Origin: a virus
Strand: one strand, 5' to 3'
DNA length: 39,426 nucleotides
Virus record (IMG/VR): IMGVR_UViG_3300009120_000003
Coordinates: 1 to 39,426 of that record
The notes below the pieces were generated by a model. The model was not told the origin of the DNA, ran no database searches, and saw nothing but the letters and a program-made list of their open reading frames with translations. Positions 1 through 39,426 of this stretch are shown here, in pieces; position 1 is the first letter of the stretch, and every line of letters starts with the position of its first letter. Made by a program: the position numbers and the translations under genes.

Positions 1-956
1 CTACCACCCCCACCAACGGTATTGTCAGTTGTGGCTGCCCCTCCGCCACCCCCGCCTGAAACCACTTCGACAACAATGGTGCTGATTCCAGCTGGTCGGT
101 TCCATGTACCACTTGCTGTAAAAACTTGAACAGATTTTAATCCACCAGAAGCCCCAATTTGGGCATCAACATAGGCTTTGACCGATTCAGAGGTTGGAAT
201 ATTGGTATTAGTTGCCGTGGCAAAGGTGTCGTCATCAATAATTTTATTTAATGCTATTGAACCTTGTATTGTAAACGTGCCAGGTGCATTAATGGTTGAT
301 GACAAGGACACCACTGGGTTTGCAGGATCAGTATTATTTACATCAACTTGATTAGCAGTTCCTGTTACAGAATCTACCAATCCTCCAAGAGTCGCATCGA
401 CATAAGCCTTTACAGATTCTGAGGTAGGTATATTGGTATTGGTTGCGGTCGCAAATGTATCATCATCGATGATGGCATTTAAAGGTACAGTACCTTGTAT
501 AGTAAAGGTTCCAGGTGCATTGATAGTTGATGATAAAGATACCACTGGGTTTGCAGGATCGGTATTATTTACATTTATCTGATTAGTTGTACCCGTGACA
601 GAATCCACAAGACCACTAACCGCGGTATCCACATAACTTTTGTTTACAAGATCAGTTGGATTCACAGGAGCATTTGCCACCTGACCTGAAGTCAAAGCGG
701 CAGTTCCGCCTGTAATGGCCACAGCATTAGCATTTTGTACAGCCATTGTACCCAAACCTAAATTTGTTCTGGCACCTGCTGCTGTATTGGAACCTGTACC
801 ACCCTGGTTTATTGGTACTATATATGAAGGAGGCAATTCACCTGTATAGAGAAATCTTGTATTAATACCTCCTCGAAGACCGACAATGGTGTCGCCAACA
901 TCAACATCTCCTCCATTCTCGAAGGTACTAAACTTTTGATCTGGTACTAATGCCAT
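1..956 (-). CDS. Glycine-rich tail fibre, N-terminal part (cut by window end)
   Basis: The reading frame opens at ATG 956-954 and stays open to position 1 without a stop (318 codons), so it is partial. The first 45 residues look like a fibre attachment region. Two near-identical 77-residue repeats follow, each with the motifs NNTDPANPVVSL and SESVKAYVDA. The segment ends in a glycine-rich stretch (SGGGGGGAATT, then VGGGG). Fibres of this type usually continue with a long Gly-rich C-terminus ending in a hydrophobic strand plus E-Y, and such an end sits at 39022-39426 on the same strand. I infer that both are one adhesin gene. Joining position 1 directly to 39426 is off frame, so 3n+1 bases are probably missing. 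Confidence 0.8.
   Translation of the reverse strand, partial: MALVPDQKFSTFENGGDVDVGDTIVGLRGGINTRFLYTGELPPSYIVPINQGGTGSNTAAGARTNLGLGTMAVQNANAVAITGGTAALTSGQVANAPVNPTDLVNKSYVDTAVSGLVDSVTGTTNQINVNNTDPANPVVSLSSTINAPGTFTIQGTVPLNAIIDDDTFATATNTNIPTSESVKAYVDATLGGLVDSVTGTANQVDVNNTDPANPVVSLSSTINAPGTFTIQGSIALNKIIDDDTFATATNTNIPTSESVKAYVDAQIGASGGLKSVQVFTASGTWNRPAGISTIVVEVVSGGGGGGAATTDNTVGGGG
153..614 (-). repeat. Two tandem 231-bp coding repeats in the fibre gene
   Basis: Copy A covers 614-384 and copy B runs from 383 to about 153, with a period of exactly 231 bp (77 codons). Both encode LVDSVTGT, NNTDPANPVVSL, APGTFTIQG, IIDDDTFATATNTN and SVKAYVDA. The copies differ mostly at synonymous sites, so this is an established duplication kept in frame rather than a very recent one. 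Confidence 0.85.
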
Positions 957-988
957 AACCACACTCCTTGTGATATCGGTATGCTGCC

Positions 989-1378
989 TTAGTTAGCTGG
1001 CAGAGCGTAAAACTTGACAAGAATATCTGTACCAGCAACAGGCGCAAGAAAATGCATTACATCACCAGCCTTGACCTCAACTCCATAATATTGAGAGCCA
1101 ATGATTAAGTCGGAAGTTGTTAATGCAAAGGTGGCTCCTGCTGGCACTGCTGCTGTAGCATTTAATGCAAACCAAACTGACGCATTAGCTTCAACCTGAA
1201 TAACTGCAAGCCATTTATTGACAGAGTTTAATGCTTGACCCATTGCTCCATTAAGGGGAACTGTAAGTGTAGTATCGGTTGTGACAGCTAATGAGGCACT
1301 CCATTTCTGATCACAAAATTGCAATCCAAATCCATTGTAACCTGCGACATCCTTTTGTAGCTTGTATTGAGTTGTCAT
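989..1378 (-). CDS. Small virion-associated protein, unknown function
   Basis: This 129-residue protein of no recognised family lies between two tail-fibre genes and is transcribed with them (9 bp after the 500-residue fibre gene, 32 bp before the next fibre start). It is rich in Ala, Val and Thr with alternating hydrophobic residues, which suggests an all-beta domain; no signal peptide or membrane segment is seen. The start has an AGGAA ribosome site a few bases upstream. By position it is probably a minor tail or fibre-associated component. That is inference from context only. Confidence 0.7.
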   Translation of the reverse strand: MTTQYKLQKDVAGYNGFGLQFCDQKWSASLAVTTDTTLTVPLNGAMGQALNSVNKWLAVIQVEANASVWFALNATAAVPAGATFALTTSDLIIGSQYYGVEVKAGDVMHFLAPVAGTDILVKFYALPAN

Positions 1379-1386
1379 AATTCTTC

Positions 1387-2889
1387 CTATTCATAACGTA
1401 TAAGTTTTAACACGACTGCTGTTTGTTGAACTAGCGACATTGGAACGCCACTGACGTTCAATGTTCCACCGCCCTGAGCTGCAATTGTGACTAATGATCT
1501 TTCTGTAATGCCGGAACTTGCTCCTGTGACATCTAATGTAACAGGGAGCCCTACTCCGCCACCCGTAGTTACTGTGCTTCCAGGGTGATTATGCGCTGGC
1601 ATTTCATTAATGGTTATCGCATGAGTTGCTGCACCAACTTTTGTTCCTATAGCGCCAAAACTGCCTCCAGACCCAGAAGTAACATAATCAGCCAAAAGTG
1701 GTACATTAAAAGTTGTTGAACCATCTCCAGCGCCCCATGTTGTGCCAATCGCTGCAAACAAGCGTGCATAGGTAGTTCTACTTACTGCTGCACCATTACA
1801 AGCTAGATAATGAGTAGGCACAGAAGTTCCTGCAAAATCAATTAATGCTCCTACTGGAACTATGGGATAGGCAATATGATATAAATGGTCAATTTGTCTT
1901 GCATAGGATTCCTGATTATAGGAAATATTATTAATGGCTGTATTGCCCGTGAATGCAACCATGACGCTAGTAATATCTATCTGAATGCTTAGTGGAATAT
2001 CAAAATAAATATCAACATATGCAGTTGGAAATGTTTGTGTGCTATTTGAAGCAGGAATCAGGAATGCATCGCTGAACGACTCATAATCACCGCTTGCTGG
2101 TAATGAAGCAGACACCAACAATTGGTCAACGACTGTACCATTAGACTGACTGTAATACATATTTAAGGTTGTTGCTGTACCACTATAAGTTTTAGCTACG
2201 AAGGTGGCAGAAAGATATCCTGAACCCCAAAGGTTTGGTGATCCAAAAACTCTCTGGCGAAGTTGCAAGGCAGTAATGCCCGCAGAACTAATCGTCAAGA
2301 TTGTTCCCGGATTTGTAATAATATTCAGGGAACCAGCAGGTGTGGTCTGGGTTATAGTCACTGTTCCTGTCGTTGGACAGGTAACAATGATATCCCAATC
2401 CGGTGCAATATTGACTACTTGTTGGACAGCTGCGCTAAAGTTAAATACATGGGTGCCAGAATAAACTGTCTCTATAAACTGCGGATTGGATAATTCATTA
2501 TTAATGACGCTAAGCGTTTCATCATTATTCTGAATCGTTACATATGGTACAGCTTCTCTTGTGAATTGCGGCACATCTTCTGAACTTGTTACGCGAACAT
2601 AATAATATTCCACATTACCTGATTCATCATAAGGATAGAAATAGGGAATAACAGGATTGCCTAATGAATCTTCAAAAGTACCAATGGAACTTAATGTCAT
2701 TGGATTTGGTAATTGTATGTAGCTGTAATTAGGTGAGGTTCCTGTAATCTGATAGACAGGTTTTAGTATTCCTCGCTGATTGTCTTGCTCAAAATATACA
2801 AGACCACCAGATAAAGGTGCACCGGTATCTTTGTCCAGCAATACATCCTCGATGTAAAATGCAGGGATGTAATGTGAGTCAATTGCCAT
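1387..2889 (-). CDS. Tail fibre with phage collar domain
   Basis: A 500-residue structural protein. The N-terminal 120 residues contain a virion-attachment-like region (LDKDTGAPLSGGLVYFEQDN). The centre is beta-rich. From about residue 343 there is a phage tail collar domain, recognised by PVGALIDFAGTSVPTHYLACNG, then GDGSTTFNVPLL and the metal-binding-type motif NEMPAHNHPG. Collar domains lie near the receptor-binding tip of many fibres. A ribosome site AAGGATA precedes the ATG. It follows the ejection proteins in the late block and is separated from them by a small plus-strand gene. The host receptor cannot be inferred. Confidence 0.85.
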   Translation of the reverse strand: MAIDSHYIPAFYIEDVLLDKDTGAPLSGGLVYFEQDNQRGILKPVYQITGTSPNYSYIQLPNPMTLSSIGTFEDSLGNPVIPYFYPYDESGNVEYYYVRVTSSEDVPQFTREAVPYVTIQNNDETLSVINNELSNPQFIETVYSGTHVFNFSAAVQQVVNIAPDWDIIVTCPTTGTVTITQTTPAGSLNIITNPGTILTISSAGITALQLRQRVFGSPNLWGSGYLSATFVAKTYSGTATTLNMYYSQSNGTVVDQLLVSASLPASGDYESFSDAFLIPASNSTQTFPTAYVDIYFDIPLSIQIDITSVMVAFTGNTAINNISYNQESYARQIDHLYHIAYPIVPVGALIDFAGTSVPTHYLACNGAAVSRTTYARLFAAIGTTWGAGDGSTTFNVPLLADYVTSGSGGSFGAIGTKVGAATHAITINEMPAHNHPGSTVTTGGGVGLPVTLDVTGASSGITERSLVTIAAQGGGTLNVSGVPMSLVQQTAVVLKLIRYE

Positions 2890-2904
2890 AACATATCCTT
2901 ATGC

Positions 2905-2933
2905 TTGATTTTTATCCAATCCATTTGTATAAT
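2905..2933 (+). promoter_or_regulatory. Strong sigma70-type promoter for a micro-gene
   Basis: TTGATT at 2905-2910, a 17-bp spacer, then a perfect TATAAT at 2928-2933. It points opposite to the surrounding late genes. The expected transcript start is near 2940, giving a leader of about 20 nt that carries AAGGAGG (2949-2955) ahead of the ATG at 2960. Confidence 0.7.
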
Positions 2934-2959
2934 GGTCATTTATTACCCAAGGAGGCATT

Positions 2960-3046
2960 ATGACAACCATTTTATTACTTGTACTTTTTTATTATGCGGA
3001 TGATATTATTGATTGGTTATTCGGTTCTTCATCATCCGAACGGTAG
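2960..3046 (+). CDS. 28-residue hydrophobic micro-protein
   Basis: ATG at 2960 lies 4 bases after a full AAGGAGG ribosome site and about 27 bases after a near-consensus promoter; the stop is TAG 3044-3046. The 28-residue product starts MTTILLLVLFYYADD, a short hydrophobic helix, followed by IIDWLFG and a polar SSSSER tail, so it is probably membrane-associated. It lies on the opposite strand to the late genes and its end overlaps the 3' end of the large ejection-protein gene by 15 bp. No family is recognised. It could be a lysis modulator, a small toxin-like or superinfection-exclusion peptide, or an antisense transcript with a chance ORF. The promoter plus ribosome site argue for real expression. 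Confidence 0.6.
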   Translation: MTTILLLVLFYYADDIIDWLFGSSSSER

Positions 3047-5086
3047 TTTTGCAGCTACCTTAACTTTTACAAAAAATTTAGCTAATTGCTTTAATCGGCC
3101 TTTTTTATCCTCGATAGACTTCTTATGGTCTTCCAGTTCTTTTTTAAGGGTGCGTTCTTCAGCACTATTTTTTTCAACATTTTTAATTCTTTCCTCAAGC
3201 TTAGGTATGGCTTCTTCATGAAACTTGATTTGCTGCTTGAACTTATCTGATTCTTCTATCGCATTTCTGCGAACTTCCTGTTCCTTTGCAGCATCTTTTA
3301 AAGACTTGACCAAATCATCATATTCTTTTTTTATCTGGCTTGCCTTAACCTCTCCCTCTCTAACGCCTTGCAATGCTTGCTTTAAAGAATTTACATGCTC
3401 ATCAACTTCAGGTAATGCTTCAATATACTTTTTGGTAAGACTCGTTGGTTTTAAAAGTTTGTTGACATTACTTTCTCCAGCATAGGCGGCAAGTATATGT
3501 TTTTTTAATTCAGGATCTGATTCCACCAAGGCTTTTAAGAAATCATTTCCAGGATGATCTTTAGCAATCTCAATCATGGATCTGATTGGAATTTCGCCTT
3601 TTAAAGCAGCTTTACCTACCGGATTACGCTTTATTAAATCCTTATAAGTTTTCCAACCCTTGTTTGCTTCTTTAATCATAGATTGAACTTCTTTTCCACC
3701 AACTGATTCAAGACGTTTTTCTAATACCCCTGCATGTGATTCAAGCTTTTCAGCTATAGTATTTAGTCTTTTAAATTCTATGTCATTTACACCTGAATAT
3801 TGTTTCTTCCGAGTATTTTCAGCCATCTTCTCCAGCGTTCGCTGAAGATCAAATATGTCAGTAGCATTAACTTCTTTTGCTTGTAGTGCTTCAATTTGTG
3901 ATTCCAACATCTTCTGTTCAGCTGTACCAGAACCGTAGCCAGGAGCTAATTCATCACTATTTTTCAATGTTTCCAAATCTTTAGTAACGGATTTAATTTC
4001 AGCATCATTGGGGGCTTTGATTTTTTTTTCAACATAATAGGCGCGTGCAGACTTATATAAATCTGAAGCAGAAGACTTAAGATCCATGATGGCCTTTTTA
4101 ACCTTGGAGCTTGCCTTCAACCTTGGATTATCCAAAATTCCTAAAACTTTATCAGCTTCAGAGCGAGCTTTTTCAAGAGCTGACTTCTTCTGTTGAATGA
4201 TGGCTTTAGTATCAGGTTCAGAAGGAATTTCACCGACTTTCTTTTCTGGAATTTCAGTTAATGACTTTAATTCTTCAAGCTTTCCTTTCTTCACATTAAT
4301 TGCTTCTTCTTGTCCAATAGGTGAAGGTTCTCCCAATTTTTCTCCATGAATCCTTGAATAATCTCGCCGTAAAGTTTCTTTCAGACTATTAAGCTGCTCC
4401 TTGCTCATTGATGTAGCTTCGGCTGCTTTCTCAATCCTTTCTTCCAATGCACGCTGAAATAACTTTTCCTTGCTTGGAGCTGTAACGAAATTTTTAATGT
4501 TTTTGGCTAGAGGGATACCCCCAGAGACTATAGCAGCACCTTCTGTTAATCCACGAAGTAATTTGTCACCCTTGCGAGCTTCCATTCCCAATGCTTTTTC
4601 CAATCCTGTCTCTTCAGGAATATGAGGTATTAACTTTTTGCCTAATTTACCCAATATTTGTGGTAACAAATGTTTTCTGGCTAAATATTGATTAAGATTA
4701 TAAGGCATATTTAAAATACCTTTACCAATCTCAGCGCCTTCAGTTCCTATTTGTGCGATTCCTCTAAGTTGTCCGGTACCAGGATTTTCAATCAGTTCCT
4801 CACCTAAATCTTCAAGCATTTGAGGTGTATTGGCTGCAAAATTAATACCACCCTTTACCGCATTACTTGTACCATGAGCTATATCACTTAATACGCCAAC
4901 TAAGCCTGTGCGCTCCATAGGTTGCAAAGATTTCATTTCCAATGCTTCAGTGGTGTCTTTTGGTTGATTATATTCATCAGGAAAATTCTCATGAATAGCA
5001 CTTTCAAGTTGTTCAGGAGTCCAATCATCGGGATAGCTCATCGGAACAACTTCGCCAGTTTTAAGTTTTACTTGAATCTTAGCCAT
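3032..5086 (-). CDS. Large internal virion / DNA ejection protein
   Basis: A 684-residue protein from ATG 5086 (ribosome site AGGAG at 5096-5100); an upstream TTG adding three residues is less likely. The start overlaps the stop of the previous gene by one base, so the two are probably coupled. The N-terminal 40 residues have a small beta-grasp-like look (VKLKTGEVVPM, DWTPEQLESAI). The middle has a Gly-rich hydrophobic patch, and the rest is long Lys/Glu-rich coiled coil ending near KLPFG. Its place after two other ejection-type genes and before the fibres matches P22 gene 16. It is probably packaged in the head and released with the DNA; this rests on synteny and composition, not a specific motif. 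Confidence 0.7.
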   Translation of the reverse strand: MAKIQVKLKTGEVVPMSYPDDWTPEQLESAIHENFPDEYNQPKDTTEALEMKSLQPMERTGLVGVLSDIAHGTSNAVKGGINFAANTPQMLEDLGEELIENPGTGQLRGIAQIGTEGAEIGKGILNMPYNLNQYLARKHLLPQILGKLGKKLIPHIPEETGLEKALGMEARKGDKLLRGLTEGAAIVSGGIPLAKNIKNFVTAPSKEKLFQRALEERIEKAAEATSMSKEQLNSLKETLRRDYSRIHGEKLGEPSPIGQEEAINVKKGKLEELKSLTEIPEKKVGEIPSEPDTKAIIQQKKSALEKARSEADKVLGILDNPRLKASSKVKKAIMDLKSSASDLYKSARAYYVEKKIKAPNDAEIKSVTKDLETLKNSDELAPGYGSGTAEQKMLESQIEALQAKEVNATDIFDLQRTLEKMAENTRKKQYSGVNDIEFKRLNTIAEKLESHAGVLEKRLESVGGKEVQSMIKEANKGWKTYKDLIKRNPVGKAALKGEIPIRSMIEIAKDHPGNDFLKALVESDPELKKHILAAYAGESNVNKLLKPTSLTKKYIEALPEVDEHVNSLKQALQGVREGEVKASQIKKEYDDLVKSLKDAAKEQEVRRNAIEESDKFKQQIKFHEEAIPKLEERIKNVEKNSAEERTLKKELEDHKKSIEDKKGRLKQLAKFFVKVKVAAKLPFG

Positions 5087-6222
5087 TATTCCCAACTCCT
5101 TGTTGCAAGATTATATGTCTTGCCTTCAGAAAGACTTTTTCCTTTACCTTTAAGTTTGCCGTAGTCTTCAAGGGTGGTTTCAAAAGTATCAGCTGCTTCC
5201 TCAAGCCATTTTGTCATATATTTCTGTGCTGCCAAATAAGTTTTCTGATCAACAAGTCCTTCTATAATATTCATGTTAGTCATGGATTTATTCTGTAACT
5301 CGTTAATAGCTTCAATACCGATATTACCACCAGCCACTTTCAAGCGAAGTGCGCTTATTTCCGGTGATAAGGCTCTTGCAGCCAGAACTTTTCCCATTTC
5401 ATCAGGATTTTTATTATCAAGTGAATCTGCTATCTGCTCTATCGAATAACCTCTTATCTTTGCAGGATAACGACTTAATGGTTCAGCCACTCTATTTTCA
5501 AGTGTTTTAAGTTCATTTACAAAACCTCTTCTACGTTGAAGCTGTTTTACATTCTCTTCGCCAAGAGGATAGACGGGTGTAACAGAACTAATGTCTATGT
5601 CTTTTTGATCCGCATATTCAGTAGGTGATGTACCAGAACGAAGTAATTTATTTGCTTCCAAAGGATCAACGCCCATAGCCGTCATTAAACCTACTTGACG
5701 TTTTTTCTCGTTAACAGGCAATTTGTCATAAGGTGCGCCAGCTGTTATATCTTCACTTCGACCAGTGATAGCTTTTTCATGACGAACCTTGCGTTCATGA
5801 ATCTCTTTATACGCATCAGAAATTTCTTGTTGAGTAGCATCAGGATTGGCTACGATAAAATTAGCTAATTCACCATTAGCCCTAGTATTTCCACCAACCT
5901 TTTTGTTCAAAAGATTTTCAATCTGAGCCTTTTTATATTGACGTTCAAGATCAAACTTTTCGTCTGAATAAGATAAAGCCTTAGACTTAAGTGCATTAGC
6001 AAGATTCTTCTCTTGATCTGCCAATGCATATTCTTTGGGCTTATGTTCTACCTCTAATCCTTTAAGCTTATTGGCTAATTCGCGGGCAGACTGTTCTTCT
6101 TTCATCTTGGCTGGCTCTTGAGACATTTTATAGCCCTTGAGCACATCCTCGAAAATTGTTTTTAAAGGAGAATCGTTTTCTAAAAGTGGCGCTCTGGAGA
6201 AATCAGTGAATTGAATAGCCAT
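5086..6222 (-). CDS. Internal virion / DNA ejection protein (middle gene)
   Basis: A 378-residue protein starting at ATG 6222 (MAIQFTDF), with GGAGG 8 bases upstream. A nine-residue-longer start is in frame but lacks a ribosome site. The start follows the stop of the preceding gene by one base, and its own stop overlaps the next start. It is highly charged and helical (KEEQSARELANKLKGL, KKAQIENLLNKK) with no signal peptide. It occupies the position of P22 gene 20 in a three-gene ejection cassette. The function is inferred from order and composition; a scaffold-like or tail-tube role is not excluded. Confidence 0.65.
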   Translation of the reverse strand: MAIQFTDFSRAPLLENDSPLKTIFEDVLKGYKMSQEPAKMKEEQSARELANKLKGLEVEHKPKEYALADQEKNLANALKSKALSYSDEKFDLERQYKKAQIENLLNKKVGGNTRANGELANFIVANPDATQQEISDAYKEIHERKVRHEKAITGRSEDITAGAPYDKLPVNEKKRQVGLMTAMGVDPLEANKLLRSGTSPTEYADQKDIDISSVTPVYPLGEENVKQLQRRRGFVNELKTLENRVAEPLSRYPAKIRGYSIEQIADSLDNKNPDEMGKVLAARALSPEISALRLKVAGGNIGIEAINELQNKSMTNMNIIEGLVDQKTYLAAQKYMTKWLEEAADTFETTLEDYGKLKGKGKSLSEGKTYNLATRSWE

Positions 6223-6223
6223 A

Positions 6224-6877
6224 TTATTTTCCTCCGAACAAACCAGCACCTACTGCTGCACCTGGAACGCCACCAACCATAAAGCCAGCGCCAGCTCCTA
6301 ATGCTTTGCCAAAATTACTCCATAAGGAATTTCGTTTATTATTTCTATCCATAATTCTCTGCTGCGTATCATTGAAGGCCAACCCTCCCTGTTGGTTCAG
6401 CGCTCCTCCCAAGGCATCAGTTAGTTTACCTGAAGCATCAAAGCCTCGTGATGCAATGCCTTCCTCTCCGGTCAATCCCAAGTTATAAAGACCAAGTGCC
6501 TTTTCAAGAAATTGTTGCATATCCTTGGATAATAAACCCTGAACTCCTTCAGCCTGATTCATCTGATCTAATGGAGTACCTGCAATACCACCCATAGCAG
6601 CAGTATTGCCCATTTCTTTCATTAATCTATCTTTGGCGAAGTTATAGCCTTGAGATTCCTTATACTGTTCCATGAACTTGTTAATTAAACCGGTAGGATC
6701 ATTTATCAGACTTTCATATGCTGACTTGGTTCTGCCAGAAGCATCAAGCCCACTATTAATATAGGGATCGTAACCTTGATGAGCCACGCCTGGAATTTGA
6801 TTTAAATATTGATTGGCTGCTTCCATCGGATTCTCACGACTACGACCACCACCAAATAATTTACTTAATATGCTCAT
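6224..6877 (-). CDS. DNA ejection protein with glycine-zipper tail (gp7-like)
   Basis: A 217-residue protein with an AAGGATA site before its ATG. The N-terminus is MSILSKLFGGG. The body is helical and polar, and the last 30 residues form a small-residue hydrophobic segment (GAGAGFMVGGVPGAAVGAG) typical of membrane-inserting glycine zippers. This pattern and the position ahead of two larger internal proteins match the smallest of the P22 ejection proteins (gp7), which enters the cell envelope during DNA delivery. The family assignment is inference from layout; the zipper is visible directly. Confidence 0.7.
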   Translation of the reverse strand: MSILSKLFGGGRSRENPMEAANQYLNQIPGVAHQGYDPYINSGLDASGRTKSAYESLINDPTGLINKFMEQYKESQGYNFAKDRLMKEMGNTAAMGGIAGTPLDQMNQAEGVQGLLSKDMQQFLEKALGLYNLGLTGEEGIASRGFDASGKLTDALGGALNQQGGLAFNDTQQRIMDRNNKRNSLWSNFGKALGAGAGFMVGGVPGAAVGAGLFGGK

Positions 6878-6886
6878 CTCATATCC

Positions 6887-7186
6887 TTATGGGTAAGCTG
6901 TAGTGGTAAGTTTCCTTAGCGCACCGTTAATTTTCACTACCACTTCATATACTGCTGTTCCTGTATCATGTACATACCAAATTGTACCATTTGGCATTTG
7001 TTGATCGGCAGGAAGGTTGCCTATTGCTGTTAACTCAGCCTGTGTAACTGTTGGTAGTGTCCAACCATTGTCTGAAAGACCATTGCGCAATATGTTGTTT
7101 AATTCATCATTGTACATCTGCATTTGGGGAGTAAGAAAGCCATCCACATCTACAAATCGTACATTCTGAAACGATGGAATAATCAT
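6887..7186 (-). CDS. Small tail-associated structural protein
   Basis: A 99-residue protein whose ATG overlaps the stop of the tail-hub gene (ATGA, 7186-7183), so it is translationally coupled. It has a distinctive N-terminus (FQNVRFVDVDGFLTPQMQ), then LSDNGWTLPTVTQAEL and a beta-rich end. Similar short proteins occur in tail modules of other podovirus-like phages, but I know of no proven role. In P22 this slot holds the tail needle gene; this protein is far shorter than gp26 and lacks its coiled coil, so it is not an obvious needle. Confidence 0.7.
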   Translation of the reverse strand: MIIPSFQNVRFVDVDGFLTPQMQMYNDELNNILRNGLSDNGWTLPTVTQAELTAIGNLPADQQMPNGTIWYVHDTGTAVYEVVVKINGALRKLTTTAYP

Positions 7187-8778
7187 TGATAAACCTCAAG
7201 CATACCGTTAGCTACTACTACTGAACCAAAACCCCAGAATCTCATTTGAATAGTAAACTGATTAGCTTCTCCAAGCTTGTTAAATCGAGGCTGGTTTTTA
7301 TAATGGCCAGTAGCATGCATAAAATAAGGAACAGCATTGCTGTATGTTTCGCCGCCATTCTTGGAGAAAGTAACATCAATGCGTGGTCTGTAAATTTGAC
7401 AACTACCACCTTCAATCAATAAAGGCAGGTCGTCTTCGGAGTACATGATTTGACTACTTACCTCACCCAAGATATAACCGTCACATTCAAACTGATAATC
7501 TACATTCTGTTCAACGCCATTTTCTATCGTAAAACTGAATTGATTTACAATAAAGCGGTCGCTTCCAGGCAATCTGTATGTATCACATTTTCTTATACGT
7601 GGAATTTCATAGTTATTCTGAATATCTGTAGAAATTGAAGTCAAATTGGTGCTGATTCGCATCAAGCTACCTTGCTTTAAGGATGCAAAGTAGATGTCAT
7701 TATTAAAGTAAGCCATCTGTCTAGCTGGATGATAGCTGAAATCCCAATCTGTAATGTCAAAGAATTTCGCTGTTGTAAAATCATACATTATGGAAAAATT
7801 ATCAAGTTGATTATAAAAGGTAAGAATATAGAACACATGGCCATCTTGACGATAAAACATGGCTGTAGAGGTTTCAGGATGCTGAACACCGCTTAAAAGA
7901 AAGTCAATTCCGTCAGTAGATAATCGTTCGGCCTTTCCGCCTTTCATGACCATGATAGCGGGAGAAGACTTTTCATTAATTCCAAGCCACGCAATCATAT
8001 CATCAGAAGCAGCAATCGTTGAAACAGAAGCAACACCATAGTCGATGTTTATTGAGGATTGGCGCTGGTAAATTTGAAGGCCAGCAACACTTGTCCATAT
8101 TTCAGCAACAGTGGAACCAAGAACCAGAAGGTTATTGCCATGGCTTGGAATTCTAATGCAGGCTTTGGCAAAATCAGGTTTGGTCTGTAAGGTTAATGTC
8201 TGAACCCAAACTAATTGGAGAGGATTGGCCAATGTTGTAGGGTTAAAGCCACTACGATAAACGAACCATTGCGAACCAGACGTAGTATTATCACCATTTC
8301 CGAAAATGAAATAAGTATTTTGATAGGTGACATAATTTGGGGTAAATACTGTGCCACCGCCTGTATATACAAAATCAATAACACCGGTAGTTTCGGTTGT
8401 ATAGTTATATATGTAAGCAGTTGTAGAACCATCGACGATAGCAATCTGTGAACTAAGATTCTCATCCATGAACACTTCGCCAGTAGTCGTTGCAATACTA
8501 AAAAGAAATGCAAATCCTAAATTAGCATCAATTCGATAAATATTGGAACCCAAGACTGCCAAGAGGAAATTTCCTCGTGAAGAATGAAACAAGCCACGAC
8601 CTTCTATACCATTACCCAGTATTTCTACTGCTTCCTCATAGCCTGCGAAATTAATAAGCCAGTCGTCTGATATAAACATATTCCATGTCCGCTCATCGCT
8701 AATGATAGGATGTCGTCCAAAAATGGAACTACCAACAATTCTGACTGGTATTTGGGAAGCGCCTGGAGTCATGATCAT
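7183..8778 (-). CDS. Packaged-DNA stabilisation protein / tail hub (P22 gp10-like)
   Basis: A 531-residue protein if translation starts at ATG 8778 (GGGAG site 7 bases upstream); an upstream ATG at 8793 would contain that site within the coding sequence. The N-terminal region (GSSIFGRHPIISDERTWN) and the repeated beta-strand blades (GRGLFHSSRGNFLLAVLG, IWTSVAGLQIYQ, MVMKGGKAERLS) resemble the beta-propeller of P22 gp10, which seals the portal after packaging and joins the adaptor to the tail. It follows the gp4-like gene as in P22 and is somewhat longer than gp10 (472 residues). Confidence 0.8.
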   Translation of the reverse strand: MIMTPGASQIPVRIVGSSIFGRHPIISDERTWNMFISDDWLINFAGYEEAVEILGNGIEGRGLFHSSRGNFLLAVLGSNIYRIDANLGFAFLFSIATTTGEVFMDENLSSQIAIVDGSTTAYIYNYTTETTGVIDFVYTGGGTVFTPNYVTYQNTYFIFGNGDNTTSGSQWFVYRSGFNPTTLANPLQLVWVQTLTLQTKPDFAKACIRIPSHGNNLLVLGSTVAEIWTSVAGLQIYQRQSSINIDYGVASVSTIAASDDMIAWLGINEKSSPAIMVMKGGKAERLSTDGIDFLLSGVQHPETSTAMFYRQDGHVFYILTFYNQLDNFSIMYDFTTAKFFDITDWDFSYHPARQMAYFNNDIYFASLKQGSLMRISTNLTSISTDIQNNYEIPRIRKCDTYRLPGSDRFIVNQFSFTIENGVEQNVDYQFECDGYILGEVSSQIMYSEDDLPLLIEGGSCQIYRPRIDVTFSKNGGETYSNAVPYFMHATGHYKNQPRFNKLGEANQFTIQMRFWGFGSVVVANGMLEVYQ

Positions 8779-8808
8779 ATGAAATCTCCCCATATGGCAT
8801 TAGGCTTT

Positions 8809-8907
8809 TTAGTAATGCTTTGTGATGTACCTAATTGCCTTATGTAAAAGTTCAATATCATCTTTAACTTTCCCTGTTCTATGAAATGGTTTAGATATAC
8901 TTTTCTA
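8809..8907 (-). other. In-frame 31-codon extension after the amber stop of the adaptor gene
   Basis: The adaptor gene ends at TAG 8907-8905. The same frame continues open for 31 codons to TAA at 8811-8809. The predicted tail includes KSISKPFHRTGKV and DDIELLHKAIRYITKHY, which looks like real protein. No ATG, GTG or TTG occurs in the stretch, so it cannot be started on its own by a standard codon. It may be readthrough, a recently truncated C-terminus, or a sequencing change. Confidence 0.4.
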
Positions 8908-9609
8908 TGTAACCCAACCTTTACCAATATTCACTTGACCATAATTGATGCCACCGCGTCTCTGGAGACTGGATAATTTAACCAATCTGAGATCCATAGG
9001 ACCACTTTTTTTACTAATAGAGTCTTGATAGGCATCCAGAGCTTTTGCGACTCCAGGTGGAACAGAATAATTAAATTCTGCACAAAGTCTGGCTGCAAGG
9101 TCATAGCGCAAATAGTTGATATAAAATCTATCCAGAGTTAATGATAAATCCTGATTAATGGTTACCTGAGCCAATCGAAATTGCCCCCAGATAGTTAATG
9201 GATATGCTTGATTTGGCTTGAAATATATATAGATATTAGCGCCACCAAAGCAACGTTCCATATGCCAGCTACCAGGTAAAGACCGAATATTGTCTGCACG
9301 AGAGCTGCCGAAGTATTCCCTTCTTGCTCTGTTTTCTGTCTGATAACGGACTGTATCTATGTAAAAAACAAATGTATCAATATTAATCAAATTTTCAATG
9401 AAATACTTTTCCTGACCAGTAATTGCATTGAAATTATATTCCTCATAATAGGGGATAAGACCGTTTTCCACAGTCTTATCCGCAATGAGATCATTTAGAA
9501 ACAATAAGCCATCGTTAGCCTGCTGACCTGATACAGTTTCAAAGCCACGGGATACAATTCCCGATTCATAATAGGCATTATTGATAAGCTGTAAAGTTGT
9601 GTAGGCCAT
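8905..9609 (-). CDS. Head-to-tail adaptor (P22 gp4-like tail accessory factor)
   Basis: A 234-residue protein with an AAGGA site before ATG 9609. The N-terminus (TTLQLINNAYYESGIV, GQQANDGLLFLNDLI) is the usual helical start of phage head-completion adaptors. A beta section with ITGQEKYFIEN and a C-terminal helical region (INYLRYDLAARLCAEF) follow. P22 gp4 binds the portal ring and extends the neck; this gene sits between coat and the gp10-like gene as gp4 does. It is longer than P22 gp4 (166 residues). The frame remains open past its amber stop (separate entry). Confidence 0.75.
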   Translation of the reverse strand: MAYTTLQLINNAYYESGIVSRGFETVSGQQANDGLLFLNDLIADKTVENGLIPYYEEYNFNAITGQEKYFIENLINIDTFVFYIDTVRYQTENRARREYFGSSRADNIRSLPGSWHMERCFGGANIYIYFKPNQAYPLTIWGQFRLAQVTINQDLSLTLDRFYINYLRYDLAARLCAEFNYSVPPGVAKALDAYQDSISKKSGPMDLRLVKLSSLQRRGGINYGQVNIGKGWVT

Positions 9610-9618
9610 GGCAGTTCC

Positions 9619-10434
9619 TTATTGAACGATTGTTACTGCTAACTGATCTAGATATGCCTGTACAGAAATTGCCACCGCAGAACCAGTGACCTTGTAGTCA
9701 ATTGCATCGGTTAAAGGTGCATCTGTTGGGCAAATCAGGTTACCTGTCTTGACTACAGCAGCTACAGAGCCAGACATAGTTGCGTAACCAAGAGTAGAAG
9801 TAGAAGTACCAGGAGCCAATACAAGAGTGTCATCAGCAGCCGTAGGAGTAAAAGCACAATACCAGTTAACCATGGTTGGTGTTGCAGCAGGCAAGCCAGC
9901 ACTGGCATCAACTGGGGCATAGGTAGCAGAAGAACCGGCTGTAACACTTGTAGCTATTGGAGCGTCATACCACATCCAGCGGTCTAGACCACAACCATCT
10001 TGACGGAAAGGCAACATTGCAGCAGAACCATCAGTTTTGACAAAACCTATACGGAAAGACATGTCGTATCCAGCTGGTAAAAGGGGAGCAGTAAGGTTGG
10101 CAGACATAATCGCCGAGCCTGGTTCATTGCCATAACTATCACCGATAGCATAAACAGCATAAAAGGTGTTGTTAGCTATAACGCCAGTGTCCAAGTGTCC
10201 AGCACCGGTTGTATCAGGATTGATAGTTACAATTCCGCTACCATCTGCAACAGGTTCAGTACCAGTTTGAGTTGCAGCGACATTTAATGGCAAGCCGACA
10301 CTGATATCATTTAGATTGGTAGAATTAGAACAACGGCCAGCAGAAACAGTAATGGTATCTCCACTAACCCATGCTAGTTTTAATCCATTGATATAGTACT
10401 GACGGGCATTTGTGACAGGTGTTGAAATGGTCAT
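9619..10434 (-). CDS. Putative head decoration or structural protein
   Basis: A 271-residue protein with an AAGGAT site ahead of ATG 10434. It is rich in Ala, Thr, Gly and Val with very few charged residues, which fits an all-beta capsid-surface or fibre-like protein. It has no recognised domain. Its place directly after the major coat gene is the usual place for decoration or head-stabilising proteins. Visible segments include NARQYYINGLKLAWVSGDTI at the N-terminus and a repeated Thr/Ala-rich C-terminal half. The role is inferred from position and composition only. Confidence 0.65.
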   Translation of the reverse strand: MTISTPVTNARQYYINGLKLAWVSGDTITVSAGRCSNSTNLNDISVGLPLNVAATQTGTEPVADGSGIVTINPDTTGAGHLDTGVIANNTFYAVYAIGDSYGNEPGSAIMSANLTAPLLPAGYDMSFRIGFVKTDGSAAMLPFRQDGCGLDRWMWYDAPIATSVTAGSSATYAPVDASAGLPAATPTMVNWYCAFTPTAADDTLVLAPGTSTSTLGYATMSGSVAAVVKTGNLICPTDAPLTDAIDYKVTGSAVAISVQAYLDQLAVTIVQ

Positions 10435-10478
10435 TTTAATATCCTTATTTGAGGAGGGTTTTCACCCTCCGAAGCCAA

Positions 10479-11717
10479 TTACAGTGGGAAAATTACAGAC
10501 ATTGCGTACTCAGGAACGCATTTCTTGCCCCAGATAGCATCATGTATCATCCCTCTCTGGTTTTGACCGAATAAAGAACCATAATACATACGTAAAGAAA
10601 CGCCTGTATCAGGATCAACTTCATTACCAGTGGGGAATGGCACTTCTTCTGGAAGCATTGGCATACCAAGGAATAATGGATTGCCAGCAGTAATCATCCC
10701 AGCTCTATGTGATGGAAGCGCAGTAACCTGCATACCAGCTGCAATCTCGAAGTTCAGGTTACGAGTATTGCCTTGAGAAGCCTTTAATGGAGGATATACG
10801 TCAACAGTTACGTTACCACCAACAGAAGCCGCATCAGCTGTAGCTCTGAATTGAACAGGGTTACTGGACACCTTGTGACCAATAAATGTCAGGTAGCGAA
10901 GGTTGGGTTGACCGGAAACGCCATCGGAAAACTGGAATTTATCAAATTCTTTTACCGCATCAGCGTCAGTACCAGCACCAGAGAAAACTATTTGAATAAC
11001 CGCATCATCAGCATTCTTGACAACAGATACTACAGTCAAGACAGTGCCATCTTCACCAATTGTTCCGGCTGTGTGAACTGGAAGTAAGTTAGATACATAG
11101 AAGGCTGCGCGGTCGAAATCACCAACATCCCAGCTATTCGCAGAGATATTATTTCTATCCTGTGCAAATTGATTTAAACCTGTATTGACGATGGCTGACT
11201 GGGCAATATCACTTAAATAGAATTTGGTATTGTCCTTGGCTGCGCCATAGTTACGATACATGGCCAATGCTGCTGCAAGTTGTCCATAGGAGTTTATTTG
11301 AGTGACGCCATCGCCGTAAAAACGGTATGGAGCCTCAACGCATACGGTTGCAATATCAGCTTCAATTTCAGCAGACATTTCCATCACAGCCGCTTTACCG
11401 AACTGTTCCATGTAGTCTTCTACGTTAAAGATAAATTGTTGCGCAGTGAACGCATAAGAAACGTTAATTGCCTTGTCTACAGTCAGATTTTCTACGCGCT
11501 GATCGGCAGATTGAAAAGTTGCAACCAGACTTGCAGCAGTAGTAAAACGAGGTGGCAAATCGAAGGTAACAGTATCACCAAGGTTAGCAGTCAACTTCTC
11601 GAAGTTTTTAAATTTGGTATTAGCAGTAGCTACAAAGCAGTTCAAGTTTTGTAGATAGGCGAGATTGCTTAATTGATAGGTTTGTACTTGTTGCAAAATA
11701 TTATTTGGCACGGCCAT
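10479..11717 (-). CDS. Major capsid (coat) protein, P22 coat-like
   Basis: A 412-residue protein close in size to P22 gp5 (430), with a GGAGAAG site before the ATG. The start MAVPNNILQQVQTYQL, an early strand region (GDTVTFDLPPRF), a spine-helix-like segment (MEMSAEIEADIATVC) and a long inserted beta region around residues 220-310 are consistent with an HK97-fold coat carrying a P22-type insertion domain. It follows the scaffold gene directly. Hundreds of copies would form the procapsid. The identification rests on order, size and general pattern. Confidence 0.8.
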   Translation of the reverse strand: MAVPNNILQQVQTYQLSNLAYLQNLNCFVATANTKFKNFEKLTANLGDTVTFDLPPRFTTAASLVATFQSADQRVENLTVDKAINVSYAFTAQQFIFNVEDYMEQFGKAAVMEMSAEIEADIATVCVEAPYRFYGDGVTQINSYGQLAAALAMYRNYGAAKDNTKFYLSDIAQSAIVNTGLNQFAQDRNNISANSWDVGDFDRAAFYVSNLLPVHTAGTIGEDGTVLTVVSVVKNADDAVIQIVFSGAGTDADAVKEFDKFQFSDGVSGQPNLRYLTFIGHKVSSNPVQFRATADAASVGGNVTVDVYPPLKASQGNTRNLNFEIAAGMQVTALPSHRAGMITAGNPLFLGMPMLPEEVPFPTGNEVDPDTGVSLRMYYGSLFGQNQRGMIHDAIWGKKCVPEYAMSVIFPL

Positions 11718-11779
11718 GTTTTCTTCTCCAATGAAAATCCATATTCATCAGGAACAGACATGACCGCTTAGGTAGGATT

Positions 11780-12565
11780 TCAGCCTTTTAAGTAGGAGGC
11801 TGCCTTGAAATCCCGTACTGATTTCGTACCACTGTCTGTTCCCACTGGCGAAGGCTTCAGACGGTTTAAGGGATCTTGAGGTTCTTGCAAGTTACGTTTC
11901 GCTTCATCATTCCGTTTAATTGATTCGGAAAGCTTTGACAATTCGTTTCTGGCCATATTAGGTGATTTTTCAACCAATACTGCCAAATCAGCTAACTTGC
12001 CTGGATTTTTTCTCAGCTCATAGATAATGGCTGGAGTGTTATCCATCTGGTTAGCTAAAAATACCAATTGTGGAAACTCGGCAGGATTAAAATCGGCTGT
12101 GATTGCCTCAAAGTCTTCAAACATATCCTTACCTTGAGCCATCTTGCCGAAATACTGTTGAGCCACCTGATTTACTTCTTGTTCGAGCTGTTCATCATGC
12201 CGCTTTTGCGCTTCTTCTTGCTGCTGTTTCTGCAATAATTGCATTACTTGTTGTTGAATTTGCTGAGCGTCCATGCCACCTTGTTGCTGGCCTTGTGGGG
12301 GCTGCTGGGGTGAACCTGTCTGCGCAGTATTCTGCAACTGTTGTTCTGCTTGTTGCGATTGAAGCTGCTCAATTTGCTGTCTGGCTGCATCTAGCTGCTC
12401 TTGCATTTTCTGCTCTCCTTTGTGTTTCGCCTTTTTAATCAGCTTATTCACTTGGGAAGCAGGAAGCATTTTCTCAGGTAGTGTTTGTTCGGAATTCTGG
12501 AATTCCTCCCTTTCACCCACATTAGTATCTTGCAATAAATCTTCTGCAATATCCTTTGCATCCAT
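11780..12565 (-). CDS. Scaffolding protein
   Basis: A 261-residue protein from ATG 12565 (MDAKDIAEDLL, GAGG site upstream); a GTG four codons earlier is in frame but would use that site as coding sequence. The centre is extremely Gln-rich (residues about 55-145) and predicted to be coiled coil. The C-terminal part is basic (KRNDEAKRN, RDFKAASYLKG), as expected for a coat-binding helix-turn-helix. Between portal and coat, a Gln-rich, helical, charged protein of this size is the scaffold that guides procapsid assembly and then leaves. Confidence 0.8.
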   Translation of the reverse strand: MDAKDIAEDLLQDTNVGEREEFQNSEQTLPEKMLPASQVNKLIKKAKHKGEQKMQEQLDAARQQIEQLQSQQAEQQLQNTAQTGSPQQPPQGQQQGGMDAQQIQQQVMQLLQKQQQEEAQKRHDEQLEQEVNQVAQQYFGKMAQGKDMFEDFEAITADFNPAEFPQLVFLANQMDNTPAIIYELRKNPGKLADLAVLVEKSPNMARNELSKLSESIKRNDEAKRNLQEPQDPLNRLKPSPVGTDSGTKSVRDFKAASYLKG

Positions 12566-12664
12566 TTGAAACCTCACTGTTTCCGGTGTGACCGTGACAC
12601 CTACCGTCCGTGGTAGTCCGACTATTTTTTCCGCATAGTTGCGTAAATAACCTAGATTCTTAAA

Positions 12665-12723
12665 TCCAGCCTAGTCTGGAGTGCTATATGTAGTGCTAAA
12701 TTTTCAAAATAAACACTACATAT
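12665..12723. repeat. Two small hairpins in the portal-scaffold gap
   Basis: The 218-bp gap 12566-12783 holds no clear gene. It carries TCCAG/CTGGA arms around a 6-nt loop (12665-12680) and a perfect 10-bp inverted repeat ATATGTAGTG / CACTACATAT (12686-12695 and 12714-12723). Neither is followed by a clear T-run on the transcribed strand, so RNA processing or attenuation is as likely as termination. Confidence 0.5.
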
Positions 12724-12783
12724 TGATTATTGAGCTAAGTATAGCAACTTTTACAGCAATTGGAACATGTATTAAACAAGGGG

Positions 12784-12951
12784 TTAATGTTTGATGGTCA
12801 TTTTGGATTTAACTACACGCCCTGTGCTTTCTTTCTGTTTTTCCCTGGTAATATCTGTACGGTCAGCTTTTAACTTTGCACCTTTTTTAAGCTTCATAGG
12901 TTCAACAGTCTTTTTAATTTTTTCTAGTTTCATTTTCTGGGCTGCTTTCAT
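12784..12951 (-). CDS. 55-residue highly basic protein
   Basis: The ATG at 12951 has AAGGAG 8 bases upstream and overlaps the stop of the preceding 48-residue gene (ATGA), so expression is coupled to it and to the portal gene. The protein is strongly cationic (MKLEKIKKTVEPMKLKKGAK near the start) with almost no hydrophobic core, suggesting nucleic-acid or acidic-partner binding. It ends SKMTIKH. Small basic proteins in this slot could be procapsid cofactors or DNA-binding internal peptides. No family is assigned with certainty. Confidence 0.7.
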   Translation of the reverse strand: MKAAQKMKLEKIKKTVEPMKLKKGAKLKADRTDITREKQKESTGRVVKSKMTIKH

Positions 12952-13094
12952 TTCTTTCTCCTTTTCGATTTACCAGCCAATGACATTGCAATTGCAATAC
13001 TTTGGTCTTCTGGTCTCCCAGCATTTCTTTCTGCTCTTATATTTGCAGATATCCCTTTCTTAGTCTTTGCTTTTTTTCCCTTTACCAGTGGCAT
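12948..13094 (-). CDS. 48-residue basic protein overlapping the portal end
   Basis: It starts at ATG 13094 inside the last codons of the portal gene, with GGAG a few bases upstream, and ends at TGA overlapping the next start. It is Lys/Arg-rich at both ends, with a central GISANIRAERNAGRPEDQ and then SIAIAMSLAGKSKRRKK. The pattern of a basic head plus a short helix with I-A-I-A resembles small phage proteins often found near packaging genes, which have no proven function. The dense overlaps and ribosome site support a real gene. Confidence 0.7.
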   Translation of the reverse strand: MPLVKGKKAKTKKGISANIRAERNAGRPEDQSIAIAMSLAGKSKRRKK

Positions 13095-15243
13095 TTTTCT
13101 TCTCCAATACTTTCTTATCTAACTCGTGAGTCCTGTCCTTATGCTCCATTCCGTGATGATGAGAGCTGACATTGACAGCCATTTCAACAGCAGTTCTCGC
13201 ATTTTCAGCATCCAGTTTTTCCTGCTTTAATGCTTGATCGACCTCAGCACCCTCGATATCAGCCAAGACTTTCACAAGCTCAATGTCTGCTTGCTTGTTC
13301 TTCACGGCGTCATCTGTAGAAATCTTCAACAAGTCAACTTCTGCCTGTGTTTGAACAGCTTCCCTTTTCTGACCAACCTTCATTATTTCTGCCTGAGCCT
13401 GTAGCATCATAACTGCCTTCGGATCAATTTCCTGAGCCATTTGCTGTTGAGCCATCTGCTGAGCCTGTGCTTGTTGTTGAGCAATCTCTTCCATATATTG
13501 GCCAGCTGCCTCACGCAATCCCTCGATTCCTCTAATATCAATATTATCAAGAAGAATGCCAAGACCTTTCGTATTAATGAAATTTGCAAATGACTCTGAG
13601 GTTTGCATTAGCTGAATGATAGTTTCAAGTGATATTTGTTTCTGGACAGCAAAGTTAACACCTGCCTCAACCTTTACATCAAGGCTCATGGCATCGTAAT
13701 TCATGTATGGGCTTCCAGGCTTGTTGATAGTCTGATAGGTACGTTTGCCATCAGGAAGTACGACAGGAATACTACGCTGAGTGACATAATATTTTGGAAT
13801 CAAGTCAAGCAACTGTTGACACACCCTGTTCCAGCCTTTCATAAATCCTACTGTATAAGGCATGGCAGCTGCATTTGAATGCATGGCACCTTGCATAATT
13901 GCTACACCAGAAAGCTCGTTATTCTGAATACCCAATGCAGCATCATAACTACCAAGAATACCTTGAATCAGATTATCAGACATCTGGAATGTCTCACTAA
14001 TTTGAGGGGGAATGGGAGTTCGAACCACTTCTCTTGGTGGATTCAACGAGATTTCTGGATTCCCTTCGTAAAACTGGTTATATAGAAGAGTTCCAGGCTT
14101 CTGAATATCAATATAGGCATCTATGTAATCTTCAGGAACGGATTCAACAGAAGCAATAAATTTATGCTCGACAGTATTTTCAAGCTCATTTGCCAGAGAC
14201 TGACCAGCATAGTTCTTAAGTCGTTGCGCATCACGAACATTATAAATATATGGACGTGTCATTTGTTCTGCGGTTGAATCATTATTGTCGCGAAGAATCG
14301 CACTGTTACCATCAAAAAAGATTAACGGAAGCATTGAGAAGCTTGTCTCTACAGGCGTATCAATAAGTTCTGCGCCAGAAAATGTATAACGTGTTATGGT
14401 TTCTATCATCGTTTCACGCATTTTTCCGATTGGAATAGGCGCTTGCTCAATATGGCCTTGTTGATTCCATATTTCCATCCACTTTTCGTAATTCTTTATA
14501 GTTACCACGCGTCCATTAGATAGCTTGGTAATCTTCTCTTTCCTGAAATCTTTTTTGTCATATTGACACATCAAGACAATATCGCGTTTAGCTGCTCGAT
14601 ATGACCAGTTAAATCCTGAGAAGCTGCGTGCGTACTTTAAACCCTTAAGCGCATTAGACCCATACTCTTTTTCAACTTCCTCACGTTCCTTGGGAAAAAG
14701 TTGAAAGCAGAAGTTGCCATCACCTTTATGCGACTTGCGTGCCAATGGGTCAAAGCCACAGAGGGTTGGGTCAAATACCCTGTTGGCACAAATCTTTTGA
14801 TCCATGGACATGGCTGATATGTAATCTGTGTAGACTTCGACAACAGAAAAGCCGCCCACTAGAAGGTCTGTATATACATCATAACTAAACCCATCGTTAT
14901 CTGAGTCATTTAAAATTGCCCTAAAATGAGCTTCAAGAAGACGTAGCAATCCAGCGTCAATATCATCAAATCCATCCTGCGCCCTAATTACAAATCCTGG
15001 CTCCATTCGGGAGAATTCTCCTCTCAGGCGGGATATATAGGCTTCCATCATATTGAATTCAATTTGAGGTCGTCCAAGCGTTGCCAATACTGATATATCG
15101 TCTTCAGTCAAGGTTGATTTATACACAAAGCGCATAAACTGGTGAAATCGTTCGTAGTTTGGACGGAAATAGGTATAAGCCTGCTCCACCGACTGTTTAA
15201 TCTTTTCTAGCTGGGTTGTATGCTTTTTCGCAATAACTGCCAT
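13060..15243 (-). CDS. Portal protein (P22 gp1-like)
   Basis: A 727-residue protein, almost the same length as P22 gp1 (725). It begins two bases after the TerL stop, with AAGGA upstream. The N-terminus (QLEKIKQSVEQAYTYFRPNY, RPQIEFNMMEAYISRLRGE) and the central part (TVEHKFIASVESVPEDYIDA, SGVAIMQGAMHSNAA) are of the P22-type portal family. The C-terminal third is a long Gln/Ala-rich helical region, consistent with the barrel that extends into the head. Twelve copies would form the DNA entry ring and dock the terminase. Confidence 0.85.
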   Translation of the reverse strand: MAVIAKKHTTQLEKIKQSVEQAYTYFRPNYERFHQFMRFVYKSTLTEDDISVLATLGRPQIEFNMMEAYISRLRGEFSRMEPGFVIRAQDGFDDIDAGLLRLLEAHFRAILNDSDNDGFSYDVYTDLLVGGFSVVEVYTDYISAMSMDQKICANRVFDPTLCGFDPLARKSHKGDGNFCFQLFPKEREEVEKEYGSNALKGLKYARSFSGFNWSYRAAKRDIVLMCQYDKKDFRKEKITKLSNGRVVTIKNYEKWMEIWNQQGHIEQAPIPIGKMRETMIETITRYTFSGAELIDTPVETSFSMLPLIFFDGNSAILRDNNDSTAEQMTRPYIYNVRDAQRLKNYAGQSLANELENTVEHKFIASVESVPEDYIDAYIDIQKPGTLLYNQFYEGNPEISLNPPREVVRTPIPPQISETFQMSDNLIQGILGSYDAALGIQNNELSGVAIMQGAMHSNAAAMPYTVGFMKGWNRVCQQLLDLIPKYYVTQRSIPVVLPDGKRTYQTINKPGSPYMNYDAMSLDVKVEAGVNFAVQKQISLETIIQLMQTSESFANFINTKGLGILLDNIDIRGIEGLREAAGQYMEEIAQQQAQAQQMAQQQMAQEIDPKAVMMLQAQAEIMKVGQKREAVQTQAEVDLLKISTDDAVKNKQADIELVKVLADIEGAEVDQALKQEKLDAENARTAVEMAVNVSSHHHGMEHKDRTHELDKKVLEKKNATGKGKKSKD

Positions 15244-15245
15244 GA

Positions 15246-16802
15246 CTAATTCCTTGTCTTGTACGCCTTCTTTTTAAGCTCGGAAAGACGGTTGTATCTA
15301 CTGGTTGCCTCCTGAGTTGTATGTCTCCAGAGAGCGTCTTTGTGGGTGTGACCAATTAGCAGTCTATCTATCAAGGCAATACGAACTGCATCGGAACAGG
15401 TGTCTGCAATATCATCATGCGCATGACTGTCGTTATTGGTTATTTTCTTCATATGGTTGATGCACATTTCAGTATGAACACCATGAGAAGGAAGTGAGAC
15501 TTGCTTGCTTGCTATATATGGCTGAATGTCGATGAATCGTTGTGATTTACTACCAGATCTGCGTGTTCGCTCAATCTCGCGTACTTTTAATCCTCGCATA
15601 CCCTTTAAAATTGATATTAAAGTTACACCTGTAGATTTTTTTTCTATAAAAGCAACTAATGGCGGCTGCTTATGTCTTGCGCAATCTTGCCAGAAGTCTA
15701 AAAACTCGGTCTCAAGTCTTTTAGGTTCAACACGTATTTCACGGCAGGCAATCCAGTGCAGACCCATAACACCAGTCTTTCTGCCTTGCGTTTCAATATT
15801 GTATAAACCCCAAAATGAGAAAACAGTTGCATCATTGCGGGGATCTTCAGTTTCAGCTGTATCAGCTGTAATAAAGGTGATGGAGTATTCTGGTTCTTCA
15901 GCAAGTAATGGAAAGTCTTCCGGCATAAACAGGCCACCACCGGCTGGCTGTGGGTCTTGTTGATGTTGGGCTGCGAAAACATAACGGTCTTTTTCCTGAC
16001 GTATAAGCAACATTTCCTTGGGAAAAGCTTCTGGATAAAGTGCATTCCCTGCATCATCCAATGACTTTAATATAACACTATCCCAAGTATAACCATCCTC
16101 ACCTGCAAGGAAGTATGCTGGTAAATCTTGTTCATGTAACCGTTGTCCTATGAAGACAATAGGAACATTAATCCCTCTTGGTCGCTGTTGAATTGTTTCA
16201 CGAAAGTTTGTAATTACTGATTCACGGATAACATCGGAATGTACTTCATCAGGCTTATGACTATCATCAATAACCACAGCTCCACTGAATCTATCTTCGC
16301 CTGGTAAACCAGCATTTCTTCCGGTTATAGCACCTGCTGAACCAAAAGCCGCAACAGTGCCTCCCGCTTCAGTAGTAAAGGCATCTTTTGCTTGTGAATC
16401 TTCTCTTAAATGTACGCCAAACAAAACCTTGTACTGGGAAAGTGACATTATGCGTTTAACTGTATCAGTGTGAGTAGCAGCCAATGTCTTTGCATAAGAA
16501 ATATAAAGAAAATTGCAATCACCCCATTTTGCATAGCACCAGGCTATCCAGAAACTTACGATTACAGATTTACCGTGACCAGGAGGAACGTTAATTAATA
16601 GACGTAAAGATTCGAGGCGTGTACAACGAGTTAACGCACGACAAATAGTAATGAAGTGGCTTTCCCTGCCAACCGGACGTGAGATAATAAAATCTCGCCC
16701 TGTTAGAATTGGGAAGAAAGCTTGTATAAAAAGTAATAAACTACCACGTAACTTGGCCGCAATTTCTGCGTTCTCAAGCTTAAGCTGAGTTGCTTTGTCC
16801 AT
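15246..16802 (-). CDS. Terminase large subunit
   Basis: A 518-residue packaging motor. The ATPase half shows a Walker A-type loop GHGKS (residues 75-79) and a Walker B VVIDD (176-180). The coupling region includes IVFIGQRLHEQDL. The nuclease half shows ITADTAE (near 311-317) with the first acidic residue and HAHDDIADT (460-468) with the late acidic pair expected of the RNase H-like domain. It sits directly upstream of the portal. The ribosome site is AAAGGA, somewhat far from the ATG. A likely small subunit is about 7 kb away rather than adjacent. Confidence 0.9.
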   Translation of the reverse strand: MDKATQLKLENAEIAAKLRGSLLLFIQAFFPILTGRDFIISRPVGRESHFITICRALTRCTRLESLRLLINVPPGHGKSVIVSFWIAWCYAKWGDCNFLYISYAKTLAATHTDTVKRIMSLSQYKVLFGVHLREDSQAKDAFTTEAGGTVAAFGSAGAITGRNAGLPGEDRFSGAVVIDDSHKPDEVHSDVIRESVITNFRETIQQRPRGINVPIVFIGQRLHEQDLPAYFLAGEDGYTWDSVILKSLDDAGNALYPEAFPKEMLLIRQEKDRYVFAAQHQQDPQPAGGGLFMPEDFPLLAEEPEYSITFITADTAETEDPRNDATVFSFWGLYNIETQGRKTGVMGLHWIACREIRVEPKRLETEFLDFWQDCARHKQPPLVAFIEKKSTGVTLISILKGMRGLKVREIERTRRSGSKSQRFIDIQPYIASKQVSLPSHGVHTEMCINHMKKITNNDSHAHDDIADTCSDAVRIALIDRLLIGHTHKDALWRHTTQEATSRYNRLSELKKKAYKTRN

Positions 16803-16913
16803 AAAGGGGCAATCCTTTGCCAGAGCCGCATCATGCGAACCTTAATGAAGATATCAGGCGTAATTTAACATAAATTTAGATTAAAACACTATATTTTGTG
16901 TTAATTATCACTA

Positions 16914-17315
16914 TTAATCACTAAATATAGAGATAGAATCAGTAATTGTTTCCATCCAAGGTAAAAAATCCATAAATTGCACAGGAAGTTTTACGTTCTT
17001 TAAATCTTTTACAAATCGAAATAATGGAGCTATTTGACATGGTTGATAACCAGCCAGACCACAGCCAATTGCTGTAACCATGTAAATATTTTCTGGCGTA
17101 TGGTAAGCGTAAGTGAGGAAGTCAGCGACAGACTTGTTAATAATAATTAAGGGAAGGCTTCTTTCAGGATCGTATTTGGTAGGAAGTGCATATGAATTTC
17201 CTTGTAACCCAATACCTTGACCCAAAACAGCACCATGATGCTGTAATGCGTGTAATGCTGCTCCACGCTTATGTATTCCCAATAGATTGCTCCCAAATAC
17301 AAAAATATCAGCCAT
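16914..17315 (-). CDS. Macro-domain-like phage protein
   Basis: A 133-residue protein from ATG 17315 (MADIFVFGSNL, AAGGA 7 bases upstream). Motifs are IFVFGSNLLGIHKRGAALHA, then GIGLQGNSYALPTK, then VTAIGCGLAGYQ followed by the acidic/aromatic IAPLFRF. This order (FGSN, a Gly-rich loop, NSYALPTK, GCGLAGY) is that of a common short phage family with a macro-domain-like fold, related to ADP-ribose-binding modules (I believe labelled A1S_2505-type in some databases). It follows three tRNAs and precedes TerL. ADP-ribose binding or hydrolysis is possible but not shown by the sequence. Confidence 0.7.
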   Translation of the reverse strand: MADIFVFGSNLLGIHKRGAALHALQHHGAVLGQGIGLQGNSYALPTKYDPERSLPLIIINKSVADFLTYAYHTPENIYMVTAIGCGLAGYQPCQIAPLFRFVKDLKNVKLPVQFMDFLPWMETITDSISIFSD

Positions 17316-17328
17316 AATTATCCTTAAG

Positions 17329-17414
17329 TGGTGGAGAGACCAGAATTCTAACATGGACGGGCTAGCCGACCGTAGGGTTACAGCTTAATGCCATTCCTAA
17401 TAGGCGTTCTCTCC
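17329..17414 (-). tRNA. tRNA-Tyr-like gene, anticodon GTA, probably degenerate
   Basis: A perfect 7-bp acceptor GGAGAGA/TCTCTCC is followed by A and an encoded CCA. Length without CCA is 83 nt, with room for the long variable arm of class II tRNAs. A 3-bp D stem GCC/GGC and the loop CTGTAAC (GTA anticodon) fit tRNA-Tyr. However, the anticodon stem has two mismatches and the T arm is poor (TTAGAAT instead of a TTCRANN loop). It may be decaying or divergent. Confidence 0.55.
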
Positions 17415-17419
17415 ATAAA

Positions 17420-17494
17420 TGGTAGCGGATAATGGACTTGCACCATTGACCTCTAGAGTATGAACCTAGCGTTCTGCTTCTGAACTAATCCGCG
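17420..17494 (-). tRNA. tRNA with CAT anticodon (Met or Ile2), C1-U72 mismatch
   Basis: It folds completely: acceptor pairs 2-71 to 7-66, U8 A9, D stem GTTC/GAAC, anticodon arm CTAGG-TTCATAC-TCTAG, variable AGGTC, T stem AATGG/CCATT, discriminator A and encoded CCA. Position 1 is C and position 72 is U, an unpaired end recalling initiator tRNA (C1-A72). The anticodon stem lacks the three G-C pairs of initiators and the T loop is TGCAAGT. An elongator Met or a lysidine-modified Ile tRNA is more likely. Confidence 0.8.
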
Positions 17495-17502
17495 ATAATG
17501 GC

Positions 17503-17571
17503 AGGGCTATCAGGACTCGAACCTGAAATACCAGAGTCAAAGTCTAGTGTGATACCGTTTCACCATAGCCC
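17503..17571 (-). tRNA. tRNA-Gln (TTG)
   Basis: Acceptor GGGCTAT/ATAGCCC, anticodon arm CTAGA-CTTTGAC-TCTGG with anticodon TTG, T arm CAGG-TTCGAGT-CCTG. The discriminator is T and CCA is not encoded. It is the first of three tRNAs spaced by only a few bases and transcribed toward TerL. A second tRNA-Gln (TTG) lies at 37216-37287, so the phage doubles this decoding capacity. Confidence 0.85.
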
Positions 17572-17644
17572 AATTCAAGCATGTGCCATGCAGAGCATGC
17601 TGAAGAGTATATCAAATATGATTTAACTTGCTATTCATAGTCTT

Positions 17645-17998
17645 TCACGCCCTATGCTCCAAATACATCTGTTTGTGCTCAACAGGATTTGGATCGAAGC
17701 CAGACAATAAAATCTCCAGTTCTTCAGCAGTGATATTCTCAATTTCCTTAAACATTCTTTTCAATTTGAACCTGCATTTATCAAGACGCTTGTAATAAAG
17801 CACGAAACCATTTCTATCCCAGAATAGGCATTTAATCTTGTCTAGATGCTTGTTGTAGAACACATAGATTGAGCCATCATGAATATGACTTTTCACTTCT
17901 CGCTGAATGAAATTTGAAAGTCCGTCTATGGACATGCGAAAATCTATGGGTTTGGAGGCAATGAATATTTGCTTGTTTTCGTATGGAATCAACATCAT
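17645..17998 (-). CDS. IS66 TnpB-like protein (IS66 Orf2)
   Basis: A 117-residue protein with the IS66 Orf2 signature: a fold built around FIASKPIDFRMSIDGLSNF, then GSIYVFYNKHLDKIKCLFWD, then GFVLYYKRLDKCRFK. It matches that family's usual length (about 115). The ATG overlaps the TGA of the TnpA-like gene, so the two are coupled as in IS66 elements. In IS66, TnpA and TnpB are accessory to the DDE transposase TnpC; no TnpC is present here, nor obvious terminal repeats. It is therefore probably a retained or re-used pair rather than a mobile element. Confidence 0.8.
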   Translation of the reverse strand: MMLIPYENKQIFIASKPIDFRMSIDGLSNFIQREVKSHIHDGSIYVFYNKHLDKIKCLFWDRNGFVLYYKRLDKCRFKLKRMFKEIENITAEELEILLSGFDPNPVEHKQMYLEHRA

Positions 17999-18534
17999 AA
18001 ATCCTTTAATAGTTCGATAATCTTAATAACTTTCATAACATCAAGATTGGCGGAAATGCTAACTTTCACGCCCTTCGAGATAATAATTTCCAAATCGTTT
18101 TGCTTTTCTATTATTTCAGATTCCTCCTCGACTGGAGGGTTTGATATAATTAACTTCTGTGGTACTTGAACGAATGACATTGTTTCTTCTTTCATGGATG
18201 ACTGCATTTCCTCAATTTTTTCTAGATAATTTAAATGTGTGGTTACCTCACCTAACATTCTTATTTTAATATTGTAGTTTTTAGCAAATGTATTTGCTCC
18301 AATCCCTGATTTTGCTCTCTCCATTAAATATTGCCGACCTATTTTAATCAATTTGTCATATAAAACTGGATTAGAGTATTTCCTATATTCTATCTTGTAT
18401 TTCATGTTACAAAATTTTTGATAATCAATTTTAAGTGACTGACAATATTCCGCCGCTGATAAACCACTTGTCTTCTGATTTTCAATTTTTTCATACCAAA
18501 ACCATATTTCATCGTTATTTAATTGCTTACTCAT
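17995..18534 (-). CDS. IS66 TnpA-like DNA-binding protein
   Basis: A 179-residue protein with AAAGG before ATG 18534. The N-terminus (WFWYEKIENQKTSGLSAAEY, then CQSLKIDYQKF) is a TnpA/Orf1-type helix-turn-helix region of the kind that begins W-x-x-x-i-x-x-w-x-x-S-G-l-S. The C-terminus GVKVSISANLDVMKVIKIIE matches the usual TnpA ending. The middle 80 residues are longer than in typical IS66 Orf1. Start and stop overlap both neighbours by 4 bp, so it is embedded in a phage operon. Confidence 0.7.
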   Translation of the reverse strand: MSKQLNNDEIWFWYEKIENQKTSGLSAAEYCQSLKIDYQKFCNMKYKIEYRKYSNPVLYDKLIKIGRQYLMERAKSGIGANTFAKNYNIKIRMLGEVTTHLNYLEKIEEMQSSMKEETMSFVQVPQKLIISNPPVEEESEIIEKQNDLEIIISKGVKVSISANLDVMKVIKIIELLKDL

Positions 18535-18734
18535 TTATTTACCTTTCGTAAAAAATTCTCTCCCTGACTTATCAGGCATCCAATAGTATCTGCATTAAAA
18601 TCAAAGCTATAATTGCTAGTCATCATTTTGCCGAAATATTTACCATCCTCTGTTTTTTCATAAAGGATAATCTCGACATTCGGATATTTGGTGTTCCAAT
18701 ATTCCCTTATCTGCTTAAGCTCTTTCGATTTCAT
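18531..18734 (-). CDS. 67-residue unknown protein upstream of the IS66-like pair
   Basis: The start has GGAG 8-10 bases upstream, and its TGA overlaps the ATG of the TnpA-like gene. The product (starts MKSKELKQIREYWNTKYP, contains SFDFNADTIGCLI) is a small mixed alpha/beta protein without a recognised family. Coupling to the TnpA/TnpB-like genes suggests a shared role, or that these arrived together. No function is proposed. Confidence 0.65.
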   Translation of the reverse strand: MKSKELKQIREYWNTKYPNVEIILYEKTEDGKYFGKMMTSNYSFDFNADTIGCLISQGENFLRKVNK

Positions 18735-18764
18735 CCTTGTTCTCCTTTATTAATCGCTTAATTT

Positions 18765-18938
18765 TTATCTATTTGTATCAATTATATACATTATTAAACA
18801 AAATAATCCCGATATAAATATTGCAGCGATTAAAGGTAGCCAGAGTGGAGCTGTTATCATCCACCATGACCAATCAATCTGGTTTGTAAGTTTTAAAATC
18901 AAGAATATAAAGAACAGTATTGTTTCAAAACTTAACAT
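18765..18938 (-). CDS. Small two-helix membrane protein
   Basis: I prefer ATG 18938 (MLSFETILFF, 57 residues, TAAGG 5 bases upstream); an ATG at 18965 overlapping the previous gene is in frame. Two hydrophobic helices are separated by IDWSWWMITAPLWLPL, with the Trp-rich turn WSWW. This pattern is known from short membrane proteins in phages and prophages, some labelled Fragile-X-F-like. Its function is unknown. It probably sits in the inner membrane. Confidence 0.65.
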   Translation of the reverse strand: MLSFETILFFIFLILKLTNQIDWSWWMITAPLWLPLIAAIFISGLFCLIMYIIDTNR

Positions 18939-18945
18939 TCTTGCC

Positions 18946-19272
18946 TTATTTTGTATTATTGTCATAATGTTCTTTCACCCATTCAATCGCCTTATGATGA
19001 CCGGCCAAGGCTTCATCCCATGTAGTATAGCGTTCCATATAAATGTCTTTGCCACTGTGCAGCGAATCAAACACCATGGTTTCGAATACCAATGGTTCGC
19101 CATCAATAAAATTATGATCTAATCCTAGCCATACAGTTGAAATACGTTTACCGCATATTTGGTCATTACCAACATGGCGCGTTCCTGCGTTGTACATTTC
19201 TTCATATTGCTGAGACCATTCCAATAAGTCAGCTTCACGGTAAGTCTTATCAGGAAGTAGAAAATATTGCAT
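18946..19272 (-). CDS. Conserved phage hypothetical protein
   Basis: A 108-residue protein preceded by AAAGGA at 19279-19284. It contains RHVGNDQICGKRISTVWLGL, then DHNFIDGEPLVFETMVFD and RYTTWDEALAGHHKAIEW. Many phages and prophages carry proteins with this pattern (STVWLGLDH, FETMVF, RY-T-W-EA--GH), all of unknown function. It is cytosolic by sequence. It is followed after eight bases (or with overlap, depending on start) by the membrane protein gene. Confidence 0.75.
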   Translation of the reverse strand: MQYFLLPDKTYREADLLEWSQQYEEMYNAGTRHVGNDQICGKRISTVWLGLDHNFIDGEPLVFETMVFDSLHSGKDIYMERYTTWDEALAGHHKAIEWVKEHYDNNTK

Positions 19273-19308
19273 TATTTGTTTTCCTTTATAATTTACTCAA
19301 ATAAATTC

Positions 19309-19614
19309 TTATGCTGTCATTAAGTATGTGTATTTAAAATCTTTTGATGAAGCATGAGTCTGAGGATCATTCCTGTCATATTTCCAAAGAGGTTTGGCTG
19401 GTTTTTTATCGCAGAGATTCAAGTAACAAGTATTACGTTCAAGCCAGGCATCAATTTTTATTTCAAGTTCGATCTGTGCAAGTTTGCCTAATGGGATCTT
19501 GGGTTCATGGTAATTTCCATCGGCATCATGAGTTGGATGTGAATCCTGTAACATTCTGCCTAATTGATGAACCTTGTCATAAATTATTCTCCATTCCTTC
19601 ATTGAAAATTCCAT
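19309..19614 (-). CDS. Unknown accessory protein, first gene of the minus-strand accessory/late run
   Basis: A 101-residue protein with AAGGAAG before ATG 19614. It is helical at the N-terminus (MKEWRIIYDKVHQLGRML), with a central HPTHDADGNYHEPKIPLGKL. No family was recognised. It is the first minus-strand gene after a divergent gap (19615-19714) facing a plus-strand membrane micro-gene, so a promoter for the minus-strand block probably lies in that gap. Confidence 0.65.
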   Translation of the reverse strand: MEFSMKEWRIIYDKVHQLGRMLQDSHPTHDADGNYHEPKIPLGKLAQIELEIKIDAWLERNTCYLNLCDKKPAKPLWKYDRNDPQTHASSKDFKYTYLMTA

Positions 19615-19714
19615 GTCACTTCCTTATGTTGGTAGCCTTATTAGTGAGGGAACCATAATTTTACCTGAAATTTATTTTCAATTAAACTAGGGTTGAATAA
19701 ATTAGGAGTAGATA

Positions 19715-19852
19715 ATGATTTGTATGGCAATTGCAATACTACTTGGGGTTCCTGTTTCGGCCAGGATGGGATTGACTACCCTTGGAAGTGTAATGCTGTG
19801 TTCTGGGATTTATTTTCTTGTGTTGCTGTTTAGTGAAGGAATGCAAGGTTAG
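19715..19852 (+). CDS. 45-residue membrane micro-protein
   Basis: The ATG at 19715 is six bases after AGGAG (19704-19708); the stop is TAG 19850-19852. Two hydrophobic stretches (AIAILLGVPVSA and VMLCSGIYFLVLLF) are separated by RMGLTTLGS, so a two-pass inner-membrane peptide is likely. It is the first plus-strand gene after the divergent gap, whose upstream part has the inverted pair TTCAA (19678-19682) and TTGAA (19693-19697). No family is recognised. Good ribosome site and hydrophobic pattern support it. Confidence 0.6.
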   Translation: MICMAIAILLGVPVSARMGLTTLGSVMLCSGIYFLVLLFSEGMQG

Positions 19853-19920
19853 CGGTATTATATATTACGACAACTAAAGGTTAATAGAGAATAACTTGCA
19901 ATATAAAGGAACTTATATCA

Positions 19921-20112
19921 ATGAAAGAAAAACAATCATCTGATTTATTGCCACGACATCTTTGGTTAAAAGAAAGAATAAAAGACTGTATATCGGCGCT
20001 TCAGTCTATAGAAAAAAATGAGGACTGGAATTTCTATTTAAAAAAATCATTGGAATTTGCGAATGAGATAAAATATGCCTGCGAAGAATGGGGAAAATAC
20101 TATGATGAATGA
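19921..20112 (+). CDS. 63-residue unknown early protein
   Basis: A small charged, helical protein (LKERIKDCISALQSIEKNED near the middle, ending EEWGKYYDE). A weak AAAGGAA lies upstream of ATG 19921. Its TGA overlaps the next ATG, so it starts a coupled chain of small plus-strand genes. No domain was recognised; such genes in phages are commonly early host-modifying proteins, which is inference only. Confidence 0.6.
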   Translation: MKEKQSSDLLPRHLWLKERIKDCISALQSIEKNEDWNFYLKKSLEFANEIKYACEEWGKYYDE

Positions 20113-20261
20113 TAATTTCTTTAGATGCCGAAACATTTGCAGGAGCAAACAAGCCTGGAATTCCTTTTATTACAGAAGAAGAGAGGCCACAAATTTTAAA
20201 AGAAATAGAAGACTTTAAAAGGGAGCTGTTGTTTTTAGAAAAAGGAATAATCTTGCAATGA
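20109..20261 (+). CDS. 50-residue unknown protein in a coupled chain
   Basis: The ATG at 20109 overlaps the previous stop (ATGA) and its own stop TGA 20259-20261 directly precedes another ATG. The product begins MIISLDAETFAGANKPGIPF and ends in a charged helix (EIEDFKRELLFLEKG). The N-terminus fits a small ordered domain. There is no separate ribosome site, so expression would rely on coupling. Its function is unknown. Confidence 0.5.
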   Translation: MIISLDAETFAGANKPGIPFITEEERPQILKEIEDFKRELLFLEKGIILQ

Positions 20262-20312
20262 ATGATTTTACGTTATAAGAGATTGGTTATGTATTTTAAG
20301 GAAGATAAACGA

Positions 20313-20555
20313 ATGAATTATAAAGATTTACCAATGATTGGGAAACCAACTGAAGAAGAGCTTGAAATGCAAGAATATCTTGCTAACTGCATAGATGATT
20401 ATATAGAAAAAAAACCTACTGACAGAAGGGTTTTGATAGCAGCGTTAAGCTCAATTTGCACCATTGTTTTTACAAGAGAAACCCCATGGGATAAAGACAT
20501 CCAAAAATCAGAAATAACATCGTTTTGTGAATTTTTATTGAATAAGGTAATGTGA
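20313..20555 (+). CDS. 80-residue unknown early protein
   Basis: ATG 20313 (MNYKDLPMIG) has AAGGAAG 8 bases upstream; an in-frame ATG at 20262, touching the previous stop, would add 17 residues but lacks a site. The protein is helical and acidic (KPTEEELEMQEYLANCIDDY), with a hydrophobic helix LIAALSSICTIVF that is too short and polar-flanked to be a sure membrane anchor. No family is known. Confidence 0.6.
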   Translation: MNYKDLPMIGKPTEEELEMQEYLANCIDDYIEKKPTDRRVLIAALSSICTIVFTRETPWDKDIQKSEITSFCEFLLNKVM

Positions 20556-20564
20556 GAGCGTTTC

Positions 20565-20819
20565 ATGAGTGAATGGATATCAGTTGAAGATAGATTGCCA
20601 AAAGATGATGAAAAGATTTTGGTCTTGCTTGAATCGTGGGAGAAGAAAAGGTTTTTGGTCTCTGCTATATTCCAGTCTGATTGTGGCTTTGAGGACTGTT
20701 ATTTAGAAGTGGAAGATTACGTAAATTCTCATTCAGAATCGTGCGGTATTTTGGGAGGCTATCGTTCTCCTAAAATTACTCACTGGATGCCATTACCGGA
20801 GTTGCCAGAAAATGAATGA
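20565..20819 (+). CDS. DUF551 family protein
   Basis: An 84-residue protein with the DUF551 pattern: WISVEDRLPKDDEKILVLL at the start and ITHWMPLPELPENE at the end, with a variable middle. DUF551 proteins are very common in phages and prophages of gammaproteobacteria, usually in early or accessory regions; their function is unknown. The following gene starts inside its last codons. Confidence 0.85.
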   Translation: MSEWISVEDRLPKDDEKILVLLESWEKKRFLVSAIFQSDCGFEDCYLEVEDYVNSHSESCGILGGYRSPKITHWMPLPELPENE

Positions 20820-21027
20820 TTTCACGAAAGACGAGCTGGTAATGTTGAAACGCCTAACCTTACATCATGTAAATCAATTCAGGGAAAATAGTGACTGTAT
20901 AAAATTGATGAGTAAACTAAGAAACCTTATTGATAACTACTGCGAACATACAAACAAAAACTATGATGTAGATGGCGGTATTACTCTTGTTTGTTCAGAT
21001 TGTGGTTGTACTCTTATAGATGTTTAA
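20812..21027 (+). CDS. Small Cys-rich (probable zinc-binding) phage protein
   Basis: A 71-residue protein starting MNDFTKDELVMLKRLT, a common opening for short phage helical proteins. It ends with a Cys/His cluster: CEH near residue 44 and LVCSDCGCTLIDV at the end, giving a possible metal site (C, H, CxxC). It overlaps the DUF551 gene by 8 bp. Its stop codon TAA (21025-21027) is the first three bases of a long inverted repeat, which may affect mRNA ends. Confidence 0.7.
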   Translation: MNDFTKDELVMLKRLTLHHVNQFRENSDCIKLMSKLRNLIDNYCEHTNKNYDVDGGITLVCSDCGCTLIDV

Positions 21028-21095
21028 TCCCACTCAAATAGGATTATTTACTATAAACAGCTTAAATTAACATTAATCCTATTTGAGTGGGATTA
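21025..21095. repeat. Perfect 22-bp inverted repeat with a 27-nt loop
   Basis: The left arm is 21025-21046 and the right arm 21074-21095; they are perfect reverse complements over 22 bases. Each arm is itself bounded by TAATCC and GGATTA, so each could also fold alone, giving alternative structures. No T-run follows on the plus strand. It separates the DUF551/Cys-rich pair from a chain of tiny membrane ORFs. Confidence 0.9.
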
Positions 21096-21111
21096 TAGTA
21101 GAGGTAAACTT

Positions 21112-21189
21112 ATGACAGTACCCGATGAATTATGGCTATTAGTATTTTTTATTTTTGGCGTTATTACATCAAGGACTTATTATAAATGA
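21112..21189 (+). CDS. 25-residue membrane micro-protein
   Basis: The ATG at 21112 has GAGG 8 bases upstream. The product is a single hydrophobic helix with short ends (LWLLVFFIFGVITSRTYYK). Its stop overlaps the next ATG (ATGA). It lies just after the 22-bp inverted repeat. Size alone makes it doubtful, but the ribosome site, the overlap with a second membrane ORF and the hydrophobic design support a small membrane peptide. Confidence 0.45.
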   Translation: MTVPDELWLLVFFIFGVITSRTYYK

Positions 21190-21299
21190 CCACATGGGTA
21201 TTAATAATGACCATTCATCCAATATTTTGGTGTGGAGTTACAGTTGGCCTCATGATAGGCGGACTTTTCATGAAAGCGATAAGGGTATTTTTTGAATGA
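21186..21299 (+). CDS. 37-residue membrane micro-protein
   Basis: It starts at ATG 21186 overlapping the preceding stop and ends at TGA 21297-21299. It is mostly hydrophobic (MTTWVLIMTIHPIFWCGVTV, then GLMIGGLFMKAIRVFFE), fitting one or two membrane helices with a basic C-terminal side. Coupling to the 25-residue ORF suggests the two act together, for example as a two-part membrane peptide. No family was recognised. Confidence 0.45.
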   Translation: MTTWVLIMTIHPIFWCGVTVGLMIGGLFMKAIRVFFE

Positions 21300-21340
21300 T
21301 AATCAGTGAAAAACAGGTAATTATGCTTCTCCAGAAATGA
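21296..21340 (+). pseudogene. Possible truncated remnant of a small phage gene
   Basis: An ATG overlapping the previous stop opens a 14-codon frame beginning MIISEKQVIMLLQ. To my knowledge, short phage proteins often begin MIISEKQI..LM, so this may be the surviving start of a truncated gene. A stop ends it at 21338-21340 and no continuation was found. Confidence is low. Confidence 0.3.
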
Positions 21341-21410
21341 GAATCATTAAAGAAAATTTAATGATATAACTTGTTGATACTAATTGATTTTAAGTAAAAA
21401 TTTGTTAATT

Positions 21411-21430
21411 GCTCTGATAAGCTCTGATAA
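21411..21430. repeat. Tandem 10-bp repeat GCTCTGATAA x2
   Basis: Two exact, adjacent copies lie at 21411-21420 and 21421-21430, just upstream of the ribosome site of the next gene. They may be a regulator half-site pair or simple slippage. Confidence 0.7.
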
Positions 21431-21449
21431 ATAATAAAAAGGATTTAAC

Positions 21450-21764
21450 TTGAGGAAGCTTGATAAGGTAATCTTAAGTGTTTTAAAAGATATAGAAACA
21501 GGAAAGTTAACCATAGAATATCCACCAGACACTGATACATGGATGGGCAATATTACTTATTCTGTAAGCAATGGATGGAAGATAATAATATTTAGTGACT
21601 GTTGGTGCTGGGATTACATCGATAGTATCTATAATAAAAACAATAAACTTATATACGAGTTATGTGAATCACCTGTACGTGACTATCAACCCTCCGATGA
21701 AGTTGTAGAAAATATATACAAAATAATAAGCCCGGAAAAAGAACTGTTAAGAAGGATTTTTTAA
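21450..21764 (+). CDS. Unknown 104-residue protein with TTG start
   Basis: It starts at TTG 21450 with AAGGA 6 bases upstream, and no ATG competes nearby. The protein has a mixed fold: a helical start, GWKIIIFSDCWCWDYIDSIY in the middle and YQPSDEVVENIYKII near the end. The pattern of GW..xxFxDC..xDY recalls a family of short proteins found in phages and bacteria, of unknown function (possibly DUF7693-like). Its last base overlaps the next ATG. Confidence 0.65.
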   Translation: MRKLDKVILSVLKDIETGKLTIEYPPDTDTWMGNITYSVSNGWKIIIFSDCWCWDYIDSIYNKNNKLIYELCESPVRDYQPSDEVVENIYKIISPEKELLRRIF

Positions 21765-22240
21765 TGAAAATACTGTCAAGAAGAATTGAACTTATACCTA
21801 ATCATAAAAAGCTTGAACTTTATATGGGTGACAATTTACTACAGTCTTTTATATGTAACCTGGATGACATAAATAACCTTATTGATAATTTAAAAGACAT
21901 AAAACTAGATTTGGCAATGGAAAAATGTAACGATAAAAACCATAAAATTACCGAACAAGAAAAAAATACATTGGAATGGTTAACTAATCCAAAATACAGA
22001 TTTAGTGAAATAGAACAAATGCTTAAAAAATACAGAAATTTACAAAGCCCTATAAGTTTTCAAAGGGATAGGCAATCAATGTGTATTGAAAAAATAAAAG
22101 AAGACATAATCAGGACTCTTAAAAGCACAGAAAAAGATATTAGGCCAGACGTGGAAAATGATTGGCTGAAAGGAATGGCTATGGGTCTCAATATTGCCCT
22201 TATGATTGTAAGGGACAACGAGGCCAAAAACTGCATTTAA
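21764..22240 (+). CDS. Unknown 158-residue early protein
   Basis: The start ATG overlaps the previous stop by one base. The N-terminal 45 residues are beta-like (RRIELIPNHKKLELYMGDNL). The rest is helical and charged (ITEQEKNTLEWLTNPKYRF, then IRTLKSTEKDIRPD). No signal peptide. It is the last gene of the plus-strand chain and overlaps a possible convergent minus-strand ORF. AT-rich with many AAA/ATA codons, as for its neighbours. Confidence 0.65.
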   Translation: MKILSRRIELIPNHKKLELYMGDNLLQSFICNLDDINNLIDNLKDIKLDLAMEKCNDKNHKITEQEKNTLEWLTNPKYRFSEIEQMLKKYRNLQSPISFQRDRQSMCIEKIKEDIIRTLKSTEKDIRPDVENDWLKGMAMGLNIALMIVRDNEAKNCI

Positions 22241-22427
22241 TTTTTGACAAATCTGACCCATATGCAATAAAAAAATCTATAGCCAAATGTAATTGTAATA
22301 ATTTTTTATATTCCTTGTATCTCCATGGTAGATAAAGAGTCGTTATTTTATATTCCATAAGTTTAATTTTTCTCAGTACATAGTCATGTAATGCACTTAA
22401 GCGTAAAGCCTTTTCTGCAAAATCCAT
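22200..22427 (-). CDS. Possible 75-residue minus-strand ORF
   Basis: An open frame from ATG 22427 (MDFAEKALRLSALHDYVLRK) with a helical look and balanced composition, converging with and overlapping the plus-strand gene by 41 bp. No good ribosome site is seen, although TATAAT lies about 20 bases upstream. It is downstream of the leftward operator-promoter at 22766-22794, with a long leader between. It may be real or chance. Confidence 0.35.
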   Translation of the reverse strand: MDFAEKALRLSALHDYVLRKIKLMEYKITTLYLPWRYKEYKKLLQLHLAIDFFIAYGSDLSKIKCSFWPRCPLQS

Positions 22428-22817
22428 TTGTCATATCACTTTTATTATAAAATTTCTGCGGAAATATTTGGGCATATTGTTTAATAAAAATATTGTAGCG
22501 TCAATTCTTTTCCTGAAAAAATTTTGGCGGGAAATTATACAGATTATGTAGGGATATTGTTAGGAATGGTGGTTGAAATATATACAGGGATTTGGGGAAG
22601 TGGTTTGGGATTGGGGGGAGTGGAGCCTCCGCCGTCGCAAAGGGGCGTGTCTGCTCTGGGGTATACCCCCCTTAAAAACTCAAGCAGTGTACCTACCCTA
22701 CCCATAGCAACGCAGCCAGTGAGATGCAAGGCTTATAACATGGAGTGCTATTGAACTGATACGTTATAGCATTAAACCTAGATTGAACTGTCAACTATTA
22801 TTTTATTTAATTTAATC
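22428..22817. other. Non-coding region with GC-rich patch and G-tracts
   Basis: No convincing gene lies between 22428 and 22949. The stretch 22600-22710 is far more GC-rich than the genome and includes the palindrome GGGGTATACCCC. On the plus strand, four G-tracts (22587-89, 22594-97, 22607-09 and 22613-18) with loops of 4, 9 and 3 could form a G-quadruplex. It lies downstream of a leftward promoter, so a non-coding RNA or a replication or packaging signal is possible. Confidence 0.5.
22766..22794 (-). promoter_or_regulatory. Leftward promoter with embedded operator
   Basis: TTGACA (minus strand, 22794-22789) and then a 17-bp spacer containing the operator copy TTCAATCTAGGTTTAA. The -10 at exact spacing is TGCTAT, with TATAAC slightly further on. 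The first 24 bases match the promoter at 24326 at 22 positions, but pointing the other way. It would drive the GC-rich non-coding region and possibly the 75-residue ORF. Confidence 0.5.
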
Positions 22818-22933
22818 GTGTCGTGTAACCATGTTATCGCGACACTATCAATTACAATCCTTTTATCTACTGTCGTTATTACTATGTTTGACTTATACGA
22901 ACATACGTCATATACTCCCAGCCTTTTACGACA
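22818..22933. other. Putative res recombination site (three subsites)
   Basis: The 116 bp directly upstream of the resolvase gene carry TGTCG/CGACA-type arms. Subsite I is 22818-22845, 28 bp with perfect GTGTCG ... CGACAC ends. TGTCG at 22871 opens a second subsite, and a third ends in CGACA at 22929-22933. Total length, spacing and position next to the gene are those of Tn3/gamma-delta-type res sites. Confidence 0.55.
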
Positions 22934-22949
22934 ATGAGGAGACAATATA

Positions 22950-23522
22950 ATGACCAATCAGTCAATCGGATATGTTCGAGTATCAACGCGCGAGCAATCA
23001 ATCGGCCGCCAATCTGACGGCATGGGATCGCTCAAGCTTGATAAGATATTCACAGAGAAAGTCAGCGGTAAGAGCAAGGAGCGCCCAGAATTACAAGCTT
23101 GCATAGCTTATGCCCGCGAAGGAGATACACTATATATATATAGTATAGATCGACTTGCGCGAAGTCTGAGTGACCTGCAAAGCATTATCGCTGATTTAGT
23201 GACTAAAGGAGTAACTGTAAAGTTCATAAAGGAAGGCCAAACTTATTCCCGCGATAACTCCAATCCATTTAACAAAGTCTTGCTACAAGTCCTTGGAGCA
23301 TTTGCAGAGTTCGAAAGAAACATAATGCTAGAGCGACAAGCCGAAGGAATTGCACACGCTAAATCCCACGGTACCAAAACCGGTAAGCCCTTCGGAAAAC
23401 AACCATTAGACATGACAAGGCGGGTAGATGCTATTAACTATAGTAAGCAAGGTATGAACATATCCCAAATAGCAAAAGCAATGAATTTAAGCAGAGCAAG
23501 TATCTACAAACTATTAACCTAA
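22950..23522 (+). CDS. Serine resolvase
   Basis: A 190-residue small serine recombinase. The N-terminal catalytic domain starts GYVRVSTREQS with the nucleophile Ser12. It continues with the arginine-bearing motif YIYSIDRLARSLSDL and the helix-E region VLLQVLGAFAEFERNIMLER. The C-terminal helix-turn-helix is MNISQIAKAMNLSRASIYKL. The length is typical of Tn3-type resolvases and invertases. A GAGGAG site precedes ATG 22950. With the res-like DNA upstream it probably resolves genome multimers or dimers of a circular form; inversion is the alternative. It is too short to be a large serine integrase. Confidence 0.9.
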   Translation: MTNQSIGYVRVSTREQSIGRQSDGMGSLKLDKIFTEKVSGKSKERPELQACIAYAREGDTLYIYSIDRLARSLSDLQSIIADLVTKGVTVKFIKEGQTYSRDNSNPFNKVLLQVLGAFAEFERNIMLERQAEGIAHAKSHGTKTGKPFGKQPLDMTRRVDAINYSKQGMNISQIAKAMNLSRASIYKLLT

Positions 23523-23542
23523 GACTTTCGCCTATTCATTAA

Positions 23543-23581
23543 TATAAACGTGACTTACACCACTCAATAGTCACGTTTATA
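23543..23581. terminator. Bidirectional terminator hairpin
   Basis: A perfect 13-bp stem (arms 23543-23555 and 23569-23581) with a 13-nt loop lies between the convergent resolvase and small-terminase genes, followed by CTTTTCC on the plus strand. The right arm overlaps the last codons of the small terminase gene. Confidence 0.7.
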
Positions 23582-23932
23582 CTTTTCCTCCAAAGCTTTA
23601 ATTTGCTCCCTCATATCCTTGGTTTCATCACTATTAATAGTCTCTACAACTTGCTTCTCAACCCATCCATATTTAGCACCCCGCGTTTTCAACAACAACG
23701 CCTGTGATTTCTCATTCCCTTGTTCAGCTTGAATAGATACTACCTTTGCAACCCTTGCAATAGCCTGGGGTTCAGCACATGACAATTCATACTCATAATG
23801 CTTGGTAAGTGTTTCATCATCCAGTTTCACAATCTTGGCAATTAAATAAACCGGAATACCGGCAATTGCTAAATCTGACACTCTTTGACGCTGCTCGGGA
23901 GTTGGATAATGTGTATTATCATATAGTGCCAT
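23564..23932 (-). CDS. Probable terminase small subunit
   Basis: A 122-residue protein with an N-terminal helix-turn-helix (TPEQRQRVSDLAIAGIPVYL, then VKLDDETLTKHYEYEL). An Ala-rich helical middle follows, then QALLLKTRGAKYGWVEKQVV, the usual small-terminase sequence of L..W/K-T-R-x-GW-E. It would recognise the packaging site and recruit TerL. It is unusual in lying 7 kb upstream of TerL with unrelated genes between. Some short phage HTH proteins share this pattern, so the assignment is probable, not certain. P22-type packaging would put a pac site in or near this gene. Confidence 0.65.
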   Translation of the reverse strand: MALYDNTHYPTPEQRQRVSDLAIAGIPVYLIAKIVKLDDETLTKHYEYELSCAEPQAIARVAKVVSIQAEQGNEKSQALLLKTRGAKYGWVEKQVVETINSDETKDMREQIKALEEKYKRDY

Positions 23933-23956
23933 AATTAAGACATCCTTATCTTATAG

Positions 23957-24238
23957 TTATGCTTTCTTCCGTCTGTATAGGGCTTTCTTCCCATCTACTT
24001 TAGTTTGTTGCTCAACCGGTAATTCAATAAATTTATCATCACTGGAAGGCACACATTCAGCCACCCGATTAATAATATCAACTTCAGGCAAAACAGGCTC
24101 AATCTTTACTGGCTTGGGCTTATCTGCTAGCAATATCTGCCCTTTCCCACTGCATGTATTACATTCACCAATCATACCCCCAAGCTTGGGAACCTTTCTG
24201 GCACCTCGACAAGCTGGGCAACGTAAATATTCGGTCAT
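23957..24238 (-). CDS. Zinc-ribbon (DnaJ-type CxxC) small protein
   Basis: A 93-residue protein with AAAGGAT before ATG 24238. Residues 7-34 hold a DnaJ-like zinc motif: CPAC (7-10) and CNTC followed by SGKG (26-33). The rest is low-complexity with a basic end (KKALYRRKKA). It is 24 bp upstream of the small terminase gene on the same strand and probably co-transcribed. Similar proteins occur near terminase genes in other phages, with no known role; nucleic-acid binding is plausible. Confidence 0.7.
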   Translation of the reverse strand: MTEYLRCPACRGARKVPKLGGMIGECNTCSGKGQILLADKPKPVKIEPVLPEVDIINRVAECVPSSDDKFIELPVEQQTKVDGKKALYRRKKA

Positions 24239-24325
24239 TCATTCCATCCTTTGACAATTATTAGGCCAATATTAGCACTATACCGAATTAATTAAAATAA
24301 ATGTCGTATAGGTACAATAAATCTA

Positions 24326-24354
24326 TTGACAGTTAAACCTAGGTTTAATAAAAT
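24326..24354 (+). promoter_or_regulatory. Promoter with a perfect palindromic operator in the spacer
   Basis: TTGACA (24326-24331), a 17-bp spacer, TAAAAT (24349-24354). Spacer bases 24333-24348 form the perfect palindrome TTAAACCTAGGTTTAA. A repressor bound there would block RNA polymerase. Related copies are at 22772-22787 and 32751-32766. It drives the five-gene plus-strand operon 24385-26282. Confidence 0.8.
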
Positions 24355-24384
24355 GAGCGCATATTAACCAAGGGGGCAATCAAA

Positions 24385-24798
24385 ATGCAATTCACATTCG
24401 ATAAATTACAAAGCAATGCAATCAATCTAGGCGATAAGAAAGAGACTATCACAAGCCGTACATTGATAGCATTTAAAGATGGCAAGTTCATTGAATTAAT
24501 CACTGCTCGCTGGTATATGGGCAGGAGTTCAAGTTCAATGCTGGTTAACTGTTCAGTGTGGTTTCACAGCGCAATAATGGAGAAGTCACATGCACAATGG
24601 ACTGATTGCAGCGGAACGGGTAAAGCTGGCGGTGGTGGTTACTGCAAACAATCAGCAGCATTTGAAGACGCAATGCGAAACGCTGGTATTAAATGTGATG
24701 CGGGCATATCAAGCCGTGGAATGTCAGTAGTTGAGAACGCAATGATAGCCCTTGCAAAGCAGCAAGGTTTTGACACCTTACACATTGTGAGGGGTTAG
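24385..24798 (+). CDS. Unknown 137-residue protein, first gene of an operator-controlled operon
   Basis: ATG 24385 has AAGGGGG upstream and lies about 30 bases after the operator-promoter. The protein has a beta-rich N-terminal half (LIAFKDGKFIELITARWYMG), a Gly/Cys section (SGTGKAGGGGYCKQ) and a helical end (GMSVVENAMIALAKQQGFD). Four Cys are spread through it. I do not recognise the family. Its early, tightly controlled position suggests a host-takeover or anti-defence role; that is speculation. Confidence 0.65.
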   Translation: MQFTFDKLQSNAINLGDKKETITSRTLIAFKDGKFIELITARWYMGRSSSSMLVNCSVWFHSAIMEKSHAQWTDCSGTGKAGGGGYCKQSAAFEDAMRNAGIKCDAGISSRGMSVVENAMIALAKQQGFDTLHIVRG

Positions 24799-24800
24799 GC

Positions 24801-25154
24801 ATGAAAATAGTATTAAATAACGCAACATCCGGCAAAATGAGCAAGATGACAAAATACGAAAGAATAGATGTATCTAACTGGAAAGCTGGTGAAATTGTAA
24901 ACACAATAGAAAATGAAGAGGAATTCCTGTCAATTATAGTTGATGTACAAGTGAGATACAGACTTGCTGAGCTTTCAGAATCAAAAAGACCGGAAGATTT
25001 AGCAAAGAACCTTGCTGTTTATGCAGTCAATATACTTCATGTTATTAAACACGAAGATGGATTATATAGTCTTGATGAGTCAATGGAACCTAAAAAAGTT
25101 GCTATTCAGAATGTTTTTAAAATTAGTGATATAAGATGGTTTGATGAACAGTGA
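24801..25154 (+). CDS. Unknown 117-residue protein
   Basis: It starts two bases after the previous stop (GAGGGG site), so it is in the same operon. The protein is acidic and helical in the second half (EFLSIIVDVQVRYRLAELSE, then LAKNLAVYAVNILHVI) and ends DIRWFDEQ. There is no signal peptide and no known motif. It is probably cytosolic and could be a partner of the first gene product. It does not look like a CI-type repressor, since no helix-turn-helix is visible. Confidence 0.6.
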   Translation: MKIVLNNATSGKMSKMTKYERIDVSNWKAGEIVNTIENEEEFLSIIVDVQVRYRLAELSESKRPEDLAKNLAVYAVNILHVIKHEDGLYSLDESMEPKKVAIQNVFKISDIRWFDEQ

Positions 25155-25264
25155 TCATTTGATGATTGTATAGATTTATATAAATAAATTTTATAAAAAC
25201 CACTGAATCTATAAAATGAAGCACAACCATTGTGTAATAATGGCAATAAAACATAAGGACATAT

Positions 25265-25786
25265 ATGACAGTTCAAAGATTTATTAAATATCATAATTTT
25301 GATACAGATTTATTCAGATCTGGTGCAAGGCTTTGGGGGCTTGTGACCCCTTTTTATATCGATAAACCTTGTCATATACAGGTGTCAGGATTCGTCAATG
25401 TACGTCACAAAGGTAATCCGAATGTTATTGTCGGAATTAGCTCAAGGATTGGAATCAGAACGGCTGTATCATTGTCTGACTTTGACAATACAACACTGTA
25501 TCCGGTAGGAACTCAGCCGGGAAGCTGGAATGCGCAAGATTTCATGTGGATAGATGGCGCAAAGGATGGCAAGAACTTGCTGGATGTATCTCAACATTAC
25601 GAAACACTGAATCTTTCTGCATCCATGTTCTTGTCAATAGCAGGCGCCTACAGAATTGAACCCTATCTTTTTGAAATGTCATCGCTTGCACCTTACTCAG
25701 ACGGCTTGACATGCGTAAATATTGATATAAATCAGGCTACCGATGATACATTCGGTTTTTTATCGACTATTATTACGCCAATTTAA
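25265..25786 (+). CDS. Unknown 173-residue beta-rich protein
   Basis: AAGGAC precedes ATG 25265. The sequence is rich in beta-strand patterns (HIQVSGFVNVRHKGNPNVIV, SRIGIRTAVSLSDFDN) and Trp-containing turns (PGSWNAQDFMWIDGAKDG). No signal peptide, membrane segment or known family is seen. A 110-bp gap separates it from the previous gene, so it may have its own promoter. It resembles a compact jelly-roll or carbohydrate-binding fold in outline only. Confidence 0.6.
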   Translation: MTVQRFIKYHNFDTDLFRSGARLWGLVTPFYIDKPCHIQVSGFVNVRHKGNPNVIVGISSRIGIRTAVSLSDFDNTTLYPVGTQPGSWNAQDFMWIDGAKDGKNLLDVSQHYETLNLSASMFLSIAGAYRIEPYLFEMSSLAPYSDGLTCVNIDINQATDDTFGFLSTIITPI

Positions 25787-25804
25787 TGAAAAGGAAGCAA
25801 CATC

Positions 25805-26083
25805 ATGAGTCAGCAAAGACGCACTATAATGGGAGCATGCGAATACTCTATAGCCACCTTACAAAATTTAAAAAAGGATTTGCAGGAAGTTGGTGCAGTA
25901 AATCAGGATATTAACTGGGCAATCGGTGGTATTGTAATTACATTATCAAGTAACCTTTTACAGATATGCAATCAAGTTTTTCAGGAGTCTATAGTTCTTG
26001 GTAACCCTAATGCCAAACAGGATTTAACAGAGATAAAAGACAGATTTGGTGAATTTATTGACAGGATGATAAATCATGAATAA
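25805..26083 (+). CDS. Unknown 92-residue helical protein
   Basis: It lies 18 bases after the previous gene with AAGGAAG upstream of ATG 25805. Mostly helical (EYSIATLQNLKKDLQEVGAV, then GNPNAKQDLTEIKDRFGEFI), with a hydrophobic centre WAIGGIVITLSSNLLQI that could be a buried helix or a weak membrane segment. The next gene starts inside its last codons. No family was recognised. Confidence 0.6.
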   Translation: MSQQRRTIMGACEYSIATLQNLKKDLQEVGAVNQDINWAIGGIVITLSSNLLQICNQVFQESIVLGNPNAKQDLTEIKDRFGEFIDRMINHE

Positions 26084-26282
26084 AAAAAATCATAAATCTT
26101 TTATCTGCCATGCAACTGCTGATAGTTTTATAACATCAAGACACAAAAATATAAAACTTATTGACAATTCTAACAATAGACTTTCTAAACTACAGGTTAA
26201 CAGAAGAAAAATTGGCTTTCTTGCTGATAATCTTGAAACCACATTTCACCAAGAACTACCTCTTCTTTCTATCAAATTATAG
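26076..26282 (+). CDS. Unknown 68-residue basic protein
   Basis: The start overlaps the previous gene by 8 bp. The product is basic (HKSFICHATADSFITSRHKN, then LSKLQVNRRKIGFLADNL) without recognised motifs. It is the last gene before a terminator with a T-run. The overlap and position favour a real gene; low complexity and lack of homology knowledge reduce confidence. Confidence 0.5.
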   Translation: MNKKNHKSFICHATADSFITSRHKNIKLIDNSNNRLSKLQVNRRKIGFLADNLETTFHQELPLLSIKL

Positions 26283-26288
26283 CCTATA

Positions 26289-26326
26289 CCCCTAAAACAG
26301 CCATACGCGCGTTCTAGGGGGTTTTT
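26289..26326 (+). terminator. Rho-independent terminator
   Basis: Arms CCCCTA (26289-26294) and TAGGGG (26315-26320), with an inner GCGCGC-type hairpin, then G and TTTTT (26322-26326). It ends the plus-strand operon and lies just past the 3' end of the convergent dnaB gene. Confidence 0.75.
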
Positions 26327-26348
26327 AACTTGACCCCTAACCAACCTA

Positions 26349-27734
26349 TTAACTTTGGAAGAAGTCTTTGCTGTGGGCAGAAAAAACGGCTTTTTGCCCA
26401 TTAACTTGCTGCTGCATCGGCTTTTTAAACCATCCCTGAGAAACTTCGGCAAATGTTCCTTCATTAAAGGCTAAAATTAATTCAAATATTCCGCCAAATC
26501 TATTCTTACGGCATTTAATTACAAACTGATTTCGATAAACAGGATCATCTTGATAAAGTTCGGGTCTATCAACACCTAACCATAAAGTAGAGCTGAAGTA
26601 AGAACCACTTGAACCCGAGGCATCGCTAGGATAAGGGCATCTATCATCGGTGGCTCGTGCAGAAGGGGAACGATTAATTTGCGATAAAGCAATTACAATG
26701 CAGTCCAGCTCTATTGCAAGTCTAGCTAACTTGGAGGTGATTTCAGTTTGCTTTAAAGCATTAGATTCAAAACTACCTTTGGCATCAACTAAACCGAGAT
26801 AATCAACTACGATAACAGAAATTTTCCTATCCATAGCCTTCAATCGCGCGGTGGTTAGGATAAAATCAATATCAGCTGCCGATTTACATATTGATGCATC
26901 ATAAATTTGCATGGGCACTTGCATCACCTTTGTTACTGCTCTCATTCGCTCATCTTCATCCATTTTGTCGAATGGCTTACCTCCACATATTCCAACATGT
27001 CTCATCCAAATTTGTTGCGACTCCATTTCTAACGAAAAGAATAATGATTGAGTTTCAGGCTGCGCCCTGGCAATCGCATCAGCCAGGAAAAGCGCAAAAC
27101 CAGTTTTACCAACGCCAGCTCCAGCAGCGACAGTAATAAAACTTTTCGCCATAATGCCACCACCATTTACCGCATTAAGCTGATCGAAGGTGGTAGGGTG
27201 TACTAAATTGAGTGCCAGCTTGCCATCATAGAACAGTTCAGCTATTTCAATATTACTTATGCCATGTTTGGACTCTCGAAAACTTATTGCAGAAATTTCA
27301 TGAAGCGACTGGATTAAAATATCTTGAGCCTCTTCAGGGCTACTACACTCCTGAACACCGTTAATCATCTTGGTAGATAACTGGAGCTGTTTACGTAATC
27401 GCATCAGAACAATTAATCGTGTGACATAGTGTTCAAAACTGGATTCACCAGCATGCATTGAGCCGTAATTGCTGATAAGCCATAATATACGGTCATATAA
27501 TTCGTGATTGCCTTTAGGGATTAAGACCAGGATATCAACAAAGTGAAATGGTAATTGCTTTTTAAAACAATCCTGAATTAGCCGAAATACTTCTTTGTTG
27601 TCATGATCGTAAAAGCATTCGGATGTCAATTGAAGCATGGCCTTCTGTACGCGAGCATTAGTATGCTCAGCAAAATGCATAATAGTCTCAAGCACTTCAT
27701 TTTCTGTTTCTAGAGAATATTTAGGGGTACTCAT
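26349..27734 (-). CDS. Replicative DNA helicase (DnaB family)
   Basis: A 461-residue RecA-fold helicase. The N-terminal domain (residues 1-110) is helical as in DnaB. The motor domain has Walker A GAGVGKT (205-211), Walker B VIVVDYLGL (307-315) and SQINR (351-355), with the C-terminal VIKCRKNRFGG typical of the family. It unwinds the fork and is loaded by an initiator. The start overlaps the stop of the initiator gene by 4 bp, so the two are coupled, matching the O/P or initiator/helicase order of many phages. Confidence 0.92.
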   Translation of the reverse strand: MSTPKYSLETENEVLETIMHFAEHTNARVQKAMLQLTSECFYDHDNKEVFRLIQDCFKKQLPFHFVDILVLIPKGNHELYDRILWLISNYGSMHAGESSFEHYVTRLIVLMRLRKQLQLSTKMINGVQECSSPEEAQDILIQSLHEISAISFRESKHGISNIEIAELFYDGKLALNLVHPTTFDQLNAVNGGGIMAKSFITVAAGAGVGKTGFALFLADAIARAQPETQSLFFSLEMESQQIWMRHVGICGGKPFDKMDEDERMRAVTKVMQVPMQIYDASICKSAADIDFILTTARLKAMDRKISVIVVDYLGLVDAKGSFESNALKQTEITSKLARLAIELDCIVIALSQINRSPSARATDDRCPYPSDASGSSGSYFSSTLWLGVDRPELYQDDPVYRNQFVIKCRKNRFGGIFELILAFNEGTFAEVSQGWFKKPMQQQVNGQKAVFSAHSKDFFQS

Positions 27735-28552
27735 GAATATTGATCCTCAAGGAATTTAACAAAAGTATTCCAACGACAGAACGTTTCCATGTTGTTTTTC
27801 TTCTTGTTACCGTCCTTAGTAACATATTCGCTTAATGCAAATTTAGGGGATAACTGCTTTAGTCCACGCATATAGAGCCTAAATGCTTCAGGTGTTAAAG
27901 AATTTTTATTTGGGTCTGCTTCAGGCCAACGCTTAATGAGAGTACGTAGCACCTTATCAAGAGAGGTAGAGATTAAAGTTGGGTGAGGCTGAGGGTTGTC
28001 AGGAAACTCTTGACGGTAAACCTCAATCATTTGACGCATCAATACCTGAATGTCTTTTTTCCGAATACTTGTTGTTGCTACTACTGACGAATCGACAGAT
28101 TCGCTATTAGTAGTATTAGTATTAATACTACTTAATGAGTTAAGTTCTTCTGGTATAGCATTGCCGGAATCGGCAAGAGTCTTGCCAGAATCGGCAAGCC
28201 TGTTCAAAATCAAATCACGAAGCCCAGGATAGTACTGTAACCCTTTATCCGTAAGGGAATACCAGATTGTATTGTCATACTTTTTCTTGTTAAAAGTGTT
28301 CGTCACTATCAAATCTAGCTTAATGCAATTGGCAATAATCGTGCGAATATTCTTAGTTGACCAGAAGCCAAAATATTTGACGAAATCTTGAATTGTGTTG
28401 TAAGACCAATAACGGCCTTCATGAAAATTTCTTTCGGATGGGTCTTTCTTACTAGCGTTAAACTTAATCCATGTAGAGAGGTTAGCTATAAAGATACATA
28501 GGTTGGCGTCCTTGGTATCGTTCATTAACTGTTCATTGATAGTTAAATTCAT
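27731..28552 (-). CDS. Phage replication initiator (O-like, winged helix)
   Basis: A 273-residue protein from ATG 28552 (AAGGA 8 bases upstream). The N-terminal 110 residues contain a winged-helix pattern (IQDFVKYFGFWSTKNIRTII, then LIVTNTFNKKKYDNTIWYSL). A Ser/Thr-rich linker follows, and a C-terminal helical domain (QVLMRQMIEVYRQEFPDN). A DNA-binding N-terminus, linker and helicase-loading C-terminus directly before dnaB define phage initiators. The origin may lie inside the gene or in the tandem repeats just upstream. Confidence 0.75.
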   Translation of the reverse strand: MNLTINEQLMNDTKDANLCIFIANLSTWIKFNASKKDPSERNFHEGRYWSYNTIQDFVKYFGFWSTKNIRTIIANCIKLDLIVTNTFNKKKYDNTIWYSLTDKGLQYYPGLRDLILNRLADSGKTLADSGNAIPEELNSLSSINTNTTNSESVDSSVVATTSIRKKDIQVLMRQMIEVYRQEFPDNPQPHPTLISTSLDKVLRTLIKRWPEADPNKNSLTPEAFRLYMRGLKQLSPKFALSEYVTKDGNKKKNNMETFCRWNTFVKFLEDQYS

Positions 28553-28569
28553 GTTATAATTCCTTCGTG

Positions 28570-28593
28570 ATCTTAGTGTCAATCTTAGTGTCA
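28570..28593. repeat. Tandem 12-bp repeat upstream of the initiator
   Basis: Two exact adjacent copies of ATCTTAGTGTCA (28570-28581 and 28582-28593) lie right before the ribosome site of the replication initiator. They could be iteron-like initiator binding sites or an operator for this gene. Confidence 0.7.
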
Positions 28594-28676
28594 CGTTCGT
28601 TAAGGATGTAAACAACGCAAATCATGGCTGCCAAGCGAATCATTGCGTTTCCAGTTGTAGGGCAGGAAGCCCTTAT

Positions 28677-28796
28677 TTATCTGTCTATTTTTTCAAGTAA
28701 ATTTTCAGCTATCGTTAATCTTATAATTAATTCTTCATCAGTAATATCAGGGAAATCTTTAATAATTTTTGCGCGAATAAATTCCAGTATATCCAT
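28677..28796 (-). CDS. 39-residue acidic helical protein
   Basis: ATG 28796 (MDILEFIRAKIIKDFPDITD) has AAAGGA 9 bases upstream; an ATG three codons earlier abuts that site and is less likely. The stop is at 28677. The short protein is a pair of amphipathic helices (EELIIRLTIAENLLEKIDR). It lies between the NAMPT-like gene and the replication initiator in the same direction. An overlapping frame from 28885 is an alternative but looks less protein-like. Confidence 0.5.
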   Translation of the reverse strand: MDILEFIRAKIIKDFPDITDEELIIRLTIAENLLEKIDR

Positions 28797-28918
28797 GGTT
28801 GACATCCTTTGTCGTAAAATGAATTAATAAAAAATTGTATTTTGGCTATTGATTCTGTGGATTCGTGATGTAAAATCGTAGTCATGATGCTGTTCTTACT
28901 CCTAATGCTAAAAGTTCA

Positions 28919-28936
28919 GTTTCTAGAGAATATTTA
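28919..28936 (-). repeat. 18-bp copy of the dnaB 5' end (gene remnant)
   Basis: The 18 bases at 28919-28936 are identical to 27706-27723 in the start of dnaB. Read in the same frame they encode KYSLETE, followed by a short unrelated end and a stop, with no start codon. This suggests a leftover of a duplication or recombination next to the NAD operon. Confidence 0.6.
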
Positions 28937-29014
28937 AGAAGTCCCCTTAACTATTCTTGCCTTGGCATTCGATGCTTGGGAAGACGGTCGAATCTTCCCT
29001 TTTAGGTTCACAAT

Positions 29015-30520
29015 TTACCTGTAAAGTTGTTCTAATTCAATTAACAAGTTGTTTCTTACTTCAAATAAATTAATGTTTTTTAATAATTTTCCATCTTCAA
29101 AAATGGTATATAAAAATCCTTTTTTTTCTTCTTCTTCACTACAATTATCCTTAAGATAAAATTTACCAGTGTATGCATTCATTCCTACATGCAGTAATCC
29201 ACGCGCAGATTTCTTGTTACCGTCGCCAGTAACAGGGTCTTTATAAATGGCAAAACGATTCCCTTTAAATACTGCACTGGTCGCTTTCATTGCAAATCCA
29301 AAAGTATCTCTGGTGACATATTGATAGGTATAACTACCAACACCGAAAAGAATATTGCTTGAAGCAAAGCCTTTTTCAGCCATAAGTTGTAATATTAAAG
29401 AGGCTCGGTCAACTGTAATCGCATCGCCATAAATTAGCCCTATCTTCGAATTTAACTCCTTAAAACCTGCATTGTTAATCCGTCCTCCGAAAGTTTCCCA
29501 GAGCAATTGCAATGCTCCCTTGTGGGCTGGGGTATCACGCATTGCGCACAGATCACCACATATGATGTCAACAGGATTCCCAGAATCAGGACGAATAACC
29601 ACTTTGCCTTGTCTTTCATTAATTTCCTTATATAAACTAGGTAGATAAATAGTTAAAACATGCCATAAATTATACGAATCGGATACTATTGAAACAATTC
29701 CGTCAGGATAAATCTCTGTAATTAACCGCTTAATCGTATTAAACTCACCCTCAGAACCACCACAACACATTACACTATGCTCTGTAGCTGGAACGCTGGT
29801 ACCGACAATACTGACGGTACCACTTGCATCATAATGCTGATTTAACATATCAATAGCACTTACGCAGTCTGTTCCTTTAAAACTTGTTAGATGAGCGGCA
29901 CCTGAAAGGGTAGCGTCATCCCATCCTGACATTCCACGGAAACTGAAATCATGTGACTGAAAATCTACAAAGCTCGGATCAGACCCTGTCAATTTTGCAT
30001 ATGTAGTTAATAATCTCTTATATTCAAAAGCAATTGTTGCCGATGTAAATGCTTTCCATAGACTAGAAGAAATAATTGTTTCAAGATAATTGGGAAGCCA
30101 GAAAAAATCAGGATGAGTATTGACGATAGTAAGCACAGGAACACCTATTGGCACACGATAGCCCTCTTCTATAGCCTTGATTCTTATAGGTAGATAACCC
30201 AGATCGTGAAGCTCTTCGAGATGCGTACTATCAAAATCCTTAATACCTAACGCATTTTCAATCAGGCATTTATATTCATTAATCACTATGTTTTTATTCT
30301 TGCCGAAAAATGCCGTGTTCCAGAGTTCTATCAAGTAATCTTTTATAAAAGGAACAATTCCAAAAACCACTATTTGATCATCAAAATCAGCTAATAGATT
30401 TTGATTTTTTTTTACATATCTTGGGGTGAAATTGCAGTAAATTTCAGTTATGCCTTCAGGATATTGTCTTCGGTGATCGACCTTATAAAAGTCAATGGCA
30501 AAAAGTGGATTATGTTTCAT
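29015..30520 (-). CDS. Nicotinamide phosphoribosyltransferase family (Namat-like)
   Basis: A 501-residue NAMPT-family enzyme. Motifs include the start PLFAIDFYKVDHRRQYPEG, SVPATEHSV (242-250, phosphohistidine-type His248), DSYN (281-284), RPDSGNP (310-316, phosphate/ribose site) and FGVGSYTYQ near the end. AGGAG precedes the ATG, which overlaps the PRPP-synthetase-like gene by 11 bp. NAMPT joins nicotinamide to PRPP to give NMN. In the phage NARP1 pathway the homologue Namat joins nicotinamide to ADP-ribose pyrophosphate to give NAD+ directly. The paired gene makes the second role the better guess; the substrate cannot be read from sequence. Confidence 0.9.
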   Translation of the reverse strand: MKHNPLFAIDFYKVDHRRQYPEGITEIYCNFTPRYVKKNQNLLADFDDQIVVFGIVPFIKDYLIELWNTAFFGKNKNIVINEYKCLIENALGIKDFDSTHLEELHDLGYLPIRIKAIEEGYRVPIGVPVLTIVNTHPDFFWLPNYLETIISSSLWKAFTSATIAFEYKRLLTTYAKLTGSDPSFVDFQSHDFSFRGMSGWDDATLSGAAHLTSFKGTDCVSAIDMLNQHYDASGTVSIVGTSVPATEHSVMCCGGSEGEFNTIKRLITEIYPDGIVSIVSDSYNLWHVLTIYLPSLYKEINERQGKVVIRPDSGNPVDIICGDLCAMRDTPAHKGALQLLWETFGGRINNAGFKELNSKIGLIYGDAITVDRASLILQLMAEKGFASSNILFGVGSYTYQYVTRDTFGFAMKATSAVFKGNRFAIYKDPVTGDGNKKSARGLLHVGMNAYTGKFYLKDNCSEEEEKKGFLYTIFEDGKLLKNINLFEVRNNLLIELEQLYR

Positions 30521-31346
30521 GATTATACTCCTGCAATATCAATAATTTATCTGTGGTTTTAAACTTTTCATCATGTATAACATGGTGACAAATAATTTGT
30601 TTAAAGTTCTGATAAAGTAGGTCTAAACCTTTACTGAATATTCCATGAGTAACATAAAGATAAAGATTTATTGCGCCGTTTTCCTTTAAAATTTTCGCAG
30701 CTTGATTAAATGTTGCTCCACCATCACAAATATCGTCTATAATAAGGATGTTATAATCTTCTACACATTGATTTTCTTCATAAAATGTCATATCAATAAT
30801 TCGACCAGTTTCAGGACATCTTTTCTTGCAAATTGTAACTGGATCTGACAGGTCAAAGTATTCACATAAATCATTAACTCTGAATAAAGATCCTTCATCC
30901 GGTGAACATATAAGAAGATTATTTATATCGAAATTTTTCAACACATTAAAACGATCAAAAATGCTTGTTGCAGTTATAAAATAAACGCTTGTTTTATGAA
31001 AATATTGGCGCGTTATAAATTCATTATGCACATCCCAAATCCTGATAACAGTTACCTTTAAATTATCAAGAAAGCCACAGATAACTTCAAGACTGTTAGC
31101 CTCCCCTTTTGAGCACACCCTATCTTGTCTGGCATAGGGTAGATACAATATATCAAGGTCAATATCCCATATACCGAGATTTTTAAGCGCATTAACCACA
31201 AGGCTTAAAAACATGATTTCAGAAGCATCAACAGGTTTCCAGATTAGGGTTGCGCGTTCCTTATCAATATCATGAGGTAATTTAACCTGTATCTCTCCAC
31301 CAGAAAAAATAAAATAATCAATCGGTTCGTTATTTAGTAGCAGCAT
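30510..31346 (-). CDS. PRPP-synthetase family enzyme (Adps-like)
   Basis: A 278-residue enzyme, shorter than bacterial Prs (about 315). Motifs are YLPYARQDR (68-76, ATP/catalytic region), DVHNEF (105-110, aligned to the DLH metal motif), CSPDEGS (147-153) and DDICDGGAT (204-212, phosphoribosyl loop). AAGGA precedes the ATG. Prs makes PRPP from ribose-5-phosphate; its phage homologue Adps pyrophosphorylates ADP-ribose. Being coupled to a NAMPT homologue fits either NMN salvage or the NARP1 pathway. With no NMN adenylyltransferase in the window, NARP1 is favoured. Confidence 0.85.
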   Translation of the reverse strand: MLLLNNEPIDYFIFSGGEIQVKLPHDIDKERATLIWKPVDASEIMFLSLVVNALKNLGIWDIDLDILYLPYARQDRVCSKGEANSLEVICGFLDNLKVTVIRIWDVHNEFITRQYFHKTSVYFITATSIFDRFNVLKNFDINNLLICSPDEGSLFRVNDLCEYFDLSDPVTICKKRCPETGRIIDMTFYEENQCVEDYNILIIDDICDGGATFNQAAKILKENGAINLYLYVTHGIFSKGLDLLYQNFKQIICHHVIHDEKFKTTDKLLILQEYNHET

Positions 31347-31358
31347 TTTCTACATTCC

Positions 31359-31577
31359 TTATTCCATGGTTTCATCGTCTTTTGTCCTTAATATTTTTAG
31401 AAGGTGATAGGCAAATCGGTCAATAACGACTAACCACATCAGTAAAATAATAGAAATTAGTATAATATCTGCCCAAAGTGGCATAGTATCATTCGATATA
31501 GCCCATGGAAGGATGGCACCCTGCATGAAAATGAAAACGGCAAGAAATACAATGACCCTGAAAATCATCATTCTCAT
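31359..31577 (-). CDS. Two-helix membrane protein paired with the SPFH gene
   Basis: A 72-residue protein with two hydrophobic helices (IFRVIVFLAVFIFMQGAILP and IILISIILLMWLVVI) and a charged tail (LRTKDDETME). The ATG overlaps the stop of the SPFH gene (ATGA), so they are co-translated. It lies 12 bp before the PRPP-synthetase-like gene. It is a possible membrane partner of the SPFH assembly. No known family; a holin-like role is less likely given the early operon. Confidence 0.7.
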   Translation of the reverse strand: MRMMIFRVIVFLAVFIFMQGAILPWAISNDTMPLWADIILISIILLMWLVVIDRFAYHLLKILRTKDDETME

Positions 31578-32464
31578 TTTTTTTCACCCATATTAATGAA
31601 AGGTAATGCGCCACCTGCATTTGTGGAAGGTAATTTACCGTCCCATTTAAGTATTGCTTCATATTGAACAAATTCTGGAGTAAGACTTTCAGCAAGAAGT
31701 TTATTTGCTTTAGCCTGTGATTCTGCATTTAATGTAATTTGTCTGGCATTTGCCTCTGCTTCAATAATTCGTCTTTCAGCAGCAGCTTTTGCATCAACAA
31801 TAGTCTTTTGAGCTTCTGCACGACTTGTCGCGACTTCATTTTCAACACGCATTGCGTTTTGAGAAGCTTGAATCTTTGTATTTATAGAATCCACAACATT
31901 GGCGGGTAACTGAAATGATCCTACAAGATAAATCTTATCCACTTCGATGCCATTCTCAGCTGCTTCCTTCTTTACAAGTTCGTTAACCTTTGTAATAAAC
32001 TTCTCTTTGCCAGAGCCGTAAATCGCCTCAACCGTCATAGTACTAGCAACTTCATTCATGGCATCACGTACTTGGTTATGAAGAAAGGTGTTGGTAATTT
32101 CTTCAATCCCTAGACGATACTTTTGAAAGACTTTTACCACATTGTCTGGCGCAATATTGTAGGTAATACCCGCAGAAGTGGTAATTGATAATCCTTCTGA
32201 AGTCTGCATTGTGATGGCTTGATCATCAGTCCATGAATAGTTCTGTAAGAAGGTCGGGAATAAATACATTTCCCGATTCCATCCCAAGTAATATCGACCT
32301 ACACCAGCCGACTGCTCAGACACTCCTTTCTCATTGCCATACAGGTTTACTATTACCCCTCTATATCCAGCAGGAACACGGGTTATATTAAAAAATAAAG
32401 ATAGACCAGCAATAAGGATAAATGCCAATGCTACGCCAGCTTGAATTTTATGTGTCATCTTCAT
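31574..32464 (-). CDS. SPFH / band-7 (prohibitin-stomatin) domain protein
   Basis: A 296-residue protein: one N-terminal membrane helix (residues about 8-27), then an SPFH domain (VPAGYRGVIVNLYGNEKG, ITTSAGITYNIAPDNVVKVF, NTFLHNQVRDAMNEVAST). A long Ala/Glu-rich coiled coil follows (EAQKTIVDAKAAAERRIIEA), with a Gly-rich end. SPFH proteins such as HflK/HflC and prohibitins form large membrane rings that organise lipids or regulate FtsH protease. AAGGAAG precedes the ATG. Second gene of the cro operon, so expressed early; it may protect the membrane or modulate host proteases. Confidence 0.88.
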   Translation of the reverse strand: MKMTHKIQAGVALAFILIAGLSLFFNITRVPAGYRGVIVNLYGNEKGVSEQSAGVGRYYLGWNREMYLFPTFLQNYSWTDDQAITMQTSEGLSITTSAGITYNIAPDNVVKVFQKYRLGIEEITNTFLHNQVRDAMNEVASTMTVEAIYGSGKEKFITKVNELVKKEAAENGIEVDKIYLVGSFQLPANVVDSINTKIQASQNAMRVENEVATSRAEAQKTIVDAKAAAERRIIEAEANARQITLNAESQAKANKLLAESLTPEFVQYEAILKWDGKLPSTNAGGALPFINMGEKK

Positions 32465-32487
32465 GTTGCTTCCTTGTTTTAATAAAA

Positions 32488-32715
32488 TTACTTCCTGTTT
32501 TCCAGTCGATGCATTTTTTTGAGGTTGTAAATAATAAAAGGATCTTCATCATCAGGCATTAATTCACCTTCAGTAATTACTGCAAGCTTGAATTGCTGTT
32601 TCCATGGGATATAGTCCTGTCTTTTCCACTTAGTCATGTTTTGTGGAGCTATCTTGAGTGCTAGACAAGCTTTATTCAGATTGCCGAACCATCTCTCAAC
32701 TTCTTCAACGGTCAT
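32488..32715 (-). CDS. Cro-like repressor (P22 Cro family)
   Basis: A 75-residue protein from ATG 32715 (MTVEEVERWFGNLNKACLAL, AGGAT 8 bases upstream); an in-frame start 63 bases earlier would run through the promoter. The helix-turn-helix is WFGNLNKACLALKIAPQNMT followed by KWKRQDYIPWKQQFKLAVI, the P22 Cro pattern (TKAAxALGVTxxAVxxW...IPxxxAxxL). It is the first gene of the leftward early operon and divergent from the exonuclease operon. It probably binds the CCTAG-centred operators in the gap and elsewhere. Confidence 0.85.
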   Translation of the reverse strand: MTVEEVERWFGNLNKACLALKIAPQNMTKWKRQDYIPWKQQFKLAVITEGELMPDDEDPFIIYNLKKMHRLENRK

Positions 32716-32742
32716 TTGCTCTATCCTGTAAATTTTTCCTAG

Positions 32743-32791
32743 ATTATAAAGTAAACCTAGTTTGAATTCCATATACACTTACGTATATAAT
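32743..32791. promoter_or_regulatory. Divergent promoter/operator region (cro / recombination operon)
   Basis: Rightward: TTGAAT (32762-32767), an 18-bp spacer, TATAAT (32786-32791), driving the exonuclease operon. Leftward: TATAAT (minus strand, 32748-32743) upstream of cro, with a poor -35. The operator GTAAACCTAGTTTGAA (32751-32766) overlaps the rightward -35, and a weaker CCTAGATT copy (32738-32745) covers the leftward -10. This is the lambda-like switch point. Confidence 0.75.
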
Positions 32792-32815
32792 GGCCTACTT
32801 TCCAGGAGGAAAAAT

Positions 32816-33646
32816 ATGTTAACGGATGAACAAAGAGCCAAAAGGCATAAAGGTATTGGAGCGTCTGATACCCCGATTATTATGGGTTACTCTACTTACA
32901 AGACACCCTACCAGTTATACCTTGAGAAGATTGGAGCAAGCGAGTCAGATACGGAAATCACTGAGCAGCAATATTGGGGAAATGCGCTTGAGCCTATCAT
33001 TATAAAAAGATTTGCTGAAGAGAATGATGTTAAAATCACGTTTCCAGATACAGTTTATCATCCTGAGTACCCTTTTATATTTGCCAATCTGGACGGCTGG
33101 ATTGAGTCTGAGAATGCAGTCGTTGAAGCTAAAACCGTCAATAGTTTCCAGCGTAAGGAATGGGATTTGGCGCTTACCGATGGCATACCGCTCGTATATC
33201 TTATCCAAATCGCCAAGCAATGCCTTGTTAGTAATGCCGCCCGAGGTTACTGTGCTGTGCTCATTGGAGGCATGGAATACAAGCAATTCATCTATGAACG
33301 AGATGCAGCCCTCGAAAATTTAATACTTAAAGCAGATCTTGAATTCTGGCATTGTGTTCTGAATCGTATTGAACCAGATCCTGTTTCTACTTCAGATTGC
33401 CGGTTAAAATTTCCTACACCTCAGTCAGATAAAGTCATTCATTCCAATTTCAGGACAACTAATGCCCTTGCAGGATTAATGAATGTAAAGGCTTCAATTA
33501 AGGATTTAACTGAGCAAGAAGATAAATACAAGATGGAACTTATGTCTCATATGGCCGATGCAGAATACCTTTTAGGTCAGGAAGGAGAAATTTTAGCTAC
33601 ATGGAAAGCGACTAAAAAAGGCACAAGAGTCTTTAATATTAAGTGA
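32816..33646 (+). CDS. YqaJ-type viral exonuclease
   Basis: A 276-residue protein from ATG 32816 (AGGAGGA 5 bases upstream). The core of the lambda-exonuclease/YqaJ fold is visible: GIGASDTPIIMGYSTYKTPY near the start, YWGNALEPIIIKRFAEEN, FANLDGWIESENAVVEAKTV with the D...E-x-K catalytic residues, and QIAKQCLVSNAARGYCAVLI. It degrades one strand from DNA ends to make 3' tails for the adjacent RecT-like annealase. First gene of the recombination operon. Confidence 0.9.
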   Translation: MLTDEQRAKRHKGIGASDTPIIMGYSTYKTPYQLYLEKIGASESDTEITEQQYWGNALEPIIIKRFAEENDVKITFPDTVYHPEYPFIFANLDGWIESENAVVEAKTVNSFQRKEWDLALTDGIPLVYLIQIAKQCLVSNAARGYCAVLIGGMEYKQFIYERDAALENLILKADLEFWHCVLNRIEPDPVSTSDCRLKFPTPQSDKVIHSNFRTTNALAGLMNVKASIKDLTEQEDKYKMELMSHMADAEYLLGQEGEILATWKATKKGTRVFNIK

Positions 33647-33654
33647 GGGATCAC

Positions 33655-34587
33655 ATGGAAACTACAGAGCTGACAAGGGTTAGCGAGAAATCGCTGGAAG
33701 TAAATCACATGAGAACTAGTCGATTAGATGACAGTTTGTTCTCCAAAGAGTTAGCACCGCATTACATGAAGTTAGCGGGACAGTTGGCTACATCAGACTT
33801 GGTTCCTAAGTCATTCAGAGGCAAGCCTCAAGATTTGTTCCTATGCTGGGCATTAGGCTATCAGATTGGCATGTCCCCTGAGCAAGCAATGCAATGTATC
33901 GCCATCGTTAACGGTAAGGCTGTCATGTGGGGTGACGAAATGCTTGCACTGTGTATGTCCCACCGTGAATTTGATGACATTATCGAGAATCCAATCATAA
34001 AGAATGACGCAGTAATTGGCTATACCTGTATCGTTAAGCGTAAGGGTAAAGCTGATAAGGAGAGCGTTTTCACACTGGATATGGCGAAGAAAGCAGGTCT
34101 ACTAGCCAAAGGCGGTGTCTGGAATCAATACCCTGAGCGCATGTTGAAGCTACGGGCTAGAGGGTTCTGTTTACGTGATGCTTTTCCTGACGCTTTAAAG
34201 GGTATTAAGTCCCGTGAAGAAGTAGAGGATTACATTGATGTAGATTTTGAAGTGACACAACAAAAAGGGTCACGCACTGAGAGATTAAAGCAGGAAATTC
34301 TGAATAAACAAGGAGTCAGTAATGTGGATGCGATTTGTGGATTGGTTGCTGTTGAAGAGTATAAGGTTCCTGTCGAAAAGGATTGCAGTAACGAAAAATC
34401 AGAAGAAAAAAACGCGACTTATGACAATACAACTGAATTGCATCTTAAAATTGAACAACTCCTTACTGAAAAACAATTTACTAACGAACGTTTCACTCAA
34501 GCGCTAGCTTACTATGAAGCAAATAGCATTAAAGAACTTAGTAAGGAAAGTGCCAATCATTTTTTACAACAATTAATGAAACTATAA
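33655..34587 (+). CDS. RecT-family single-strand annealing protein
   Basis: A 310-residue protein from ATG 33655 (GAGGGA site); a GTG four codons upstream is in frame. Family signs are the central ALGYQIGMSPEQAMQCIAIV, GKAVMWGDEMLALCMSHREF, AKKAGLLAKGGVWNQYPERM and RARGFCLRDAFPDALKGI. It binds single strands made by the exonuclease and anneals complementary DNA. The C-terminal 80 residues are charged and variable. The gene starts 8 bp after the exonuclease stop. Confidence 0.9.
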   Translation: METTELTRVSEKSLEVNHMRTSRLDDSLFSKELAPHYMKLAGQLATSDLVPKSFRGKPQDLFLCWALGYQIGMSPEQAMQCIAIVNGKAVMWGDEMLALCMSHREFDDIIENPIIKNDAVIGYTCIVKRKGKADKESVFTLDMAKKAGLLAKGGVWNQYPERMLKLRARGFCLRDAFPDALKGIKSREEVEDYIDVDFEVTQQKGSRTERLKQEILNKQGVSNVDAICGLVAVEEYKVPVEKDCSNEKSEEKNATYDNTTELHLKIEQLLTEKQFTNERFTQALAYYEANSIKELSKESANHFLQQLMKL

Positions 34588-34596
34588 GGATATATC

Positions 34597-34986
34597 ATGA
34601 TTAATCAAGGAACAATTTTAGGCCGTATCGGCAAGATTGATACCAAGACTACTAGCAGTGGCGTAAAGATTACAAATTGCAGCATTGTAACTTCCAAGAA
34701 GTTTGTTAAAAATGGCGAAAAAACTGAAAAGGTTACATGGCATAACGTTACTTTGTTTAACAAGCTATCTGAAATAGCTGAAAAATATGTGAATGTCGGT
34801 GATTTGGTTTATATCCAGGGTGAAATGGATAACCAGAAATATAAAGGGCAAGATGGTCTTGAACGTACAAGATCATTCATTATAGCGCACGATCTAAAAC
34901 TTATGCCCAAATCCAAAGAGCACCCAGCAGTACCAAAAGAAAAACCTTATGAAGCAGGCATAGAGGATGATGAAATTCCCTGGTAA
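34597..34986 (+). CDS. ssb: Single-stranded DNA-binding protein
   Basis: A 129-residue OB-fold SSB: GTILGRIGKIDTKTTSSGVK, VTWHNVTLFNKLSEIAEKYV, GDLVYIQGEMDNQKYKGQDG. The acidic C-terminal tip DDEIPW matches the DDDIPF peptide that docks partner proteins. AAGGA precedes the ATG, 9 bp after the RecT-like gene. Exonuclease, annealase and SSB together form a full recombination module. Confidence 0.93.
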   Translation: MINQGTILGRIGKIDTKTTSSGVKITNCSIVTSKKFVKNGEKTEKVTWHNVTLFNKLSEIAEKYVNVGDLVYIQGEMDNQKYKGQDGLERTRSFIIAHDLKLMPKSKEHPAVPKEKPYEAGIEDDEIPW

Positions 34987-34993
34987 CTGTTTG

Positions 34994-35055
34994 TGATGTA
35001 TTCCATTTAATGTTATATTTAAGCATCTATTACTTAAATATTAAGGAATACATCA
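34994..35055. promoter_or_regulatory. 11-bp inverted repeat enclosing a leader and covering the RBS
   Basis: TGATGTATTCC (34994-35004) and its exact complement GGAATACATCA (35045-35055). The right arm includes part of the AAGGA ribosome site and the first base of the ATG of the ribbon-helix-helix gene. It could fold in mRNA to hide the start, or be a two-half operator for that protein. Confidence 0.6.
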
Positions 35056-35264
35056 TGTCTAGTGTTAAATTATCTCTACATATATCCCATGAAGCCAATC
35101 AACTTATGGAAGAGGTTTGCGAGGAAAATCTTTTAACTAAAAGCGATTTTATGAGAAAGGCTATGGCATTAATGATTTACACGATGGGTTACAAAAAGAA
35201 AGGTGGTCACCTTGCAGTGCTTGATAAGGATGATAAAAAGCTAGCTGATATAGTGGGTATTTAA
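35055..35264 (+). CDS. Ribbon-helix-helix DNA-binding protein
   Basis: A 69-residue protein from ATG 35055 (AAGGA 7 bases upstream). VKLSLHISHEANQLMEEVCE followed by LLTKSDFMRKAMALMIY is the usual strand-helix-helix pattern of CopG/Arc-type regulators. The tail is LAVLDKDDKKLADIVGI. The start lies inside an inverted repeat, so autoregulation is likely. Its stop overlaps the next gene by one base. Confidence 0.75.
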   Translation: MSSVKLSLHISHEANQLMEEVCEENLLTKSDFMRKAMALMIYTMGYKKKGGHLAVLDKDDKKLADIVGI

Positions 35265-35542
35265 TGAAAGACTTTGAACAATTTAAAGCAATTTTAGATG
35301 TCATAGAAGTTAAAGCTCAAACAAGGATTGCTGAGAATGAAGATGATGCAAAGCTGCGCCGATTTAAAGATAAATGGATGTTTATGGTTACATTGATTGT
35401 CATTGTAGTTTCATTGGCGGCCTGGATATTATTCATTGCACTACATCCTGATTCTCCTCATTTACCTATAGTATTCAATGCAGCATTTGGGCTTGTCATG
35501 GGGCTTTGTGGTTATTATGTAAAAGAAAAACAGTCACGATAG
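35264..35542 (+). CDS. Two-helix membrane protein (possible holin or early membrane protein)
   Basis: A 92-residue protein: charged helical N-terminus (40 residues, FKAILDVIEVKAQTRIAENE), then two hydrophobic helices (FMVTLIVIVVSLAAWILFIA and IVFNAAFGLVMGLCGYYV) and a basic tail KEKQSR. Size and topology allow a class II holin. But it is on the opposite strand to the lysis genes and is coupled to the ribbon-helix-helix gene, so it may be an early membrane factor instead. It converges with the nuclease gene, overlapping by 9 bp. Confidence 0.65.
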   Translation: MKDFEQFKAILDVIEVKAQTRIAENEDDAKLRRFKDKWMFMVTLIVIVVSLAAWILFIALHPDSPHLPIVFNAAFGLVMGLCGYYVKEKQSR

Positions 35543-35920
35543 ATAGTCTTTTATGGTGTTGATTACCTCGTCAGCACCATAACATATCTCAGCCCTGTAA
35601 CCCACATCTCTCATTCTCTGCAAGAATGCTTTTTGCTCGGCGCTGGGTTTTCCAGTCTTCGATTTTACCTCAATGAACAGACCGTGATAGTCGCCTTTTG
35701 GCCAAGCCATAAAGAGATCGCTGGCGCCCTTCAATACACCCATACGCTTCATAATATAGCCAGCGTAATAACTGGCCTTTCGCTCATTGCCGATATGTAG
35801 CGTATGTAATGCTATTTGAGGATGTTGTGCTCTAAGCCAATCCATCGCAACTATTTGTTCATTCGATTCTGTGTGGCGTTTTACCACTGTGCCCTGTTCA
35901 GCCATCCTTTTCTCGCCCAT
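35534..35920 (-). CDS. VRR-NUC domain nuclease
   Basis: A 128-residue protein with the VRR-NUC nuclease core: ASYYAGYIMKRMGVLKGASD, then LFMAWPKGDYHGLFIEVKSK with the catalytic D...E-x-K, then SAEQKAFLQRMRDVGYRAEI. Such stand-alone nucleases in phages probably process branched DNA before packaging. It overlaps the endolysin gene end by 40 bp. The start is uncertain: ATG 35920 has a weak site, and ATG 35905 (MAEQGTV) has AAAAGG directly against it. Confidence 0.85.
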   Translation of the reverse strand: MGEKRMAEQGTVVKRHTESNEQIVAMDWLRAQHPQIALHTLHIGNERKASYYAGYIMKRMGVLKGASDLFMAWPKGDYHGLFIEVKSKTGKPSAEQKAFLQRMRDVGYRAEICYGADEVINTIKDYLS

Positions 35921-36417
35921 TCCATGTCGGGATTATTAGTTAAAATTTCCATATATTTCTCTTCTGCACATTCTCGTAATTTCTGACGAAGCATTTCTCC
36001 ATCCAGTAAATTAGCTGCACCAAAAGTCTGGCCACCTAAGATGCCATCAACCTTTATTGGCTCTTCTCTCAAGCGATTGATTGCAAGCTGAAGAATCTTA
36101 TGGGCTTGCATACCACCCATGTTTATAGCTAAATCAAATACCTTCTCAACAACTACCAGTTCATTAAAAGCGGCATATCTAAATTTATCCCACCAGTATT
36201 TTCTATAAATACCTTCGGCTCCTTTTAGAGGCAAACCTATGATATCAAGCTTGTCAATTTTACCATCACCATTTATATCATGGCCGATAGAACGTAGATA
36301 TCGGAGGGATATTCCCCACTGCGTTACTCCACCAGGATCACGTTTATCAAGCGATAAACCGCCTTCATGCTCAAGAATGACTTTCATACATTCCTGAAAT
36401 GTTTCTTCATGATTCAT
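35881..36417 (-). CDS. Endolysin, GH108-type muramidase
   Basis: A 178-residue protein from ATG 36417 (MNHEETFQEC); an upstream extension of 30 residues in the same frame would overlap the previous gene much more. The GH108 signature EHEGGLSLDKRDPGGVTQWG gives catalytic Glu18. The C-terminal half holds a peptidoglycan-binding-3-like part (INMGGMQAHKILQLAINRLR, VDGILGGQTFGAAN). It cleaves the glycan backbone at lysis. No signal peptide, so it needs a holin. It starts 11 bp inside the DUF1353 gene. Confidence 0.9.
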   Translation of the reverse strand: MNHEETFQECMKVILEHEGGLSLDKRDPGGVTQWGISLRYLRSIGHDINGDGKIDKLDIIGLPLKGAEGIYRKYWWDKFRYAAFNELVVVEKVFDLAINMGGMQAHKILQLAINRLREEPIKVDGILGGQTFGAANLLDGEMLRQKLRECAEEKYMEILTNNPDMEWARKGWLNRAQW

Positions 36418-36865
36418 TACAATTTCCATTGTCAAAGTGAGATTTACCAAAAATACGTACCGCCAGATAAAATTTATATGCAGTATAAGGAGATACATTC
36501 TCTGCAATTAATGCGGAATAAAGTACTTCATCAGCAAACTGGCGAGACATGTGATTATTACAAAGATATAGATAGTCGTGGAGGATTGCAGGAGCGACGA
36601 AACCAGAATACTGAGGCGCAATAATTGACCATAATGGACGTGGTATACTCGCCAAATCAGTCTTGAAACCTTCTGGTATAATATATTTTTTATCATCTAT
36701 GGTAACTCTGACTGGCTTGCAAGTCTTATAGTAATATCCCGTAGAAGGGATGATGCAAATTTCACTGTTAAATTTTACTTGATGAAAATATGCGCAACCA
36801 ACCAGATAGTTCAGTAACAGATAAGAGACACAAAAAAACCCCAATCCCTGGCGTAATTTTTTCAT
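36407..36865 (-). CDS. DUF1353 lipoprotein next to the endolysin
   Basis: A 152-residue protein. The N-terminus has two Lys, a hydrophobic stretch and LVGC (residues 21-24), a lipobox, so it is probably a lipoprotein. The rest is DUF1353: YIIPEGFKTDLASIPRPLWS, ILHDYLYL, SRQFADEVLYSALIAENV, AVRIFGKS. DUF1353 is common in phage lysis regions; it may be a peptidoglycan-active or spanin-like factor, but this is not proven. Coupled to the endolysin gene by an 11-bp overlap. Confidence 0.82.
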   Translation of the reverse strand: MKKLRQGLGFFCVSYLLLNYLVGCAYFHQVKFNSEICIIPSTGYYYKTCKPVRVTIDDKKYIIPEGFKTDLASIPRPLWSIIAPQYSGFVAPAILHDYLYLCNNHMSRQFADEVLYSALIAENVSPYTAYKFYLAVRIFGKSHFDNGNCNES

Positions 36866-36881
36866 AGTAATTCCTGCAAAC

Positions 36882-36940
36882 GATATCTGTGGAAAATGGA
36901 GTAATTTCAGATAAGGAGACTAAAAAAAACCACAGATATC
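36882..36940. repeat. 11-bp inverted repeat upstream of the lysis genes
   Basis: GATATCTGTGG (36882-36892) and CCACAGATATC (36930-36940) are exact complements separated by 37 bases. Each arm begins or ends in the palindrome GATATC. It could be a paired operator or an RNA hairpin in the leader of the DUF1353 gene. Confidence 0.65.
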
Positions 36941-37169
36941 ATTTTCAGTATAGCATTGTATAAAAATTAAAGGATAGCCCAACAATGAGCTGGTTATTCG
37001 GAATTATCATAGTCGGAAAACGGATTTTCTAGCGTACCCCTGTGTCGTCACGGCGGGGACTAACGCATTAATCGGTCATTCGGAACTCAGGATATTAACT
37101 GTAATAACAATCGGAGTTAGTGGGGTATATTAGTCCAGGCCATCTGGAGTCATCCCCCATAGATTTTAT
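36941..37169. other. Non-coding stretch before the tRNA genes
   Basis: I see no convincing gene in this stretch. A 15-codon plus-strand frame at 36985 is too short to call. GGACTAA (37057-37063) and TTAGTCC (37130-37136) are exact complements 80 bases end to end, a tRNA-like size, but no T arm or anticodon arm fits on either strand. Confidence 0.4.
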
Positions 37170-37198
37170 TGGGGGGGATGTGTGGATTCGAACCACTA
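37170..37198 (-). pseudogene. 3' fragment of a tRNA gene
   Basis: The minus strand reads AGTGG, then the T loop TTCGAAT, then CCACA, then CATCCCC, a discriminator C and an encoded CCA (37172-37170). No matching 5' acceptor GGGGATG or anticodon arm lies in the 17 bases between it and the next tRNA. It is a tRNA remnant or a piece of a host tRNA 3' end such as an attachment core. Confidence 0.55.
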
Positions 37199-37215
37199 CG
37201 CCAATTACGGCATCT

Positions 37216-37287
37216 AATAACTGACAGGAATCGAACCTGTGTACTCAACTTCCAAAGAGTTGTGACTAACCATTCGTCTACAGTTAA
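37216..37287 (-). tRNA. tRNA-Gln (TTG), second copy
   Basis: Anticodon arm CAACT-CTTTGGA-AGTTG (anticodon TTG, G37), T arm ACAGG-TTCGATT-CCTGT, T8 A9, D arm GAC...GTC. The acceptor pairs at positions 2-7; pair 1-72 is T-T. CCA is not encoded. It differs in sequence from the other tRNA-Gln at 17503. A small hairpin (GCATGT/ACATGC, 37291-37307) lies just upstream in the transcript. Confidence 0.8.
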
Positions 37288-37388
37288 AATGCATGTTACA
37301 GACATGCTCTGGCAATGCAACAGTACTGCTGCTCTGTATGTAAGGCTACAGGCAACCTTCCTCATACCATCGGGCTATCTAAACTGGT

Positions 37389-37694
37389 TTAAGCTTGTAC
37401 TGGATATGCTTCCATGACCATAGGGTCAATTTCTAACACTGTAGTCCAGTTAGCCTGTTGAATAATTGCATCTACAAGTCTCAATTGTTTTGCCACAAAA
37501 TCAAACTCGGCAGTAACTTGAGATACTGTTAATTTTGGATAATTGACATTAATGTCTTCCAAACCTTCAGTTACTTTCACACGTTGACCGCGAACTTCAT
37601 AAAATGCGTGGTTATCTTTGAAATGACGAAGAACATTCAGCTTTTCTGCCAATTCTTTACGCCTTAATAAAGCTTCTGCTAATTTAATATGCAT
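37389..37694 (-). CDS. DIP1984-like small protein
   Basis: A 101-residue helical protein. It starts MHIKLAEALLRRKELAEKLN, as in DIP1984-type (septicolysin-like) proteins, and has the later motif LRLVDAIIQQANWTTVLEID. It is shorter than usual family members (about 150 residues), with a central region (NHAFYEVRGQRVKVTEGL) unlike them. Function unknown. It lies between the fibre module and the tRNA-Gln in the late direction. Confidence 0.6.
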   Translation of the reverse strand: MHIKLAEALLRRKELAEKLNVLRHFKDNHAFYEVRGQRVKVTEGLEDINVNYPKLTVSQVTAEFDFVAKQLRLVDAIIQQANWTTVLEIDPMVMEAYPVQA

Positions 37695-37813
37695 TTTAAT
37701 CCCTTAGTATATAAAAATGGCTAACACATCTTACCTTAATATAATAAGATTTAAGTCAGCCATAAAAAATCGCTATACTACAAGATATTCAACCTGGTTT
37801 CAATTGACTATAT

Positions 37814-38539
37814 TCAAGCTGCTGCTCTAATTAATTGCCAGTTTATGATCGCATCGTTACCAGGATCTGCACTAAATGTCACAGTCAAAGTATTGTTTGT
37901 TACAACGGCTTGCAACACACTCACGTTGTTAGTTCCATTATCAACCATTTGTACAAAAGCTCTGTCAGTAGCAGCAACGGCACCAGTTACTGTTATCGCC
38001 TCAGCTGCTGCACCGCCGGCTGTAGTTGTCTGACCAAAAAACTTGATAACAGCAGCAGGTGTTATGCCCGCAGCCAGTTTTGCAAGCGTTACATTTGCAT
38101 CAAGTATCTTGGCAGTTGTAACTGCATCAGCTGCAATCTTTGCAGCAGTGATGGCATTGTTGGCAATGGTAATTGCACCAGTATTTGCCAAGGTTGCGTC
38201 ACCAGACATAGCCACAGCAGTAGCAATATTACTTGCATTACCAACCAGAATTTGACCATTGGGTAATGTAATTACTTCATTTGAACCCACAGCAAGCGAC
38301 CAGTTGGCGCCCACATGTGTTACTTGATACCAACCTACCTGTGGTTGAGAAGTAGGAGTTGCCTTTGTTGTTACGGCTGCTATACAAGGCAGAGAAAACT
38401 GGATTCCGTTAGCAACTTCCTTGTTTAGATATCCAGTAGTGGTTACTTCCGCTATGGTGTCATCGGTATAGATATACGCAATACTTGGTAATACACCGAC
38501 CAAACCAACCTGTCCTGGTGTTACATTGATAATACCCAT
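37814..38539 (-). CDS. Tail fibre / spike protein with Ala-rich repeats
   Basis: A 241-residue protein. The middle has the repeated fibre pattern NAITAAKIAADAVTTAKILD followed by ANVTLAKLAAG, typical of trimeric phage fibre shafts. N- and C-terminal parts are beta-rich, with low charge, and the end is INWQLIRAAA. AAGGA precedes ATG 38539. It follows a fibre-associated gene and the Gly-rich fibre, so at least three fibre proteins are made by this phage. Confidence 0.75.
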   Translation of the reverse strand: MGIINVTPGQVGLVGVLPSIAYIYTDDTIAEVTTTGYLNKEVANGIQFSLPCIAAVTTKATPTSQPQVGWYQVTHVGANWSLAVGSNEVITLPNGQILVGNASNIATAVAMSGDATLANTGAITIANNAITAAKIAADAVTTAKILDANVTLAKLAAGITPAAVIKFFGQTTTAGGAAAEAITVTGAVAATDRAFVQMVDNGTNNVSVLQAVVTNNTLTVTFSADPGNDAIINWQLIRAAA

Positions 38540-38578
38540 TTTACACGTCCTTATGTTATTGGATTATTTTAAAAATAT

Positions 38579-39010
38579 TTAAGGCCAAACAATGACAGGC
38601 AGTTCCTGCAAGAAAGCATCAACACTTACAAGTGGTCTCGCATTGTTTTCAAACTTTGCGAATTCAGTATATGCATATGCCCAAACAGCATCACGCCAGG
38701 CAATATAGGTTTGTGCTTCCAGTTGCCATGCTACATTTGTGCTGGCTATATAATTTGATATTGATTGTTCGCTATCGTATTGCTTTTCAGCTGCAACAAC
38801 ACCTAGCCAATATTTGATTGCCTCAGTATATTCCTTTTTGATTTCATCGTTTGTTTTTGGCACAACAGGCTTTTCCTGAAGAACCCCATCAATTAAAACC
38901 CACCCGGGCTGACAGCCTTGAGGTGCATCCATAAAGATAAATGACGGATGGATTTCAAATTCATTTTCACAAAGCTCTATAACTACATTGTCCTTTACTA
39001 ATGCTTTCAT
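38579..39010 (-). CDS. Tail-fibre-associated (assembly-type) protein
   Basis: A 143-residue protein with AAGGAAA before ATG 39010. The N-terminal 50 residues are beta-like (WVLIDGVLQEKPVVP). The C-terminal part has the pattern Y-x-W-x-x-V-A-A-E-K-x-Y and STNVAWQLEAQTYIAWRDAV, then WAYAY, known from small proteins next to phage fibres. It is 12 bp after the Gly-rich fibre stop. It probably assists fibre folding or caps it; inference from position and pattern. Confidence 0.65.
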   Translation of the reverse strand: MKALVKDNVVIELCENEFEIHPSFIFMDAPQGCQPGWVLIDGVLQEKPVVPKTNDEIKKEYTEAIKYWLGVVAAEKQYDSEQSISNYIASTNVAWQLEAQTYIAWRDAVWAYAYTEFAKFENNARPLVSVDAFLQELPVIVWP

Positions 39011-39021
39011 TGATAGTTTCC

Positions 39022-39426
39022 TTACGAGTATTCCCAGACAACGATAAGGCCAGCTGCCCCAGTTGCGCCGTTTCGAGTTGTTACTGAGTCTCTGTAACCA
39101 CCACCACCGCCACCACCATAGCCGCCCGCAGGAACTTGACCACCCCCGCCAGCTATCCCTCTTCTACCACCACAACCATAAAAGCTACCACCACCATCAC
39201 CTGCATTTGCTGTAACTGCATAAGTAGAGCTACCGCCTCGATTTCCCAGTAATCCTGTGACGTTAATATCGCCACCTGTTGAGCTGCCGCCAACCGGAAT
39301 GTTGGTAAGTCCGTTTTGGACGCCACCATTTCCACCCGCAACAGAAACAAATGCGCCAAAGGAAGATGTGCCGCCATTACCGCCATCACCGCCCGATGAA
39401 GCAGCGCCTGCTGCACCAATAGTGAC
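39022..39426 (-). CDS. Glycine-rich tail fibre, C-terminal part (cut by window end)
   Basis: The frame is open from the last base of the window to TAA at 39024-39022 (134 codons) and has no start of its own. It encodes a Gly-rich chain (GAAGAASSGGDGGNGGTSSF, later GGGGQVPAGGYGGGGGGGYR) ending GAAGLIVVWEYS. Such ends close adhesins with polyglycine cores. The matching N-terminal portion is at 1-956, so the gene spans the window ends. Frame comparison shows 3n+1 bases missing or mis-assembled at the join. Confidence 0.8.
   Translation of the reverse strand, partial: VTIGAAGAASSGGDGGNGGTSSFGAFVSVAGGNGGVQNGLTNIPVGGSSTGGDINVTGLLGNRGGSSTYAVTANAGDGGGSFYGCGGRRGIAGGGGQVPAGGYGGGGGGGYRDSVTTRNGATGAAGLIVVWEYS

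Follow-up and report, generated by a model that had tools for sequence, protein, structure and literature searches.

A gene pair very probably encoding the NAD+ reconstitution pathway NARP1 in a small P22-portal phage

The Gene Pair and Its Predicted Chemistry

The window analyzed here, a virus sequence of 39,426 bases with a P22-like portal gene, carries two overlapping genes whose products resemble PRPP synthetase (Prs) and nicotinamide phosphoribosyltransferase (NAMPT). This raises the question whether the two enzymes rebuild NAD+ directly from ADP-ribose (ADPR) and nicotinamide, like Adps and Namat of the pathway NARP1, or whether they are an ordinary Prs and NAMPT. The upstream gene (30510–31346, minus strand) encodes a predicted Adps-like ADP-ribose pyrophosphokinase of 278 aa with a Prs fold, in which the Prs-type catalytic residues are kept and the R5P loop reads DDICDGGAT as opposed to DD-x-x-DTxGT. 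The downstream gene (29015–30520, minus strand) encodes a predicted Namat-like nicotinamide ADP-ribose transferase of 501 aa with the catalytic residues H248, R310 and D312 and the clamp residues Y397, Y401, T403 and D405, with K37 as a further, less certain one. An earlier note on this DNA had described two ORFs overlapping by 11 bp and quoted the motifs YARQDR, DDICDGGAT, EHSV and RPDSGNP; the overlap was located at 30510–30520 (minus strand) and all four motifs are present in the pair. Both the overlap and an AGGAG-like ribosome site of the Namat-like gene, which sits within the upstream gene, recur in relatives and suggest coupled translation. The family matches of the pair are much too strong to be accidental (Pfam NAPRTase, E=7e-38; PHROG 448, E=1e-184; PHROG 619, E=1.5e-62) and, like the folds, agree with the previous assignment to the PRPP synthetase and NAMPT families. 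Values for dN/dS of about 0.04–0.15, calculated for close relatives with unsaturated dS only, point to purifying selection on the pair.

There is a high probability that the pair constitutes an NARP1 module, and judging from the sequences it very probably rebuilds NAD+ from the fragments left by bacterial NAD+ destruction. Adps would move pyrophosphate from ATP onto ADP-ribose, yielding ADPR-PP, and Namat would then replace the pyrophosphate of ADPR-PP with nicotinamide, so that two steps would suffice to form NAD+, and neither NMN nor an adenylyltransferase would be required. The genes would be expressed early from a unit headed by a Cro-like gene and would refill NAD+ after host TIR, SIR2 or SEFIR defenses have cut it to ADPR and nicotinamide. 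Both enzymatic steps were established with the enzymes of SPbetaL1, Paenibacillus foliorum and mycobacteriophage DyoEdafos, and characterized phage NARP1 counters NADase defenses (PMC12774641, PMC13232231); for the window pair we infer the substrates and the anti-defense role from homology and residues, and early expression from gene position.

Clamp, Pocket and Fold of the Namat-like Protein

The published signature of the Namat selectivity-clamp helix (SCH) is GSX-phi-X-phi-X-phi-TRD, with aromatic residues at positions 3 and 7 contacting the adenine (PMC12774641). The sequence GSYTYQYVTRD of the window protein (aa 395–405, encoded at 29306–29338, minus strand) agrees with this Namat-type consensus, including both aromatics. 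Motifs of this type are nearly invariant among the relatives fetched and missing from four NAMPT-type phage proteins. In the clamp loop (SCL) of Namat, the residue stacking on adenine is Arg, or else Lys or Tyr with a fourth residue behind it that also stacks. The window protein, like Bas62, has Lys where this residue aligns, with Lys-Asn following it; its loop is longer, however, which makes the alignment uncertain there. The longer loop and Lys-Lys in place of the SPbetaL1 Arg weigh against the NARP1 reading.

The catalytic core is kept as H248, R310, D312, D218, F192 and Y12, corresponding to His, Arg306, Asp308, Asp215, Phe189 and Tyr15 of the NAMPT-like core of Namat, and a residue alignment revealed that every catalytic and nicotinamide residue contacted in the SPbetaL1 enzyme is conserved. 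At five diagnostic pocket positions (S190, A362, S391, F392 and Y396 in SPbetaL1; S193, A367, S396, Y397 and Y401 in the window) the protein is of the Namat type throughout, and human NAMPT and the phage NAMPTs deviate at all five. Among solved structures, those of SPbetaL1 Namat with nicotinamide and NAD+ (PDB 9W5X and 9W5W) gave the best sequence match (502 bits), followed by Haemophilus ducreyi NadV (450) and human NAMPT (225). The AlphaFold2 model of the protein (mean pLDDT 90) was ranked in the same order, with the Namat crystals first (TM 0.91–0.95, 48% identity), H. ducreyi NadV second and human NAMPT third.

In a tree of 68 proteins, 63 Namat-type rows were separated from five NAMPT references with 100% SH-aLRT and the window protein was found within a phage clade. 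H. ducreyi NadV, which was identified through a 100% match to plasmid pNAD1 (L198) and was crystallized with NMN (PDB 9KE8/9KEO), nests on a long branch inside the Namat side of this tree. It shares superclade and fold with the window protein and is 46% identical to it, but lacks the clamp aromatics (Q and R instead), carries G where the AMP phosphate is bound and deviates from the Namat type at four of the five pocket positions (A362, S391, F392 and Y396); no Adps gene is present on pNAD1. It appears to be a NAMPT derived within the Namat superclade by loss of the adenine clamp and of the Adps partner. Clade membership alone was therefore dropped as proof of a Namat, and assignment was based on residues and on the Adps partner. 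By clamp and pocket residues and by its partner, the window's NAMPT-fold protein is classified as Namat-like rather than as a NAMPT.

The Adps-like Protein Is Set Apart From Canonical Prs

The Adps-like protein scored barely above the cut-off of the broad family TIGR01251 (ribP_PPkin) and far under the cut-off of every Prs equivalog. Its AlphaFold2 model (mean pLDDT 92) has a Prs fold, with TM values of about 0.7–0.8 to PRPP synthetases, and the kinase residues R73, D75, H107, D150, K174, R176, D204 and D205 are invariant in an alignment of 26 rows. In a tree of 69 proteins, 60 Namat-linked rows, including the window protein, were separated from nine canonical Prs with 100% SH-aLRT. The phylogeny suggested in the earlier note thus placed the Prs-like protein outside canonical Prs, as predicted, and the expected separation of Namat from NadV did not come out cleanly, owing to the H. 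ducreyi enzyme.

Two positions distinguish both groups. The Thr of the R5P-phosphate loop (DTxGT) occurs in all nine canonical Prs and in none of the 153 Adps-type proteins, nearly all of which, including that of the window, have Gly; SPbetaL1 Adps likewise lacks this Thr (DDLSSFGGT). Conversely, F213 is present in 153 of 153 Adps-type proteins, and Prs mostly have Leu there. Because no structure of an Adps has been solved, we can only infer that the altered loop may admit ADP-ribose. Each of the eight bacterial genomes checked contained an Adps-type paralog alongside a full-length Prs, so the paralog is no stand-in for Prs. On the grounds of these sequence features, the Prs-fold protein is regarded as Adps-like rather than as a canonical Prs.

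Genomic Surroundings and Presence of the Pair in Relatives

The minus-strand genes follow the order Cro-like regulator (32488–32778, assigned by Pfam/PHROG), SPFH/Band 7 protein (phrog_200; 31574–32464), small hydrophobic membrane-like protein of 72 aa (31359–31577), Adps-like, Namat-like, replication initiator (27731–28615) and DnaB helicase (26349–27734). The Cro-like gene forms the head of the unit, and the two replication genes consistently border the insertion site on its downstream side. The SPFH gene lies in one transcription unit with the pair and varies independently of it; the small hydrophobic gene is co-directional, overlaps the SPFH gene by 4 bp, is accessory and variable in relatives, and gave no Pfam or PHROG family. 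Of the "early operon" proposed before, the co-directional run starting at a Cro-like gene was found, and "early" derives from its position. Promoter and terminator scans yielded no more matches than shuffled sequences. The original arguments for NARP1, i.e., the pairing, the small size of the Prs and the lack of an NMN adenylyltransferase (NMNAT), hold as well: the upstream gene is consistently paired, with an Adps-type gene adjoining the Namat gene in most relatives, and the record, which may be incomplete, contains no match to PF01467 (CTP_transf_like) at E up to 1. The NARP1 assignment itself gained support from the clamp motif, the pocket residues, the Namat crystals as best fold match and the position of the Prs-like protein apart from canonical Prs in tree and R5P loop.

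Relatives sharing the backbone (RecE-RecT-SSB, Cro, replication) were gathered by alignment (profile) queries with RecE and DnaB; a single-sequence query with DnaB retrieved none, and the structural genes had no useful match in the named-phage collection at the level of DNA. Among loci spanning the interval from Cro to the replication gene, the pair is present in eight (seven and the window) and absent from 15, at one site; the sampled contigs include near-copies, so these counts do not represent independent events. The interval usually measures 270–970 bp without the pair, or 1.3–1.5 kb with SPFH, and 2.6–4.8 kb with the pair. Presence and absence at one site are as expected of an accessory counter-defense module. 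The SPFH and small hydrophobic genes are partly independent, since relatives carry both, one or neither.

Two further genes of the window were recorded. A 42-aa ORF (MSTMDILEFIRAKIIKDFPDITDEEL...; 28677–28805, minus strand) lies between Namat and the replication initiator; as look-alikes occupy the same place in two relatives (L224, L232), a genuine small gene is probable. At 22950–23522 (plus strand) a serine resolvase/invertase gene (Pfam Resolvase) was found.

Comparison With Known Systems

Homologs of NAMPT/Namat were detected in 1,920 of 50,697 phage records. The NARP1 of the Bacillus phage SPbetaL1 has the gene order of the window, its genes likewise overlap, and its Namat agrees with that of the window in fold, catalytic residues and clamp motif; identities are 49.6% for Namat and 24% for Adps. 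It differs in the clamp loop, which is longer in the window and has Lys-Lys for Arg40, and in the Adps loop (DGGAT in the window, SFGGT in SPbetaL1). The NARP1-type pair found in Justusliebigvirus phages infecting E. coli, represented here by Bas62/JohannJBalmer and in the literature by Bas63, shares the Adps loop DDICDGG-x-T and, as far as the loop can be aligned, the Lys-type clamp loop, but is encoded in a 145-kb genome, with a longer Namat (577 aa) and 71 bp between the genes. Chromosomal loci of Alphaproteobacteria, Verrucomicrobiota and Bacteroidota encode a Namat 53–59% identical to that of the window, with the clamp motif and an Adps-type gene nearby; these loci, however, lie in bacterial assemblies, and in several Bacteroidota the genes are several kb apart. 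P. foliorum provides the published example of a chromosomal NARP1 (PMC12774641). The NARP2-type pairs of NAMPT and NMNAT in the large phages Mx1, LucasX and BUCT-ZZ01 have NAMPT chemistry and the role of refilling NAD+ in common with the window, but belong to a distant clade, possess a G-rich loop for the clamp motif and have NMNAT as partner instead of Adps.

The window pair is thus another example of the already described NARP1 counter-defense pathway and no new system. It extends NARP1 to a group of small (about 40 kb) phages with a P22-like portal, in which it forms an accessory cassette that has been acquired or lost at a single site. In addition, sequence rules could be deduced: Adps differ from Prs by loss of the R5P-loop Thr and gain of Phe213, and corresponding rules apply to Namat versus NAMPT, for which a rule based on clade only fails owing to H. 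ducreyi NadV. These rules help to annotate the many phage genes named "ribose-phosphate pyrophosphokinase" or "nicotinamide phosphoribosyltransferase," and the Adps rule offers a testable guess on an enzyme without solved structure.

Alternative Explanations

In ordinary NMN salvage, the first gene would supply PRPP, the second would form NMN from PRPP and nicotinamide, and a host NMN adenylyltransferase would complete NAD+. The pair has its folds and catalytic core in common with Prs and NAMPT, the Namat superclade includes H. ducreyi NadV, whose structure was solved with NMN, and on an Acinetobacter contig (L084) a gene annotated as NMNAT/ADPR-pyrophosphatase directly follows a homologous pair. 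Moreover, Namat retains activity with PRPP: SPbetaL1 Namat forms NMN from it in vitro with about half of the activity of human NAMPT (PMC12774641). A similar side activity is therefore likely for the window's Namat, and NMN salvage via host enzymes stays a rival. We nevertheless consider it very unlikely, as the window protein possesses clamp aromatics and pocket residues that are missing from H. ducreyi NadV and from phage and human NAMPTs, and the Prs-like protein stands outside canonical Prs without the invariant loop Thr. Additional PRPP synthesis would be of little gain to a phage whose hosts already carry Prs, and the record holds no NMNAT, in contrast to phages Mx1, LucasX and BUCT-ZZ01, where genes annotated as such lie near NAMPT. 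An ordinary Prs plus NAMPT was accordingly rejected as main reading on the clamp and loop residues and both trees, and NARP2 (NAMPT plus NMNAT) for want of an adenylyltransferase match in the record. NARP1 chemistry might also serve general recycling of NAD+ and ADPR during infection (replication, redox, ADPR clearing) instead of the evasion of NADase defenses. Pairs with these features are widespread on bacterial chromosomes and housekeeping roles were proposed for them (PMC12774641), yet a cassette present or absent at one site fits a conditional benefit depending on host defenses better than a core need, and phage NARP1, where characterized, acts against NADase defenses, which renders this explanation unlikely.

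The SPFH and small hydrophobic proteins could belong to the NAD+ module, e.g., as a membrane scaffold in a four-gene system. All four genes are tightly spaced on the same strand, and SPFH occurs in eight of 14 relatives with the pair and two of 15 lacking it (one-sided Fisher test, p about 0.02, uncorrected for relatedness). However, the pair is found without SPFH in L004, L007, L009 and L012 and SPFH without the pair in L232 and L240, and SPFH genes are spread over 660 diverse phage records, so that such a system is highly improbable; with its independent variation and its commonness in phages, SPFH was rejected as a required part of the main reading. Equally speculative, and hardly to be expected, is the idea that the interval from cro to the replication genes is a swappable counter-defense site in which SPFH, the small hydrophobic protein, Adps and Namat act as one unit, which might for instance tether NAD+ synthesis to the membrane or block a membrane effector belonging to the same defenses. 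Myxococcus phage Mx1 (L087, 3986–7288) has NAMPT and NMNAT on either side of an SPFH gene that shares 46% identity with that of the window, an arrangement that speaks for the four-gene system.

Unusual Relatives

Several relatives deviate in architecture. One Namat gene (818 aa; L051) contains a 317-aa in-frame insert (8937–9887) exactly within the catalytic IRPD|SG. The insert has Cys as its first residue and Gly-Asn as its last two, followed by Ser, and includes the intein-like blocks CYSEDT and LLVTPNH and a LAGLIDADG-like stretch; it is probably an intein, with weak library matches (Hint_2, E=0.034; AceL intein, E=0.13). Another Namat (L050, 7448–9343) carries a C-terminal MazG-like domain (Pfam PF12643, E=6e-7), and an equally long ORF is present in its look-alike L052. 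In the phage family phrog_12872 (547 positions), the first half matches Adps and the second half Namat, which suggests natural Adps-Namat fusions. A NAMPT homolog from Chitinophaga (L132, 8001–9524) possesses the full Namat clamp and lies near an Adps-type gene. For the enzyme of C. pinensis, which industry uses to produce NMN, a millimolar Km is reported (PMC11681623), and by analogy with this homolog it may really be a Namat.
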